Shown piece after piece: positions 1 through 64,000 of a stretch of DNA of 64,000 nt. The position numbers and the translations under genes are program-made. The DNA is from Snodgrassella alvi (GTDB taxonomy: Bacteria; Pseudomonadota; Gammaproteobacteria; Burkholderiales; Neisseriaceae), in assembly GCF_002777855.1 (NCBI RefSeq), contig NZ_MEIK01000029.1, forward strand, positions 186,001 through 250,000. The letters are read 5' to 3'. The notes under the pieces are model-generated. The model was not told where the DNA came from, did no database searches, and worked only from the letters and a program-made list of their open reading frames with translations. Every line of letters starts with the position of its first letter. Position 1 is the stretch's first letter.

Positions 1-50
1 TTATTTGTCATGCCTTGAATAACGATTTCGTATGGATTGCAAATTAGCAT
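1..50 (-). CDS. N-terminal fragment of a DUF3579-like protein
   Basis: A minus-strand reading frame starts with ATG at position 50 and runs off the left edge, so only about 16 residues are visible, beginning MLICNPYEIVIQGMTN. An AAGAGG ribosome binding site lies five bases upstream of the ATG, which supports a real start. The EIVIQGMTN stretch resembles the beginning of the betaproteobacterial DUF3579 family, proteins of unknown function. With so few residues the family is a guess from memory; the presence of a gene start is better supported. Confidence 0.45.
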   Translation of the reverse strand, partial: MLICNPYEIVIQGMTN

Positions 51-933
<883 letters not shown>

Positions 934-964
934 ATACAGACGTATTATTTAATAAGGAAATAAA

Positions 965-2290
965 ATGAATCAAATAAATAAATGTTTGTTAGCTGCTGTC
1001 TTGCTGATGCCATTGCCGTTGCTAGCAGGCGATTTGTCCGGCTGGTGGCGGCCACTATCGGAAATAAATGCTGGTAATACTGCATGGGTGATGACATCAG
1101 CCGTACTTGTTTTGCTGATGACCGTACCAGGACTTGCATTGTTTTATGGCGGTATGGTGCGCAAAAAAAATGTGTTAGGTACCATGATGCACAGTTTTGT
1201 TGTGGCAGCATTGGTCAGTGTTTTGTGGATGATATTAGGATACTCACTGGCTTTTACTCCAGGAAACGCTTTCATTGGCGGCCTAGACAGATTTATGCTG
1301 GTTGGCATGGGATTGGATAAAACCAGAGAAATGACTACCATCGTAAATGGTAGTGGTACTGTTCCCGAGTCGGTATTTATGTTTTTCCAAATGACGTTTG
1401 CGATTATTTCTACTGCGATTGTTACCGGTGCTTTTGCTGAACGTCTTAAATTCTCTGCATTATTGGTTTTTTCTGGATTGTGGGTAACTTTAGTTTACGC
1501 TCCGGTTTGTCACTGGGTATGGGGTGGTGGCTTTATGGCTGACGCACATACGCCAGTTCTTGATTTTGCGGGAGGTACTGTCGTTCATATTAATGCCGGT
1601 ATTGCTGGTCTGGTAGCGGCATTGGTAATTGGTAAACGTCTCGGTTATGGCAAGGATGTTATGGCTCCTCATAATATGGTGTTAACATTAACTGGTGCTG
1701 CGATGTTATGGGTAGGCTGGTTTGGTTTTAATGCTGGTTCCGCAGGTGCGGCGGATGCTTCAGCGGGCATGGCTATGGCGGTCACTCAGGTTGCGGCGGC
1801 TTCAGCTGCATTGACATGGATGCTTTGTGAAAAATTGGCCGGACATAAACCCTCTGCTTTAGGGATGGCTTCCGGAGCCGTATCTGGACTGGTTGGGATT
1901 ACACCGGCTGCTGGCTTTGTTGATCCTCAGGCTGCACTGCTAATTGGCATTCTAACGGCGGTAGCAGCATATTTTGCTGCTGTATTTTTAAAACGCAGAT
2001 TTGGCTATGATGATTCGCTTGATGCTTTCGGTATTCATGGTTTTGGCGGAATAGTGGGTTCGATCTTAACTGGTCTGCTATTCAGTAATGCTATTTTCGG
2101 AGGTGAGTCCACTGTTGGCAGTCAACTGCTGGCACAAGTTAAAGACGTTGCAATTACTGTTGTTTACAGTGTAATAATGACATATCTGATTCTTAAAATA
2201 GCAGCACTGGTATGCCGTGGTTTGCGTATAGATCATGATGCTGAGCGTGAAGGCATGGATGTCAGCATTCATGGTGAACGTATTGAATAA
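965..2290 (+). CDS. amtB: Ammonium transporter AmtB
   Basis: A 441-residue Amt/Rh family channel. Residues 1-21 form a cleavable signal peptide ending in LLAG, followed by about eleven membrane segments. The twin pore histidines are visible in VCHWVWGGGF (about residue 183) and DAFGIHGFGGI (about residue 340), and the family signature DFAGGTVVHINAGIAGL is present. It conducts ammonium across the inner membrane. It is cotranscribed with glnK upstream, the classic regulatory pair. An AAGGAA ribosome binding site precedes the ATG. Confidence 0.95.
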   Translation: MNQINKCLLAAVLLMPLPLLAGDLSGWWRPLSEINAGNTAWVMTSAVLVLLMTVPGLALFYGGMVRKKNVLGTMMHSFVVAALVSVLWMILGYSLAFTPGNAFIGGLDRFMLVGMGLDKTREMTTIVNGSGTVPESVFMFFQMTFAIISTAIVTGAFAERLKFSALLVFSGLWVTLVYAPVCHWVWGGGFMADAHTPVLDFAGGTVVHINAGIAGLVAALVIGKRLGYGKDVMAPHNMVLTLTGAAMLWVGWFGFNAGSAGAADASAGMAMAVTQVAAASAALTWMLCEKLAGHKPSALGMASGAVSGLVGITPAAGFVDPQAALLIGILTAVAAYFAAVFLKRRFGYDDSLDAFGIHGFGGIVGSILTGLLFSNAIFGGESTVGSQLLAQVKDVAITVVYSVIMTYLILKIAALVCRGLRIDHDAEREGMDVSIHGERIE

Positions 2291-2316
2291 TTAATTTGTT
2301 TGTGCAGAAAAATAAA

Positions 2317-2358
2317 ACAAGCTGGCCGGTATTGTATATGGCCAGCTTCTTATTTTTT
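2317..2358. terminator. Bidirectional terminator between amtB and pncC
   Basis: The arms AAGCTGGCC (2319-2327) and GGCCAGCTT (2340-2348) form a perfect 9-bp stem. A T-rich tail (CTTATTTTTT) follows on the plus strand and an A-rich stretch precedes it, so it can stop both amtB and the convergent pncC transcript. Confidence 0.8.
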
Positions 2359-2374
2359 AGACAGATTTATTTTC

Positions 2375-2848
2375 TTAGCGGTATAAATAGTGACGCAAAA
2401 AACGTAGTGCATATTCCACTGCCTGTGATCGGATGACGTCACGATCTCCCTTGAAAAGGTGTTGTTTGGCCCAAATGCGTTGTTTGGTAGCTAATCCGAA
2501 CCAGACCGTGCCAACAGGTTTTTCAGCACTGCCGCCAGTTGGTCCGGCAATACCGGAAATAGAAAGGGCATAATCAGCTTTGGCGTCAATCAGTGCTCCT
2601 AGAGCCATTTCACGTACACATTCTTCACTTACAGCACCATAATGTCGTAAAGTAACTTCATTAACATTGAGCAAGTGTTGCTTTGCTTGATTGCTGTAAG
2701 TTACATAGCCCATATTAAACCAGCCGGAACTTCCTGGAAGATGAGTTAACTCAGCTGCCAGTAGGCCACCTGTACAAGATTCTGCACAGGTTACAGTGTG
2801 TCCGAGTTCTTCTAGTTTCGTGGTGATATCATGCAGGGTTTGTCTCAT
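2375..2848 (-). CDS. pncC: Nicotinamide-nucleotide amidohydrolase PncC
   Basis: A 157-residue stand-alone CinA C-terminal domain protein. Such enzymes deamidate nicotinamide mononucleotide to nicotinate mononucleotide in pyridine nucleotide salvage. The family motifs TCAESCTGGLLAAELT (about residues 19-34), the YSNQAK segment and GIAGPTGG (about residues 99-106) are all present, and the length matches PncC rather than full CinA. Its start lies inside the 3' end of pgi (20-base overlap), indicating translational coupling in an orn-pgi-pncC run on the minus strand. Confidence 0.9.
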   Translation of the reverse strand: MRQTLHDITTKLEELGHTVTCAESCTGGLLAAELTHLPGSSGWFNMGYVTYSNQAKQHLLNVNEVTLRHYGAVSEECVREMALGALIDAKADYALSISGIAGPTGGSAEKPVGTVWFGLATKQRIWAKQHLFKGDRDVIRSQAVEYALRFLRHYLYR

Positions 2849-4490
2849 GGTGATGTTTTCTAAAGTAGTCTATGAGGCCATTGGTAGATGCATCATGGCT
2901 AAGCGTATCTGTGTTGCTCAATTCGGGTTCTATGTGTTTCGCCAGAACTTTGCCGTACTCTACGCCCCATTGGTCGAAAGAGTTTATCCCCCATACCACG
3001 CCCTGAACGAAGACTTTATGTTCATACATTGCTAGCAACATCCCCAGATTAAAAGGATTGATTTCATCTAGCAGCAAGGTATTAGATGGTTGATTACCAG
3101 GAAATACTTTCTGTGGTGCCATGATATCACGACGTTTATTGTCTAAAGTCATGAGTTCTGCATAGGCTTCAGCCAGTGTTTTGCCATGCATTAAGGCCTC
3201 AGTTTGAGCAAACGCATTGGCTACAAGTACCTTGTGTTGCGTACTGACACGGTAGAAACTATTAATCGGAATGATAAAGTCAGAGGATATCAGACGTGGC
3301 CCTTGATGAAGGAGCTGAAAAAAAGCATGCTGGCAGTTTACGCCCTCTTCACCCCAGATGATTGGCCCCGTATCAAAATCCAGTCGCTCTCCATAACGGC
3401 TTACCTGTTTGCCATTACTTTCCATATCCAGTTGTTGTAAATGTGCTGCGAGACGGCGCAATCCGTGGTCATACGGGATAATTGCATGGCTGGTGGTGGT
3501 ATAAAATGTGTGATACCACAGGCCAATCAAACCAAGTAAAACGGGAATATTGTGTCTTAATGGCGCATGAAAGAAATGTTCATCCATTGCCCGACCGCCG
3601 GCGAGGAAATTTTGAAAGTTATCTTTACCAATGGCAAAGATAACCGACAGACCAATTGTTGACCAGACAGAGTAGCGACCACCCACCCACTCAAACATAG
3701 CGTATATGTGCTCAGGTTGTATGCCAAAAGCCTGTGCTTTATCAATTGCACTGGTAATAGCAATGAAATGGCGACCGATATCAGTTTCACGCAAGCCATG
3801 CTGTATAAACCAGCTTCGTGCAGTCTGTGCGTTCAGTAAGGTTTCTGGTGTAGTAAAGGATTTGCTGGCAATAATAAAAATTGTTGTAGCAGGGTTTACT
3901 TTTTCTAATACCTGCATCAGATTGGCGCCATCAACATTGGCTACATAATGAATATTCAATCCAGATTGCTGAAACGGTCGTAATGCCAATGTAACCATTT
4001 CCGGCCCTAAATGAGAACCACCAATACCGATATTGATAATATCCGTAATACGGTTTCCCTGAGCTCCTGTGTATTCTCCACAACGAACCGCTTCGGCAAA
4101 GCTATAGGCACGTTCAAGTTCATGATGAATATCGGGAACGATATTGTGATCATCGACATAGACTTCAGCCTGAGGGGGAAGCCGGAGCGCTGTGTGCAAC
4201 ACTGCGCGATTTTCACTGACATTGATTTTTTCGCCGCGCCGCATTTTATCTGTCCAGCCTCGTACATCGGCAATATTGGCCAGCTCTATTAATAATGTCA
4301 GAGTATCTTCAGTAATGCGGTTTTTGCTGTAATCCAGTAATAGGCCATTTAATTGCTCATGCATTTGTTCAAAACGATCCGGCTGTTGCCGAAATAGATC
4401 ACGCATATGCAAAAAGCGGGTACTGCGCTGATGTTGATGTAGCTGTGCCCAGATGGCTGTCTGATTAATTGGACAAGATGGATTCATCAT
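2829..4490 (-). CDS. pgi: Glucose-6-phosphate isomerase
   Basis: Interconverts glucose 6-phosphate and fructose 6-phosphate in the cytoplasm. Family signatures are clear: INIGIGGSHLGPEM (sugar phosphate binding), GVNCQHAFFQLLHQG (the conserved QH..F..HQG motif) and the C-terminal GVVWGINSFDQWGVEYGK. The longest frame begins with a TTG at 4511, but tandem ATG codons at 4490 and 4487 give MMNPSCPINQTAIW, a more usual N-terminus of about 553 residues, so I chose 4490. No strong ribosome binding site is visible for any of these. Its 3' end overlaps pncC. Confidence 0.93.
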   Translation of the reverse strand: MMNPSCPINQTAIWAQLHQHQRSTRFLHMRDLFRQQPDRFEQMHEQLNGLLLDYSKNRITEDTLTLLIELANIADVRGWTDKMRRGEKINVSENRAVLHTALRLPPQAEVYVDDHNIVPDIHHELERAYSFAEAVRCGEYTGAQGNRITDIINIGIGGSHLGPEMVTLALRPFQQSGLNIHYVANVDGANLMQVLEKVNPATTIFIIASKSFTTPETLLNAQTARSWFIQHGLRETDIGRHFIAITSAIDKAQAFGIQPEHIYAMFEWVGGRYSVWSTIGLSVIFAIGKDNFQNFLAGGRAMDEHFFHAPLRHNIPVLLGLIGLWYHTFYTTTSHAIIPYDHGLRRLAAHLQQLDMESNGKQVSRYGERLDFDTGPIIWGEEGVNCQHAFFQLLHQGPRLISSDFIIPINSFYRVSTQHKVLVANAFAQTEALMHGKTLAEAYAELMTLDNKRRDIMAPQKVFPGNQPSNTLLLDEINPFNLGMLLAMYEHKVFVQGVVWGINSFDQWGVEYGKVLAKHIEPELSNTDTLSHDASTNGLIDYFRKHHHETNPA

Positions 4491-4535
4491 AACCGGAAAA
4501 TTTTTCAGCAAAGAATAAAGGCGGAGTATACAAAA

Positions 4536-5084
4536 TCAGGCAGATACTGTTAAGAAATGTTTGCGATAATAAGCCATTTCTTCGATACTTTCCTTAATAT
4601 CATCCAAAGCCTGATGAGCGCCTTTTTTGCTTATACCCTTTGCAACAGGCGGGTTCCAACGTTTAGCCAATTCTTTTAATGTAGATACATCCAAATTGCG
4701 ATAGTGAAAGTAAGCTTCCAGTTTCGGCATATATCGCACCATAAAGCGACGGTCCTGATGAATCGAATTACCGCACATTGGTGAAGCTTTTTCGGGTACC
4801 CACTCACTGATAAAGGCTAACAATTTTTCTTCCGCTTCTGCTTCAGTCAAGGTAGAAGCCCTTACTTTATCTATCAAACCTGTACGTGTGTGGGTAGACG
4901 TATTCCATTTGTCCATATGATTAATAATACTATCTGGCTGATGAATAACGAGTACTTCAGACTGAGCTAAAATATTAAGATCACTATCAGTAATGATCAT
5001 GGCGACTTCAATAATCCGGTCAGTATCCGGATTTAAGCCAGTCATTTCCATATCCAGCCAGACAAGATTTTTATCGTTTTGCAT
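4536..5084 (-). CDS. orn: Oligoribonuclease
   Basis: A 182-residue 3'-5' exonuclease of the DEDDh family that degrades two-to-five-nucleotide RNAs, including pGpG from cyclic di-GMP turnover. The N-terminal [21 protein letters not shown] carries the exonuclease I Asp and Glu; the second Asp lies in [17 protein letters not shown] and the His-Asp pair in [15 protein letters not shown]. Length is normal. It is the first gene of the minus-strand group with pgi and pncC, with a 45-base gap to pgi. Confidence 0.95.
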
Positions 5085-5350
5085 ATCTTAATCTTGATTG
5101 ATAACAAAACATCATTTTAGCTGCTTTCTTTAATGGCTGATAGCTTATTTTTTACGGTAAATTAAAAGATAATTTTAATATTTATTCCGATTTAGAAACT
5201 AATAAATACAAGCATGAAAATTTGTTAAACAGGCTTAAAAGCGTGGTAAATTTTTATTAAAAAAAAGGGATTTTTCGGATTGCCGCTTTTATCCACCCAT
5301 AACGTACAAACTCCGCTACAATCATTATTTTTAAGCTATAGTGTGTTTTT

Positions 5351-6637
5351 ATGGCGTTTTATCTTTCTGCCCAAACAGTCTATCTACTATTTCTTTTATT
5401 TTTCGTATCTACAACCTGTGGTCAGTTGTATCTGTCTATACGTCAGAGTAAAGCTGTATTAGCGCATCGAAGCCGCGTGCCTGCTGCATTCTTAGCCAAC
5501 GTATCACTGGATGAGCATCAGAAAGCAGCAGATTATACTTTAGCCAAACAACGTCTGGCTCGTTACGAAATACTGTTTCAGGCATTGTTGCTACTGGTGT
5601 TTACACTTGGCGGCGGGTTAGATTTGTTGGCACGTCTAAGTCAAAAGTGGACACACCACGATATAGTACAAGGAATTTTGTTAATTGGTTTGTTTGCACT
5701 GGTGAATATGGTATTGGGCTGGCCATTGGCATGGTATCGCAGCTTTTGCCTTGAGGCTAAATTCGGTTTTAACAAAATGACACTAGCTACATTTATTGCT
5801 GATCAATTCAAAGGATGTTTGCTAGCTATTATTGTTGGGTTACCTTTGCTGTACATCATACTATTAATCATGCAGATTCTGATTGCAGCAAACTGGTTTG
5901 GGGGCGCATGGTGGCTTGTGGTTTGGCTGGTTTGGGTAAGTTTTTCTTTATTATTGATGTGGGCATTTCCTAAATGGATTGCTCCATTATTCAATAAATT
6001 TGAACCATTACAAGATGATGTCATGCGTGCACGTATCGAAAATCTGCTACAACGTACAGGCTTTCACAGTGATGGAATTTTTGTCATGGATGGATCCAAA
6101 CGTAGCGGACATGGCAATGCATACTTTACAGGTCTTGGGAAGCACAAGCGCATTGTATTTTTTGATACCCTTCTAAAAGATATGCAAGTAAATGAAGTTG
6201 AAGCTGTGCTGGCGCACGAATTAGGACATTTTGCTCACAAGCATGTATTCAAGCAAATGATTGTTACTTTTATACTTGCCTTAATTGTATTTGCGGTTTT
6301 AGGTTGGCTATTGCCCCAGGCGGGTTTTTATCTGGGGCTGGGTGTGCATGAGCCCAGTCATGCCATGGCCTTATTATTGTTTATGCTGGTGCTACCATTG
6401 TTTACTTTCCCATTTTCACCACTGGCCAGTGTTTTGTCTCGTAAAAATGAATTTGAAGCCGACCGGTTTGCAGCTAAATATGCCCATGCTGAGGATTTAA
6501 TTCAGGCGCTAACCAAACTGTACCGTAGCAATGCTGCCAGTCTCGTCTCAGATATCTGGTATTCACGCTTTTATGATTCTCATCCTGGTGCACGAGAACG
6601 TATTGCGGCACTTCAGACAGCAATAAAGGCGCATTAG
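5351..6637 (+). CDS. Ste24-like M48 family zinc metallopeptidase
   Basis: A 428-residue integral membrane peptidase of the M48 (CAAX protease/Ste24-like) group. Several hydrophobic segments occupy residues 1-25, 60-120 and 150-215. The zinc-binding HELGH motif is at about residue 289 (AVLAHELGHFAHKH), and the third zinc ligand Glu is in KNEFEADRFAAKYA further on. It ends with SRFYDSHPGARERIAAL, typical of this family. It probably takes part in membrane-protein quality control; the substrate is not known. It is longer than HtpX (about 290 residues), so htpX would be the wrong name. rsgA follows within 10 bases. Confidence 0.88.
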   Translation: MAFYLSAQTVYLLFLLFFVSTTCGQLYLSIRQSKAVLAHRSRVPAAFLANVSLDEHQKAADYTLAKQRLARYEILFQALLLLVFTLGGGLDLLARLSQKWTHHDIVQGILLIGLFALVNMVLGWPLAWYRSFCLEAKFGFNKMTLATFIADQFKGCLLAIIVGLPLLYIILLIMQILIAANWFGGAWWLVVWLVWVSFSLLLMWAFPKWIAPLFNKFEPLQDDVMRARIENLLQRTGFHSDGIFVMDGSKRSGHGNAYFTGLGKHKRIVFFDTLLKDMQVNEVEAVLAHELGHFAHKHVFKQMIVTFILALIVFAVLGWLLPQAGFYLGLGVHEPSHAMALLLFMLVLPLFTFPFSPLASVLSRKNEFEADRFAAKYAHAEDLIQALTKLYRSNAASLVSDIWYSRFYDSHPGARERIAALQTAIKAH

Positions 6638-6647
6638 GACATTAGGA

Positions 6648-7532
6648 ATGGTGCAGCAGACGGATAAGTTATTAACAGCGCAAATTATTACCAGTTTCGG
6701 TCGGCGTTTTCAGGTGCGTACTGCTGCCGGAAAAACGTACGAGGCTACTACCCGAAAAAAAAGAATAGATTTTGCTTGCGGTGATATTGTGCATATCGGA
6801 CATATCAACCAACAACAAGCCGTGATTGAAGATTATTTACCCCGTCGCAGCCTGCTATACCGCCAGGATGCAACACGCACTAAGCTTATAGCAGCCAATG
6901 TTACTCTGATGCTAATAGTGCTGGCGGCGGTACCTACACCAAGTGAATTGCTGTTGCAGCGAGCATTGCTGGCTGCAGAAGCGGCGGACATAACGCCACT
7001 GATTATCTTAAATAAGGCTGACTTACCTCAGAATGCTGAATGGTTGGTAAAACTATCTTATTATCAGAGCCTCGGCTATAAGGTAATCAACATCAGCGCT
7101 CTGAATGATATAACTCTATTGCGTAAACATTTACAGTGTGAATGTGCTATCCTGCTAGGACAGTCCGGCATGGGTAAATCTACTTTAACCAATGCCCTTC
7201 TGGGTAAAGAGCAGGCTCGGGTGGGTACGATTTCATCTGCGCTGGATTCCGGACGTCATACCACAACTCATGCGCAGTTATATGATCTCGATACTGAGAG
7301 TCAGTTAATCGATTCTCCCGGGTTGCAGGCATTTGGGCTGCATTATTTACATACAGGCGATTTGCTGCATTACTTTCCTGATATGCGTTCTTATATCGGT
7401 CAATGCCGATTTCATAACTGCACCCACCGTCAGGAGCCGGGCTGCGCTCTCAAGCAAGCATTAGCTGAAGGTAAGCTAAAACCAGAGAGGTTGCGTTTTC
7501 TGCAAAATATCACAGATGAATTAAGCAAATGA
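6648..7532 (+). CDS. rsgA: Ribosome small-subunit-dependent GTPase RsgA
   Basis: A 294-residue circularly permuted GTPase that acts late in 30S maturation. Domain order: OB fold at residues 1-75, then the G domain with G4 NKAD (about residue 123) before G1 GQSGMGKST (about 171) and G3 DSPG (about 222), and finally a C-terminal zinc finger with C..FHNCTH..EPGC. The permuted motif order is diagnostic. It follows the M48 peptidase gene closely and is probably cotranscribed with it. It lies just upstream of the ribosomal superoperon, which has its own promoter. Confidence 0.94.
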   Translation: MVQQTDKLLTAQIITSFGRRFQVRTAAGKTYEATTRKKRIDFACGDIVHIGHINQQQAVIEDYLPRRSLLYRQDATRTKLIAANVTLMLIVLAAVPTPSELLLQRALLAAEAADITPLIILNKADLPQNAEWLVKLSYYQSLGYKVINISALNDITLLRKHLQCECAILLGQSGMGKSTLTNALLGKEQARVGTISSALDSGRHTTTHAQLYDLDTESQLIDSPGLQAFGLHYLHTGDLLHYFPDMRSYIGQCRFHNCTHRQEPGCALKQALAEGKLKPERLRFLQNITDELSK

Positions 7533-7581
7533 CATCTACTAACAAACAAAAAATGCAGCTAAACGATTGATATTTTATGAC

Positions 7582-7614
7582 GATAAAACGTCTAAACCCA
7601 ATCTAGACTTTATC
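7582..7614. repeat. Inverted repeat downstream of rsgA
   Basis: GATAAA plus GTCTA (7582-7587 and 7590-7594) pair with TAGAC plus TTTATC (7604-7614), giving an 11-bp stem with a two-base bulge. No T tract follows, so it is a weak terminator candidate or an mRNA end-protecting hairpin for rsgA. Confidence 0.4.
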
Positions 7615-7670
7615 AGTAAGGCGTAATCGTTGTTTTTACCTAAAAATCCGTGCTTTAGTTACATAAAAAA

Positions 7671-7700
7671 TTGATTCAAGCAGAATAAACATGATATTAT
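7671..7700 (+). promoter_or_regulatory. Putative promoter of the rplC operon
   Basis: TTGATT (7671-7676) is followed after 18 bases by TATTAT (7695-7700); an overlapping GATATT at 7693 would give a 16-base spacer. The predicted start, about 7706, would fall at the foot of the hairpin at 7704-7732. It fits the absence of rpsJ upstream: this is where transcription of the truncated S10 operon should begin. Confidence 0.5.
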
Positions 7701-7703
7701 CAC

Positions 7704-7732
7704 AATCTTGCCGATTTTACGTCGGCAAGATT
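7704..7732 (+). promoter_or_regulatory. Leader hairpin of the rplC operon
   Basis: A perfect 11-bp stem, AATCTTGCCGA (7704-7714) with TCGGCAAGATT (7722-7732), and a seven-base loop. It lies about 57 bases before the rplC start. The following CTTTATTTG is only partly T-rich, so it might act as an attenuator or simply as a 5' structure. In E. coli the S10 leader is bound by L4 (encoded here by rplD); whether this hairpin has that role is inference. Confidence 0.5.
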
Positions 7733-7789
7733 CTTTATTTGTGCGAGGCCAATCAATCGTAATTGGTCCCTTTATAAAAGGAAATAACT

Positions 7790-8434
7790 ATGACTTTAGG
7801 TCTGGTTGGGCGCAAAGTAGGCATGACGCGCGTGTTCGATGAGAACGGCGCATCCGTTCCAGTAACCGTACTGGATATGTCTGCTAACCGCGTCACTCAA
7901 CTCAAATCCGAAGCTACCGACGGCTACACTGCCGTACAGGTGACTTTTGGTCAGAAAAAAGCCAATCGCGTAAGCAAGGCACAGGCAGGTCACTTTGCCA
8001 AAGCTGGTGTTGAAGCCGGACGCGGTTTGGTTGAATTTGCTGTTTCTGCTGAAAAACTGGCTGAATTGTCTGCAGGTGCTGAAATCAATGTCGGCATGTT
8101 TGCAGCAGGTCAGTTGATTGATGTCACTGGTACCAGCAAAGGTAAAGGCTTTTCTGGCACCATCAAACGTCACAATTTTGGTTCTCAGCGTGCTTCTCAC
8201 GGTAACTCCCGTTCTCATCGCGTACCTGGTTCAACTGGTATGGCGCAGGATCCGGGTCGCGTATTCCCGGGTAAACGTATGGCTGGTCAGTACGGTAACG
8301 TTAAATCCACCATTCAGAATCTCGAAATCGTACGCGTAGATACCGAACGTCAGCTGCTGCTGGTGAAAGGTGCGGTGCCCGGTGCGGTTAACAGCAACGT
8401 TGTCGTGCGTCCGAGCGTGAAGGTAGGTGCGTAA
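7790..8434 (+). CDS. rplC: 50S ribosomal protein L3
   Basis: A 214-residue L3, one of the first proteins to bind 23S rRNA; its long central loop reaches toward the peptidyl transferase centre. It begins [16 protein letters not shown] and contains the loop motif [15 protein letters not shown] and [14 protein letters not shown]. It is the first gene of the superoperon here; rpsJ, normally just upstream, is missing from the window. AAAGGAAA precedes the ATG. The stop overlaps the rplD start (TAATG). Confidence 0.97.
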
Positions 8435-9054
8435 TGGAACTGAAATTAATTGATGCTCAAGGTCAGGTTGCAGGTGCGGTTGCTGCTTCTGACGCATTGT
8501 TTGCACGTGAATACAATGAAGATCTGGTTCACCAGCTTGTAACGGCCTTTTTGGCTAATGCTCGCTCTGGTAACCGTTCACAGCTGACTCGTGCTGAAGT
8601 AAAACATTCCACTAAAAAACCATGGCGTCAGAAAGGAACTGGCCGTGCCCGTTCTGGTATGACTTCTTCTCCGCTGTGGCGCAGTGGTGGTCGTGCGTTC
8701 CCAAATAAACCAGATGAAAACTTTACCCAGAAAGTAAATCGCAAGATGTACCGTGCGGGTATGGCAGCTATTCTGTCTCAGCTGGTACGTGATGAACGCC
8801 TGTTTGTAATTGACGAATTATCTGCTGCTACACCTAAAACCAAAGCCTTTGCCGAACAGGTGAAAAATCTGGGTATGGAACAAGTACTGTTCATCACCAA
8901 ACAGTTGGATGAAAACGTTTATCTGTCCAGCCGTAACCTGCCAAATGTACTGGTTTTGGAAGCACAGCAAACTGATCCGTACAATCTGTTACGCTTTAAG
9001 AAAGTAGTGCTTACCAAAGCAGCAGTTGCACAACTTGAGGAGCAATGGGTATGA
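8434..9054 (+). CDS. rplD: 50S ribosomal protein L4
   Basis: A 206-residue L4, which binds 23S rRNA and lines the exit tunnel. The tunnel-loop segment [16 protein letters not shown] is at about residues 62-77, and the C-terminal domain has the usual [13 protein letters not shown]-type ending. In E. coli L4 also represses its own S10 operon through the leader RNA; the hairpin before rplC is a possible target here. Its start overlaps the rplC stop by one base. Confidence 0.97.
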
Positions 9055-9365
9055 ATCAACAACGTTTAATGCAAGTGCTCTTGGCTCCTGTTGTTTCTGA
9101 AAAAAGCAACATGCTGGCTGAAAAACGCAACCAGATGACGTTTAAAGTATTGCCAAATGCCACCAAGCCTGAAATCAAGGCAGCCGTGGAACTATTATTT
9201 AATGTGAAAGTGGACTCAGTAGCCACCACCATCATTAAAGGCAAAAATAAACGTTTTGGCCGTACCATCGGTAAGCGCAGTGATGTGAAAAAAGCTTATG
9301 TCAGTCTTGCGGCTGGTCAGGAGCTGGACATTGAATCTGCTGCCGCTTCTGCAGATAAGGAATAA
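9051..9365 (+). CDS. rplW: 50S ribosomal protein L23
   Basis: A roughly 104-residue L23 at the polypeptide exit, the docking site for trigger factor and SRP. It contains [22 protein letters not shown] and the extended loop [20 protein letters not shown]. Two ATGs compete: 9045 is only two bases after the GAGGAG ribosome binding site, while 9051 is eight bases away and gives MNQQRLMQ, so 9051 is preferred. Either start overlaps the end of rplD, implying coupled translation. Confidence 0.95.
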
Positions 9366-9370
9366 GCACT

Positions 9371-10207
9371 ATGGCTATTGTTAAAATGAAGCCGACTTCT
9401 GCTGGCCGTCGCGGCATGGTACGCGTGGTAACAGAAGGCTTGCACAAAGGTGCTCCATATGCACCATTATTGGAAAAACAATCTTCAACTGCTGGCCGTA
9501 ACCACGGTGGTCGCATTACCACTCGCCACAAAGGTGGTGGTCACAAGCATCACTACCGTGTTGTAGACTTCAAACGTAACGACAAAGACGGTATCGCTGC
9601 TAAAGTTGAACGCATTGAGTATGACCCAAACCGTACCGCCCATATTGCCTTGTTGTGCTTCGCCGATGGTGAGCGCCGCTATATCATTGCTCCACGCAAT
9701 GTACAGGTTGGTGCTGTGCTGGTTTCCGGTTCCGAAGCTGCAATCAAAGCAGGTAACAACCTGCCTATTCGCAATATTCCGGTTGGTACTACATTGCACT
9801 GTATCGAAATGAAACCGGGTAAAGGCGCACAGATTGCTCGCTCCGCTGGCGCATCTGCCGTACTTCTTGCAAAAGAAGGTGTATATGCTCAGTTGCGTCT
9901 ACGTTCTGGTGAAGTGCGAAAAATTCACGTTGACTGCCGTGCCACTATTGGTGAAGTAGGCAACGAAGAGCAAAGCCTGCAAAAACTGGGTAAAGCTGGT
10001 GCCAAACGCTGGCGCGGTGTTCGTCCGACCGTTCGCGGTGTAGTAATGAACCCAGTAGATCACCCGCATGGTGGTGGTGAAGGTCGTACAGGTGAAGCCC
10101 GCGAACCGGTTAGCCCATGGGGTACACCGACCAAAGGCTATCGTACTCGTCGTAATAAACGCACGAACAACATGATTGTTCGCCGCCGTTACTCAAATAA
10201 AGGTTAA
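9371..10207 (+). CDS. rplB: 50S ribosomal protein L2
   Basis: A 278-residue L2, needed for subunit association and peptidyl transferase function. It opens [17 protein letters not shown] and carries [18 protein letters not shown] plus the highly conserved C-terminal [13 protein letters not shown], whose histidine corresponds to the one studied in E. coli L2. Only five bases separate it from rplW. Confidence 0.98.
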
Positions 10208-10212
10208 CTGAT

Positions 10213-10488
10213 ATGGCTCGTTCATTGAAAAAAGGCCCATATGTCGACCTGCATTTACTGAAAAAAGTCGATGCGGCTCGTGCTAATAACGACAAGCGCC
10301 CGATTAAAACCTGGTCACGTCGTTCCACTATTCTGCCTGATTTTATCGGTTTGACCATCGCTGTACACAACGGCCGTACCCACGTGCCAGTGTTTATTAG
10401 CGACAACATGGTAGGCCATAAATTGGGTGAGTTCTCATTGACCCGTACCTTCAAAGGCCATCTGGCTGATAAGAAGGCTAAAAAATAA
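10213..10488 (+). CDS. rpsS: 30S ribosomal protein S19
   Basis: A 91-residue S19, a 30S head protein that works with S13 near the decoding-site tRNA. It begins [19 protein letters not shown] and has the signature [21 protein letters not shown] and [16 protein letters not shown]. Five bases follow rplB. Length is standard. Confidence 0.97.
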
Positions 10489-10498
10489 GGGATAAAAC

Positions 10499-10828
10499 AT
10501 GAGAGTTAGTGCACAACACAAAAATGCCCGCATTTCTGCGCAAAAAGCCCGTCTTGTTGCTGACTTGGTGCGTGGCAAAGATATTGCCCAAGCGTTGAAT
10601 ATTTTGACATTCAGCCCCAAAAAAGGTGCTGAGCTGATCAAAAAAGTACTGGAGTCTGCTGTGGCCAATGCCGAGCATAACGAAGGTGCTGATATTGACG
10701 AATTGAAAGTGGTTACCATTTATGTCGACAAAGGTCCGAGCCTGAAACGTTTTCAAGCACGTGCCAAAGGTCGTGGTAATCGCATCGAAAAACAAACTTG
10801 TCACATCAACGTGATTGTGGGCAACTAA
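10499..10828 (+). CDS. rplV: 50S ribosomal protein L22
   Basis: A 109-residue L22, which contacts all 23S rRNA domains and extends a beta hairpin into the exit tunnel. Seen: [19 protein letters not shown] at the N-terminal half, the tunnel hairpin [18 protein letters not shown], and the C-terminal CHINVIVGN. Macrolide-resistance changes map to this hairpin in other bacteria; nothing odd is seen here. Confidence 0.97.
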
Positions 10829-10837
10829 GGAAAAGCG

Positions 10838-11542
10838 ATGGGACAAAAAATTAACCCTACAGGCTTTCGCCTGGCAGTGAATAAAGATTGGTCTTCCAAA
10901 TGGTTTGCCAAAAGCGGCGACTTTTCCAAAGTGCTGAAAGAAGATATTGACGTACGTAATTTTCTGCGCAAACGACTGGCTAATGCTTCTGTTGGTCGCG
11001 TAGTTATTGAGCGTCCGGCTAAATCTGCACGTATTACCATTTATAGTGCCCGTCCGGGAATTGTAATTGGTAAAAAAGGTGAAGACATCGAAGTATTAAA
11101 ACGTGATTTGCAGAAAATCATGGGTGTGCCGGTACATGTCAACATCGAAGAAATCCGTAAACCGGAAATTGATGCGCAAATTATTGCTGATAATATTGCA
11201 GCCCAGTTGGAAAAACGTGTAATGTTTCGCCGTGCCATGAAACGCGCTATGCAAAATGCCATGCGTGTTGGTGCCAAAGGTATCAAAATCATGTCTTCCG
11301 GCCGATTAAACGGTATTGAAATTGCTCGTACCGAATGGTATCGCGAAGGTCGTGTGCCTCTGCATACCCTGCGTGCTAATGTGGACTACGCAACCAGCGA
11401 AGCCAAAACCACATACGGCATCATCGGTATAAAAGTTTGGGTTTACAAAGGTGAACTGACACCAGGTGAAATTCAGGCCAAGCCGGAACAGGAAAAGAAA
11501 CACAGCAGAAAGGCAGGTGGTCGAAATGCTGCAGCCAACTAG
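10838..11542 (+). CDS. rpsC: 30S ribosomal protein S3
   Basis: A 234-residue S3, part of the mRNA entry channel and its helicase activity. It starts [18 protein letters not shown] and contains the KH domain with [14 protein letters not shown] (about residues 71-84), then the C-terminal domain with [26 protein letters not shown]. The tail is Lys/Arg rich ([11 protein letters not shown]). Its 3' end overlaps the rplP start by 17 bases. Confidence 0.97.
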
Positions 11543-11942
11543 AATGAAATACCGCAAACAGCAGAAAGGCCGCAATACCGGTATTGCTACTCGTGGCAAT
11601 AAAGTTAGCTTCGGTGATTTTGGTCTGAAAGCTGTGGGTCGTGGTCGTCTGACTGCACGCCAAATTGAAGCAGCACGTCGAGCAATGACTCGTCATATCA
11701 AACGTGGCGGTCGCATCTGGATTCGTGTATTCCCGGATAAACCCATTACCGAGAAACCGATTCAGGTTCGTATGGGTGGCGGTAAAGGTAATGTTGAATA
11801 TTACATCGCCGAAATTCAGCCGGGCAAAATGCTCTACGAAATGGACGGTGTAGATGAAACTTTGGCTCGTCAGGCTTTCGAGCTGGCTGCTGCCAAATTG
11901 CCGATTCAGACCGTATTTGTTAAACGCCAGGTAGGTCAATAA
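11526..11942 (+). CDS. rplP: 50S ribosomal protein L16
   Basis: A 138-residue L16 located by the A-site tRNA. The true start is [16 protein letters not shown], with AGGTGGT just upstream inside rpsC; the longer open frame from 11466 merely reads the end of rpsC in another frame. Conserved segments are [18 protein letters not shown] and [17 protein letters not shown]. The stop overlaps the rpmC start (TAATG). Confidence 0.96.
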
Positions 11943-12133
11943 TGAAAACCAGTGAATTGAAAGACAAATCTGTTGAGCAGTTAAACGAAGAACTGGTTGG
12001 CCTGCTGAAAGCGCAATTCGGATTGCGTATGCAGCATGCCACCGGCCAGCTGGGTAAAAACAGTGAGCTGAAAAAAGTGCGTCGTAATATTGCTCGTGTA
12101 AAAACCATTTTGCATCAGAAGGATGGTGAATAA
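11942..12133 (+). CDS. rpmC: 50S ribosomal protein L29
   Basis: A 63-residue L29, a small helical hairpin beside L23 near the exit tunnel. It begins [19 protein letters not shown] and has the motif [21 protein letters not shown] in two parts typical of the family. It overlaps by one base with both rplP upstream and rpsQ downstream. Confidence 0.95.
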
Positions 12134-12396
12134 TGACTGAAGCTAAAAACGTACGTACTTTGCAGGGCAAAGTCGTGAGCGACAAAATGGATAAAACCGT
12201 AACCGTACTGGTTGAACGCAAAGTAAAACACCCGTTGTATGGTAAGGTGATTCGTCGTTCGACTAAAATCCATGCCCACGATGAGCAAAACCAATACGGT
12301 ATTGGTGACGTTGTTGTCATTTCCGAAGGTCGCCCAATGTCAAAAACCAAAAGCTGGGTTGTAACTGAGCTGATTGAAAAAGCACGCAATGTGTAA
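12133..12396 (+). CDS. rpsQ: 30S ribosomal protein S17
   Basis: An 87-residue S17, an OB-fold primary 16S rRNA binder. It contains [20 protein letters not shown] and [19 protein letters not shown], the family hallmarks. It is the last gene of the S10 part of the cluster; a 231-base structured gap follows before rplN. Confidence 0.96.
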
Positions 12397-12420
12397 TTAA
12401 CACAACAAAGTGCTGCAATT

Positions 12421-12530
12421 AGGGAACGAAGTATTGCGACAATCCAATATTGTCTGTAAACTTCGTTCCTTAACTTTCAGTTTCCTGAAAGTTTCCGGCG
12501 CTCGCCGGAACTCTCCCTTCGGGACCCAAG
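12421..12530 (+). promoter_or_regulatory. Array of hairpins at the S10/spc operon junction
   Basis: Four successive hairpins fill the rpsQ-rplN gap. The first pairs GAACGAAGT (12424-12432) with ACTTCGTTC (12460-12468) and, inside, GACAAT with ATTGTC (12438-12454). The second pairs AACTTTCAG (12472-12480) with CTGAAAGTT (12485-12493). The third pairs TTCCGGC (12493-12499) with GCCGGAA (12504-12510), sharing one base with the second. The fourth is TCCC-TTC-GGGA (12514-12524). None is followed by a T tract. In E. coli this junction holds a terminator and the spc promoter; here it may be a processing site, leader or partial terminator. I see no convincing promoter. Confidence 0.55.
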
Positions 12531-12627
12531 ACTGGTTTACTAGAACCGTTAAAGGTTTCAAACAGCCATAAAGAGTAGTAGGCTGATTGAAAGCGGTAAA
12601 TTAAGTTGGATTTTAAAAGGTAATAAC

Positions 12628-12996
12628 ATGATTCAAATGCAGACCATCTTAGATGTGGCTGACAACTCTGGTGCACGCCGTGTAATGTGCATCAAAGTAT
12701 TAGGTGGATCTAAGCGTCGCTACGCATCTGTAGGCGACATCATCAAAGTGGCCGTTAAAGACGCAGCTCCTCGTGGTCGCGTAAAAAAGGGCGATGTATA
12801 TAATGCTGTAGTTGTTCGCACAGCAAAAGGTGTACGTCGTAACGACGGTGCACTGATTAAGTTTGATAACAATGCAGCCGTGCTGTTGAATACTAAATTG
12901 GAACCAATTGGTACCCGTATTTTTGGCCCGGTAACCCGTGAGCTACGTACTGAGCGATTCATGAAAATCGTTTCATTGGCTCCTGAAGTACTGTAA
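12628..12996 (+). CDS. rplN: 50S ribosomal protein L14
   Basis: A 122-residue L14 at the subunit interface and the binding site of RsfS, which is encoded further along in this window. It begins [19 protein letters not shown] and has the signature [21 protein letters not shown] split across the beta barrel. AAAAGGTAAT precedes the ATG. First gene of the spc part. Confidence 0.97.
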
Positions 12997-13007
12997 GTGA
13001 GGTTGCA

Positions 13008-13331
13008 ATGAAAAAGATTAAAACTGGTGATCAGGTGATCATCATTGCCGGTAAAGATAAGGGCAAACAGGGTAAAGTAGTGCGTGTTCTGGGTGAGAAA
13101 GTGATTGTTGACGGTATTAACCGCGTGAAACGTCACCAGAAACCTAACCCCATGCGTGGGATTGAAGGTGGTGTGATCACCAAAGATGCGCCATTGGCTA
13201 TTTCCAATGTAGCGATTTTCAATCCGGAAACCCAAAAAGCTGACCGCGTAGGCATCAAAGTAGAAACTGTAGACGGTAAAGTAGTACGTACCCGTGTATA
13301 CAAATCTACCGGTGCAGTCGTGGGAGCTTAA
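13008..13331 (+). CDS. rplX: 50S ribosomal protein L24
   Basis: A 107-residue L24, an assembly initiator of the 50S subunit. The N-terminal KOW motif is visible in [21 protein letters not shown]. Also present is [19 protein letters not shown]. It lies 11 bases after rplN. In E. coli, S8 represses the spc genes by binding near this gene; no attempt was made to fold that site here. Confidence 0.96.
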
Positions 13332-13341
13332 GGAGTAATCA

Positions 13342-13881
13342 ATGGCTCGTTTAAAAGACTTTTATAACACCACTGTTGTTCCTGAGTTGACCAAACAGTT
13401 CGGTTACAAATCTATCATGGAAGTACCGCGTATTGAAAAAATCACCTTGAATATGGGTGTAGGCGAAGCGGTTGCTGATAAAAAAGTAATGGAACACGCT
13501 GTTGGTGACTTAGAAAAAATTGCTGGTCAGAAACCGGTAGTAACTGTAGCACGCAAGTCAATTGCAGGTTTCAAAATCCGTGACAACTATCCGATCGGCT
13601 GTAAAGTAACTTTGCGCCGTGACCGTATGTATGAGTTTCTGGATCGACTGATTGCCATAGCTTTGCCACGTGTGCGTGACTTCCGTGGCGTAAACGGTAA
13701 ATCATTTGACGGTCGTGGTAACTACAACATGGGCGTGCGTGAACAAATTATTTTCCCGGAAATTGAATACGACAAAATTGATGCTTTGCGTGGTCTGAAT
13801 ATTACCATCACCACGACTGCCAAAACTGATGCAGAAGCCAAAGCACTGTTGTCTCTGTTCAAATTTCCGTTTAAGGGTTAA
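13342..13881 (+). CDS. rplE: 50S ribosomal protein L5
   Basis: A 179-residue L5, which binds 5S rRNA and contacts P-site tRNA. It contains [30 protein letters not shown] and [20 protein letters not shown], then the C-terminal [20 protein letters not shown]. Standard length; ten bases after rplX. Confidence 0.97.
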
Positions 13882-13883
13882 TT

Positions 13884-14189
13884 ATGGCTAAGAAAGCACT
13901 TATTAATCGTGAGCTGAAGCGCGAAGCTTTGGCAAAAAAATATGCTGCCAAACGCGAAGCCATTTTCGCTATCATCAATGATGCCAATGCGACTGATGAA
14001 GAGCATTTTCAGGCTCGATTGAAACTGCAGGCTATTCCGCGTAATGCTGCTCCGATTCGTCAACGTCGTCGCTGCGCTTTGACAGGTCGTCCGCGTGGTA
14101 ATTTCCGTAAATTCGGCTTGGCCCGTACTAAAATCCGTGAAATCGCCATGCGTGGTGAAATTCCGGGCGTAATCAAAGCCAGCTGGTAA
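13884..14189 (+). CDS. rpsN: 30S ribosomal protein S14
   Basis: A 101-residue S14 of the long, zinc-independent type: the CxxC pairs of the short form are absent. It starts [20 protein letters not shown] and ends with [25 protein letters not shown], the 16S-binding tail. Two bases follow the rplE stop. Confidence 0.96.
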
Positions 14190-14203
14190 TAGGAGTATAA
14201 AAT

Positions 14204-14596
14204 ATGAGTATGCATGATCCTATTTCCGATATGTTGACCCGTATTCGTAATGCTCAGCGTGCTAACAAAGCATCTGTAAGCATGCCGTCTTCCAAACTGA
14301 AAGTGGCTATTGCCAAAGTTTTGAAAGAAGAAGGTTACGTAGAAGACTTTGCCGTATCTACCGAAACCAAGGCGACATTGGAAATACAATTAAAATACTA
14401 CGCTGGTCAGCCTGTGATTGAACGCATTCAACGCGTTTCACGTCCTGGTCTGCGTGTGTATAAAGGTTCCAACGACATTCCTTCAGTAATGAATGGTTTG
14501 GGCGTTGTGATTGTGAGCACTTCTAAAGGTGTAATGACTGACCGCAAAGCCCGTGCCAATGGTATCGGCGGTGAGTTGTTATGCGTGGTTGCCTAA
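14204..14596 (+). CDS. rpsH: 30S ribosomal protein S8
   Basis: A 130-residue S8, a primary 16S rRNA binder and, in E. coli, the translational repressor of the spc operon. It begins [20 protein letters not shown] and ends in the conserved [21 protein letters not shown] segment (two parts). AGGAGTATAAAAT provides a clear ribosome binding site. Confidence 0.97.
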
Positions 14597-14605
14597 GGGG
14601 AAAAC

Positions 14606-15139
14606 ATGTCTCGAATTGCTAAACATCCGGTAGTCGTTCCGGCTGGCGTTGACGTTAAGTTCTCTCCAGAAGCTATCATTGTTAAAGGTAAAAACGGCGA
14701 ACTGTCCCTGCATCAGCATGCTGAAGTAAATGTAGCATTAAATGATGGACAATTAGTTATTACTGCCAACGACAGCAGTACAAAAGCGAATGCTTTATCT
14801 GGTACCGTGCGTGCGTTACTGCACAACATGGTTGTTGGTGTAAGCAATGGTTTTGAGAAAAAACTGCAATTGATTGGTGTAGGCTATCGCGCTCAAGCTC
14901 AAGGAAAGGTATTAAATCTTTCTTTGGGCTACTCTCATCCGATTAATTACGAATTGCCAGAAGGCATTACAGCTACTACACCTTCAGCTACCGAAATTAT
15001 TATTGCTGGTGCTGACAAACAGGTAGTAGGGCAAGTTGCTGCTGAAATTCGTGGATTCCGTCCGCCTGAACCTTATAAAGGTAAAGGTGTACGATATGCT
15101 GATGAGCGTGTCGTTATTAAAGAAACCAAGAAAAAATAA
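14606..15139 (+). CDS. rplF: 50S ribosomal protein L6
   Basis: A 177-residue L6 near the factor-binding site. It starts [19 protein letters not shown] and has two repeated alpha/beta domains, with [16 protein letters not shown] and the C-terminal [17 protein letters not shown] signature. Standard length. Confidence 0.97.
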
Positions 15140-15152
15140 TTGAGGCTCACTG

Positions 15153-15506
15153 ATGGATAAAAATGTAGCAAGACTGCGTCGTGCACGTAAAACCCGTGCC
15201 AAAATTGCAGCCCTGAACAAAGTGAGATTGTGCGTTTTTCGTACCAATAATCACATTTATGCCCAGGTTATTAGCGCTGAAGGTGATCGAGTATTGGCTC
15301 AGGCTTCTACTCTTGAGGCTGATGTGCGTGCCAGCATCAAATACGGCAGCAATGTAGACGCTGCGATAGTGGTTGGCAAACGCATTGCTGAAAAAGCTAA
15401 AGCAGCCGGCATTGAAGCAGTGGCATTTGACCGTTCAGGTTTTCAATACCATGGTCGCGTTAAAGCCTTGGCTGAGGCAGCCCGTGAAAACGGCTTAAGC
15501 TTCTAA
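15153..15506 (+). CDS. rplR: 50S ribosomal protein L18
   Basis: A 117-residue L18, which joins 5S rRNA to the 50S subunit. It contains [23 protein letters not shown] and the C-terminal [22 protein letters not shown] motif. Its N-terminal basic region is normal in length. Confidence 0.97.
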
Positions 15507-15525
15507 TAAACTGGAGACCAGAAAT

Positions 15526-16044
15526 ATGGCAAAACACGAAACTGAAGAACGCGGTGACGGCCTGATCGAAAAGATGGTTGCCGTAAACCGTGTGACCAAA
15601 GTGGTTAAAGGTGGCCGCATTATGGCTTTTTCAGCTTTAACCGTAGTAGGTGATGGCGATGGTCGCATCGGTATGGGCAAAGGTAAATCTAAAGAGGTTC
15701 CTGTTGCTGTACAGAAAGCCATGGATCATGCACGTCGTAACATGATTAAAGTGCCATTAAATGGCCGTACAATTCATCATGAAGTAATCGGTCGTCATGG
15801 CGCTACTCGCGTATTCATGCAGCCTGCCAAAGAAGGTAATGGTGTGAAAGCAGGTGGTCCGATGCGTTTGGTTTTTGATGCAATGGGTATTCATAATATC
15901 TCTGCTAAAGTGCATGGTTCAACTAATCCTTACAATATTGTTCGTGCAACATTGGATGGTTTGTCTAAACTGTACACGCCAGCTGAAATTGCTGCCAAAC
16001 GTGGCCTGACCGTAGAAGAAATTTTAGGAGCAGATCATGAGTGA
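15526..16044 (+). CDS. rpsE: 30S ribosomal protein S5
   Basis: A 172-residue S5, important for translational accuracy. It has [19 protein letters not shown], the double-stranded-RNA-binding-like N-terminal domain, and [20 protein letters not shown]. Its 3' end overlaps rpmD by eight bases. Confidence 0.97.
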
Positions 16045-16222
16045 GCAGAAAACCGTACGCATTACACTGGTTAAAAGCTTGATTGGCACTATTGCCGCTC
16101 ACCGTGCCTGCGCACGTGGCTTAGGTTTGCGTCATCGTGAGCATACTGTTGAAGTGCTTGATACCCCCGAAAATCGTGGCATGATCAACAAAATCAGCTA
16201 CCTTTTGAAAGTGGAGAAGTAA
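16037..16222 (+). CDS. rpmD: 50S ribosomal protein L30
   Basis: A 61-residue L30. It contains [26 protein letters not shown] (in two conserved parts) and ends [20 protein letters not shown]. The start lies within rpsE after a TTTAGGAG ribosome binding site. Confidence 0.96.
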
Positions 16223-16223
16223 C

Positions 16224-16658
16224 ATGCTTTTGAATACCATTCAGCCTGCTGAAGGTGCTAAACATGCGGCTCGCCGCGTGGGTCGTGGCATCGGCAGTGG
16301 TTTAGGCAAAACCTGTGGCCGTGGGCATAAAGGTCAGAAAAGCCGTAAAGGTGGTTATCATAAAGTTGGTTTCGAAGGCGGACAAATGCCTTTGCAGCGT
16401 CGCTTGCCGAAACGTGGCTTTAAATCTATGACAGCTCATCTAAATGCTGAAGTGCGTCTGGATGAACTGGCGAAAGTTGCAGTAAACGAAATTGATGTTC
16501 TGGTATTGAAACAGGCCGGATTGGTACCTGCAACTGCTTTGAATGTCAAAATCATTGCATCTGGCAACATTGATAAGGCGGTAACTTTAAATGGTATTAA
16601 AGCCACCAAAGGTGCGCAACAGGCCATTGAAGCTGCCGGTGGTAAAGTAGCAGAATAA
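16224..16658 (+). CDS. rplO: 50S ribosomal protein L15
   Basis: A 144-residue L15, a late 50S assembly protein. It has the glycine-rich basic region [20 protein letters not shown] followed by [20 protein letters not shown], the family signature. The N-terminus [15 protein letters not shown] and standard length support the start one base after the rpmD stop. Confidence 0.97.
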
Positions 16659-16671
16659 GGCAAGGAAACAA

Positions 16672-17988
16672 GTGGCTAATCCGCAATCCGCAACAGGACT
16701 TTCAAAGTTTGGTGATTTAAAAAATCGTCTGTTATTTTTGCTTGGTGCGTTGGTTGTATTCCGCATCGGATCGCATATTCCAGTGCCCGGTGTGGATGGT
16801 GCTGCTTTGACCAAACTGTATGAAAGTGCCGGCGGAGGCATATTGAGCATGCTCAATATGTTTTCCGGCGGTTCACTGCAACGGTTCAGTATCTTTGCAA
16901 TTGGTGTTATGCCATATATTTCAGCTTCAATTATTGTACAGCTGGCTTCTGAAATTATCCCTTCCCTGAAAGCACTCAAAAAGGAAGGTGAAGCTGGACG
17001 TCGGACTTTGACGAAATATACGCGTTATGGCACTGTATTGTTGGCTACTCTACAAAGTTTCGGTGCTGCAGCATTTGTTTATCAACAAAATGTAGTGGTA
17101 TCTGGCCAGTTTGAATTTTATTTGACTACCATGGTGTGTCTGGTTACCGGAACCATGTTTCTTATGTGGCTTGGTGAGCAGATTACAGAACGTGGTATTG
17201 GTAATGGTATTTCGCTGATTATTACTGCCGGTATCGCAGCCAGTCTGCCTGCCGGTATTGGTCGCTTACTAACACTGACTAGTCAGGGTTCAATCAGTTA
17301 TTTGATGGCTGTTGCACTGATTGTTGGGGCATTAGCTTTGATTTATGCTGTTGTATACATCGAAAGTGCACAACGTAAAGTACCGGTGCAATATGCTAAG
17401 CGGCAAGTAGGTAATCGCATTATGCAGGCTCAGAATTCACATTTGCCATTTAAATTGAATATGGCCGGCGTGATACCGCCAATTTTTGCGTCTAGTATTA
17501 TTCTGTTTCCCTCTACTCTATTAAGCTGGTTTGGTTCAGCTAATCAAGATGGATGGTTGCAGAAACTGGCCACACTCTTGCAGCATGGTCAGCCTGTTTA
17601 TATTTTGCTATTTGCAGCTACTATTATCTTCTTTTGTTATTTCTATACGGCGTTGGTATTCAGTCCAAGAGAAATGGCAGAAAATCTGAAGAAAAGTGGT
17701 GCTTTCGTGCCGGGTATTCGCCCTGGTGAACAAACCAGTCGTTATCTGGAGAAAGTTGTATTGCGTTTAACCTTCTGGGGCGCAATTTATATAGCTATCG
17801 TGTGCCTGATTCCGGAAGTATTAACTTCTGCGATGAATGTACCTTTCTACCTAGGTGGCACCTCACTACTTATTCTGGTGGTGGTGACCATGGATTTTAA
17901 AACGCAAATTGCTTCTTATGTGATGAGTAGTCAGTATGAACATCTAATGAAGCGTTCTGCGATGAAATCATTATCATCACGTCGTTAA
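16672..17988 (+). CDS. secY: Protein translocase subunit SecY
   Basis: A 438-residue core subunit of the SecYEG protein-conducting channel with ten membrane segments. Signature regions: [12 protein letters not shown] near the N-terminus, [20 protein letters not shown] (TM2) and RVPVQYAK-type loop [15 protein letters not shown]. The start codon is GTG (GTGGCTAATCCG), preceded by AAGGAAACA. As in most bacteria it sits between rplO and infA/rpmJ. Confidence 0.97.
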
Positions 17989-17993
17989 GTATT

Positions 17994-18212
17994 ATGGCTA
18001 AAGAAGATACCATACAAATGCAGGGTGAAATCCTTGAAACCCTGCCCAACGCAACTTTTAAAGTTAAACTTGAAAACGATCATGTCGTTTTAGGTCATAT
18101 TTCTGGAAAAATGCGTATGCATTACATACGTATTTCCCCTGGAGATAAGGTGACTGTGGAATTGACTCCGTACGATTTGACTCGTGCTCGCATCGTTTTC
18201 CGCGCCCGCTAA
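17994..18212 (+). CDS. infA: Translation initiation factor IF-1
   Basis: A 72-residue S1-like OB-fold protein that blocks the A site during initiation. It reads [20 protein letters not shown] and ends [16 protein letters not shown]. Five bases follow secY. Placement between secY and rpmJ is common in betaproteobacteria. Confidence 0.97.
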
Positions 18213-18230
18213 GAGTAGAAAGGAAATAAT

Positions 18231-18344
18231 ATGCGCGTTCAGCCGTCGGTAAAGAAAATTTGCCGCAATTGTAAAATCATCCGTCGCAACCGCGTTGTAC
18301 GTGTGATTTGTACCGACCCTCGTCACAAACAACGTCAAGGCTAA
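18231..18344 (+). CDS. rpmJ: 50S ribosomal protein L36
   Basis: A 37-residue protein. It reads [20 protein letters not shown] at the start and [13 protein letters not shown] at the end. Cys11, Cys14, Cys27 and His32 form the zinc-ribbon, so this is the zinc-binding form rather than the YkgO-type zinc-free paralog. AAAGGAAATAAT is a strong ribosome binding site. Confidence 0.96.
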
Positions 18345-18402
18345 TTGGATAACCCTAAGTCTTTATGTTATAGTGACAGACTTTTTGCCCTAAGGAAAAA
18401 AT

Positions 18403-18765
18403 ATGGCTCGTATTGCAGGGGTGAATATCCCTAACAATGCCCATATCGTAATTGGCCTTCAGGCTATTTATGGTATTGGTTCGTCTCGCGCTAAACTGGT
18501 TTGCGAAGCTGCCGGCGTTGTGCCGAGCACTAAAGTTAAAGATTTGGACGAGGCTCAACTTGATGCTTTACGTGAACAAATTGCCAAATACCATGTAGAA
18601 GGTGATTTGCGTCGTGAAGTAACCATGAACATCAAACGATTGATGGATATGGGCTGCTATCGTGGTCTGCGTCATCGTCGTGGTTTGCCTTGCCGTGGTC
18701 AGCGTACCCGTACCAATGCGCGTACTCGTAAAGGTCCGCGTAAAGCGATTGCAGGCAAGAAATAA
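18403..18765 (+). CDS. rpsM: 30S ribosomal protein S13
   Basis: A 120-residue S13, which bridges the 30S head to the 50S subunit and touches tRNA. It begins [20 protein letters not shown] and has [19 protein letters not shown], the C-terminal signature. First gene of the alpha part of the cluster; 58 bases follow rpmJ. Confidence 0.97.
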
Positions 18766-18781
18766 TTGATAAGGAACAATA

Positions 18782-19174
18782 ATGGCTAAAGCAAACACAG
18801 CTCGTGTGCGCAAGAAAGTACGTAAATCCGTAAGTGAAGGTATTGTGCATGTACATGCATCTTTCAATAATACCATCATTACTATCACTGACCGTCAGGG
18901 CAATGCATTATCTTGGGCTACCTCTGGCGGTGCTGGTTTTAAAGGTTCACGTAAAAGCACACCATTTGCCGCTCAGGTTGCGGCTGAAGCAGCTGGCAAA
19001 GTTGCCCAAGAGTATGGCGTAAAAAATCTGGAAGTTCGTATAAAGGGGCCGGGTCCTGGTCGCGAATCTTCTGTACGTGCGCTCAACGCTCTTGGTTTCA
19101 AGATTACCAGTATTACAGACGTTACTCCATTGCCACACAATGGTTGTCGGCCACCTAAAAAACGTCGTATCTAA
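18782..19174 (+). CDS. rpsK: 30S ribosomal protein S11
   Basis: A 130-residue S11 of the 30S platform. It contains [37 protein letters not shown] and ends [17 protein letters not shown], all diagnostic. Confidence 0.97.
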
Positions 19175-19189
19175 CAGGAGTATTCGAGT

Positions 19190-19810
19190 ATGGCACGTTA
19201 TACCGGCCCGAAATGTAAATTAGCCCGTCGTGAGGGTACTGATCTTTTTCTGAAGAGTGCTCGTCGCTCTCTGGATTCTAAATGTAAGCTGGATTCTGCT
19301 CCAGGTCAGCACGGTGCGAAAAAACCTCGCCTGTCTGGCTATGGATTGCAATTGCGTGAAAAACAAAAAATTCGTCGTATTTACGGCGTTTTGGAACGTC
19401 AGTTCCGCCGTTATTTTGCTGAAGCAGCCCGTCGTAAAGGTTCGACTGGTGAATTGCTGCTTCAGTTGTTGGAATCTCGTTTAGACAACGTGGTATACCG
19501 CATGGGTTTTGGTTCTACACGTGCTGAAGCCCGTCAGTTGGTATCTCACAAAGCCATTACCGTGAACGGCCAAGTTGTCAATATCCCTTCTTTTCAAGTA
19601 AAAGCTGGTGATGTAGTTGCTGTTCGCGAAAAAGCCAAAAAACAGGTGCGTATTCAGGAAGCTTTCAGTCTGGCCAGTCAGATCGGCTTACCAAGCTGGG
19701 TTTCTGTTGAAGAAGGCAAACTGGAAGGTGTTTTCAAAAACATGCCAGATCGCACTGAATTGAGTGGCGATATTAATGAACAGCTGGTGGTAGAGTTTTA
19801 CTCTAAATAA
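19190..19810 (+). CDS. rpsD: 30S ribosomal protein S4
   Basis: A 206-residue S4, a primary 16S rRNA assembly protein. It has [38 protein letters not shown] and the S4 RNA-binding domain [20 protein letters not shown] followed by [17 protein letters not shown]. In E. coli S4 is the repressor of the alpha operon. AGGAGTATTCGAGT precedes the ATG. Confidence 0.97.
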
Positions 19811-19834
19811 AGCTGGTTAAGTGAGGACAGTTAA

Positions 19835-20821
19835 ATGCAAAACACATCCGAATTCTTGAAACCGCGTCAAATTGACGTTGACACCTTGTCTGCTACTCGA
19901 GCCAAAGTGTCTATGGAGCCGTTTGAACGTGGTTTCGGCCATACGTTGGGTAATGCTTTGCGTCGTATCTTACTGTCATCAATGAATGGTTATGCGTCGA
20001 CAGAAGTAACGATTGAAGGCGTATTGCATGAATACTCTACGCTTGACAGTGTTCAGGAAGATGTTGTTGATATTCTTCTGAATCTGAAGGGCGTAGTATT
20101 TAAAGTGCATGGCCGCACAGAGGTAACTTTAAGTCTGAAAAAATCTGGAGCAGGGGTTGTTACTGCTGCTGATATCGAGTTACCACATGACGTCGAAATT
20201 GTTAATCCTGATCATGTTATCTGCCATCTGTCAGAAGGTGGAAGTATTAATATGGAAATCAAGGTTGAGCAAGGACGTGGTTATGAAGCTGTGTCTGGTC
20301 GTCGAAATAAAGACGATCACAAACGTATCGGCGCTATTCAACTGGATGCAAGCTTTTCGCCTATCAGTCGTGTCAGCTTTGAAGTGGAACCGGCTCGTGT
20401 GGAGCAACGTACTGATTTAGACCGCTTAGTTTTGGATATTGAAACCAATGGTGCAATTGATCCGGAAGAAGCGGTACGCAGTGCAGCCTGTATTTTGATT
20501 GATCAGATGTCAATCTTTGCTGATTTACAGGGTACGCCGGTAGCAGTAGTGGAAGAAAAAGAACCACCTATTGATCCTATTCTACTTCGTCCTGTGGACG
20601 ATCTGGAGTTGACCGTTCGTTCAGCAAACTGTTTGAAAGCTGAAGATATTTACTATATTGGCGATTTGATTCAACGTACAGAGACTGAACTGTTGAAAAC
20701 TCCGAATCTGGGTAGAAAATCTCTGAATGAAATCAAGGAAGTCTTGGCTTCCAAAGGTTTGACGTTGGGTTCAAAACTGGAAGCCTGGCCGCCGGCCAGT
20801 CTGGAAAAGCCACAAGTTTGA
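19835..20821 (+). CDS. rpoA: RNA polymerase alpha subunit
   Basis: A 328-residue alpha subunit. The N-terminal dimerisation and assembly domain (about residues 1-235) contains [21 protein letters not shown] short linker leads to the C-terminal domain (about 250-318) with [20 protein letters not shown] and [16 protein letters not shown], the helix-hairpin-helix that binds UP elements and activators such as Fis, which is also encoded in this window. Confidence 0.98.
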
Positions 20822-20839
20822 TGATTAAAGGATAATGAC

Positions 20840-21223
20840 ATGCGTCATCGTAATGGTAACCGCAAATTAAACCGCACCAGCAGTCATCGTGCTGCTATGT
20901 TGCGTAATATGGCTAATTCATTGTTGACTCACGAAGCGATTGTAACTACTTTGCCGAAAGCTAAAGAGTTACGCCGTGTTGCTGAACCGTTGATTACTTT
21001 AGGTAAAAAGCCTTCACTGGCCAATCATCGTTTAGCTTTTAATCGTACACGTGATCGTGAAGTTGTTGTAAAGTTATTTAATGAATTGGGCCCGCGCTTC
21101 GCTAATCGAAATGGTGGCTATCTGCGCATTTTGAAATATGGTTTCCGTAAAGGTGATAATGCTCCATTGGCTCTGGTTGAGTTAGTAGAGAAAGCACCTG
21201 AAACTGAAGCTGTTGCTGAGTAA
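20840..21223 (+). CDS. rplQ: 50S ribosomal protein L17
   Basis: A 127-residue L17 and the last gene of the superoperon. It starts [20 protein letters not shown] and contains [19 protein letters not shown] and [21 protein letters not shown] strong terminator follows 15 bases after the stop. Confidence 0.97.
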
Positions 21224-21238
21224 TCAGACTTCAAATAC

Positions 21239-21270
21239 AAGCCAGCCGTTAGGCTGGCTTGTTTCATTTT
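21239..21270 (+). terminator. Terminator of the ribosomal superoperon
   Basis: AAGCCAGCC (21239-21247) and GGCTGGCTT (21252-21260) form a perfect 9-bp stem with a GTTA tetraloop, followed by GTTTCATTTTG. Position directly after rplQ supports intrinsic termination. Confidence 0.88.
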
Positions 21271-21747
21271 GTTTATTTGCCCGTTAATACAATTATGATT
21301 GTGTAGAAATTTTACTTGTGAAATTATTTTAAATGCTTAATAGGTATCGACAAGTTTTATTAAAAGAAGATTTGGTTGCTTTGTCACTAAGTAAAAATGA
21401 GGATTCACGCAATTATTAATGGGTATAACTAGCAATAATTATAAGTATAAGATATATGGTATGACTTGAATTGTTTGCTAGGTGAATTTGTTAACACTGA
21501 TTATTTAGTAGAGCAATTAAATTCTTAATTCTTAGCTAAATCTTTGTATATGATGATATTCCATCCATTTATTTATCTTTAGTTGAAGCACGATATGATG
21601 TAATTAAATGTTTAAACGCAGATTAATAATTTCATTATTTTATTTATCAGTTCTCATTTGATTGCTTTGCTGGAATGGCTGCTGATAAATCGTCTTCTGC
21701 GTATAATTGTTTCCCGTAAATTAACCATTGTTATTCAAGGAGAAACT
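21271..21747. other. AT-rich intergenic region after rplQ
   Basis: About 480 AT-rich bases without a supported gene. The only open frame reaching into it is a 5' extension of the exported-protein gene from a TTG at 21658, which lacks a ribosome binding site. It should contain the promoter for the exported protein and miaB, but I cannot place it. Confidence 0.5.
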
Positions 21748-22134
21748 ATGAAGTACTTGCGATTGGCGTTATGTGGTTTGATTTTGTTGACTGCTTCATT
21801 TGCATGGGCAGGCCGTATTTTACCTAGCGATGTTCAGATTGTAGTGCTGAAAAATGCTGAGGGGCAACAGGTTGTATTGGGAACTGCGAAAAAGGCCTGG
21901 TTACGTACGCTGAGTCTGGGCTTAATCAATGGTAATAAAACATTTCAATTGAGTCGTGCCGTAAGAGTGCATGATGCCAATAACCGTTTTATTACTTATA
22001 ATAATTTGTCTAGATTCAAGAACTCTCCGATAGCGGTACGCTTTGACAGGATGAATCAGATTCAAGAAATCTGGGTATTGACGGATGAGGAACAAAATGA
22101 GTTGATCCGCCCGAATAATCCTCAGGTTGAATAA
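21748..22134 (+). CDS. Small exported protein of unknown function
   Basis: About 128 residues, no family recognised. The start ATG at 21748 has an AAGGAGAAACT ribosome binding site and gives a textbook signal peptide: [21 protein letters not shown] followed by GRILPSDVQ, with cleavage expected after AWA. The mature part of about 107 residues has alternating polar and hydrophobic residues suggesting a beta-rich fold and no cysteines, so it is probably periplasmic and not a lipoprotein. It is followed by miaB after 14 bases and is probably cotranscribed with it. A longer frame from 21658 is not supported. Confidence 0.75.
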
Positions 22135-22148
22135 TATTGTTAGGTGTT

Positions 22149-23477
22149 ATGAAAAAAGTATTTATACGAACCTTTGGTTGTCAAATGAATGAGTATGATA
22201 GCGAAAAAATGCTGTCTGTACTTGCGGAAGGACAATCTTTAGAGCGTACTGACAGAGCTGAAGATGCGGATATTATTCTGTTTAATACTTGCTCAGTACG
22301 GGAAAAAGCTCAGGAAAAAGTATTTTCAGATTTGGGACGTATTCGGCCGTTAAAGGCTAAAAATCCGAATTTAATCATCGGAGTGGGCGGCTGTGTGGCC
22401 TCTCAGGAAGGTGAGGCAATCATTCAGCGGGCGCCTTATGTAGATGTTGTTTTTGGACCGCAGACTTTGCACCGTTTGCCGCAAATGATTTTGGATAAGG
22501 AGACGAGTGGTCTTTCTCAGGTAGATATTTCTTTTCCTGAAATAGAAAAATTTGACCATTTGCCACCGGCACGTGTCGAGGGAGGAGCGGCTTTTGTTTC
22601 CATTATGGAAGGCTGTTCCAAATATTGTAGTTTCTGTGTTGTCCCTTACACGCGTGGTGAAGAGTTTTCTCGTCCATTGGAGGATGTGTTAACTGAAATT
22701 GCCGGACTGGCTCAACAAGGTGTTAAGGAAATTAACCTGCTAGGGCAGAATGTGAATGCTTATCGGGGCGATATGGGCAATGGTGAAATATGTGATTTTG
22801 CTACTTTGCTGCGTATTGTCCATGAGATACCTGGTATTGAGCGCATGCGTTTCACAACGAGCCATCCTCGTGAATTTTCTGACGCTATTATTGAGTGCTA
22901 TCGGGACTTGCCAAAATTGGTATCGCATCTGCATTTGCCAGTACAGTCTGGTTCTGATCGTGTGCTAGCAGCAATGAAACGTGGCTATACTGCATTGGAA
23001 TATAAACATATTATTCGTAAATTACGTGCTATACGTCCGGATTTATGTTTGAGCTCAGATTTTATTGTAGGATTTCCAGGTGAAACGGAACGAGAATTTG
23101 AGCAGACGTTGAAGCTGGTACAGGATCTGGCTTTTGATTTAAGTTTCGTCTTTATTTATAGTCCGCGGCCAGGTACGCCTGCGGCTAATTTGCCAGATGA
23201 TACGCCACATACTGAAAAGGTACGTCGGTTGGAGGCTTTAAATGAAGTGATAGAGGCTGAAACGGGTCGTATTAATCAATCAATGCTTGGAAGTGTACAG
23301 CGCTGTCTGGTTGAAGGTGTCTCCAAAAAGGATCCAGATCAGTTGCAGGCTCGAACAGCTAATAACAGGGTGGTAAATTTTACCGGCCATCCACGTCTGA
23401 TAAATCAAATGGTTGAGTTGGAAATTACTGAGGCACATACATTCTCGTTACGCGGAAAAATTGTTTTGGCCGAATGA
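22149..23477 (+). CDS. miaB: tRNA-2-methylthio-N6-dimethylallyladenosine synthase
   Basis: A 442-residue radical SAM methylthiotransferase that adds the methylthio group to i6A37 in tRNAs reading UNN codons. The N-terminal UPF0004 domain carries three cluster cysteines in [12 protein letters not shown] (Cys11), NTCSVREKA and [11 protein letters not shown]; the radical SAM CxxxCxxC is CSKYCSFC; the C-terminal TRAM domain covers about the last 65 residues. The frame can be opened at a TTG at 22137, but the ATG at 22149 gives the standard [12 protein letters not shown] start. Confidence 0.95.
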
Positions 23478-23679
23478 ATGATTCATTAGGAAAGCAGAGG
23501 AAAGCAAAGCGCTAATGAGGTTTGTAAATGCAGATCAATATGCATATAAATACAAACAAGAAGGCTGTATTGGTTATTCGATTAGCTGCAATATGGTAGT
23601 GTTTTTGTCCGGTTACCTATCTGTTTAATTGTGTTAGCCGGTTTTGTGTGGCCTTTTTTCGGTATTAAAAGGAATTGGC

Positions 23680-24993
23680 ATGAGCCCAGTGGGTATTTCT
23701 TTTTTGGATCGTTTTTTTAAAATTAAAGAAAGTGGCAGTAGTGTGCGCACTGAGGTGCTAGCAGGCCTGACTACTTTTTTGGCAATGAGTTATATTTTGG
23801 TAGTCAACCCATCCATTCTGAAGGATGCAGGAATGGATTTCGGTGCCGTTTTTGTGGCTACCTGTATTTCCTCGGCATTTGCTTGCATGATGATGGGACT
23901 AATAGCAAATTATCCGATTGCTCTGGCACCGGGTATGGGACTGAATGCCTATTTTACCTATGCAGTAGTCAAAGGTATGGGTATTTCATGGCAAGTGGCG
24001 TTGGGCGCGGTTTTTGTTTCAGGTATTATTTTTATTATCCTGAGCTTATTTAAGGTACGCGAGGCAATAGTGAATTCTTTACCGAATTCGCTTAAGTTTT
24101 CCATTGGTGGGGGTATTGGGCTGTTTCTTGCTCTAGTAGCATTAAAAAGTGCCGGTGTTGTGGTTTCTAATCCGGCGACATTGGTTAGTTTGGGCGATAT
24201 TCATTCACCTCAGGTATTGATGACAATTGTTGGGTTCTGCTTTATCGTCACATTGGAGCATTTTCGGGTACGTGGCGGGATTATTATTGGTATTTTAACC
24301 ATTACGGCTGTGGCTTCGTTGATGGGTATCAATCAGTTTCAGGGTGTGTTTGCACCAGTACCTTCATTAGCTCCTACTTTCTTACAGCTGGATTTTCATG
24401 ATTTATTTACCATGAGTCTGGTAAGTGTTATTTTTGTTTTTTTCTTTGTTGATCTATTTGACAGTACAGGGGTTCTGATTGGCGTAGCTGGTCGCGCAGG
24501 GTTGTTAGTAGACGGCAAGTTGCCACGGGTGAAAAAAGCATTGTTAGCTGATTCTACGGCCATTGTGGTGGGAGCTGGACTAGGTACTTCTTCTACTACG
24601 GCTTATGTGGAATCAGCAGCGGGTGCGGCTGCTGGCGGGCGCACAGGTTTAACGGCGGTTGTAGTAGGTATTTTGATGCTGGCAAGTTTATGGTTTTCTA
24701 AACTGGCTGCGAGTGTTCCTCCCTATGCGACTGCACCTGCATTGATGTATGTTGGCGTGCTGATGATGCGTAGTATGACTGAGATTGACTGGAAAGATGT
24801 TTCTGAAGCAGCGCCAGCATTTTTTACTCTGATTTTTATGCCTTTCGCTTATTCTATTGCGGATGGTATTGCCATGGGCTTTATCAGTTATGCACTGATT
24901 AAATTGTTCTGTGGTAGGGTTAAAGATGTATCTTACATGGTATGGATAATTGCGGTTTTATGGGCATTTAAACTGCTATGGCTTGGAGCATAA
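23680..24993 (+). CDS. AzgA/PbuG-like purine permease (NCS2 family)
   Basis: A 437-residue membrane protein with about 12-14 hydrophobic segments. TEVLAGLTTFLAMSYILVVN followed by PSILKDAGMD is the hallmark N-terminus of the AzgA/PbuG group, and ALAPGMGLNAYFTY and GTSSTTAYVESAAG are the conserved substrate-site regions. These import adenine, guanine or hypoxanthine with protons; the exact base cannot be told from sequence. The start at 23680 follows AAAAGGAATTGGC; a TTG-start extension from 23644 is unlikely. A terminator follows directly. Confidence 0.88.
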   Translation: MSPVGISFLDRFFKIKESGSSVRTEVLAGLTTFLAMSYILVVNPSILKDAGMDFGAVFVATCISSAFACMMMGLIANYPIALAPGMGLNAYFTYAVVKGMGISWQVALGAVFVSGIIFIILSLFKVREAIVNSLPNSLKFSIGGGIGLFLALVALKSAGVVVSNPATLVSLGDIHSPQVLMTIVGFCFIVTLEHFRVRGGIIIGILTITAVASLMGINQFQGVFAPVPSLAPTFLQLDFHDLFTMSLVSVIFVFFFVDLFDSTGVLIGVAGRAGLLVDGKLPRVKKALLADSTAIVVGAGLGTSSTTAYVESAAGAAAGGRTGLTAVVVGILMLASLWFSKLAASVPPYATAPALMYVGVLMMRSMTEIDWKDVSEAAPAFFTLIFMPFAYSIADGIAMGFISYALIKLFCGRVKDVSYMVWIIAVLWAFKLLWLGA

Positions 24994-25010
24994 TGTAGTT
25001 TGGTTGATAA

Positions 25011-25043
25011 CAGGCAGCCGCTATGGCTGCCTGAATATTTTTA
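25011..25043 (+). terminator. Terminator after the purine permease
   Basis: CAGGCAGCC (25011-25019) and GGCTGCCTG (25025-25033) form a 9-bp stem followed by AATATTTTTA. The right arm reads GGCTGCCTGAA, which matches all but the first base of a DNA uptake sequence variant described in some Neisseriaceae. Confidence 0.8.
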
Positions 25044-25118
25044 GCCGCAGGCTTGAATGCTGATTGTACCCGATATGATTCGTAATCACTGATTTATATA
25101 AATGATAATGGAGAAATG

Positions 25119-25682
25119 ATGTCTTTAATTGATGAGATTATGGACTTTAATCAGAAATTTGTGGATGCTGAAGAATACGAGCAGTTTTTTACTGACAAAT
25201 ATCCAGAAAAAAATCTGGCCATTGTGTCTTGTATGGACGCAAGAATTCTGGATTTGCTGCCTCGGGCGCTAGGATTGAAAAATGGGGATGCCAAAGTGAT
25301 TCGCAATGCCGGTGCTTTGGTTACTCATCCGTGGGGCTCAGTGATGCGCTCGTTGCTGGTGGCAGTCTTTGAAATGAACGTACACGAAATCATGGTAATT
25401 GGGCATTATGACTGTGGTATGCAGGAGTTACATGTACCAGATATGTTGGATCGTATGCGGGCACGTGGTATCAGTGATGAACGTTTGGAGATACTGGAGA
25501 ATGCTGGTGTGGATTTTCATAAGTGGTTGACAGATTTTGATAGTGTGGAAGACGCGATTATGCATTCTGTTAATATGATACGTAAGCATCCGTTGATGCC
25601 GAGTGAAATAAAGGTACACGGTCTGGTGATCCATCCCATTACGGGAAAACTGAATATTGTGGTGAATGGAAATAAAGTATGA
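25119..25682 (+). CDS. Beta-class carbonic anhydrase
   Basis: A 187-residue beta carbonic anhydrase, interconverting carbon dioxide and bicarbonate. The zinc ligands are visible as Cys and the Asp-Arg dyad in SCMDAR and as His and Cys in IGHYDCGM; NAGALVTHPWG forms the active-site wall. It belongs to the short YtiB-like subgroup. Two ATGs are adjacent; the GGAG at 25110-25113 favours the second (25119). The stop overlaps the nadD start (ATGA), so the two are translationally coupled. Confidence 0.88.
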   Translation: MSLIDEIMDFNQKFVDAEEYEQFFTDKYPEKNLAIVSCMDARILDLLPRALGLKNGDAKVIRNAGALVTHPWGSVMRSLLVAVFEMNVHEIMVIGHYDCGMQELHVPDMLDRMRARGISDERLEILENAGVDFHKWLTDFDSVEDAIMHSVNMIRKHPLMPSEIKVHGLVIHPITGKLNIVVNGNKV

Positions 25683-26314
25683 AACGAGTTGGTTTGTTTG
25701 GTGGTACGTTCGATCCACCACACAATGGCCATATTCATATTGCGCAGGCTTTTGCAGATGAATTAAAGCTGGATAATGTGATATTTATTCCGGCTGGTGA
25801 TCCATATCATAAACTGAGACAGTCTAATTCAACCGCAGAACAACGGTTGTGCATGGTAGAGCAGGTAATTGCTATGGATAAACGTTTCAGTGTTTCTGAT
25901 TGTGATGTGCGACGCAAAGGGCCTACCTATACGATTGATACGGTTTCTTTATTTCGACAGGTGTTTACACAGACACAGTTATGGTGGTTGCTGGGTATGG
26001 ATTCATTATTACAATTGCCTAAATGGTATCGTTATCAGGCTTTATTGCAAAGTGTGAATCTAGCTATTGCTCAGCGTGGCGAACAAGGTTTAACTGAGTT
26101 GCCGAATGATTTACAGGGTTGGCTACCAGAAGCTTTGGCTAAGAATTTGATTGCACCAGACGGTGCGGATGGCGGTCGGGCTAAATTATTACAGGCATCA
26201 TTTTTACCGGTAAGTTCCCATGAAATTCGTGCAGAATGGTCAAAAGGGAAGCATGATGATGTACCGGCTACGGTAGCCCAATATATCGACCAAGAAAACC
26301 TTTATCGGGCATAA
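25679..26314 (+). CDS. nadD: Nicotinate-nucleotide adenylyltransferase
   Basis: A 211-residue NAD biosynthesis enzyme that adenylates nicotinate mononucleotide. The nucleotidyltransferase motif GGTFDPPHNGH is at residues 8-18 and the second motif appears as SSHEIRAEWSKG near the C-terminus. It overlaps the carbonic anhydrase gene by four bases and precedes rsfS, its usual neighbour. Confidence 0.94.
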   Translation: MKRVGLFGGTFDPPHNGHIHIAQAFADELKLDNVIFIPAGDPYHKLRQSNSTAEQRLCMVEQVIAMDKRFSVSDCDVRRKGPTYTIDTVSLFRQVFTQTQLWWLLGMDSLLQLPKWYRYQALLQSVNLAIAQRGEQGLTELPNDLQGWLPEALAKNLIAPDGADGGRAKLLQASFLPVSSHEIRAEWSKGKHDDVPATVAQYIDQENLYRA

Positions 26315-26329
26315 TTTGCCTGTTTTAAT

Positions 26330-26356
26330 GCATTTTCGAGCAGGAAATGCTTTTTT
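26330..26356 (+). terminator. Terminator-like hairpin between nadD and rsfS
   Basis: GCATTTTC (26330-26337) pairs with GGAAATGC (26343-26350), including one G-T pair, with a GAGCA loop and six T residues directly after. It resembles an intrinsic terminator; rsfS would then need its own promoter or depend on readthrough. Confidence 0.65.
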
Positions 26357-26377
26357 ATACATTAGGAAATAAACAGT

Positions 26378-26767
26378 ATGGATGAAAATCTTATCGCTCA
26401 ATGGGACAATATGGTTGCCATTTGCGTGGATGCACTTGAAGATATTAAAGGTAAAGATATTACTGTGTTGGATACTTCAGCACAAACTTCGCTGTTTTCG
26501 CGAATGATTATTGCCAGTGGTGACAGTACGCGTCAGGTAAAAGCGCTGGCTAACAATGTGGCTGTAGAATTAAAAGAAGCTGGTTATGAAATAATCAGTA
26601 CTGAGGGGCTGGATAGTGGTGAATGGGCTCTGGTTGATGCAGGTGATCTTGTCGTACATGTAATGCAGCCAGCGGTGCGTGATTATTATGATATAGAAGC
26701 ATTATGGGGTGGTGAGAAGCCTTCTTTTCATGCTGGCGCAGCTAAACCATGGCAGGCTGCTGATTGA
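26378..26767 (+). CDS. rsfS: Ribosome silencing factor RsfS
   Basis: A 129-residue RsfS/YbeB protein, which binds L14 and blocks subunit joining in starved cells. It contains DIKGKDITVLDTSAQTSLFS, SGDSTRQVKALANNV and DLVVHVMQPAVRDYYDIEALWGG (in pieces), the family signature ending. L14 is encoded in this window as rplN. An AGGAAATAAACAGT ribosome binding site precedes the ATG. Confidence 0.95.
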   Translation: MDENLIAQWDNMVAICVDALEDIKGKDITVLDTSAQTSLFSRMIIASGDSTRQVKALANNVAVELKEAGYEIISTEGLDSGEWALVDAGDLVVHVMQPAVRDYYDIEALWGGEKPSFHAGAAKPWQAAD

Positions 26768-26793
26768 CAGATTCTAATGTTTTTTGTGATTGA

Positions 26794-27264
26794 ATGAATA
26801 TTACTATATTGGCTGTAGGAACGAAGATGCCGCAATGGGTGGATCATGCGGTGCGTGATTACAGCAAAAGATTTGGCCGAGAAATTCAGTTTCAGCTTAA
26901 AGAAATCAAACCTGAAAAACGAGGTGCCGGTGTTAATGCCGCGCAGGCTATGGCAGCTGAAGAACAGCGCATTGTTGCAGCCATACCCGCACATAGTTAT
27001 CTGATTGTATTGGATGAGCGTGGTAAGGCACCCACTTCAATGGAACTGGCCGATAGTTTAAAAAAATGGCAACAGCAGGGCGACAATCTGTGTTTTATTA
27101 TTGGTGGAGCTGATGGCATGACGACCAATTTGAAGCAGCGGGCAAATATGTTGATGCGATTGTCGAGCCTGACTTTACCACACGGTATGGTAAGGGTGTT
27201 GCTGACTGAGCAGCTATATCGTGCTCAGTCTATTCTGCATAATCATCCCTACCATCGTGAATAA
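26794..27264 (+). CDS. rlmH: 23S rRNA pseudouridine1915 N3-methyltransferase RlmH
   Basis: A 156-residue SPOUT-class methyltransferase that modifies pseudouridine 1915 in helix 69 of 23S rRNA. The knotted SAM site is seen in IIGGADGM and LPHGMVRVLLTEQLYRA, and the end NHPYHRE is invariant. It is the classic partner of rsfS, 26 bases upstream. Confidence 0.96.
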   Translation: MNITILAVGTKMPQWVDHAVRDYSKRFGREIQFQLKEIKPEKRGAGVNAAQAMAAEEQRIVAAIPAHSYLIVLDERGKAPTSMELADSLKKWQQQGDNLCFIIGGADGMTTNLKQRANMLMRLSSLTLPHGMVRVLLTEQLYRAQSILHNHPYHRE

Positions 27265-27368
27265 TTTCTTAAGGTAGTTACTGCCTCTTGTCGCAGAACT
27301 TATGTGACTCGAGGTGCTAATTATTTATAATTAATCTAGATAGAAATAATGTCCTGACATAGAATGAA

Positions 27369-27387
27369 TACCCCCGAACAGGGGGTA
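27369..27387. promoter_or_regulatory. Perfect palindrome over the putative dxs promoter
   Basis: TACCCCC (27369-27375), a five-base spacer and GGGGGTA (27381-27387) form a perfect inverted repeat. A TATAAT box lies eight bases downstream at 27396-27401, and the place where a -35 box would fall is the centre of the palindrome, which has no TTGACA-like sequence. That layout suggests an operator. C/G tracts flanked by TA recall operators of CsoR/RcnR/FrmR-family repressors; that link is inference only. Confidence 0.45.
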
Positions 27388-27437
27388 GGCTAGTATATAA
27401 TTGCGCTAGCAATCAGATTGCTAGTGCTAATAGCCTA
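27386..27437 (+). repeat. Nested inverted repeats upstream of dxs
   Basis: TAGGCTA (27386-27392) pairs with TAGCCTA (27431-27437). Inside them GCGCTAGCAAT (27403-27413) pairs with ATTGCTAGTGC (27417-27427), an 11-bp stem with one G-T pair and a three-base loop. If transcription starts near 27408 the inner hairpin would be the very 5' end of the mRNA. Confidence 0.5.
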
Positions 27438-27475
27438 TATTGTCTGAATTTATTCATAATAAGTAAAGTCTGATC

Positions 27476-29356
27476 ATGAATCCTACCCCTCTCCTTGATA
27501 CAATTGATCTACCACAGGATTTGCGTCGTTTGCAAAAAAGCCAGTTACCCCAACTGGCAGATGAATTGCGTGCGTATTTGCTGGAATCAGTAAGCAAGAC
27601 AGGGGGGCACTTTGCGAGTAATTTGGGTGCAGTTGAGTTAACTGTAGCCCTACACTATGTGTACCAGACGCCACAGGATCATTTGGTATGGGATGTGGGT
27701 CATCAGAGTTATCCGCATAAAATTTTGACCGGACGTAAAGGAAAAATGGCTACGATGCGCCAGTTTGGCGGTCTGGCTGGATTTCCGAAACGCAGTGAAT
27801 CTGAATACGACGTATTTGGTGTAGGCCATTCTTCTACCTCTATCGGTGCGGCATTGGGTATGGCGGTGGCCGATAAATTGCAGCACAGAAACAATCGAAG
27901 TGTGGCGATTATTGGTGATGGTGCTATGACAGCAGGGCAGGCGTTTGAAGCGTTGAATAATGCTGGTGATATGGACGTGGATTTACTTGTTATTTTAAAT
28001 GACAATGAGATGTCTATTTCTCCTAATGTTGGTGCTCTTCCGAAATATCTGGCCAGAAATCCTTTGCATGATGTTAAAGGACTGGTGAAATCAATCAAGC
28101 AAAAATCAGAAAAGGTTTTGGGTATGGTACCCGGGGCTCTAGATGTAGCGCAGCGGGTAGAAAACAAAATCAAAGGCCTAATTGAAGAAAGTACCACTTC
28201 GGAAACGCTGTCCTTATTCGATAATTTTGGCTTTACTTATTCCGGACCAGTTGATGGACATGATGTTATTCAGCTTGTAGATGTACTTCAGGATATGCGC
28301 AACCGGAAAGGGCCGCAATTATTGCATATCATTACCAAAAAAGGCCAAGGTTACAAACTGGCAGAAAATGATCCTGTAACTTTTCACGCAGTCAGTGCTT
28401 TTGATCCGGCTCAGGGCCTGTATTCATCTGGTGCAAATGCTTCTAATCCGACTTATACCCAGATATTCAGCCAATGGATAATTGATCAGGCAGCGGCAGA
28501 TAAAAAACTGCTGGCTATTACCCCTGCTATGCGAGAAGGCAGTGGACTGGTGGAGTTTGCTCGTCGTTATCCAGAACGTTATTTTGATGTCGGAATTGCG
28601 GAGCAGCATGCAGTCACGTTTGCGGCAGGTCTGGCTTGTGAGCAAATGAAGCCGGTAGTAGCTATTTATTCCACTTTTCTACAACGTGCGTATGATCAGC
28701 TCATTCACGATGTTGCTTTGCAAAATTTACCAGTTTTGTTTGCCATTGACCGTGGCGGAATTGTAGGTGCTGATGGTCCGACACATGCAGGTGTTTATGA
28801 TTTAAGCTACCTTCGTTGTGTGCCTAATTTGGTTATTGCCGTACCAAGCGATGAACATGAATGTCGTTTACTGCTATCTAGCTGTTACCAGCTCAATCAG
28901 CCAGCTGCTGTACGCTATCCTAGAGGGGCAGGTACAGGTGTACCAGCTGGTACGAATTTGGCAACTGTAGCAATTGGTAAGGGGGTAGTACGTCGTCAGG
29001 GGCAAAGGATTGCTTTAATTGCATTTGGAAGTATGGTATCAGCTGCTATGTGTGTAGCGGATGCTATCGATGCTACAGTGGCTGATATGCGGTTTGTTAA
29101 ACCACTGGATACCGAACTTTTACTTCATCTGGCTGCTGAACATGATTATTTGGTGACCGTTGAAGAAAATAGTAGGATTGGTGGGGCTGGCAGTGCAGTG
29201 CTTGAAGTGCTGGCACAGCATAATTTAGTCAAACCGGTTCTCACACTGGGCATACCTGATATTGTAACTGAGCATGGTGATTCAGCTCAGCTATTAAACC
29301 AGATGGGACTGAGTGCTGCCAAAATTCAGCAACACATTCTTGATTGGGTCGTTTAG
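27476..29356 (+). CDS. dxs: 1-Deoxy-D-xylulose-5-phosphate synthase
   Basis: A 626-residue thiamine diphosphate enzyme that condenses pyruvate with glyceraldehyde 3-phosphate, the first step of the MEP isoprenoid pathway and a source for thiamine and pyridoxal synthesis. The N-terminal domain has [17 protein letters not shown] and the ThDP motif [18 protein letters not shown]; the middle domain has [18 protein letters not shown] with the catalytic Glu. Full length. It begins about 210 bases after rlmH, behind an unusual palindromic promoter region. Confidence 0.96.
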
Positions 29357-29837
29357 TTTTTAGCTAAAATTCTGGTTTAGGCTTGGTTTCAATGTTCTAA
29401 ATCTTCTAAGCATATTTGACATAAATTCTTGTGGTTGCAGTTGCAAATTAAATAGAAACTAATCTAATAGCCAGAAAAAATTAGGTGTTATGCTTTTTTC
29501 AACATTATATTGATTCAATTGTTAATACATGATGATTTAGTTTAAAACCTATTTTCGTTGGACGTTTTCTTATATTGATTTTAGTCAGTTTTCAGTAGCT
29601 AATTTTAGTTATATGCGAATCAATTCAATAATTAAATCTGTTGTTCGTCAGTTATAATATTTCTTCATTAGCAGCTTTTTGGTCATTGCTGGTGTCTTTA
29701 GTTGGTTGAAAATTTAATTTAATATCCTACATAAAAACTTTGCTGTAATGGCTTCTGCTTAGAACGAAATTTCCATTTTACGAGTAGTAGAAAGGATGCA
29801 GCATAACCTCTCTTTGGTTAAATATTGGTATTTATAT
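29357..29837. other. AT-rich intergenic region after dxs
   Basis: Nearly 500 AT-rich bases with no open frame carrying a ribosome binding site and no strong terminator for dxs; a short self-complementary TTTTAGCTAAAA lies just after the stop. I see no recognisable small RNA or riboswitch. Confidence 0.5.
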
Positions 29838-29866
29838 TTGGAGTGATTGCCTAAAAAATGTACAAT
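29838..29866 (+). promoter_or_regulatory. Putative promoter of dusB-fis
   Basis: TTGGAG (29838-29843), a 17-base spacer and TACAAT (29861-29866) form a good sigma-70 type match, about 45 bases before the dusB start. Confidence 0.45.
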
Positions 29867-29910
29867 AATTCACCTCTGAATATTGATTTCCCATAATTAG
29901 TCTACTGAAT

Positions 29911-30915
29911 ATGCAAATAGGTTGTTATCAGCTGACAGCCCCTGTTGCGTTGGCTCCCATGGCTGGTATAACTGATAAACCCTTTCGCCAGCTATGCCGC
30001 GAGTTCGGAGCCGGCTGGGCAGTCAGTGAAATGATTACCAGTGATCCAAGCTTGCAATATACTCGTAAAACTTTGCAGCGTGCCGATTATAAGGGTGAAA
30101 GCGGTATCAAGGTAGTTCAGATAGCTGGAAGTGAACCGCAGCAACTGGCAGAAGCTGCACGCTATAATGTTGCACGTGGTGCAGACGTCATTGATATCAA
30201 TATGGGTTGTCCAGCCAAAAAGGTATGTAATGTACTGTCAGGCAGTGCTTTATTACAGAATGAATCATTGGTTGAAGCAATTTTACAGGCTGTAGTTAAT
30301 GCAGTAGATGTGCCTGTAACTTTGAAAACAAGGCTTGGGTGGGATGATGAGCATCGCAATATACTAACCATTGCCCATCTGGCGCAAGAGGCAGGAATTG
30401 CCGCTCTGGCGGTACATGGCCGTACACGTACACAAATGTATCGTGGTGAAGCGAGTTATGATCTGATTGCTCAGATACGTCAGCAAATAAACCTGCCATT
30501 GTGGGTTAATGGAGATATAACCAGTCCACAAAAAGCCTTAAAAGTATGGCAGCAGACTGAGGCTGATGGCGTGATGGTGGGGCGCGCAGCTCAGGGGCAA
30601 CCGTGGCTGTTTCGAGATCTTGTGCATTATCATCAGCATGGATGTTTGCCCCCCTCTTTGACGGTAGCGGAGCATGCACAGGTTATAGTAGGACATATTG
30701 TGGCTATGCATCAATTCTATGGTGATATAACGGGTGTCCGTATTGCCCGTAAGCATATTGGCTGGTACGTCGCTGCCTTACCGCAGGGCGAGCATTTTCG
30801 CAAGCAGGTCAATAGCGTGAACGATGCGAAGATTCAGTTACAGCTGATTAATGATTTTTTAGACAGGCAGGTAGCACAACTATCGGTATGGCCTTGCTCC
30901 TATCGGCAGCAGTAA
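29911..30915 (+). CDS. dusB: tRNA-dihydrouridine synthase B
   Basis: A 334-residue FMN enzyme that reduces uridines in tRNA. The TIM-barrel start reads APVALAPMAGITDKPFRQLC, the catalytic cysteine is in DINMGCPAKKVCNVLSGSAL, and VHGRTRTQMYRGEA contributes FMN phosphate binding. It precedes fis by 31 bases, the arrangement seen in many Gram-negative bacteria, where it is the first gene of the dusB-fis operon. Confidence 0.95.
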   Translation: MQIGCYQLTAPVALAPMAGITDKPFRQLCREFGAGWAVSEMITSDPSLQYTRKTLQRADYKGESGIKVVQIAGSEPQQLAEAARYNVARGADVIDINMGCPAKKVCNVLSGSALLQNESLVEAILQAVVNAVDVPVTLKTRLGWDDEHRNILTIAHLAQEAGIAALAVHGRTRTQMYRGEASYDLIAQIRQQINLPLWVNGDITSPQKALKVWQQTEADGVMVGRAAQGQPWLFRDLVHYHQHGCLPPSLTVAEHAQVIVGHIVAMHQFYGDITGVRIARKHIGWYVAALPQGEHFRKQVNSVNDAKIQLQLINDFLDRQVAQLSVWPCSYRQQ

Positions 30916-30946
30916 CTATTTGCCTTGTCATACGAGGATAATATAA

Positions 30947-31192
30947 ATGAGTGAAGCACCCAAAGTAAGTATCGCTCAATGTATAGAGGTCAATGTAAGG
31001 CAATATTTTGCAGATCTGGATGGAGAAACACCTTGTGCTGTTTATGATATGGTGTTGCAGCAGATGGAATTACCATTGTTGCGTTGTGTGATGGATGTTT
31101 GTGAACACAACCAGACTCGCGCTGCACAAATTCTAGGTCTCAATCGCAATACTTTGCGAAAAAAATTAATGCAGTATCATTTGCTGGACTGA
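30947..31192 (+). CDS. fis: DNA-binding protein Fis
   Basis: An 81-residue nucleoid protein, shorter at the N-terminus than the 98-residue enterobacterial Fis, as is usual in Neisseriaceae. The C-terminal helix-turn-helix is clear: NQTRAAQILGLNRNTLRKKL. It bends DNA and activates rRNA and tRNA promoters through RNA polymerase alpha. Cotranscribed with dusB. ACGAGGATAATATA supplies the ribosome binding site. Confidence 0.93.
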   Translation: MSEAPKVSIAQCIEVNVRQYFADLDGETPCAVYDMVLQQMELPLLRCVMDVCEHNQTRAAQILGLNRNTLRKKLMQYHLLD

Positions 31193-31224
31193 GGCAGTTT
31201 TAACTGAATACTAAGGGAGATGTT

Positions 31225-32799
31225 ATGGTGGGAATCAAACGGGCACTGATAAGTGTGTCTGATAAAACTGGTGTGGTTGATTTTGCGCGTCAGTTAGTAC
31301 AACTGGGCGTTGAATTACTGTCAACTGGAGGAACTGCCAGTCTATTGGCCAAAGAAAATATAGCGGTGACTGAAGTAGCAGACCATACTGGATTTCCGGA
31401 AATGCTGGATGGGCGAGTAAAGACACTACACCCTAAAATCCATGGTGGTATTCTGGCACGGCGTGATAATGCTAAACACATGAATCAGCTTGCAGCACAA
31501 GCTATCGGAACCATAGATCTTGTATGTGTAAACCTGTACCCTTTTGCTGCAACTGTTGCGAAGCAGGATTGTACATTGGAAGACGCTATCGAAAATATCG
31601 ATATCGGCGGTCCTGCAATGGTTCGCTCTGCCGCCAAAAACTGGCGTGATGTGGCTATTGTAACTGATAGTAATGATTATGCTGCTATAATCGATGAAAT
31701 CAGAAAGCAAAGTGACCTGTCTGAGCAAACCCGATTTAATCTAGCACGCAAAGCTTTTGCGCATACAGCTCAATATGATGGCATGATTGCCAATTATCTG
31801 ACACGCATTGACGATAAGAATTTATCTGGAATACCAGATTTACAAACCTTTTCCCAGCAATATAACCAAAGCTGGCTGAAAATTCAGGATTTACGCTATG
31901 GCGAAAATCCACATCAGCAGGCTGCCTTTTACCGAGAGTTGCAGCCTGCTGAAGGCAGTCTCGCTAAATATCAGCAATTGCAGGGAAAAGAATTATCTTA
32001 CAACAATATTGCGGACGCCGATGCAGCATGGGAAACAGTCAAATCTTTTACTCAGCCGGCCTGTGTTATTGTCAAACATGCTAATCCTTGTGGCGTTGCC
32101 ATAGCCAGTGACACTCTAACTGCTTACCAATTAGCGCTGGCGACCGATACAACCAGTGCATTTGGAGGAATTATTGCCTTCAATCGTGAAGTAGATGCGG
32201 CCACTGTAGAAGCCGTAACCGGTCAGTTCCTAGAAGTTTTATTGGCTCCTGCTTTCACAGACGAAGCCAAAGTCATCATAGCGGCCAAAAAGAATGTCCG
32301 AGTACTGGAAATTCCTTTGTCTGCCGGAGCAAATCAGTTTGAATTAAAACGTGTGGGTGGTGGTCTGCTGGTGCAGACACCTGACAGGCATTATATCGAT
32401 GCAGGTGATTTAAAGGTCGTAACAGCAAGAGTACCCAGCGAACAGGAAATTAAAGACTTACTATTTGTATGGAATGTAGCTAAGTATGTGAAATCTAATG
32501 CTATTGTATTTGGTAAAAACGGGCAGACGTATGGTATCGGCGCAGGACAAATGAGCCGTGTCGATTCCACGCGAATTGCTGCGCGAAAAGCACAGGATGC
32601 TGGCTTCGAATTAAACGGTGCCTGTGCCGCTTCAGATGCTTTTTTTCCATTTAGAGACGGTGTGGATGTGATTGCTGCACAAGGTATCAAAGCCATTATC
32701 CAGCCCGGTGGTTCTGTTCGCGATGAAGAAGTAATAGCTGCTGCCAATGAACATGGAATTGCCATGGTGGTCACAGGTGTGCGCCACTTCCGCCATTAA
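31225..32799 (+). CDS. purH: Bifunctional purine biosynthesis protein PurH
   Basis: A 524-residue two-domain enzyme for the last two steps of IMP synthesis. The IMP cyclohydrolase domain (about 1-195) has [25 protein letters not shown] and [16 protein letters not shown]; the AICAR transformylase domain (about 200-524) has [27 protein letters not shown] and the C-terminal [29 protein letters not shown] is the ribosome binding site. Confidence 0.96.
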
Positions 32800-32874
32800 T
32801 TTTTTCCATGGCTTTGATACAAAAGCTACTATTTTTGTTTATCTTCTGACCAAAAATTGTAATTAAGCTAATTT

Positions 32875-33681
32875 ATGGAACTGCTTACTTATTTATTAAT
32901 AGGTGCTGTAGCAGGCTTCGCTGCTGGACTGTTTGGCGTTGGGGGTGGTTTGATTGTTGTACCTATTCTGTATATCGTCTTTATGCATGCAGGTTATGGT
33001 GAAGCGGTCACGATGCATCTGGCGCTGGGTACTTCTCTAGCAACCATCATGGTTACTTCTATTAGTTCCATGCTGGCGCATAACAAAAATCATGCAGTAA
33101 TCTGGCCAGTTGTTGGGCGTTTAACACCTGGTCTTGTATTGGGTTCGTTTGGCGGTGCAGCCATCGCAGATGCATTATCAGGAGAAAAGCTTCAACTGGT
33201 TATTGGTATTTTTACCCTTATGGTTGGTATCAATATGTTTCGCACCGCCTGCAGTCAACAAAATTTACAGCAAACTCAGTTGGTTAATTCTCGCTGGCAC
33301 TGGTTGGCAGGTGTAATCATCGGTATTGCGTCAGCTTTGTTTGGTATTGGCGGAGGCAGTCTAACTGTACCTTATCTAAATCGAAGCGGACTAGCTATGC
33401 AGCAAGCTATAGGTACTTCTGCCGCATGTGGTCTACCAATTGCGCTTGCAGGTGCCATAGGCTTTATGTTTTTTGGTGCCCATGAACAAATTCATATTGA
33501 ACATACTATAGGATATGTTCATATTTATGCGTTTATTGGCATCAGTTTCATAAGTTTTATCACAGCCAGACAGGGTGCTAAAGTGGCGCATTATCTTTCA
33601 CCTAGAAAGCTGAAAAAATGTTTTGCTTGTCTGCTGCTCTTCATGAGCCTGTATTTTTTAAGCAAAGCTGTATTGTTATAA
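32875..33681 (+). CDS. TauE/SafE family permease
   Basis: A 268-residue membrane protein with two internal repeats, each starting with a GLFGVGGGLIVVP-type motif (residues about 18-30) and its second copy SALFGIGGGSLTVPYL (about 158-173). About eight membrane segments. The family exports or imports sulfite, sulfoacetate or similar anions; the substrate is not predictable. The adjacent hydrolase gene, 18 bases downstream, suggests a two-gene unit, perhaps in sulfur metabolism, which is inference. Confidence 0.85.
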   Translation: MELLTYLLIGAVAGFAAGLFGVGGGLIVVPILYIVFMHAGYGEAVTMHLALGTSLATIMVTSISSMLAHNKNHAVIWPVVGRLTPGLVLGSFGGAAIADALSGEKLQLVIGIFTLMVGINMFRTACSQQNLQQTQLVNSRWHWLAGVIIGIASALFGIGGGSLTVPYLNRSGLAMQQAIGTSAACGLPIALAGAIGFMFFGAHEQIHIEHTIGYVHIYAFIGISFISFITARQGAKVAHYLSPRKLKKCFACLLLFMSLYFLSKAVLL

Positions 33682-33699
33682 CTGATAAGCGAGGTAAAA

Positions 33700-34335
33700 A
33701 TGGCTTTAAACGTGCAGATCTTACCCGTAACACCATTTCAACAGAATGCTGCATTATTATGGGATGATGTCAGCAAAGAAGCTGTATTAACAGATGTAGG
33801 TGGTGAAGCTGAACGCTTACTGGAGGCAGTTGAAACACATCAGCTGAACTTAAAAGCTATTTGGTTAACACATGGGCACCTTGACCATGCAAGCGGCGTA
33901 GAAGAATTAACTACCTTACAGCCGGTACCCGTTTTGGGGCCGCATCAAGCTGACAACTACTGGTTGCAGGCGTTGCCAGATGTGACTGCCAGTTATGGTT
34001 TTCCCATTAGTCAGCCATTTATACCAACACGCTGGTTAAAGGAAGGAGAAGCATTAAAAGTAGGTGAGCATACATTTATCGTTTTTCACATACCAGGCCA
34101 CACTCCAGGCCATGTTGTATTTTACAGTCAGGCTAATAAGTTGCTGATAGCTGGTGATGTGTTATTTCGAGAATCTATCGGCCGTACAGATTTCCCTGGT
34201 GGTAATCATTCTGATCTAATCCGCGGTATTCAGGAAAAGCTATTATCTTTGCCTGATGATACCCGCGTATTACCAGGCCATGGCCCCATGACTACCATAG
34301 GTCACGAAAAGCAGCATAATCCATTTTTGCATTAA
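33700..34335 (+). CDS. Metallo-beta-lactamase-fold hydrolase (YcbL/glyoxalase II-like)
   Basis: A 211-residue metal hydrolase. The zinc motif THGHLDHASG is at about residues 58-67, followed by HIPGHTPGHVVFY, AGDVLFRESIGRTDFPGG and LPGHGPMTTIGHE. It resembles the short YcbL-type proteins and lacks the extra C-terminal domain of classical glyoxalase II. Hydrolysis of a glutathione thioester is plausible. Eighteen bases after the TauE/SafE gene. Confidence 0.85.
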   Translation: MALNVQILPVTPFQQNAALLWDDVSKEAVLTDVGGEAERLLEAVETHQLNLKAIWLTHGHLDHASGVEELTTLQPVPVLGPHQADNYWLQALPDVTASYGFPISQPFIPTRWLKEGEALKVGEHTFIVFHIPGHTPGHVVFYSQANKLLIAGDVLFRESIGRTDFPGGNHSDLIRGIQEKLLSLPDDTRVLPGHGPMTTIGHEKQHNPFLH

Positions 34336-34485
34336 TCTAACCAGCAGCCGTATTTTCTAATGAATTTATAATTTAGACAAAGTTTTTTCGCAAATAATAT
34401 ATAGAAATTTGGGTGAAAAACACTATCTATATGATATTAAATTGCTGCCGAATGAACTTTTTATCAAAATAAATCTTAGTTATGC

Positions 34486-35772
34486 TTAAATGCCTGTTAC
34501 TTTTTTATTCCATGGTGCGACCTTCAACAACAGCAACATTCCTGGAATGGCCAGAAAAAAGCATAACCAGAAAAAGCTCACATAACCTAGCCAGTTTATC
34601 AAATATCCAGTAGTAGCATTAATCAATGTTCTAGGCACAGCTGCCAGACTAGTAAACAGTGCTAGTTGAGTAGCAGTATAAGCAGGATTAGTTTCTTTGG
34701 CCATGTAGGCTACAAATGCTGCCGTACCCAAACCTACACCAATAGCTTCAAATCCTATAACCAAAGCTAAAGTAAAAAGCTCTTTAGAACCAATATGGAT
34801 AAAAGGTCCCTGACTGGCCAGCCAGGCAAATCCTAGGATAGAAAAAACCTGAACTAGACCGAATAACCATAGCGCCCGATTTATACCCAGCTTAATCATC
34901 CATATACCGCCAAGAATTCCGGCGATAATTGTTGGCCATAAGCCAGCATTTTTGGCTATCAGACCAATATCCATCTTACTAAAACCCATATCCATATAAA
35001 ATGGTGTGGCCAGAGCGGTAGCCATACTGTCACCAAGCTTGTACAAAAAGATAAAAAACAGTACTAGTAAAGCACTTTTAACACCTTTTCGTGCAAAAAA
35101 TTCTTTAAAAGGCTCAACTACAGTTTCTTTAAAAGTTTTGGGTACAGTTATCGGTAAAGTGGGTTCGTGAGCTAAAAATAAAGTCATAAATATACCCGGC
35201 AACATAAATAACGCAGTAATAGCAAATACTGTCGGCCAAGGATAGATATCTGCCAGAATAAGAGACACAGAGCCGGGTACAAGAGCCGCAATACGATAAG
35301 CATTTACATGGATTGCATTGCCCAGTCCTAGTTCACTATCAGGTAATATTTCTCGCCGGAATGCATCCAATACAATATCCTGACTGGCCGCAAAAAAAGC
35401 CACAAACAGAGATAAAATTTTAATGAGATTCATATTTTGCTGAGGACTGAGCAGCATATAACCGAGAATAGACAACAATAAAGCTGACTGTGTGACAAAC
35501 ATCCATCCACGCCGTCTTCCTAACCATGGAAATTGCACAGCATCCATTAGAGGGGACCATAAAAATTTCCATGTGAATGGCAGACCAATAATAGAAAACA
35601 ATCCTATAGTCTTTAAATCCACACCTTCATTACGCAGCCAAGCAGGAACAAGATTTATCAGAAAGTACAGTGGCAAACCTGAACTGAAACCTGTAAACAC
35701 ACAGATCAGCATATGCTGACTAAAAATTCGCTGCCAGATAGATGGAGGCGATTGATGAGCGTTCTGAGTCAT
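34486..35772 (-). CDS. ampG: AmpG-like muropeptide permease
   Basis: A 428-residue major facilitator with about 12 membrane segments that would import GlcNAc-anhydroMurNAc peptides for cell-wall recycling. LICVFTGFSSGLPLYFLINL at the N-terminus, with GLFSIIGLPFTWKFLWSPLMD and the AASQDIVLDAFRREIL segment, is typical of AmpG. The longest frame opens with TTG at 35793; the ATG at 35772 (MTQNAHQSPPSIWQR) is the likelier start. The gene is monocistronic by position. Confidence 0.88.
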   Translation of the reverse strand: MTQNAHQSPPSIWQRIFSQHMLICVFTGFSSGLPLYFLINLVPAWLRNEGVDLKTIGLFSIIGLPFTWKFLWSPLMDAVQFPWLGRRRGWMFVTQSALLLSILGYMLLSPQQNMNLIKILSLFVAFFAASQDIVLDAFRREILPDSELGLGNAIHVNAYRIAALVPGSVSLILADIYPWPTVFAITALFMLPGIFMTLFLAHEPTLPITVPKTFKETVVEPFKEFFARKGVKSALLVLFFIFLYKLGDSMATALATPFYMDMGFSKMDIGLIAKNAGLWPTIIAGILGGIWMIKLGINRALWLFGLVQVFSILGFAWLASQGPFIHIGSKELFTLALVIGFEAIGVGLGTAAFVAYMAKETNPAYTATQLALFTSLAAVPRTLINATTGYLINWLGYVSFFWLCFFLAIPGMLLLLKVAPWNKKVTGI

Positions 35773-35989
35773 ACAGCAATAATCCAACAGCAAATTACAT
35801 ATGTCTAAGAAAATGCATAAATCCGAATTATTTATGCAGAAGTATAAGTTTACTTAGCCAGCAAGCTGACAATTAAACGCTATTGTACGCCAGATTTAAA
35901 CAAGCCAAAGGTTGCAATAAAAGCTTAATTTAGCTGTAAGCCAACATTATTCATGTATAGAAAAATTCATGAAATTAGGCAACACAAGA

Positions 35990-37585
35990 TCATTCTGAGG
36001 GAGAGTCTGAGGTAGCAAGAAGTAGCTCATCTTCATCTTCCTCTCCTTTTTGATAATATTCAGGCAAATTTTTACTGCTTTGTATCCCCAGCTGACGCAG
36101 CTTTTGCGCTCTGTTCACTAGGTTACCACGCCCGTTAACCAATTGCCCCATAGCTTTCTGAAATTGTCCTTGAGCCTGATCCAGATTTTTTCCAACACCT
36201 TCGAGAGTGTTCACAAAGCCAACAAATTTGTCATACAACTTACCGCCTTCTTTTGCAATAGTAAGCGCATTCTGATTTTGCTGTTCACTACGCCAGATAT
36301 GAGCAATAGTACGTAATGTTGCCAGTAAAGTGCTGGGCCCAACCAGCATAATCCGCTTTTGGAAACAGTCATCGAACAATTGATTATCCTGCTGTAGCGC
36401 GAGTAGATATGCCGGCTCAACCGGAATAAACATAAACACAAAATCGAGTGTATTTAGCCCATCAATTTCATCATAACATTTAGACGAGAGTTCTTTAATA
36501 TGATGACGCACAGACTGAATATGTGCAGCTAGCGCTTTCTCCGCACTGGCTGCATCTGTTGCCTGAGTATAACGGACATAAGCTGTCAGTGAAGTTTTAG
36601 CATCAATAACAATCTGTTTATTCTCAGGTAAATTTACCAACACATCCGGCTGCAAACGACGCTGACGACCAAACTCATCAATAATCGTATTAGACGCCTG
36701 TAGAACGTACTCACGTCCTTTTTGAAGACCAGAATTTTCCAATACCTTTTCCAGAATCATCTCGCCCCAGTTACCCTGATTTTTATTCTGAGTACCGGCT
36801 AAAGCATCGGTAAGCGCTTTAGCATCACAATGCAGTTGAGCATTAAGCTGCTGCAGGTGTTTTAGTTCATTTTCTAGCGTTGTACGTTCTTTTGCCTCTT
36901 TTTCATAAGTATGCTGAACCAGTTGACTAAATCCCTGCATACGCTCATGTAAAGGATTCAGCAACAGACTAAGACTAGCCTGATTCTGCTCACTAAAACG
37001 TTTACTTTTTTCTTCCAGAATATCATTAGCTAATGACTTAAATTGATTGCTGAGGCTATTACGCGCTTCGTTTAATAAAGCCAGCTTCTCCTCAAAGGCT
37101 TCGCGTTCAAGCTTAAGTTGCGTGTTAAGACGACTGTTTTCAATTTGTATATGATTTAATTTTTCCGCAGCATTTATATACTTTTGTTCACGAATATGCC
37201 AGTCCTCAGAACGCAGTTGCCAGTCCTGTAACTGCTGTTCTGCTGCAGCCAGATCGATGGCGGCAGACCGCAGTTGTTCACATTCTGATTGAAATGCTTC
37301 CTGTGCAGTAGTTAACTGAACATTTACTGCTTCTGCAGCACTCAAGCGTTTGTATACAACTTGTAATTCTTGACGACACCGAATCAATTCTTCATCATTG
37401 ATCTGTTTATTTTGCTTAAGATAATTAACTTCTGTTTGTACACGAATCAACTCATTCAAGGCTTCTGATAACTGCTTCTTTACGGACTGATGTTCTTGTA
37501 ATGATTTGTGTCGATATGTTAAATATATAATTATTGCAACAATGAGAATTGAAACAATCCAAATAAAAGTAAAAACAGTCTTCAT
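35990..37585 (-). CDS. rmuC: DNA recombination protein RmuC
   Basis: A 531-residue RmuC-family protein. Residues about 4-23 are a membrane anchor, about 30-230 form a long coiled coil, and about 270-450 form the RmuC domain with NQGNWGEMILEKVLENSGLQ, LQPDVLVNLPENKQIVIDAK and the conserved KTSL. The family is linked to restriction-like nuclease folds and limits inversions at short inverted repeats in E. coli. The tail is acidic (EEDEDELLLA). It marks the left border of the surface-glycan region. Confidence 0.92.
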   Translation of the reverse strand: MKTVFTFIWIVSILIVAIIIYLTYRHKSLQEHQSVKKQLSEALNELIRVQTEVNYLKQNKQINDEELIRCRQELQVVYKRLSAAEAVNVQLTTAQEAFQSECEQLRSAAIDLAAAEQQLQDWQLRSEDWHIREQKYINAAEKLNHIQIENSRLNTQLKLEREAFEEKLALLNEARNSLSNQFKSLANDILEEKSKRFSEQNQASLSLLLNPLHERMQGFSQLVQHTYEKEAKERTTLENELKHLQQLNAQLHCDAKALTDALAGTQNKNQGNWGEMILEKVLENSGLQKGREYVLQASNTIIDEFGRQRRLQPDVLVNLPENKQIVIDAKTSLTAYVRYTQATDAASAEKALAAHIQSVRHHIKELSSKCYDEIDGLNTLDFVFMFIPVEPAYLLALQQDNQLFDDCFQKRIMLVGPSTLLATLRTIAHIWRSEQQNQNALTIAKEGGKLYDKFVGFVNTLEGVGKNLDQAQGQFQKAMGQLVNGRGNLVNRAQKLRQLGIQSSKNLPEYYQKGEEDEDELLLATSDSPSE

Positions 37586-37720
37586 GATAAAATAAACCGT
37601 AAAATCGATTTAACGAAGGTAACAGGATGGGATCATGGCAGTAACTATACAAGAATTAATAAATAGAATTATATTTAAAAATATAAATTAAATTGATTTA
37701 TAAATTATCTTTTTAAGATT

Positions 37721-38290
37721 TTAGCTATAACAATTTTTAAGATGGGCAAAATCATGAGCCTGAGCATCTTTATGTGAATAACTGACTACCATATCAGAAC
37801 TGATAGGCCATGAAATGGCTAGTTCAGGATCATTCCAGCGAAGATTACGCTCACATTCTTTAAAATAAAAATCAGTTGTTTTATAAAGAAACTGAGTATC
37901 ATCCTCAAGAGCTAAAAATCCATGTGCAAAACCTGCAGGAATCCAAAACTGTCGATGGTTGACAGCCGATAGTTCTACTCCATACCACTGCCCAAATGTT
38001 ATAGAATCAGGTCGAATGTCAACAGCTACATCCCAAGCCCTGCCTTGGACTACACGAACTAATTTTCCTTGTTCGTGTGGTGAAATTTGATAATGTAGAC
38101 CCCTAATAATACCTTTATGGGACAAAGAATGATTGTCTTGAACAAATTCAGGACTATGTAGATGACGTTTATTTAAAGCTTCTTCAAACAGTTGTTGATT
38201 AAAGCTTTCCATAAACCAGCCTCGTTCGTCCTCGAAAATGTGAGGCTCAATTATTAATAAATCTTTGATAGGAGTGTCAATTATATTCAT
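37721..38290 (-). CDS. rfbC: dTDP-4-dehydrorhamnose 3,5-epimerase
   Basis: A 189-residue RmlC-type cupin that epimerises dTDP-4-keto-6-deoxyglucose at C3 and C5. The catalytic histidine region IIRGLHYQ, followed by GKLVRVVQGRAWDVAVDIR, FWIPAGFAHGFLALED and CERNLRWNDP, is canonical. The extended frame to 38296 starts with TTG; the ATG at 38290 is preferred. It lies directly after rfbA on the minus strand, six bases apart, so the pair is an operon. Confidence 0.94.
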   Translation of the reverse strand: MNIIDTPIKDLLIIEPHIFEDERGWFMESFNQQLFEEALNKRHLHSPEFVQDNHSLSHKGIIRGLHYQISPHEQGKLVRVVQGRAWDVAVDIRPDSITFGQWYGVELSAVNHRQFWIPAGFAHGFLALEDDTQFLYKTTDFYFKECERNLRWNDPELAISWPISSDMVVSYSHKDAQAHDFAHLKNCYS

Positions 38291-38296
38291 AATCAA

Positions 38297-39178
38297 TTAT
38301 TTATGATATTCGTTGTATAATTTTAATAAGTATTGTCCATAGCTGGTTTTATTTAAAAATTTCCCACGCTCATATAGTTGTTCAATTGTTATCCATTTGT
38401 TATTGAATGAAATTTCTTCTAAACATGCAATTTTTAAACCCTGCCGTTTTTCAATAGTCTGTACAAATTGGCTGGCATCTATCAAAGAATCATGTGTACC
38501 TGTATCTAACCATGCAAAACCTCTTCCTAACAATTGAACATTTAATTGTTGTTGACTTAAATAAAGATTATTTATATCTGTAATCTCAAATTCGGATCTT
38601 GCTGAAGGACGTATAGTTTTAGCCATTTCAACAACCTGATTATCGTAAAAATATAATCCGGTAACAGCATAATTGGATTTAGGATGGGAAGGCTTTTCTT
38701 CGATTGAAAGTACTTTGCCATTTGCCCCAAATTCTACAACACCAAATCTCTCAGGATCGTTAACATAATAACCAAATATAGTAGCGCCTATAGTCTGATT
38801 ACAAGCAATTTGTAATTGTTGTCCAAAGCTTTGCCCGTAAAATATATTATCTCCTAATACTAAAGCTACGTTTTCTTCTCCGATGAATTCTTCTCCCAAA
38901 ATAAATGCTTGGGCTAAACCATCTGGAGATGGCTGTATTTTATATTCAATTTTAATCCCAATAGAGCTACCATCATGAAAAAGTTTCTGAAAATTTGGTA
39001 AATCCTCTGGAGTAGAAATAATAAGTATTTCATTAATTCCAGCCATCATCAAAATAGATAACGGATAGTAAATCATAGGTTTATCGTAAATCGGTAATAG
39101 CTGTTTTGAAGTTCCTAATGTAATAGGATACAGCCGCGTACCAGATCCTCCAGCAAGAATAATACCTTTCCGTTTCAT
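38297..39178 (-). CDS. rfbA: Glucose-1-phosphate thymidylyltransferase
   Basis: A 293-residue RmlA that makes dTDP-glucose. The start [19 protein letters not shown] is the nucleotide-binding signature; [30 protein letters not shown] and [19 protein letters not shown] follow. Full length. Transcribed with rfbC; a 241-base AT-rich gap separates it from rfbB upstream. Confidence 0.95.
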
Positions 39179-39419
39179 GATTTTCTTTCTGGCAAGTCTT
39201 AAGCTAATGTAAAAGGGGAATATTATAACCTAAATGTAAATTTTTCAGATTGATTTTAACTAAGTATATTAATTTCGCATGTGCATTAAAAATTGTTTTA
39301 TAGCGAATTATTTTGTCAAATTAATAAAAAGCAAACCTTATTAAAATTATTTAGGTTGTTAACTAAATTTCAACTTAAAAGTAGTATATAGTCAATAAAT
39401 ACTGTTTTATATATATACT

Positions 39420-40490
39420 TCAAATATTATTATATTGTTTTTTTATCCAATTTTTATATTCGCCAGTCTGTATGTTTTTCACCCATACTGGATTTTCAAT
39501 ATACCATTTAACAGTTTTGGTTAAACCTGAGGTAAAACTTTCTTTTGGTACCCAGCCTAGTTCATTCTTAATCTTACTAGCATCTATTGCATAACGAATG
39601 TCATGTCCAGGCCTATCTTTAACATATGTAATGAGATCTCTATATTTATTAATTCCAATGGGTTTTTTTGGAGCTAATTTTTCAAGTAGATCACATATTT
39701 GGTTAACAACATCGATGTTTCTTTGTTCGTTGTGCCCACCAATATTGTAGCTCTCACCGGTTTTACCTTTTGTCAAAACGGTATAAAGTGCTCTTACATG
39801 ATCATCAACATACAACCAATCTCTTATCTGCTCACCATTACCGTATATTGGTAATAATTTGCCGGATAAAGCATTCAAGATACTAAGCGGTATAAGTTTT
39901 TCTGGAAAATGATAAGGACCATAATTATTAGAGCAATTTGTAAGTATAATGGGCAGACCATACGTGCGGTACCATGCTCGAACAAGGTGGTCTGAACTGG
40001 CTTTACTGGCAGAATATGGTGAGCTAGGTGCATAAGGTGTCATTTCTGTAAAAAAAAGACTACTATCTTTGAGGTCTCCGAATACTTCGTCAGTAGATAT
40101 ATGATGAAAACGAAAAGATAGCCGTTTTTCTTTACTTAATTTTTGCCAATATATACGAGAAGATTCTAGTAAATGGAATGTTCCTATTATATTGGTCTGA
40201 ATAAAATTTGAAGCCCCATTAATTGATCTATCGACATGTGTTTCTGCCGCCAGATTCATTACTGCATCAGGTTGAAAATTATCAAAAATTTTGGCTAGGG
40301 CATAGGAGTCAATAATATCTGCTTGATAAAAATGATATCTTGGATTTCGTGCTATTGACGATAAAGATTCTAAATTTCCTGCATAGGTTAATTTATCTAA
40401 GTTCAAAACCTGATGATTTGTATGTTCGATCAAAAATCTTATTAGGGCGGAACCTATAAAACCAGCTCCGCCTGTAACTAATATATTCAT
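39420..40490 (-). CDS. rfbB: dTDP-glucose 4,6-dehydratase
   Basis: A 356-residue short-chain dehydrogenase/reductase, RmlB, forming dTDP-4-keto-6-deoxyglucose. The NAD site is [28 protein letters not shown] carries the catalytic Thr-Asp-Glu and YSASKASSD the Tyr-x3-Lys. The order rfbB-rfbA-rfbC is present but rfbD (the reductase that makes dTDP-L-rhamnose) is not found in the window. It is visibly AT-rich compared with the housekeeping genes. Confidence 0.95.
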
Positions 40491-40718
40491 TTCATTCCTA
40501 CAACATTTATTTCAGAAAATCAAAAAAAATTAATTATTTTGAAATGGCTCTCGTAAAAGGGATAACGCTTTATATATACGTATTATAAAATTTTGTACAT
40601 GAGAATGCACTCTATAAATAATGTGTGTTATAGAGGTTTTAATTTTTGGGTATATTTTCACCATCAATTTGATTAAAGTATAATTAAAAGGAAGTATTAA
40701 AGTTTTTGAGGCTACTGG

Positions 40719-41765
40719 ATGGTTAAAAAGCGGATTATTCTTGCTATGCCAAAGCATAATGATATTTTTGCTGAAATAATAAAAAATTTGGAATATTATC
40801 AATTTGATGTTACATTTGTAGATAGCAACCCTAAATATATTAAAAATTTTAGATATAAAAATGTTTTAGATAGAATATTTCATTTAGTACGTAAAATCTT
40901 TTTTAGGGATTATTCATATAAACATTTGCTTAAAGAAAAATTGTTAGTCGATAATACAAAAATGTATTTATCGTCTAAACTATATGATTATGCTTTAATC
41001 ATAAGACCTGATACTTATCCTTTAAAATTGTTGCAACTCATTAAAACAAGGGTTACTAAATCAATGATAGGATATCAGTGGGACGGTTTAACCCGGTTTC
41101 CAGCAGTTTTGGCAACTATTGATTTATTTGATAGTTTTTATGTATTTGATTCTAACGATATCCAAAACAATGATTTTAAGAAATTCCATTTGAGTGGAAT
41201 AACAAATTTTTATTTTGATGTTAACAAACCTGAACCTATTAGTCATACCGGAAAAATTGCTTATTTTGTTGGGTCACATATAGATGAACGGATAAGTGCA
41301 ATTGATAGCTGTGCATTTGAATTAAATAAAAATAATATTCAATTAAAATTCATAATTCCAACAGACGATCCTTGGAAAATTTCTAAATATAAACAAAAAA
41401 ATCTTATTACTTTTGGAGCTAAAAATAAATTAAGCTTTCATGAAAATATATCTAATATTAATTATTCAGATATTTTAGTTGATATAGTTAATCCCATACA
41501 TCATGGTTTATCATTCAGGGTTTTTGAAGCATTATATTATCAAAAAAAATTGATTACAACTAACCCATTCGTTCAATATTATGATTTTTTTCATCCCAAT
41601 AATATAATGATTTGGGAAAAACAAAATTACAATTTTTTATCAGAATTTCTTGCTAAACCGATGGTTATAATTGATTCTGAAATCATACAAAAATATAGTT
41701 TTGGCAATTGGATAAAGAATATTTTAAACCTAGATTCATATCAAAAAATTACCTTACCACAATAA
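40719..41765 (+). CDS. CgeB-like putative glycosyltransferase, paralog A
   Basis: A 348-residue protein, one of three related in the region. Shared landmarks in order: KRIILAMPKHNDIF at the start; YDYALIIRPD; MIGYQWDGLTRFP; FYVFDSNDI; TNFYFD; and a C-terminal block HHGLSFRVFEALYYQKKLITTN, then YDFFHPNNIMIW. The glycine-rich F-E-A block resembles the sugar-nucleotide site of GT-B enzymes such as CgeB-like proteins, so it is probably a glycosyltransferase; donor and acceptor are unknown. It is on the plus strand between minus-strand genes and very AT-rich. Confidence 0.7.
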   Translation: MVKKRIILAMPKHNDIFAEIIKNLEYYQFDVTFVDSNPKYIKNFRYKNVLDRIFHLVRKIFFRDYSYKHLLKEKLLVDNTKMYLSSKLYDYALIIRPDTYPLKLLQLIKTRVTKSMIGYQWDGLTRFPAVLATIDLFDSFYVFDSNDIQNNDFKKFHLSGITNFYFDVNKPEPISHTGKIAYFVGSHIDERISAIDSCAFELNKNNIQLKFIIPTDDPWKISKYKQKNLITFGAKNKLSFHENISNINYSDILVDIVNPIHHGLSFRVFEALYYQKKLITTNPFVQYYDFFHPNNIMIWEKQNYNFLSEFLAKPMVIIDSEIIQKYSFGNWIKNILNLDSYQKITLPQ

Positions 41766-41780
41766 AACTAAATATTATTA

Positions 41781-41817
41781 AAATAGAGTATATTAAAAAA
41801 ATTAACATACTCTATTT
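41781..41817. terminator. Bidirectional terminator between convergent genes
   Basis: AAATAGAGTAT (41781-41791) and ATACTCTATTT (41807-41817) are a perfect 11-bp inverted repeat between the ends of the plus-strand paralog A gene and the minus-strand pyruvyltransferase-like gene. A/T-rich sequence flanks both sides. Confidence 0.65.
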
Positions 41818-41851
41818 ATACTAATGATAAAACAAATTTATTCAGATACTC

Positions 41852-42664
41852 TTAATGGAGATGATTAATATCTATAAAACAAGTATGAGGATACTGTTCT
41901 AATAACGAATTTTCATAAACAGCTTTATTTTTAAAATAATTATTTGCAAATAATTTTACTTTTTTCTTTAATATAGAACCTAGTATTCCAATATGAAGAC
42001 GATCTGTTTCAATGGTCTCAAAATTCGACAAATAGCCAGCTAAACTTAACGAAACATGTTTAGCTAGATGTTTATTAGACCATAGACTTCCATTCCAAGA
42101 TAAAGAAATATCCATATTGTTACTTGGTAAATCGAATAGATTTGCTGATTCTCCATCAGTTCTAAAGCAGTATGCGGTGCCTATTCCTTTTTGTTCAAAA
42201 TTTGAAAAATAGTATTTCGGGAAATAAAAAGCCATATCATCCGATAAATATACATTATCCATATTAGCTTGGCTAGAAATACAGTTATTAAAGGAATAAT
42301 TTTCTCTACAAAGAATTTTTAAATTTCCAAAAGTTTCATTCAATAAATTAGGATACCCTAAAACTGTATGTGGAAGAACAATACAGGAATTATTCTTGAC
42401 AGATTTTAAAATCTCTTTATACATTTCATCGTATTTTCCTTCAACTAAATTACCACCACCAGCAAATAATATGGTTTGATTTTTGAGTAGTGATGTATCA
42501 TTTATTATTTCATAATTAAGATTTAAAGAATCAAATAATAAATAAGTAGAATGAGCTATCAATGCATCACCAGAATTGCCAGGATTACTCCAATAATAAA
42601 ATTTTTTATCTAAAAATAACGTCAATAAATTAATTATATTAATTTTTTTTATTTTTTCTTCCAT
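41852..42664 (-). CDS. Polysaccharide pyruvyltransferase-like protein
   Basis: A 270-residue protein of the PS_pyruv_trans (WcaK/EpsI-like) family, which attach pyruvate ketals to sugars from phosphoenolpyruvate. The N-terminal NPGNSGDALIAHSTYLLF with the Asn-x-Gly-Asp core and FAGGGNLVEGKY are the family motifs; TIETDRLHIGILGSILKKKV carries the conserved Arg-x-His. It overlaps the GT2 gene by 16 bases, the last member of a HAD-GT2-pyruvyltransferase operon. Pyruvylation is inferred from the family; some members have other roles. Confidence 0.8.
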   Translation of the reverse strand: MEEKIKKINIINLLTLFLDKKFYYWSNPGNSGDALIAHSTYLLFDSLNLNYEIINDTSLLKNQTILFAGGGNLVEGKYDEMYKEILKSVKNNSCIVLPHTVLGYPNLLNETFGNLKILCRENYSFNNCISSQANMDNVYLSDDMAFYFPKYYFSNFEQKGIGTAYCFRTDGESANLFDLPSNNMDISLSWNGSLWSNKHLAKHVSLSLAGYLSNFETIETDRLHIGILGSILKKKVKLFANNYFKNKAVYENSLLEQYPHTCFIDINHLH

Positions 42665-43674
42665 TTTCTTATTGTATCCCTAATTTTTGCTGCAATTGTT
42701 TTCAGAGGAAATGATTTTCTTCTTAAATACCACACATTGCCTTGAATATCATTTATTTTATGATTTAATTCATTAATTTTATTTGTTAATTCAGTATTTT
42801 TTTTATCCATTTCGTTTATAAGTAAATGTAAAATACCATAATTTGCTGAATTATCAGATAAAGCCTTTCTAACAATTGAGTTTCTATATTCTATCTGATA
42901 TTTATGATGCAGGTTTGCCCCCGCGCAGACTGAATTACCATATATATTATTAGAAGAAGCCCTTAAATGATAAAAAGCCAATTGTTCATTTATAGAATGT
43001 ATTTCACCTATTCTAAATAATCTTAGATTGTAATCCCAGTCCCCTAGCACTGGAAGCTGATCATTAAATTTTCCGATTTGCTTTGCCGCATTCATGCGAA
43101 TTAACAGACAAATTGGTGGTGTAACATTTTGTCTTAACAAGTACCCTATATCTATAGTTTGTTGCCAATGAGACCAATCTTCTGTACGTAACTGTTTAAC
43201 GGTGTCTACATTTATTTCTTCATATATAACTAAACATTTTGTTACAACAGCGACTGCATTTTGGTTGGAATTTAAATGATTTACTGTTTCTTGTAAAAAA
43301 TTATAATGCCAAGAATCATCATCATCATGTACAACCATGAATTCTTCAGTGGCAATATCAAAACCGCAATTTGATGCAGCTTCCATTCCTAAAGAAGTAG
43401 AATTATGAATTACTGTTATTTTGTCTTTTAAATAAGGTAAATTAATCTCAACCAACTCATTTACTTCTTTAGCATCACCACCATCATTGATTAAATATAA
43501 ATGCCAGTTAGAATACGATTGTTGAATTACACTTTCAAGAGCCCTAGTTAACAATAAGGGCCTATTTTTGGTCCTCATTATAATAGCAACTGAACCATCC
43601 CTTTTCAGATTGTCAACAGTATTGTTTTCAAAATAGTTTATTGGATATAATTGTTGATTTGCTGATTTTAACAT
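42649..43674 (-). CDS. Family 2 glycosyltransferase
   Basis: A 341-residue GT-A enzyme. AIIMRTKNRPLLLTRALESV, LYLINDGGD and the metal-binding acidic stretch MVVHDDDDSWH (about residue 120) define GT2. After the catalytic domain a coiled coil at about 280-315 (KKNTELTNKINELNHKIND) and a basic C-terminus (IRDTIRKWKKK) suggest membrane-surface or protein contacts. The start is two bases after the HAD-protein stop, so the genes are coupled. Confidence 0.85.
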   Translation of the reverse strand: MLKSANQQLYPINYFENNTVDNLKRDGSVAIIMRTKNRPLLLTRALESVIQQSYSNWHLYLINDGGDAKEVNELVEINLPYLKDKITVIHNSTSLGMEAASNCGFDIATEEFMVVHDDDDSWHYNFLQETVNHLNSNQNAVAVVTKCLVIYEEINVDTVKQLRTEDWSHWQQTIDIGYLLRQNVTPPICLLIRMNAAKQIGKFNDQLPVLGDWDYNLRLFRIGEIHSINEQLAFYHLRASSNNIYGNSVCAGANLHHKYQIEYRNSIVRKALSDNSANYGILHLLINEMDKKNTELTNKINELNHKINDIQGNVWYLRRKSFPLKTIAAKIRDTIRKWKKK

Positions 43675-43676
43675 AA

Positions 43677-45803
43677 TTAGTTTTCAATAAAATTTTTAAT
43701 TAACTTAGGATATTCATTAAAATATTGGAGGGCAAATTGATATACTTGCGGTTTAATTTTTTTACGATTTTCTTTCCAATACTGAATTGTACCACATTGC
43801 CATCCTCCCGGTCCCCCAAATGAAAATCGGACTTGTTTTAGATTCTGAGGTAATTGTTGGTTTATTAAACATTGCATTATTTGATGATCAAAAAGTGCAG
43901 AATGTTTAATTCTTCCCAAATATGTTTGTTCATATCTAAGAGGAGAAATACAAACTTGAAAAATTGCTGCTTTTGCAACTTCGGTATTGATATAATTTTT
44001 TTGCAAACCATAAACGGATTTATTTTTTTTCCATTTTTCAATTGTACTTAACACACCTTTCTGAAAAATAGAAATTTTTTGGAGATATTGTTCAATATAA
44101 ATACTTTTTTTATCATCCTTTAAACAAGGATAAATATCTTTCTCATCTCTCTTATAACCTATGGTAGTTTCATGATCTGCTGAATGTAAGTTTTCTAAAA
44201 TATTTACACAATTTTGATATAATTTTTTTTCGGATATAGAAGAAAAAATATTAAAAAAAGCAGCTTTCATTGGACCATTTTTATAAAGTCTTCCTGAAGC
44301 AGTTTGTCCAAATAACCCATAATAGAATCCATATATTTTACTTTCGATACCCATATGTGAACGAAATTTACTCAATGCCAATTGAATTGAGCCACTCCAA
44401 CCTAAATCTATTATCGCTATTTTTTTATTTACTTCAAATAACCCTTCTTGTTTGAAATATTCTATGGATTCTGTATATTCTTCTTCAAATTTTTTTAACA
44501 AAATAGAAGTTAATTCTTTTTGTATAAATATTTTTAATTTGTCAATTTTTTTAAAATCAAAAGCATTTTTGATTGAACCAAATTTCTGAACAAAATTAGT
44601 ATTTAAGATATCTTGCGCATCGATTCCTAAACGATTAAAATATGTTATATAAGTATCGGTATGTTGTAAAGATTCATTCACTATTGAAGTCAAAGAGTCA
44701 CTTGAAAGTTTTCCATTTTGTTTAAGTTCTATGTAATATGTAGGAAAGCGTAAGACTTTTCTTGAAAGATAGAGATAGCTGGAAGTTGTATTACATTCTT
44801 TATCTAAATCTAGTAATTGCCATACTTTTTGAATTAATTGTGCATCTCTTGCACAAAAATAAATGTGGTTGATTTCATTTTTTTTAATATGTTTTTTTAA
44901 CCATGAAGTATAACTATATAAAATTAAAGCTCCAAGTGTTTCCCCTAAACCATTCCAGAATGAATCTTCATTAAACTCTTTCAAAGAGTAGATACCATTA
45001 GTTAAATGATACACCTTATTCATTAATGAAAAAGGGACTACTTCTTGACAAAGCTGTGCACCTAATCTTCTTTGTCCTAAAAATCGCTTATAATGATAAG
45101 TATTTATATGAAATTTTCTAGGTTGTATAACATCTGCAACTTTATTATCGCCTATATGCAATATTTTATAGCCTGTATTGTTTTCTAAAACATATTTCCA
45201 AATTCTTCCACTATGTTTTGATGATAATAAGTCAGATGAGACATATAATTCGTCATATAAGTTTAAATGATTCTTTTCAAGAAGAGTTTCAATAAATTGT
45301 TTAGATAAATAAATATCAGAAACAAATATAATTTTTTTTCCAAGCTTTTTTAATTCTAAAATTAGTTTTTTATTATCTTCTATACTGATATTGCTATCTA
45401 TCTCGGCTACTAGCTCTAGCTTTTTTGCTTTATTTAGTAAACTTGTATTATATTTATATGTATCAAAAAGATAGTCATAAATCTCATCTAATGTCACTTC
45501 ATCTCTATTTTTCTGACGATGCAAAATATCTCGTATTTGTGCTTCTGCTAGGAGTCTATTTCTAGCAAAATCTTTTAAATTACTATTATTCACTTGGAGC
45601 TGATTTTCTACGTAAGCGAATAAGTCAATAGGACATTCGAATAATCGAGTTAAAAGCGTATCAAAAATATCAAAAGATATTACTTCAAAGTCATTAGATT
45701 TTTCTAAAACATTATTAATATATGTTTGATCAATTTTTTGTAAATTTTGCTCATAGTATTGTTGCGCAGAGGTAAGAATAGATTGAAAGTCGGTTGAATT
45801 CAT
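43677..45803 (-). CDS. Large HAD-superfamily protein of polysaccharide clusters
   Basis: A 708-residue protein. Near residue 40 it has ISFDIFDTLLTRLFECP, the HAD motif I (DxFDT), then KKIIFVSDIYLSKQFIE (motif II region) and LHIGDNKVADVIQPRKF (motif IV), matching the COG5610 type found in capsule and O-antigen clusters. The remaining 450 residues include KIAIIDLGWSGSIQLALSKF and FGGPGGWQCGTIQYW and are not recognised. It might act on a phosphorylated sugar or lipid; this is unproven. First gene of the three-gene minus-strand operon; very AT-rich. Confidence 0.72.
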   Translation of the reverse strand: MNSTDFQSILTSAQQYYEQNLQKIDQTYINNVLEKSNDFEVISFDIFDTLLTRLFECPIDLFAYVENQLQVNNSNLKDFARNRLLAEAQIRDILHRQKNRDEVTLDEIYDYLFDTYKYNTSLLNKAKKLELVAEIDSNISIEDNKKLILELKKLGKKIIFVSDIYLSKQFIETLLEKNHLNLYDELYVSSDLLSSKHSGRIWKYVLENNTGYKILHIGDNKVADVIQPRKFHINTYHYKRFLGQRRLGAQLCQEVVPFSLMNKVYHLTNGIYSLKEFNEDSFWNGLGETLGALILYSYTSWLKKHIKKNEINHIYFCARDAQLIQKVWQLLDLDKECNTTSSYLYLSRKVLRFPTYYIELKQNGKLSSDSLTSIVNESLQHTDTYITYFNRLGIDAQDILNTNFVQKFGSIKNAFDFKKIDKLKIFIQKELTSILLKKFEEEYTESIEYFKQEGLFEVNKKIAIIDLGWSGSIQLALSKFRSHMGIESKIYGFYYGLFGQTASGRLYKNGPMKAAFFNIFSSISEKKLYQNCVNILENLHSADHETTIGYKRDEKDIYPCLKDDKKSIYIEQYLQKISIFQKGVLSTIEKWKKNKSVYGLQKNYINTEVAKAAIFQVCISPLRYEQTYLGRIKHSALFDHQIMQCLINQQLPQNLKQVRFSFGGPGGWQCGTIQYWKENRKKIKPQVYQFALQYFNEYPKLIKNFIEN

Positions 45804-46015
45804 AATGCGTCACACCAAAAACCTAATAATCATGATAACAATATTTCACAATTTTTGCTTACTTATTACTTTGCGTCAGAAAAATTGCTAGTTGTAAAAT
45901 TTATTTAAATCAATTTTTTAGTATAACTTTTTACGAGCAAATTGTATATAAAAAATCATATAAAACAAAAAATTTATAGGTATTTGTTATATTTTAATAG
46001 TTTACCTTATTAAGC

Positions 46016-47014
46016 TTAAGAGTAAAGGATTTGTTCTATCCAGTTTTTGAAACTATATTTTTGGAATATTTCTGCTTTTATTGGTTTAAAAGGTTCTTTT
46101 AGAAAATCTTTAATATCATTATGTGTTTTATCTTCCCATATATATATATTTTCTGGATGATAGAAATCATAATTTTTAACATATGTATTTGTTGTAATTA
46201 ATTTTTTTTGATAATAAAGAGCTTCAAAATGACGAAAAGAAAGACCATGATGTCCTCCAACTACAAAGTCGACCAGTATATCTGATGAATTCACATTTTT
46301 TAAATTTTCAAAATAATTAATTCGGTTTTCTTTGCCAAAAATGATATGCTTAGATTGATAGCAATTAATATCTTTTCTTTTGCTTGTAGGGATAATAAAC
46401 TTCGTTTTTATTCCATTGGCGGTAAGATTTGTTATGCATTGCTCAATTGCTTGTACGCGACAAGTTTGATGATCTCCAATATAATAAGCCTGCATCACAT
46501 CATTTTTTATATTTTGGGGCGTAAGCATATCAAAATAAAAATTTGTAGTCTTATGTAGATGGTATTTTTTATATTCTTTATTTATTATATCTGTATGATC
46601 GAATATATAGAACTTATCAAATAAATGTATAAGATTTATTACCGGAAATCTTTTAAGTCCATCCCATTGATATCCTATAAATTTAATTTTGGTTTGCTGT
46701 TTTAACATTTCTAAAACACTTTTAGGGTATAAATCTGGTCGGATAACAATAGTGTAATCATATTGTTTGTTTCCAATTAGTAATTCTGCTTTATTTAAAC
46801 ATTGTTTCGCTTTTAATTTTTCTTTGTAATTATTGTTACGTAAGGCATGCTTAATAAAAAAATTGGATATTCGGTCTTTGATGCTTGCATATTCAAAATT
46901 TAATATGCTATCCACACGAAATACTTCATACCCATGAAATTGCAAATTTTTTGCAATTAAGTCTACGATACCATTACTTGGTGGCATGGCTAATAAAATA
47001 GTTTTATTTCTCAT
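46016..47014 (-). CDS. CgeB-like putative glycosyltransferase, paralog B
   Basis: A 332-residue paralog of the proteins at 40719 and 49506. It shows TILLAMPPSNGIVDLIAK, YDYTIVIRPDLYP, FIGYQWDGLKRFP, FYIFDHTDI, TNFYFD, YYIGDH, HHGLSFRHFEALYYQKKLIT and YDFYHPENIYIW. GLSFRHFEA is the likely sugar-nucleotide site of a GT-B fold. It has a short 212-base gap from the HAD gene and its own AT-rich promoter region. Role in glycan synthesis is inferred from fold and neighbours. Confidence 0.7.
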   Translation of the reverse strand: MRNKTILLAMPPSNGIVDLIAKNLQFHGYEVFRVDSILNFEYASIKDRISNFFIKHALRNNNYKEKLKAKQCLNKAELLIGNKQYDYTIVIRPDLYPKSVLEMLKQQTKIKFIGYQWDGLKRFPVINLIHLFDKFYIFDHTDIINKEYKKYHLHKTTNFYFDMLTPQNIKNDVMQAYYIGDHQTCRVQAIEQCITNLTANGIKTKFIIPTSKRKDINCYQSKHIIFGKENRINYFENLKNVNSSDILVDFVVGGHHGLSFRHFEALYYQKKLITTNTYVKNYDFYHPENIYIWEDKTHNDIKDFLKEPFKPIKAEIFQKYSFKNWIEQILYS

Positions 47015-47488
47015 GAAACAAATTTAAACTAGAATTTTTGGCAATTTGAAACTAATTATTTTAAGTGTAGTGTTTTTTTTAATCAATATTGCGAGATTAT
47101 TTGGTATTAAATTTTATTTAGAAAGTTTTAATTGATTACTAGCCATTGCCTATTTCTTAAGAATAGGTATGTTTGTTTATAATTAAATTCATTACTATCT
47201 AATATAGATGTTTTCTTAATTTTAATATGAACTAATCAATATTTTTTATTATCAATAAATATGAATCTTTTTAAACTTTCCATGCAAGATTTTTTTGTTT
47301 TGGTAGAATATACTTAGTTATGATTGATGTGATGATTTAGGCTAGATAGGATAATTAGCTTGGATAATTGCTTGCGGTGTTTAATATTTTAAAAATTTTT
47401 GTATTTGAAAGATTTTGATTAATACAATGTATTAATGATCTATATTAAACTTATATAACATTTATGTTTTGATTGTTCTAGGTAACGA
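47015..47488. other. AT-rich divergent intergenic region before msbA
   Basis: About 470 very AT-rich bases separate paralog B (minus) from msbA (plus). I see no gene in it. It contains a perfect palindrome, ATTAATACA-A-TGTATTAAT, at 47418-47436, about 55 bases before msbA, and must hold promoters for both genes. Confidence 0.55.
47418..47436. promoter_or_regulatory. Palindrome upstream of msbA
   Basis: ATTAATACA and TGTATTAAT are perfect inverted repeats around a single A. The size and spacing suit a dimeric regulator, but in such AT-rich DNA chance is a real alternative. Confidence 0.3.
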
Positions 47489-49270
47489 ATGAAAAAAAGT
47501 AAAGAAACCAATGCCTATTCACCGAAGAATCTGTATAAGAGGTTGTTCCCCTATATGCGGGGACTTGTAAAGTATTTCTTTATCTCTGTGCTGGCTATGG
47601 TTGTGGTAGGGGTAACAGGGCCTCTGTTTGCTTATTTGTTGAAACCAATCATCGATAATGGATTCGTCGAAAAAAACATGGAAGCCATGAAATGGGTTCC
47701 ATTTGAAATTGTCGGTTTATTTATTTTTCGTGGTATTGCTAATTATATTAATGAATACACTAGTGCATATATTTCGAATCAGATGGTTCAGGTAATTCAG
47801 AGGGATTTGTTTGCCAAAATGATGATGCTTCCAATCGGCTACTATCAGGAAAATAGCCGTGGGCGTATGATGTCACGGATTACGAATGACGCCAAAGGGA
47901 TTACTGCAGCCGGTTTTGATGTGATTACTGTGTTTGCTAAAGACGGTGTTACCGTTCTTGGTTTATTAATCTGGTTGTTTTATCTTGATTGGCAACTTAC
48001 GTTAATTACTTTTGTGACCATTCCTTTGATTGCGTGGTGTGTAAGGATTATTAATAAACGCATCCGTCGATTGGTTACACGAAGTCAAAATGATCTTGGT
48101 CAGGTGATGCAGATTTTGTCTGAATCCATTGATGGTACTCGAGTGGTACGTATCTATGGCGGTCAAAATTATGAACAGAATCGTTTGGAAAAGACTAATA
48201 AAGCATTACGAAGCCTTGCAGTAAGACGCCAGTCTTATACTTCTATAGGCAGTGCTGTGACGCAATTATTAATTGCAACTTCTTTATCGATTATTTTGTA
48301 TGTTGCTGCTAAAAGAGCCAGTCATGCAGGATTTACTGCCGGTGATTTTATGTCTTTTCTATCAGCTATGCTGATGATGTTTGATCCATTAAAGCGAATT
48401 ACTAATATGTCTAGTGTGTTGCAGACAGGTTTGATGGCTGCAGATAGTGTTTTCCATTTTCTGGACGAGCCTGAAGAAAAAGATCTTGGGGTAAAACAGC
48501 TTGTTTCACCGATAGGTGATATAACTTTTAATAATGTAACATTACGTTACGGTGAAGCAAATAAAAACGCGATTGATCATTTAAGTCTGACGATTAAACA
48601 GGGTAGTGTTGTTGCGTTAGTAGGAGAGTCAGGCTGCGGTAAAACATCTACTGTTAATTTGATTCCTAGGTTTTATGATGTGACTAGTGGTCAATTAACT
48701 ATTGGTGGAGTTAATGTAGAAGATTTTGAGCTGAAAAGTCTTCGCTCTCAGATGGCACTGGTAAGTCAGGATGTGGTTTTGTTTAATGATACTATAGCCA
48801 ATAATATTACTTATGGATGTCCTGAGGCTTCAGAGGCTGATATTATTCAGGCGGCAAAGGCCGCTAATGCTTGGTCTTTTATTAGTAATATGCCTGAAGG
48901 TTTACAAACTCAAGTAGGTGATCAGGGGATGAAACTTTCTGGAGGTCAGAGACAGAGACTAGCCATTGCGCGTGCACTGTTAAAAGATGCGCCTATTTTA
49001 ATTCTGGATGAGGCTACTAGTGCACTGGATACAGAATCTGAAAGGCTGGTTCAATCAGCTCTGGAAACTTTGATGAAAAATCGGACTACAATTGTTATTG
49101 CTCATAGGCTTTCAACTATTGAAACTGCTGACAATATTGTGGTGATGCATCAGGGTAGAATTGTTGAGCAAGGTAAACATAAGGATTTGTTAGCCAAAAA
49201 TGGTCGTTATGCAGTGCTACACCGTATGCAGTTTGGTGAAAACAGAAGTTCAGCAGATGTTAACATTTAG
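47489..49270 (+). CDS. msbA: Lipid A export ATP-binding/permease MsbA
   Basis: A 593-residue half-size ABC transporter that flips core-lipid A across the inner membrane. Six membrane segments at about 25-330 are followed by the ATPase domain with Walker A GESGCGKTSTVN, signature LSGGQRQRLAIARALLK, and Walker B ILILDEATSALD. Length and order match MsbA. Composition is closer to housekeeping genes than its AT-rich neighbours, so the glycan genes seem to have gathered around it. A generic ABC exporter is less likely. Confidence 0.9.
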   Translation: MKKSKETNAYSPKNLYKRLFPYMRGLVKYFFISVLAMVVVGVTGPLFAYLLKPIIDNGFVEKNMEAMKWVPFEIVGLFIFRGIANYINEYTSAYISNQMVQVIQRDLFAKMMMLPIGYYQENSRGRMMSRITNDAKGITAAGFDVITVFAKDGVTVLGLLIWLFYLDWQLTLITFVTIPLIAWCVRIINKRIRRLVTRSQNDLGQVMQILSESIDGTRVVRIYGGQNYEQNRLEKTNKALRSLAVRRQSYTSIGSAVTQLLIATSLSIILYVAAKRASHAGFTAGDFMSFLSAMLMMFDPLKRITNMSSVLQTGLMAADSVFHFLDEPEEKDLGVKQLVSPIGDITFNNVTLRYGEANKNAIDHLSLTIKQGSVVALVGESGCGKTSTVNLIPRFYDVTSGQLTIGGVNVEDFELKSLRSQMALVSQDVVLFNDTIANNITYGCPEASEADIIQAAKAANAWSFISNMPEGLQTQVGDQGMKLSGGQRQRLAIARALLKDAPILILDEATSALDTESERLVQSALETLMKNRTTIVIAHRLSTIETADNIVVMHQGRIVEQGKHKDLLAKNGRYAVLHRMQFGENRSSADVNI

Positions 49271-49384
49271 TTATTGTAAATAATTGATTTTCATGTTTTA
49301 TTTTGATATTACTAATTTTTCAAATGTTGTTTATTGAATTTTTAATGATTAAACTGTACTGATTTTTTGATAATAGTTCTTATA

Positions 49385-49435
49385 TACAAAATACAAGATA
49401 CGGTTTTTAAAAGATTTACGTATCTGTATTTTGTA
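49385..49435. terminator. Long bidirectional terminator after msbA
   Basis: TACAAAATACA plus GATACG (49385-49402, one bulged A) pair with CGTATC plus TGTATTTTGTA (49419-49435), a 17-bp stem. It lies between msbA and the convergent paralog C gene, so it can serve both. Confidence 0.7.
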
Positions 49436-49505
49436 TTTCAATCCTTTCATTTTCAATTAAGCATGTAAGGTTTTAGCCTAGCTATATTGGGCAGTAGCTT
49501 CAATG

Positions 49506-50579
49506 TTATATAACTGATATTTCTTTGTAAGGTGAATCGTCCAGAATATTTTTTATCCAATTGGCAAAACTGTATTTCGATATGATATCAGGATGAATGC
49601 TGATTAATGGTCTGACTAAAAAATCACTTAATTGCTGCAAGTCTTTTTCTTCTGTCCAGATAAAAATGTTATCAGGATGGTAAAAATCATAATTCTTTAT
49701 ATATGAATTATTAGTAATTAATTTTTTCCTATAGTACAAGGCTTCAAATACTCTAAATGATAAGCCATTGTGTATTGGGTTAACGATATCTATAAGTATG
49801 TCAGCCTTATTAACGTGCTTTAAATTGTCTTCAAAAGAAATATTTTGAGCAATTAAACATATGTTTTGTTCTGTATATTGGACTGCTTTGCTTGCTTCGG
49901 ACGGGCGCAATTTGATATTGAAATCTAAATTCACGCCATTTTCTATCAGTGCTTTTGCACAGGTTTGAAGGGCTTTTGTTCTGTTGTCAACATGTAAGCC
50001 TACAAAGTAGGCAATGAGCCCTTTATGGGGTACTGGTTGTGGATGGTACATGTCAAAATAAAAATTACTCATCCCTTTCAAATGAAATTGGCTATATTCC
50101 GGATTATTTACATCTAAAGGATCAAATACAAAAAAACGATCGAACAAATTTATTGTTGGAATGGTTTTGGGAAAGCGTTTGATACCATTCCACTGATAGC
50201 CTATAAATTTCTTTTTTGTATGGCTTTTCAGAAGCTCTAATGTTGCGATGGAAAACAGATCCGGACGTATAACCAGTGTATAGTCATAATTATAATTTCC
50301 TAGTGTTTTCTGGGTGTTCTCATATAGTTCCTGATGATAGATTTGTTCTTTCAGTTCAGCTTTATAGGTGAAGTCGAACAAAAATATTTTTCGGATAGTA
50401 TTAATGATATGCGTTTTCAGACTGGGATAATGAAAATTAGCTTCAATCTTTTTTTTCAGTGTTTCTGAAGTACTGTCAATAAAGATAACTTTGTAATTAT
50501 GATATTCTAGATGATTTTTGATGGCACAGGCGAAGTCGCTATAGCTCGACATAGCTAGAATAATAGTTTGTTGCGGCAT
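49506..50579 (-). CDS. CgeB-like putative glycosyltransferase, paralog C
   Basis: A 357-residue third paralog. It shows TIILAMSSYSDFACAIKNHL, YDYTLVIRPDLFS, FIGYQWNGIKRFP, FFVFDPLDV, SNFYFDMYHPQP, HNGLSFRVFEALYYRKKLIT and YDFYHPDNIFIW. WNG replaces the WDG of the other two, a possible specificity difference. It is slightly less AT-rich than A and B. Probable GT-B glycosyltransferase acting on an envelope glycan; substrate unknown. Confidence 0.7.
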   Translation of the reverse strand: MPQQTIILAMSSYSDFACAIKNHLEYHNYKVIFIDSTSETLKKKIEANFHYPSLKTHIINTIRKIFLFDFTYKAELKEQIYHQELYENTQKTLGNYNYDYTLVIRPDLFSIATLELLKSHTKKKFIGYQWNGIKRFPKTIPTINLFDRFFVFDPLDVNNPEYSQFHLKGMSNFYFDMYHPQPVPHKGLIAYFVGLHVDNRTKALQTCAKALIENGVNLDFNIKLRPSEASKAVQYTEQNICLIAQNISFEDNLKHVNKADILIDIVNPIHNGLSFRVFEALYYRKKLITNNSYIKNYDFYHPDNIFIWTEEKDLQQLSDFLVRPLISIHPDIISKYSFANWIKNILDDSPYKEISVI

Positions 50580-50776
50580 TGTTAAATTACTTTTGGAGAG
50601 TTGTGGTTTTAAATTGTTGTGAATCTGATAGGGGTTATTGGTTAAGTTAGATTCGTATTTTAGCAGTATATGTTGGTTTCAGTGGTTTTAAGAGAAACAA
50701 TATCTGTGAATTGTTTTGTGGTTTTTGGTTATAATTTATGAATAAATTATGATTTAGTTGGTATGGTGTTGAATAA

Positions 50777-51628
50777 ATGCTCAAAACCTTTTTAATAAAT
50801 CTGGATAGACGTTCAGATAGGTTAATTTACGTTAAACGGCAATTGGGGAATTTGGGGATTGATTTCGAACGAATCAGTGCTGTTGATGGTAATTGTTTAA
50901 CGGATGAGCAGAAAGTATTTTTAAATCAGCCAAGATTTGCCTTGGAGTGTAAACGTAAGGCTGTTAACGGAGAGTTTGGCTGTGCTTTATCTCATCGAGC
51001 CGTCTGGCAGCGGATGGTGGCTGAGAGTATTCCTTTTGCTTTAGTGCTGGAAGATGATGTTCAGTTGAGCTCTGAGCTGGTTTCTTTAATTGCTGAAGAA
51101 AAAAATTATCATTCATTTGATTTTTTGAATCTGACTTTGAAGCGCCCATATTATGATATTGATGCTGTGGAAATTAAAAAATCACTTTCCCAAAAACACC
51201 TTATTCGTCCAGCATTTTGGCAAGTGATAAAGCGTAAAGCTTGGCGAATGATGGAGGTCAAGGCAATTGTTAAGTGGAAAATTTATCGTTTACATGCTTT
51301 GCATAATGGGATGATTGCCTGTGAATGTGATTTTGCTCCCTCTTTAGCTTGTTGTTATATTGTTTCTTTGCAAGGGGCAAAACAAATGCTTTTGGCCAGT
51401 GATAATCTTTTTTATCCGATCGATAAAGTTTGGCATTATTGTGGTGGTTTGTTAAAAGAGGGATTTCTGGCTGAACCATTGGCATTTCAGTCACTGGATT
51501 CTGATATTCCTCATCGAGTGCGCTTTAAATTGACATTTTGGCAAAAATTTATAAGATTTTTTGTGAAGGGGCGACATTGGCGACGCAGACTGGATGTAAT
51601 ACGCATGTATGGTTGGTCGCGGTTATAA
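50777..51628 (+). CDS. Family 25 glycosyltransferase (LOS biosynthesis type)
   Basis: A 283-residue GT25 enzyme related to LgtB/LgtE and Lex2B galactosyl- or glucosyltransferases that extend lipooligosaccharide. Family motifs: TFLINLDRRSDRLIYVKRQL at the start, NGEFGCALSHRAVWQRM (about residues 63-79) and FALVLEDDVQLS (about 87-98), the last holding the metal-binding acidic pair. The C-terminus is basic, suiting membrane association. First of four plus-strand glycosyltransferase genes. Confidence 0.88.
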   Translation: MLKTFLINLDRRSDRLIYVKRQLGNLGIDFERISAVDGNCLTDEQKVFLNQPRFALECKRKAVNGEFGCALSHRAVWQRMVAESIPFALVLEDDVQLSSELVSLIAEEKNYHSFDFLNLTLKRPYYDIDAVEIKKSLSQKHLIRPAFWQVIKRKAWRMMEVKAIVKWKIYRLHALHNGMIACECDFAPSLACCYIVSLQGAKQMLLASDNLFYPIDKVWHYCGGLLKEGFLAEPLAFQSLDSDIPHRVRFKLTFWQKFIRFFVKGRHWRRRLDVIRMYGWSRL

Positions 51629-51659
51629 TTAATCTCGTTCATGTTTGAGAATATTAATA

Positions 51660-52454
51660 ATGGTTAAACTGGGTAGGGAATATGCTTGGCGTGCGAAGAA
51701 TCGTCGGGTTGTGGTACCGCTAGCTGAAGTGGTAACGGAAGAGATGAAAGCTTCTGTTGCTGATGGGGTGACAGTGGTGGCTTATCATACGGATGATGAG
51801 TTTTATACGCATGAAGCGAAACGGATGTGTGCCTCTGCTGAGCGTTTAAATATCAAAGTTAAAATTACAACGATTTCCAGTAAGGGGGGATGGGAAGCTA
51901 ATACTTCTTTTAAGTCGAACTATTTGATGCATGAGCGCGATTTGGTGAGTGGTCCGATGTTGTATGTCGATGTGGATGCGGTTTTCCATGTTTCACCGTT
52001 GAAATATTTGGCTGGTCTGGATTGTGATATAGCTGTTTATTATGATTTGGGTGATGGTCATTTAGTTTCTGCTACTTTATTTTTTCAGGATACAGCTGCT
52101 GCCAGACATTTATTGGCCGAATGGAACCGTCAGTGTATTGCTCAGCCGACAATATGGGATCAAGAGGTATTACAATCTGTAATTGCGGCAGACCAAGCTT
52201 CTGCACATCCTCGCTATAAAGTTGCTCATTTGCCAGTGGGCTTTTGCTGGATTTTTGATCGTGAGGATAATTTACTCGCCCCCAAACAACGGGTTTATAT
52301 AGAGCAGTTGCAGGCCGCGCGGGTGGTTCATGAAAATCTGCGAACCAATGGAAAATTGTTTTCTATTCGAAAAAGTAAGGTACAGCGCCGGATGGATAGG
52401 ATTCTTGAAATTGAGAATATTTTGTTTCCAAACCGACTTGATGGTTCATTGTAA
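51660..52454 (+). CDS. Putative DxD-type glycosyltransferase
   Basis: About 264 residues. The strand and motif MLYVDVDAVFHVSP (about residues 101-114) carries the DxD typical of metal-dependent GT-A transferases, and WDQEVLQSVI and VAHLPVGFCWIFDRE fit nucleotide-diphospho-sugar transferases with a late acceptor site. No exact family recognised. The frame can open at TTG 51645, but the ATG at 51660 (MVKLGREYAWR) is more likely. It lies 31 bases after the first GT25 gene and 25 before the second. Confidence 0.7.
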   Translation: MVKLGREYAWRAKNRRVVVPLAEVVTEEMKASVADGVTVVAYHTDDEFYTHEAKRMCASAERLNIKVKITTISSKGGWEANTSFKSNYLMHERDLVSGPMLYVDVDAVFHVSPLKYLAGLDCDIAVYYDLGDGHLVSATLFFQDTAAARHLLAEWNRQCIAQPTIWDQEVLQSVIAADQASAHPRYKVAHLPVGFCWIFDREDNLLAPKQRVYIEQLQAARVVHENLRTNGKLFSIRKSKVQRRMDRILEIENILFPNRLDGSL

Positions 52455-52479
52455 TAAATATCTGTAATGAAAGTAACAG

Positions 52480-53283
52480 ATGATTTCTGCTTTAGTAATT
52501 AATCTGGAACATTCTGCCGAGCGACTGAGATTCCAGCGTCAGCAGCTAACTCATTTACAGATTCCCATGCGGCGTCTGGATGCGGTGAGTACGAAAGATA
52601 TATTATCTGATCAGTATGAGCATCAGGCAAATGGTTGGGAGCGTAAATTACGTCCGGCAGAATTAGCCTGTTTTTTGAGCCATAAAGCAGCCTGGCAATT
52701 TGTTTTGGAAACTGGTCAGCCTTGGTTAATTCTTGAAGATGATGCGTTGCTTTCACATAAAACGGCTGAACTTTTGACAACTATATCTTCTACGACTTGT
52801 GAGTTAGATTATGTGAATCTGGAAACTAGGCACCGGAGAAAGTGGCTGGATCGAAAAAGCTTGGCTTTGATTGCGGGTTATGAATTGCGGCGTTTATATC
52901 AGGATCGAACAGGTGCTGCTGCTTATGTTTTATTTCCATCAGGAGCACGTAAGCTGGTAAACAGAGCACAGTTTGCGGCTCCGGCATTGGCTGACGCTTT
53001 TTTATGCCGGTCCTATGACTTAAATGGCTGGCAGGTTTATCCGGCTGCTGCCATTCAACTGGATCAATGTGCTAATTATGGTTTGAACCCTCCTGTTTCT
53101 TTTGTTTCAACGATAACACCTGAAAATAATGTTAAACCACAGGCTAACCATTTTTATCATTATTTATGTTTTAAATACCGTCGGCTGGCAGCGCAGTTAC
53201 GTATGGGCTGTCGTCAGCTGTCTGTATCAAGATGTGCGCAACGACTAATGGTACCTATTATACAAAGTGATTTTGAAGAATAA
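52480..53283 (+). CDS. Family 25 glycosyltransferase, second copy
   Basis: A 267-residue GT25 protein, diverged from the one at 50777. It shows ISALVINLEHSAERLRFQRQ, PAELACFLSHKAAWQFVLE and QPWLILEDDALLS, with the same arrangement of the acidic pair. Glu-His replaces the Asp-Arg seen after NL in most members (NLEHS instead of NLDRR), which may affect activity. The C-terminal 50 residues are basic. Confidence 0.83.
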   Translation: MISALVINLEHSAERLRFQRQQLTHLQIPMRRLDAVSTKDILSDQYEHQANGWERKLRPAELACFLSHKAAWQFVLETGQPWLILEDDALLSHKTAELLTTISSTTCELDYVNLETRHRRKWLDRKSLALIAGYELRRLYQDRTGAAAYVLFPSGARKLVNRAQFAAPALADAFLCRSYDLNGWQVYPAAAIQLDQCANYGLNPPVSFVSTITPENNVKPQANHFYHYLCFKYRRLAAQLRMGCRQLSVSRCAQRLMVPIIQSDFEE

Positions 53284-53294
53284 GTTTGTGGGAG

Positions 53295-54308
53295 ATGAAG
53301 GATATTTTCGCTGATATGGGCAAAATAGAGTTAAGTATTCTGATTCCGGTATTCAATGTAGGAGTTTATCTACCTGAATTGCTGGAATCTTTATTGCCAA
53401 ATTTGCCGGCTAATGTTGAAGTGATTTTTTATGATGATTGTTCGCAGGACGACTCGCTGGCTATTATCCGAAAATATCAGCAAATTTACACAGATGCGTT
53501 TATTCGCGTGTTGTGTGGTCAGGAAAATAAAGGCATTACGCAGGTACGCCAATGTCTCTTACATTCAACTCAAGCTGAGTATATTTGGTTTATTGATTCG
53601 GATGATAAGGTTGAATCACTAGCTGTCCAACAGATTATGGGTATTTTGAAACAATACCATCCAGATGTGCTTCTATTTGATTATGATGTATTTTTTGATA
53701 ATACTGGTAAGTTAAAATCGAAGGAGCATTTATCGATTGCTCCGGCCAATACTTTACTGCATCAGAAAAATGGAAACTTATTCCATCTTGCTATTATGGA
53801 TGGGAAACATTATTTCTGGAATAAAGTTTTCCGACGCCAGTTGGCGACAAAAGTTTGCCGTTTTACTATTCCTGCCTACGAAGATATTGCGAATACACCT
53901 AGTCTGCTGCATGAATGCCAAACTTATTTTTATTATCCGCAGGTTTTGGTGCATTATCGTATATGGCCAAATTCTATTGTGCAGAAAATGAGTCTAAAGC
54001 AGGTTTATGGTATTGAAGCTTATCTCACTCAAGCATTTTATGCTGAAACTATTGTAGGTGATGAGAAATGTTGTGCTTATTTGCTGTATAAGGCTCATTT
54101 GTACTATTTTCGTTTATGCCGGAAGCTTGCAAAAACAACTATGCCAGAAAAAGAAAAAAAGGCAATTTTGCACAAGGCGGCTGAGCTTTTTGTCGTGAAA
54201 CGTTTGTCAATTCGTACAACAATTTTGTTGTTGCTGCGTACTCATATGTGGGATAAAGCGGCTAAATTGATGTTGAAATCAGCTTTATTTGCCTTGACGC
54301 ATAAATGA
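53295..54308 (+). CDS. Family 2 glycosyltransferase, LOS type
   Basis: About 337 residues. LSILIPVFNVGVYLPELLES, VIFYDDCSQDDSL and EYIWFIDSDDKVE (about residues 93-105) are the GT2 nucleotide and metal motifs. A membrane-proximal basic tail follows. Starts are uncertain: TTG at 53286, ATG 53295, or ATG 53316 (MGKIELSILIPVFNV), with a GGGAG too close to 53295 and AAGGA rather far from 53316. It ends the plus-strand glycosyltransferase run. Confidence 0.83.
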   Translation: MKDIFADMGKIELSILIPVFNVGVYLPELLESLLPNLPANVEVIFYDDCSQDDSLAIIRKYQQIYTDAFIRVLCGQENKGITQVRQCLLHSTQAEYIWFIDSDDKVESLAVQQIMGILKQYHPDVLLFDYDVFFDNTGKLKSKEHLSIAPANTLLHQKNGNLFHLAIMDGKHYFWNKVFRRQLATKVCRFTIPAYEDIANTPSLLHECQTYFYYPQVLVHYRIWPNSIVQKMSLKQVYGIEAYLTQAFYAETIVGDEKCCAYLLYKAHLYYFRLCRKLAKTTMPEKEKKAILHKAAELFVVKRLSIRTTILLLLRTHMWDKAAKLMLKSALFALTHK

Positions 54309-54313
54309 AGTTT

Positions 54314-54886
54314 TTAAATAGTAATTATTCTCCCTGTTTTTACCCAAGTATGGATTAGTTGTTTTTCGTCGTTCCAGTTATGTCCGGTCCAGCCTTCACT
54401 AGTAAAGTTGTGAATATATACGGTATTTTTTGGGTACTGCTGGCAAATATAATCAATGGCAAGAAGTCCTGTACTAGGTTGACGGAAACCCAGTGAGTCA
54501 GCACAGTGGCGGTAAATTTTGCTTGGTATGGTGTTGATGAAATATTGATCCAATTGCGATTTTTTTATCCATTTGGGAAAACGCCATAGGTATTTTATGC
54601 GTTTATGCATAGGGATGTTCTGGTAGCGACTATAGAAAATATCTTTTTTACTATAGCGGAAAAATATTTGAGTTTCGTGTTTTAAAAATTGATGTTCGAT
54701 TACCAGATGTCTAATCTGGGTGTAACCATTGGCAATGAATATCCAATCTGCTTTAAGCGTGCAGTTTGGATTGGGGTTGTTAAAGCGGACTACAATGTCA
54801 TCATCCTGAATCAGGTGTGCTATGGAGTTTTGTTCGTCAGCATTACCAATAATGAAGAATTTACTGTGAGTCTGAACTGTTTTCAT
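54314..54886 (-). CDS. Small GT29 sialyltransferase-like protein
   Basis: A 190-residue protein. Three stretches line up with GT29 sialyl motifs: FFIIGNADEQNSIAHLIQDD with IVVRFNNP (L-motif-like), RQPSTGLLAIDYICQQ (S-motif-like) and GHNWNDEKQLI, whose His-x4-Glu fits the VS motif. This suggests a minimal GT29-like fold, possibly a transferase of a negatively charged sugar; I have seen related Neisseria proteins carry the misleading label of urease operon accessory protein. Function is unproven. Convergent to the GT2 gene, six bases apart. Confidence 0.6.
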   Translation of the reverse strand: MKTVQTHSKFFIIGNADEQNSIAHLIQDDDIVVRFNNPNPNCTLKADWIFIANGYTQIRHLVIEHQFLKHETQIFFRYSKKDIFYSRYQNIPMHKRIKYLWRFPKWIKKSQLDQYFINTIPSKIYRHCADSLGFRQPSTGLLAIDYICQQYPKNTVYIHNFTSEGWTGHNWNDEKQLIHTWVKTGRIITI

Positions 54887-54898
54887 AGTGGTTTGTTA

Positions 54899-55687
54899 TT
54901 ATTGCCAATAATTTTTTAGCCAAGGAGCCGGTAAAATTTTACGGTACCATTTACCTCCACCACCTTTGATGGCATCGGGAGGATTAACTTCGCCATGAAA
55001 AACGATGATTTTACCAAAATCAGGTTTTTCCGGTGCTTGCCATATTGCATAAGGCATTTTTTTTAAAACATTGTACTTATAGCTCAGGCACCAATTTTCT
55101 GGCCAATAGCTAAGTTGATGATGTTCACGCACATACCATGATAAAAAAGCCTGTTCATGGCGGAATTGTTGCCGGATTTGTTGAAAATGATTGCGAAAAT
55201 AATCCATTAAATCTGGTATCGCACCAATTTGAAATCGATAAACAGAACTGTTGCCAATTTTGCGCCAAGGTTTTTTCCAGTCACGGATAATCCAGACTTC
55301 ATCGGGACGGCTGGATGGCTGGGTGAAAAAGCAATCGATGTTATCGATGATAACGATATCTATATCTAAAAATAGGGCTGTGCCTTGTAAACCGAACAGG
55401 TTGGCACTAAAAGTGGTCAGTTTGTTCCAGCCGCGTTCTGGTAAGCCTGCAGGCAAGTTTAATGGTATCAGTGGATGGCATTGAATTGCAGGATGGATGC
55501 CGCTCGCGTCATCTGTCAGGCAAATCATGGTAAATGGCAGTGTCAGATTACGTTTAACCATGTGATATAGTCGGTTGACATATTCCGCGCTATATTTTTG
55601 ACCCCATTTCATACATAAGATGTAATTTTGTGAAGCTTTGTTCATTGATTGCTGTATCGGGCGATTTTGAGGTTTGCAGTATAGCAT
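54899..55687 (-). CDS. Putative glycosyltransferase with DxD motif
   Basis: A 262-residue protein (or 248 from MNKASQNYILCMKWG at 55645). NYILCMKWGQKYSAEYVNRL, MICLTDD and especially GTALFLDIDIVIIDNIDCFF (about residues 108-127) point to a GT-A fold with the DxD metal site. It precedes the GT29-like gene on the minus strand by 12 bases and probably forms an operon with it. No convincing ribosome binding site is seen for either start. Confidence 0.68.
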   Translation of the reverse strand: MLYCKPQNRPIQQSMNKASQNYILCMKWGQKYSAEYVNRLYHMVKRNLTLPFTMICLTDDASGIHPAIQCHPLIPLNLPAGLPERGWNKLTTFSANLFGLQGTALFLDIDIVIIDNIDCFFTQPSSRPDEVWIIRDWKKPWRKIGNSSVYRFQIGAIPDLMDYFRNHFQQIRQQFRHEQAFLSWYVREHHQLSYWPENWCLSYKYNVLKKMPYAIWQAPEKPDFGKIIVFHGEVNPPDAIKGGGGKWYRKILPAPWLKNYWQ

Positions 55688-55974
55688 TTTAATATTTTGG
55701 GCTGTTTGATCTATTTGAGATGAGTTAATTAAGAGCAGCTGTTTTTTAACTATTTTGGTTGTTATATGTTTATTCGTAGGTTTGGGCTATTTTAATGCTA
55801 AACTTGTTATCCAGCTGCTAAGTAGTAATGGTTTTCTGTTAAGTTTAGGCTGTTGTGGAGGTGGATGGAAATGGATTCAAAAACTTGATTTGATGCAATG
55901 AATTTTTTTGCATGGCTGGATGGTTTTTAATCTGTTTTACATATGTTTTATCCGGCTGTAACTAAGGATTGTGA

Positions 55975-57210
55975 ATGAAGAAACTTTTATGGATATTGTT
56001 TAAGAGTAATCTGATTGTACGCATGTTAGTGTGTATGATTATTGGCGCGTTTATCGCGGCTTTTTTACCGCAATACGGGGTTAAACTGGAATTTCTGGGT
56101 AGGGTATTCATTCAGGCTTTGCGTGCTGCTGCACCTATTCTGGTTTTCGTACTGGTGATATCTTCGATTGTCAATAATAAGTTTGATAATGTTTCCAGTA
56201 TTAAGTCGGTGGCTTGGCTGTATGCTATAACGGTGCTGATTTCTGCAATACTGGCTTCAACGGTGAGTTATTTGTATCCACTGCATTTGGTGATGGATGT
56301 GCCGCCGGCTTCCGAGAAACCGCCCGAAGGTGTAGCTGAGATTCTGATGAATATTATCCTTAAGTTTGTGGATAATCCTGTCGATGCGTTGGCTACTGGC
56401 AATTTCCTCAGTATCTTAGCGTGGTCGACGGCATTGGGTATTGCTTTGCGTCACAGTAGTGAAGCAACTAAATCGGTAATTAAAAACTGGTCTGATGCAA
56501 CTATCTGGGTGGTACGGCTGGTGGTGGCCATTGCTCCTTACGGAGTTCTAGGTTTGGTGGCTTCACATTTTACTAGTGATGGTCTGGCTAAATTAAAAAA
56601 TTATCTGGAGTTGATTGGTGTATTACTCGGTTTGATGGTATTTGTGGCCTTGGTAATCAATCCACTGATTGTGTTTTTGAATTTCCGTAAAAATCCTTAT
56701 CCATTGGTATTTACATGTCTGCGTTATAGTGGCATTACGGCGTTTTTTACTCGTAGTTCGGCCGCCAATATTCCAGTAAATATTCGTCTAGCTCAGCGTA
56801 TGCAGTTGCCCGAAGAAATATACTCACTTTCTATTCCTTTGGGTGTGACGATGAGTATGAATGGCGCAGCTATTACAATTACGACGATGACGATGGCTAC
56901 TGTGCATACTTTGGGGATGGATGTAAGCTTTATTCAGACATTATTGCTAAGTATTTTGGCTACAGTATGTGCACTTGGCGCTTCCGGTGTACCGGGAGGT
57001 TCGTTACTGTTGATTCCGGTGGCGTGTAGTATGTTCGGAATTGATCCAGCCATTGCAGCTCAGGTTGTGGCCATTGGCTTTGTTATCAGCGAGATTCAGG
57101 ATTCTGCCGAAACTGTTCTGAATTCTTCCAGTGATATGCTGTTTACTTCAGTGGTATCGTTGAAGCAGCAAGGTCGGGACCCTAGTAAAATTGAACTATT
57201 GCCAGAATAA
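55975..57210 (+). CDS. sstT: Serine/threonine:sodium symporter SstT
   Basis: A 411-residue transporter of the dicarboxylate/amino acid:cation symporter family. FIQALRAAAPILVFVLVISS, RYSGITAFFTRSSAANIPVN, GVTMSMNGAAITITTMTMA and GASGVPGGSLLLIPVACSMF are the hairpin and substrate-site motifs of SstT. It takes up serine and threonine with sodium. Eight or nine membrane segments. A terminator follows. Confidence 0.94.
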   Translation: MKKLLWILFKSNLIVRMLVCMIIGAFIAAFLPQYGVKLEFLGRVFIQALRAAAPILVFVLVISSIVNNKFDNVSSIKSVAWLYAITVLISAILASTVSYLYPLHLVMDVPPASEKPPEGVAEILMNIILKFVDNPVDALATGNFLSILAWSTALGIALRHSSEATKSVIKNWSDATIWVVRLVVAIAPYGVLGLVASHFTSDGLAKLKNYLELIGVLLGLMVFVALVINPLIVFLNFRKNPYPLVFTCLRYSGITAFFTRSSAANIPVNIRLAQRMQLPEEIYSLSIPLGVTMSMNGAAITITTMTMATVHTLGMDVSFIQTLLLSILATVCALGASGVPGGSLLLIPVACSMFGIDPAIAAQVVAIGFVISEIQDSAETVLNSSSDMLFTSVVSLKQQGRDPSKIELLPE

Positions 57211-57228
57211 TTTTTTATCAGTTTTTTT

Positions 57229-57262
57229 AAACCGCTGCATGTTTCCTGCAGTGGTTTTTTTG
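57229..57262 (+). terminator. Terminator after sstT
   Basis: AAACCGCTGCA (57229-57239) pairs with TGCAGTGGTTT (57247-57257), 11 bp with one G-T pair, followed by TTTTTGT. Confidence 0.85.
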
Positions 57263-57344
57263 TATTTGAATTGAATATATTTGTAATTTGATGAAGAACG
57301 GAATAACTTAGTCTCTGTTGTATATTTTAAAGACGGGAAGTTTT

Positions 57345-58340
57345 ATGGCGATACCTGTTTCAATTTTGAATCTGGTGCCGCGTCGAGACAATGGTACGGC
57401 AGCTTCGGCAATACGGGATATGTTGCGACTGGCACAGGTAGCCGAACAGCTGGGGTTTGTACGCTACTGGATTGCTGAACACCATAATATGCCGATGGTG
57501 GTCAGTTCGGCGACACAGATATTGATCGGCCATACGTTAAGCCATACGCATCATATTCGTGTAGGCAGTGGCGGTGTGATGTTGCCTAACCATAGTCCGT
57601 TGCTGGTGGCTGAACAATATGGCACTCTAGCTACAATTTATCCGCACCGAGTTGATCTAGGGCTGGGGAGAGCGCCTGGAACAGACAGAGTAACCGCTGC
57701 TGCTCTGAGGCGCCAGTTGAACGATGTTTCGCTTAAATTTGCGGATGATGTGGTGCAGTTGCAACGTTATCTAGGTGATGAGCAACAGCAGGGGTTAGTA
57801 AAGGCTTATCCGGGTATGGGCACTCATATTCCCTTATATATATTGGGTTCTAGCACCGACAGTGCATATCTTGCAGCCAGTCTGGGTTTGCCTTATGTCT
57901 TTGCGGCGCATTTTGCTCCGCGTTTTCTGGATGAGGCAGCTGCTATTTACCGTGAGCGATTCCAGCCTTCTGCTCAACTGGCTGCACCTTTTTTTATGCT
58001 ATGTCTAAATCTGGTGGCGGCTGCTACTGATGATGAGGCTCTTTATTTACAAACGACGCAGTTGCAGTCTGTGCTGGGGCTGATTCGGAATAATCGGAAA
58101 GCGCTGCATCAGCCAGTACCGACTATGGATGGTTTGTGGACACCTGAAGAAGAAGCCTACGTACGAAATTTTACCGCTTGTACTTTATTGGGCGCACCAG
58201 AAACAGTTCAGCAGCAGTTAGAAGCATATGTCTTGCGTTTTCAGCCGGATGAAGTGATGGCAGTCAGCTATATTTATGATATGGATAAGTTGCTTGAGTC
58301 TTATAATATTTTTAAGACAGTGGCTGATAATGTTGGTTAA
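57345..58340 (+). CDS. Luciferase-like monooxygenase (LLM class)
   Basis: A 331-residue flavin-dependent oxidoreductase of the bacterial-luciferase-like family, MsnO8-type. It shows ISVLNL-like SILNLVPRRDNGTAASAI, FVRYWIAEHHNMPMVVSSAT, IRVGSGGVMLPNHSPLLVAE and GRAPGTDR, all characteristic. The reaction and substrate are unknown. The frame opens at TTG 57318, but ATG 57345 (AAGACGGGAAGTTTT upstream) is the likely start. Confidence 0.88.
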   Translation: MAIPVSILNLVPRRDNGTAASAIRDMLRLAQVAEQLGFVRYWIAEHHNMPMVVSSATQILIGHTLSHTHHIRVGSGGVMLPNHSPLLVAEQYGTLATIYPHRVDLGLGRAPGTDRVTAAALRRQLNDVSLKFADDVVQLQRYLGDEQQQGLVKAYPGMGTHIPLYILGSSTDSAYLAASLGLPYVFAAHFAPRFLDEAAAIYRERFQPSAQLAAPFFMLCLNLVAAATDDEALYLQTTQLQSVLGLIRNNRKALHQPVPTMDGLWTPEEEAYVRNFTACTLLGAPETVQQQLEAYVLRFQPDEVMAVSYIYDMDKLLESYNIFKTVADNVG

Positions 58341-58535
58341 GTATGGTTTTGGGTAGGCTGAAGGTTAGTATTTCGTAGCGAGTTATGATTTAGATGTGGC
58401 AAATTTTAGTCTAGTGTTGTGGCATTATTTGCCCCAAATCAAGTGTTATTTGATTATTTTTATCATTTGCCTTGGTATTTTTTGCTGTAATATTACAATT
58501 ATTCTTAAAATGTAAGCGAAATCGGGAGTCTATGC

Positions 58536-59432
58536 ATGAGCAACGATGTTATTAAGGTTTTTGTGGGTTGTGACCCGAATAACTGTGATCTGGAGCAGAT
58601 GATGGTGGTGGATTACAGTATCCACAAACACACATCGCGGCCGGTAGAAATCGTCTGGATGCAATTAAGTCATGATCCGAACAGTCCGTGGTATTCTGAT
58701 CCACAAACGGGTGCAGGCTGGCATACAGAAAAGTGGGCAACGCCATTTTCCGGTTTTCGCTGGGGGATCCCGGCCGCCTGTAATTATGAGGGACGCGCCA
58801 TTTATATGGATGCGGATATGATTGTATTGGCTGATATAGCGGAATTGTGGGCACATCCGATTGAAGGCGAAGCGATTGTTGCGGCTAAAGAAGTACATGA
58901 TCATGCTAAGGGTAAACGATTTACTCGATTGTGTACTTGTGTCTGGGATTGCGCCAAAGCTAAATCGATTTTGCCTGAGCTGGCTAGTTTGCGTGCTGAC
59001 CCTGATTCGCATAAGAAAATGATGGCAAAGTTTAAGCAACATCCGGAATGGGTACAGGCTTATAAGGCTGCTTGGAATTGTGTCGATGGAGAAGGGATGC
59101 CGATAGAACAGATGAAAATTCTGCATTATTCAGACATGGGTACGCAGTTCAGTCATAAATACTCCATACCGCGTCTAACCGCTGCTGGTCAGAAACATTG
59201 GTTTGACAGTGATATTTTGCCTCATCCGCGTAAGGATCTGGTTGAATTGTTTGATCAGTATTATCAGGAGGCGCTGGATGCTGGTTATAAACTGGAAAAT
59301 TATGCTGTTAAGCCATTTGGTGCATTTCCGAAAGAGTCACAAGTTGGTTATGATGGTAATGAAGTGACGCGTCAGAAAAAACAGAAATCTTGGCTTTCGC
59401 GCGCATGGCACGGTCTGACCGGTCGCGCTTAA
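58536..59432 (+). CDS. Putative glycosyltransferase, GT8-like
   Basis: A 298-residue protein. VIKVFVGCDPNNCDLEQMMV with YSIHKHTSRPVEIVWMQL and RAIYMDADMIVLADIAELW (DxD at about residues 91-93) fits a GT-A sugar transferase of the GT8 or related type. The second half has GTQFSHKYSIPRLTAAGQKH. No signal peptide. It is separate from the main glycan region and ends in a terminator. Confidence 0.7.
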   Translation: MSNDVIKVFVGCDPNNCDLEQMMVVDYSIHKHTSRPVEIVWMQLSHDPNSPWYSDPQTGAGWHTEKWATPFSGFRWGIPAACNYEGRAIYMDADMIVLADIAELWAHPIEGEAIVAAKEVHDHAKGKRFTRLCTCVWDCAKAKSILPELASLRADPDSHKKMMAKFKQHPEWVQAYKAAWNCVDGEGMPIEQMKILHYSDMGTQFSHKYSIPRLTAAGQKHWFDSDILPHPRKDLVELFDQYYQEALDAGYKLENYAVKPFGAFPKESQVGYDGNEVTRQKKQKSWLSRAWHGLTGRA

Positions 59433-59453
59433 ACAAATTATTTGAATAAATCT

Positions 59454-59490
59454 GGTCGTTTGCTGTCCCAGCTAGCGACCGTTTTTTTTT
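59454..59490 (+). terminator. Terminator after the GT8-like gene
   Basis: GGTCG (59454-59458) pairs with CGACC (59476-59480), and inside it GCTG pairs with CAGC, followed by G and eight or nine T residues. Confidence 0.85.
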
Positions 59491-59624
59491 GATAATTATA
59501 TTTGTAAATTATGAGTAACTGTGAAAATTAGAATGACTGTTTAGTTGTTCCGATACTTGAAACGCATGTCTGGTATGGAATAGCCTTAAGCAAACTCTCA
59601 GGAAAAAATATATATGGAGTATAG

Positions 59625-61805
59625 CTACATTTCCAGTGGGTCGACATCTATCAGCCAACGTGTATGAGGGTTGCTTTTTTCCAGATGCAGGAGCCAATTT
59701 TGCCATAATGAAATGCTGCGGTGTAGGTCTCGCCGGTTTTTACTTTCTAGAAATACTTGTGCGCGTTCGTACCCAGCCAGTCGGGCCATTAGCATCGGTA
59801 CTGGACCGAAGACATTGACATTGGCTGGTAATGCATGCTGCTGCTCGATTCCTTGTTGTGCTTGCCGTAAAAGCTGTTGCGCCTCGTGCATGGTGTGAGC
59901 GTCTGCGCGGATGGCGGCCATATAACTAAATGGCGGCATGCCCAGCTCTTGTCTTTCTGCCAGTTCTGCCGTGGCGAAAGTTACATAATTCTGTGCCGCC
60001 AAAGCTTGGTACACTTTGTGTTCCGGCTGACGCGTTTGTACCCATACTTCACCAGTGCAGTCGGCTCTGCCGGCTCTGCCACTTACCTGCATTAATTCGG
60101 CAAATAAACGTTCAGGAGCACGGAAATCGGCGCTATAGAGACTGTTGTCTGCATTTAAAACTACCACTAGATTGAGATGGGGAAAGTCATGGCCTTTGGC
60201 CAGCATCTGGGTGCCGACCAATACATCTACTTCTTTACGCATAATGGTGTGATAGATTTCCGACCAGTCTTGTCGGTGAGCAGTGCTATCACGGTCTACC
60301 CGAAGAATGCGTGCACTAGGGAGTAGATGCTGCAGGTATTCTTCAATGCGCTGAGTGCCTTGTCCAACGGCGGTCAAGTCCTGATTGCCACATTCCGGGC
60401 AGGATGGGGGTATGGGCTGGTGAAAATCACAATGATGGCAGCGTAGCTGACCTGCATGCTGATGTAAAACCAGTTTGGCGGAGCAATTCGGGCAGCCGAA
60501 AGTATGACCGCAAGCATCGCAGAATAAAGCTGGGGCAAAACCCCTTCGGTTTAGGTAAACCATGCTTAAACCACCGCGAGCGACATTGGTTTGCAGTTTT
60601 TGCTTGATGATATCGCTGATACCATTATCCAGTGGTAAGCGGCGGATATCGAGTAAATGTATTTGTGGCAATTGGGCGTTGGAGTGTGCCCGCTCGCTCA
60701 GTTGCAGTAATTGGTAATCTCCGTGCCGCGTTTTATACCAGCTTTCTAATGACGGAGTGGCACTACCCAGTACCACTGGACAGGCTGCCTGCCGCGCACG
60801 CCAGACAGCTAGGTCACGTGCCTGATAGCGTAATTCACTTTCTTGTTTAAATGAATAATCGTGCTCTTCGTCGACAACAATCAGGCCTAGATTAGGCATG
60901 GGGGTAAATATGGCCAGACGTGTACCGATGACCAGAGCTGCCTGCCCCAGAGCTGCCTGAAGATAGTTGGTGGTACGTTGTCCGGCTGCGGTCTGGCTGT
61001 GTAATACAGTAGTAACTGTATGTGGAAAACGCTGGCGTACCCGTTGCATAAGCTGCGGTGTGAGGTTGATTTCGGGCAGCAAAAACAGTACCTGTTTACC
61101 TTGCTGCATTATATTGGCCATGATGTCGAAATAGACTTCGGTTTTACCGCTGCCAGTAATGCCATACAATAGAAATGGGGCAAATTGCCCACATCTGGTT
61201 TGTACTTCTGCACTGGCTAGTTGCTGTTGCTGATTGAGCTGATGCCGGCTGGTCGGTACAGGTCCACAAGCTGGTATGTGACTGGCTTCTATCCAGTTTT
61301 GTTGTTGCCACTGTTTAAGATATTGTGATGCCTGAGTATGTATGGTTTTAAGCTGGTGCAGAGTGGCTGGAGCGGCTAATAGTCTCTGCCATAATGCATT
61401 TTGTTTATGATAACGAGCCGGAGGTGCTGGCTGGATGCATCCAAGGGCATTGAGGCTGTAAATGTGTTCTTGTTTCGGTAATGGCACGGCTTGAGGCTGA
61501 CGCAGACCTTTGGGTAGGGCCGCCATCACGGCTTGTCCAAGAGGATAATGATAATAGCGCGCAGTAAAGCTAAGTAGTGCACGCCAGTCTGCGGGCAATT
61601 GCCAGCCATCCGATAAAATGTTCTCAATGGGTCGTATTTTACTAAGGTCTATTTCCGGCTGTATATCACTTTCCCATACTATGGCTGCTACCAATCGGTT
61701 GCGAAAGCGTACGGCTACCCTTGTTCCTGCCGGCAAGGTAGTTGGATGGGCGTATGTTAGCAATGGGTAGAGGGGCACGTTCAGTGCCAGTTGATGGTAA
61801 ATCAA
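59625..61805 (-). CDS. priA: Primosomal protein N' (replication restart helicase PriA)
   Basis: A helicase that reloads replication at stalled forks. Visible: N-terminal DNA-binding region (IYHQLALNVPLYPLLTYAHP); Walker A GITGSGKTEVYF; DEEHDYSFKQ; zinc-binding cysteines CDACGHTFGCPNCSA and CHHCDF..CPEC; and the motif VGTQMLAKGHDFPHL. The open frame extends to TTG 61850 (741 residues), but family members start at the IYHQLA position, so TTG 61805 (726 residues) is chosen. Neither has a good ribosome binding site. Divergent from pyrB. Confidence 0.93.
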   Translation of the reverse strand: MIYHQLALNVPLYPLLTYAHPTTLPAGTRVAVRFRNRLVAAIVWESDIQPEIDLSKIRPIENILSDGWQLPADWRALLSFTARYYHYPLGQAVMAALPKGLRQPQAVPLPKQEHIYSLNALGCIQPAPPARYHKQNALWQRLLAAPATLHQLKTIHTQASQYLKQWQQQNWIEASHIPACGPVPTSRHQLNQQQQLASAEVQTRCGQFAPFLLYGITGSGKTEVYFDIMANIMQQGKQVLFLLPEINLTPQLMQRVRQRFPHTVTTVLHSQTAAGQRTTNYLQAALGQAALVIGTRLAIFTPMPNLGLIVVDEEHDYSFKQESELRYQARDLAVWRARQAACPVVLGSATPSLESWYKTRHGDYQLLQLSERAHSNAQLPQIHLLDIRRLPLDNGISDIIKQKLQTNVARGGLSMVYLNRRGFAPALFCDACGHTFGCPNCSAKLVLHQHAGQLRCHHCDFHQPIPPSCPECGNQDLTAVGQGTQRIEEYLQHLLPSARILRVDRDSTAHRQDWSEIYHTIMRKEVDVLVGTQMLAKGHDFPHLNLVVVLNADNSLYSADFRAPERLFAELMQVSGRAGRADCTGEVWVQTRQPEHKVYQALAAQNYVTFATAELAERQELGMPPFSYMAAIRADAHTMHEAQQLLRQAQQGIEQQHALPANVNVFGPVPMLMARLAGYERAQVFLESKNRRDLHRSISLWQNWLLHLEKSNPHTRWLIDVDPLEM

Positions 61806-61861
61806 TGTAATCAGGGGTAAATAGGCAATGATTTGTTTATTGTAACTCAAAGTGGCTGGCT

Positions 61862-61889
61862 TTTACCGTAGGAGTGTTTATGAGATAAT
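61862..61889 (+). promoter_or_regulatory. Putative pyrB promoter
   Basis: TTTACC (61862-61867), a 16-base spacer and GATAAT (61884-61889). The predicted start near 61896 lies about 25 bases before a leader ORF. Confidence 0.5.
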
Positions 61890-61909
61890 TCACATAGTTT
61901 AATATGTGA
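61890..61909 (+). repeat. 5' hairpin of the pyrB leader
   Basis: TCACATA (61890-61896) and TATGTGA (61903-61909) are a perfect 7-bp inverted repeat with a six-base loop. It sits at the predicted start of transcription and could be an operator, or the upstream arm of a pause structure only if transcription starts earlier. Confidence 0.4.
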
Positions 61910-61920
61910 GTAACTGAAAA

Positions 61921-61983
61921 ATGACAATATTTGCAGCCAGCTTATTGTTGTGTCTGAAGCAGTTGTTACTTTTGAACAGTTAA
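61921..61983 (+). CDS. Putative pyrBI leader peptide
   Basis: A 20-codon frame, ATG at 61921 to TAA at 61981-61983, begins MTIFAASLLLC and contains eight leucines. Its stop is 14 bases before the terminator stem at 61997. In E. coli a translated leader couples ribosome and polymerase so that low UTP, through polymerase pausing, lets the ribosome prevent terminator formation. The leader here is shorter and has a weak ribosome binding site, so it may be chance. Confidence 0.4.
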   Translation: MTIFAASLLLCLKQLLLLNS

Positions 61984-61996
61984 TGACCGTATGTAT

Positions 61997-62020
61997 ACCC
62001 GTTTCTAAGCGGGTTTTTTT
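61997..62020 (+). terminator. Attenuator terminator before pyrB
   Basis: ACCCG (61997-62001) pairs with CGGGT (62010-62014), with further T-G/T-A pairs inside and seven T residues to 62020. It lies about 30 bases before the pyrB start, so it would stop transcription before the coding region. Confidence 0.75.
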
Positions 62021-62051
62021 ATGCCTGTTGTTAGATGCTGAAAGTTAAATT

Positions 62052-62993
62052 ATGGCTAATCCGCTTTTTCGTCAACATTTTATTTCAATAAATGATTTAT
62101 CCACAGAGCAACTAGAGTTCTTACTGACGCTTGCGTTGCAGTTAAAGCGGCAGCCGCAGACTGAGTTGTTGAAGGGACGATTAATTGGTTCGTGTTTTTT
62201 TGAGCCTTCTACGCGAACCCGGTTGTCGTTTGAGACGGCGATTCAACGGCTGGGAGGAAAAGTTATCGGTTTTGCTGATGGTGCCAATACCAGTGCCAAA
62301 AAGGGCGAAACTTTGGCTGATACGGCACGAATTATCAGTAATTATGCTGATGCAATTATTATGCGCCATCCTAAAGACGGTGCAGCACGTGTTGTTAGTG
62401 AATTTGCTCATGTTCCCGTGATTAATGCTGGTGATGGTACAAATCAGCATCCGTCGCAAACTTTACTGGATTTAGTGACGATATACGAAACACAGGGAAC
62501 TTTGCAGAATTTGAAGATTGCCATGGTTGGAGATTTGAAATATGGGCGCACAGTACACTCACTGGCTCAGGCTCTGAGCCGTTGGGGCTGTGAGTTTATT
62601 TTTGTATCTCCTCCCACTCTGTCCATGCCAAATTATATCTGTGAACAGCTGGAAGAGAACGGGGTTGTCTGTCGCACATCAGATGATCTTGAGGAAGCGC
62701 TGGCTTGGGCTGATATTGTGTATATGACACGTATACAGCGGGAGCGGTTTGATGAGCAAGAATTTGCACGAATTAATGGTCATTTTAGTCTTTGTGCGGC
62801 TATGTTGAAGCAGGCAAAACCGAATATGCGAATTCTGCATCCTTTACCACGGGTAGATGAAATTCATGCGGATGTCGATGAGAGTATTCATGCTTATTAT
62901 TTTCAGCAAGCGAATAATGGTATGTATGCGCGTCAGGCGATTTTGGCAGCAATTTTGAATGAAGAAACTGATGCGGACAGTGCACGAGGTTAA
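62052..62993 (+). CDS. pyrB: Aspartate carbamoyltransferase catalytic subunit
   Basis: A 313-residue enzyme that joins carbamoyl phosphate and aspartate in pyrimidine synthesis. [20 protein letters not shown] carries the Ser-Thr-Arg-Thr-Arg carbamoyl phosphate motif, [13 protein letters not shown] and [15 protein letters not shown] follow, and [14 protein letters not shown] is the aspartate-domain hinge. Paired with pyrI four bases downstream, implying the class B, regulated dodecamer. Confidence 0.96.
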
Positions 62994-62997
62994 AGCA

Positions 62998-63459
62998 ATG
63001 ATGAATCAGACCAGATTAAGTATTGAGGCGATTAAAGACGGTACGGTAATTGATCACATTCCGGTAGGGCAGGGGCTGAATATTCTGCGCCAGTTCAAGT
63101 TGCTGCATTCCGGTAATGCGGTTACAGTGGGTTTTAATCTGAGTAGCCAGTCCAGTGGCAGCAAAGATATCATTAAAATAGCTGGTCATTTTCTGAATGA
63201 TGCAGCGGCTAACCGTCTGGCTTTGTTTGCACCTCGAGCAACTGTCAATGATATTGAAAATTTTAAAGTGGTGCGTAAACGCATGCTCACGTTGCCAGAA
63301 GCCATTACTGAGGTTTTTCGCTGTCCGAACAGCAATTGTGCCAGCCATGGTGAACCGGTACAAAGCCGTTTTACAGTGCGATTGAGCCATGGCGAAACCC
63401 GTTTACGCTGTCATTATTGTGAGAAAACCTTTGCGCGTGAATCTGTGATTGAAGCCTGA
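62998..63459 (+). CDS. pyrI: Aspartate carbamoyltransferase regulatory subunit
   Basis: A 153-residue regulatory chain that binds ATP, CTP and UTP allosterically. It has [20 protein letters not shown] at the N-terminus and a zinc site formed by CPNSNC and CHYC in the C-terminal domain, needed to contact PyrB. The start is the tandem ATG at 62998/63001; the longer frame from 62959 overlaps pyrB and is unlikely. Standard length. Confidence 0.95.
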
Positions 63460-63463
63460 TGAC

Positions 63464-64000
63464 CTATAGACCGAATGCTTCAGCATGAAAGCTGATATGA
63501 CTTTCGATAAAGGTACTGACAAAATAATAGCTGTGATCGTAATGTTCACGTAGGTGATAACGGATATTAGCTCCTTTGCTTTTAGCTGCTACTATGAAAT
63601 CCTGCAGATGTAATTGTTCAGGGTAAAATTCATCTACACTACCTTGATCAATCAGAATGGGTAAGGATGGTGGGTATAGCTGAATAAGCTCAGTGCTGTC
63701 GTAAGCTACCCATTCAGCCTGATTATTGCCCAGATAAGTGCTAAATGCTTCTTTTCCCCATGCACTGTTCATGGGATGGGCAATGGGAGCAAATGCTGAT
63801 GCAGCAAGATAGCGTTGTGGATTTTTCAGTGCAATCATTAATGCACCATGGCCGCCCATGCTATGCCCACACAGGCTGCGCTGACTAGTAACAGGAAAAT
63901 GCTTTTCGATAAGTTCGGGTAGTTCTGTGACTACATAATCGTACATTTGATAATGCTGTGCCCAAGGTTGTTGAGTGGCATTGAGGTAGAAACCGGCTCC
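63464..64000 (-). CDS. fghA: S-formylglutathione hydrolase, C-terminal part
   Basis: A minus-strand gene that continues past the right edge; about 178 residues are visible, including GAGFYLNATQQPW just inside the edge, typical of this esterase D family. The nucleophile elbow is GHSMGGHGAL, the catalytic Asp probably lies in DQGSVDEFYPEQL, and the His in HYDHSYYFVSTFIESH. It hydrolyses S-formylglutathione in glutathione-dependent formaldehyde removal. Its stop is five bases from the pyrI stop, with no terminator between. Confidence 0.92.
   Translation of the reverse strand, partial: GAGFYLNATQQPWAQHYQMYDYVVTELPELIEKHFPVTSQRSLCGHSMGGHGALMIALKNPQRYLAASAFAPIAHPMNSAWGKEAFSTYLGNNQAEWVAYDSTELIQLYPPSLPILIDQGSVDEFYPEQLHLQDFIVAAKSKGANIRYHLREHYDHSYYFVSTFIESHISFHAEAFGL

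Follow-up and report, generated by a model that had tools for sequence, protein, structure and literature searches.

A conserved palindrome in the -35 region of the dxs promoter of alvi-type Snodgrassella

We examined the promoter of dxs in a 64-kb window (the whole 64,000-nucleotide stretch that was analysed) of the Snodgrassella alvi genome. The features are listed in Table 1. The gene encodes 1-deoxy-D-xylulose-5-phosphate synthase, whose product supplies isoprenoids, as well as thiamine and pyridoxal phosphate. Its nearest named relatives are from S. alvi, S. communis and S. gandavensis strains (89–91% identity). Among the genomes compared, identity was 83–91% in G001–G010 and 77–78% in G011 and G012, which belong to the same genus. 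A search of the plasmid collection with dxs gave no match. The gene upstream, on the same strand, is presumably rlmH-like, judging from its sequence. Downstream, 554 bases (29357–29910) separate dxs from a gene that we take to be dusA-like, and this gap holds no listed open reading frame of at least 80 aa.

Table 1. Features at the dxs promoter, in window coordinates.
Feature	Position	Strand	Remarks
rlmH-like gene	26794..27264	+	Same strand as dxs; 104 bases lie between the end of its frame and the palindrome
AT-rich conserved block	27342..27368	.	Upstream of the palindrome; 17/28 alignment columns invariant
CTGACA, -35-like	27354..27359	+	36 bp from TATAAT
Palindrome TACCCCC-GAACA-GGGGGTA	27369..27387	.	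Proposed operator or structural element; conserved at dxs in 8/14 Snodgrassella genomes
-10 box TATAAT of dxs	27396..27401	+	Invariant across 8 palindrome-bearing genomes
Quasi-palindrome, 11-bp RNA hairpin	27403..27427	+	Source strain only; not conserved
dxs, 1-deoxy-D-xylulose-5-phosphate synthase	27476..29356	+	626 aa; name from the earlier sequence-only reading and by recognition

The palindrome, TACCCCCGAACAGGGGGTA, has perfect 7-bp arms and is separated from the TATAAT by 8 bp. A promoter scan found no -35 hexamer 16–18 bp from this -10 box, the range of consensus sigma-70 spacing. The hexamer in the slot for 17-bp spacing is CCCGAA. Relative to the transcription start expected from the -10 box (~27408), the palindrome would span approximately -39 to -21. 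Hence, sequence and scan agree with the sequence-only reading, which had placed a perfect palindrome where the -35 element should be, eight bases before a TATAAT. The palindrome is unique in the window at ≤2 mismatches (shuffle mean 0.07). The 2.34-Mb genome, searched for further copies as that reading had suggested, holds a single exact copy, the one at dxs. Tested as a repeat element, the promoter region gave a strong match at the dxs locus only. No known RNA family had a credible match at the locus.

All 61 genomes searched contain dxs. We checked the 400 bases upstream, corrected for orientation, at 30 dxs loci. The palindrome was present at seven: those of the source genome, G002, G003, G006, G008, G009 and G010. 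A motif search of 14 Snodgrassella genomes added G061, from the same species as the source, so that 8 of the 14 carry the palindrome. In each of these eight alvi-type genomes the pattern TACCCC-N3..9-GGGGTA occurs exactly once, before dxs. The palindrome is absent before dxs in the six other Snodgrassella and at 17 dxs loci of other genera. Away from dxs, the pattern was found in three of the six palindrome-less Snodgrassella; the G012 copy lies behind hfq in a terminator-like setting, and those of G001 and G011 are inside coding frames. The sequence-only reading had been staked on conservation of the palindrome upstream of dxs in relatives, and it withstood this comparison. Such conservation argues for a dedicated cis-element in the promoter of dxs. 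As is expected of an operator, the inverted repeat is conserved across species at a promoter.

Fourfold-degenerate sites of dxs differ by 0.59–0.64 between the source genome and the six palindrome-bearing genomes other than G061. Across all eight genomes, no change is seen in 12/14 columns of the arms or in any of the six columns of TATAAT. Invariant columns number 16/92 for the upstream intergenic part and 14/52 for the 5' leader. The 8-bp distance between palindrome and TATAAT is constant in 8/8 genomes, and indels are abundant in the leader beyond. The arms are identical in seven genomes. The exception is G009 (locus L008), which has TACCCCTGTATAGGGGTA, with one arm base altered and one G missing. 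Its arms, TACCCCT-GTAT-AGGGGTA, re-form seven pairs around a 4-base centre. Conservation in eight genomes despite ~60% fourfold divergence, together with absence at the other dxs loci checked, indicates that the palindrome is a clade-specific, strongly selected cis-element of dxs. On this comparison, we take its conservation to be neither chance nor drift.

Other dxs promoters are arranged differently. Four palindrome-less Snodgrassella loci (L011–L014) have a doubled TGCTATATAAT-like -10 motif ~70–90 bases before dxs. Among L015–L024, an extended -10, for example CTTGnTATAAT, is present in several dxs promoters from elsewhere in the family; the palindrome-bearing group lacks it.

An 11-bp hairpin at the 5' end of the mRNA had also been proposed. 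The stem at 27403–27427 does fold in the source strain (z -2.25). Since the expected start falls on or after the first bases of the stem, approximately 9 bp of it would be transcribed. Compared with the source strain, G061 lacks one A in the left arm and has G instead of C in the right arm. Both differences break the stem, and the hairpin is missing from the predicted G061 fold. At the same position, the sequence is unrelated in the six other palindrome-bearing genomes; the three of their leaders that were folded (L006, L008 and L009) were no more stable than shuffles. Thus, the stem is real in the source sequence, but as a conserved element we reject it, being broken within the species and replaced by unrelated sequence elsewhere. 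The alignment indicates that 27403–27427 is a strain-level quasi-palindrome outside the conserved control element. The source-strain states at both G061 differences improve pairing, as expected of template-switching correction of a quasi-palindrome. Perhaps the stem was recently perfected in this way.

What might the palindrome do? We give about an even chance to a dxs regulator having this palindrome as its only operator. Behind this reading stand the observed presence, position, single copy and conservation of the palindrome; we infer the bound protein, the sign of its effect and its signal. Alvi-type Snodgrassella would have acquired a protein-binding site in the dxs promoter, in the stretch that sigma region 4 would contact if a -35 element were there. 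Because of this placement, a dimeric regulator might either block the promoter or replace the absent -35 contact. Entry into the MEP pathway would be tuned in this way. An operator is the best fit because of the position, the missing -35 element, the fixed distance to the -10 box and the strong selection. A comparable case is reported from Corynebacterium glutamicum, where the MarR-type CrtR acts on the crt operon promoter (PMC7432914, PMC5401885). There, as proposed here, an isoprenoid-pathway promoter has a single dedicated operator. However, the gene, the bacterium and the motif differ, and for dxs the binding is only inferred. A literature search covering titles and abstract openings found no publication on this dxs promoter.

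Some observations weigh against an operator. At ≤2 mismatches, the eight genomes hold 17 sites away from dxs, and the reversed control gave 17 matches. None of these sites forms a second conserved palindrome common to the group, and the two contexts inspected (L002 and L003) are both in coding frames. Hence, no regulon backs the case for a regulator, and neither can be named. Operators commonly, though not obligatorily, recur elsewhere in the genome or beside the gene of their regulator; no such copy was seen. In addition, the half-sites TACCCC and GGGGTA of G009 are 6 bases apart rather than 7, which is ill-suited to a rigid dimer. In the class, motifs with ATACCCCC arms occur in 3 of 369 genomes: one copy is terminator-like, one is in a coding frame and one is without clear context.

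Five regulator families were searched: CsoR/RcnR/FrmR (PF02583), GntR, MerR, Rrf2 and TetR. GntR proteins are rejected as the common binder, with no match in the palindrome-bearing G003. TetR matches number 3–7 in each of the eight palindrome-bearing genomes and 2–5 in the other six, and so are uninformative. The source genome has two real Rrf2 members. One, of 168 aa, looks NsrR-like because a flavohaemoglobin gene adjoins; the other is presumably IscR. A third Rrf2 match, in all eight genomes, is a false one to a membrane protein, which we take to be of the YihY type. Control of dxs by a dedicated repressor or activator, as first proposed, is supported as regards its cis-element, which is conserved at the promoter, and not as regards its regulator, which was not identified among these families.

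The main rival to an operator is a structural role, as a hairpin or terminator-like element. The palindrome could form an RNA hairpin, terminator-like or protecting a 3' end, that acts on read-through out of the rlmH operon or on an antisense transcript, and so insulate dxs. We consider this possible but doubtful. The stem is strong (-12.7 to -16 kcal/mol for the three sequences folded), and the re-formed arms of L008 preserve its pairing. Very similar stems of the ATACCCC..GGGGTATTTT kind resemble ordinary terminators where they follow hfq (G012) and an Hsp20-like gene (G088), and the minus strand at dxs received a terminator-like call from the scan. However, the plus strand after the stem has TAGGCTAGTATATAAT-type sequence with no T run, and the scan called no plus-strand terminator. 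Of the GC stem and T run expected of an intrinsic terminator for the upstream operon, the stem alone is present. For an antisense transcript, no minus-strand promoter was called within 27150–27600. Conservation also covers ~27 bp on the upstream side and, on the other, continues across the -10 box. Hence, the dxs palindrome shares its stem sequence with the ATACCCC..GGGGTAT terminators, such as that behind hfq, but differs in lacking the T run and in its fixed position relative to the -10 box. The G088 element (L118, 1501–1520) reads ATACCCCCATATGGGGGTAT followed by a T run; it is a terminator whose stem is almost the same. Long-range pairing of GGGGTAGG (27382–27389) with CCTACCCC (27482–27489) in the start of dxs was set aside, because transcription would have to begin before the palindrome and the pairing is lost in L007.

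A further reading takes the palindrome for 19 bp inserted into the spacer of a TTGACA-N17-TATAAT sigma-70 promoter. Folding into a cruciform, or pinching by a protein, would bring the spacing back to 17 bp and so activate dxs, perhaps in a supercoiling-sensitive manner. The hexamer upstream is TTGACA in five of the eight genomes, CTGACA in two, including the source, and TCGTCA in one (L007). It lies 36 bp from TATAAT in six genomes and 35 bp in L008, leaving 17 bp once the palindrome is removed. In L007 (G006), where the hexamer is poor, the spacing is 37 bp, or 18 after removal. The chance of finding such a hexamer in the slot is 0.0037 for exact TTGACA and 0.042 with one mismatch. Nonetheless, the slot was noticed post hoc, and the match of 17 and 19 bp could be chance. 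Only three of the six hexamer columns are invariant, the deviations in the source genome and L007 included. Furthermore, sister promoters without the palindrome align to the excised form no better than shuffles (20 comparisons, shuffle fraction 0.11–0.64). By rough energetics, extrusion would cost 13.5–15.1 kcal/mol, the junction not counted, and the gain at a superhelix density of -0.06 would be 13–16. The gain falls to 7–8 kcal/mol at -0.03. Extrusion is thus predicted to be unfavourable at moderate supercoiling, the arms being short and GC-rich, and to break even at high supercoiling at best. We regard an insert of this kind as improbable.

A MerR-family operator in a distorted spacer is less credible still, and we reject it as very unlikely. 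The palindrome does sit between TTGACA-like and TATAAT boxes, as in MerR-type promoters, and MerR proteins occur in 14/14 genomes. Typical MerR promoters have a 19–20 bp spacer that contains a palindrome centred at approximately -22. Here, by contrast, the spacer is 36 bp (35–37 over the genomes), with the palindrome centred at approximately -30. Palindrome-bearing genomes have 1–4 MerR matches each, four of them a single match. The protein inspected in three genomes (G002, G000 and G003) is CueR-like and encoded beside a copper ATPase, and the intergenic region of its gene has no such palindrome. Hence, no suitable MerR protein was found.

The sequence-only reading had likened the half-sites to operators of CsoR/RcnR/FrmR, sensors of metals or formaldehyde, for a possible resemblance of the C-tract and G-tract half-sites (here ACCCCC and GGGGGT), and had called for a search for such a gene. 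We attach next to no weight to this assignment, since PF02583 is absent from all eight palindrome-bearing genomes, whereas the same search was positive in six of the 14 genomes used as controls, E. coli and B. subtilis among them. The family was detected in one of the 14 Snodgrassella, G012, where dxs has no such palindrome. The proposal is refuted unless a highly diverged homologue lies below the reach of the profile.

We know of few dedicated transcriptional switches of dxs. If the spacer reading were true, the promoter would have an unusual architecture, with a structural switch governing the first enzyme of the MEP pathway. In any event, dxs of a bee-gut symbiont that can be cultivated has a strongly selected, single-copy promoter element, which offers a direct handle: one promoter and one site.
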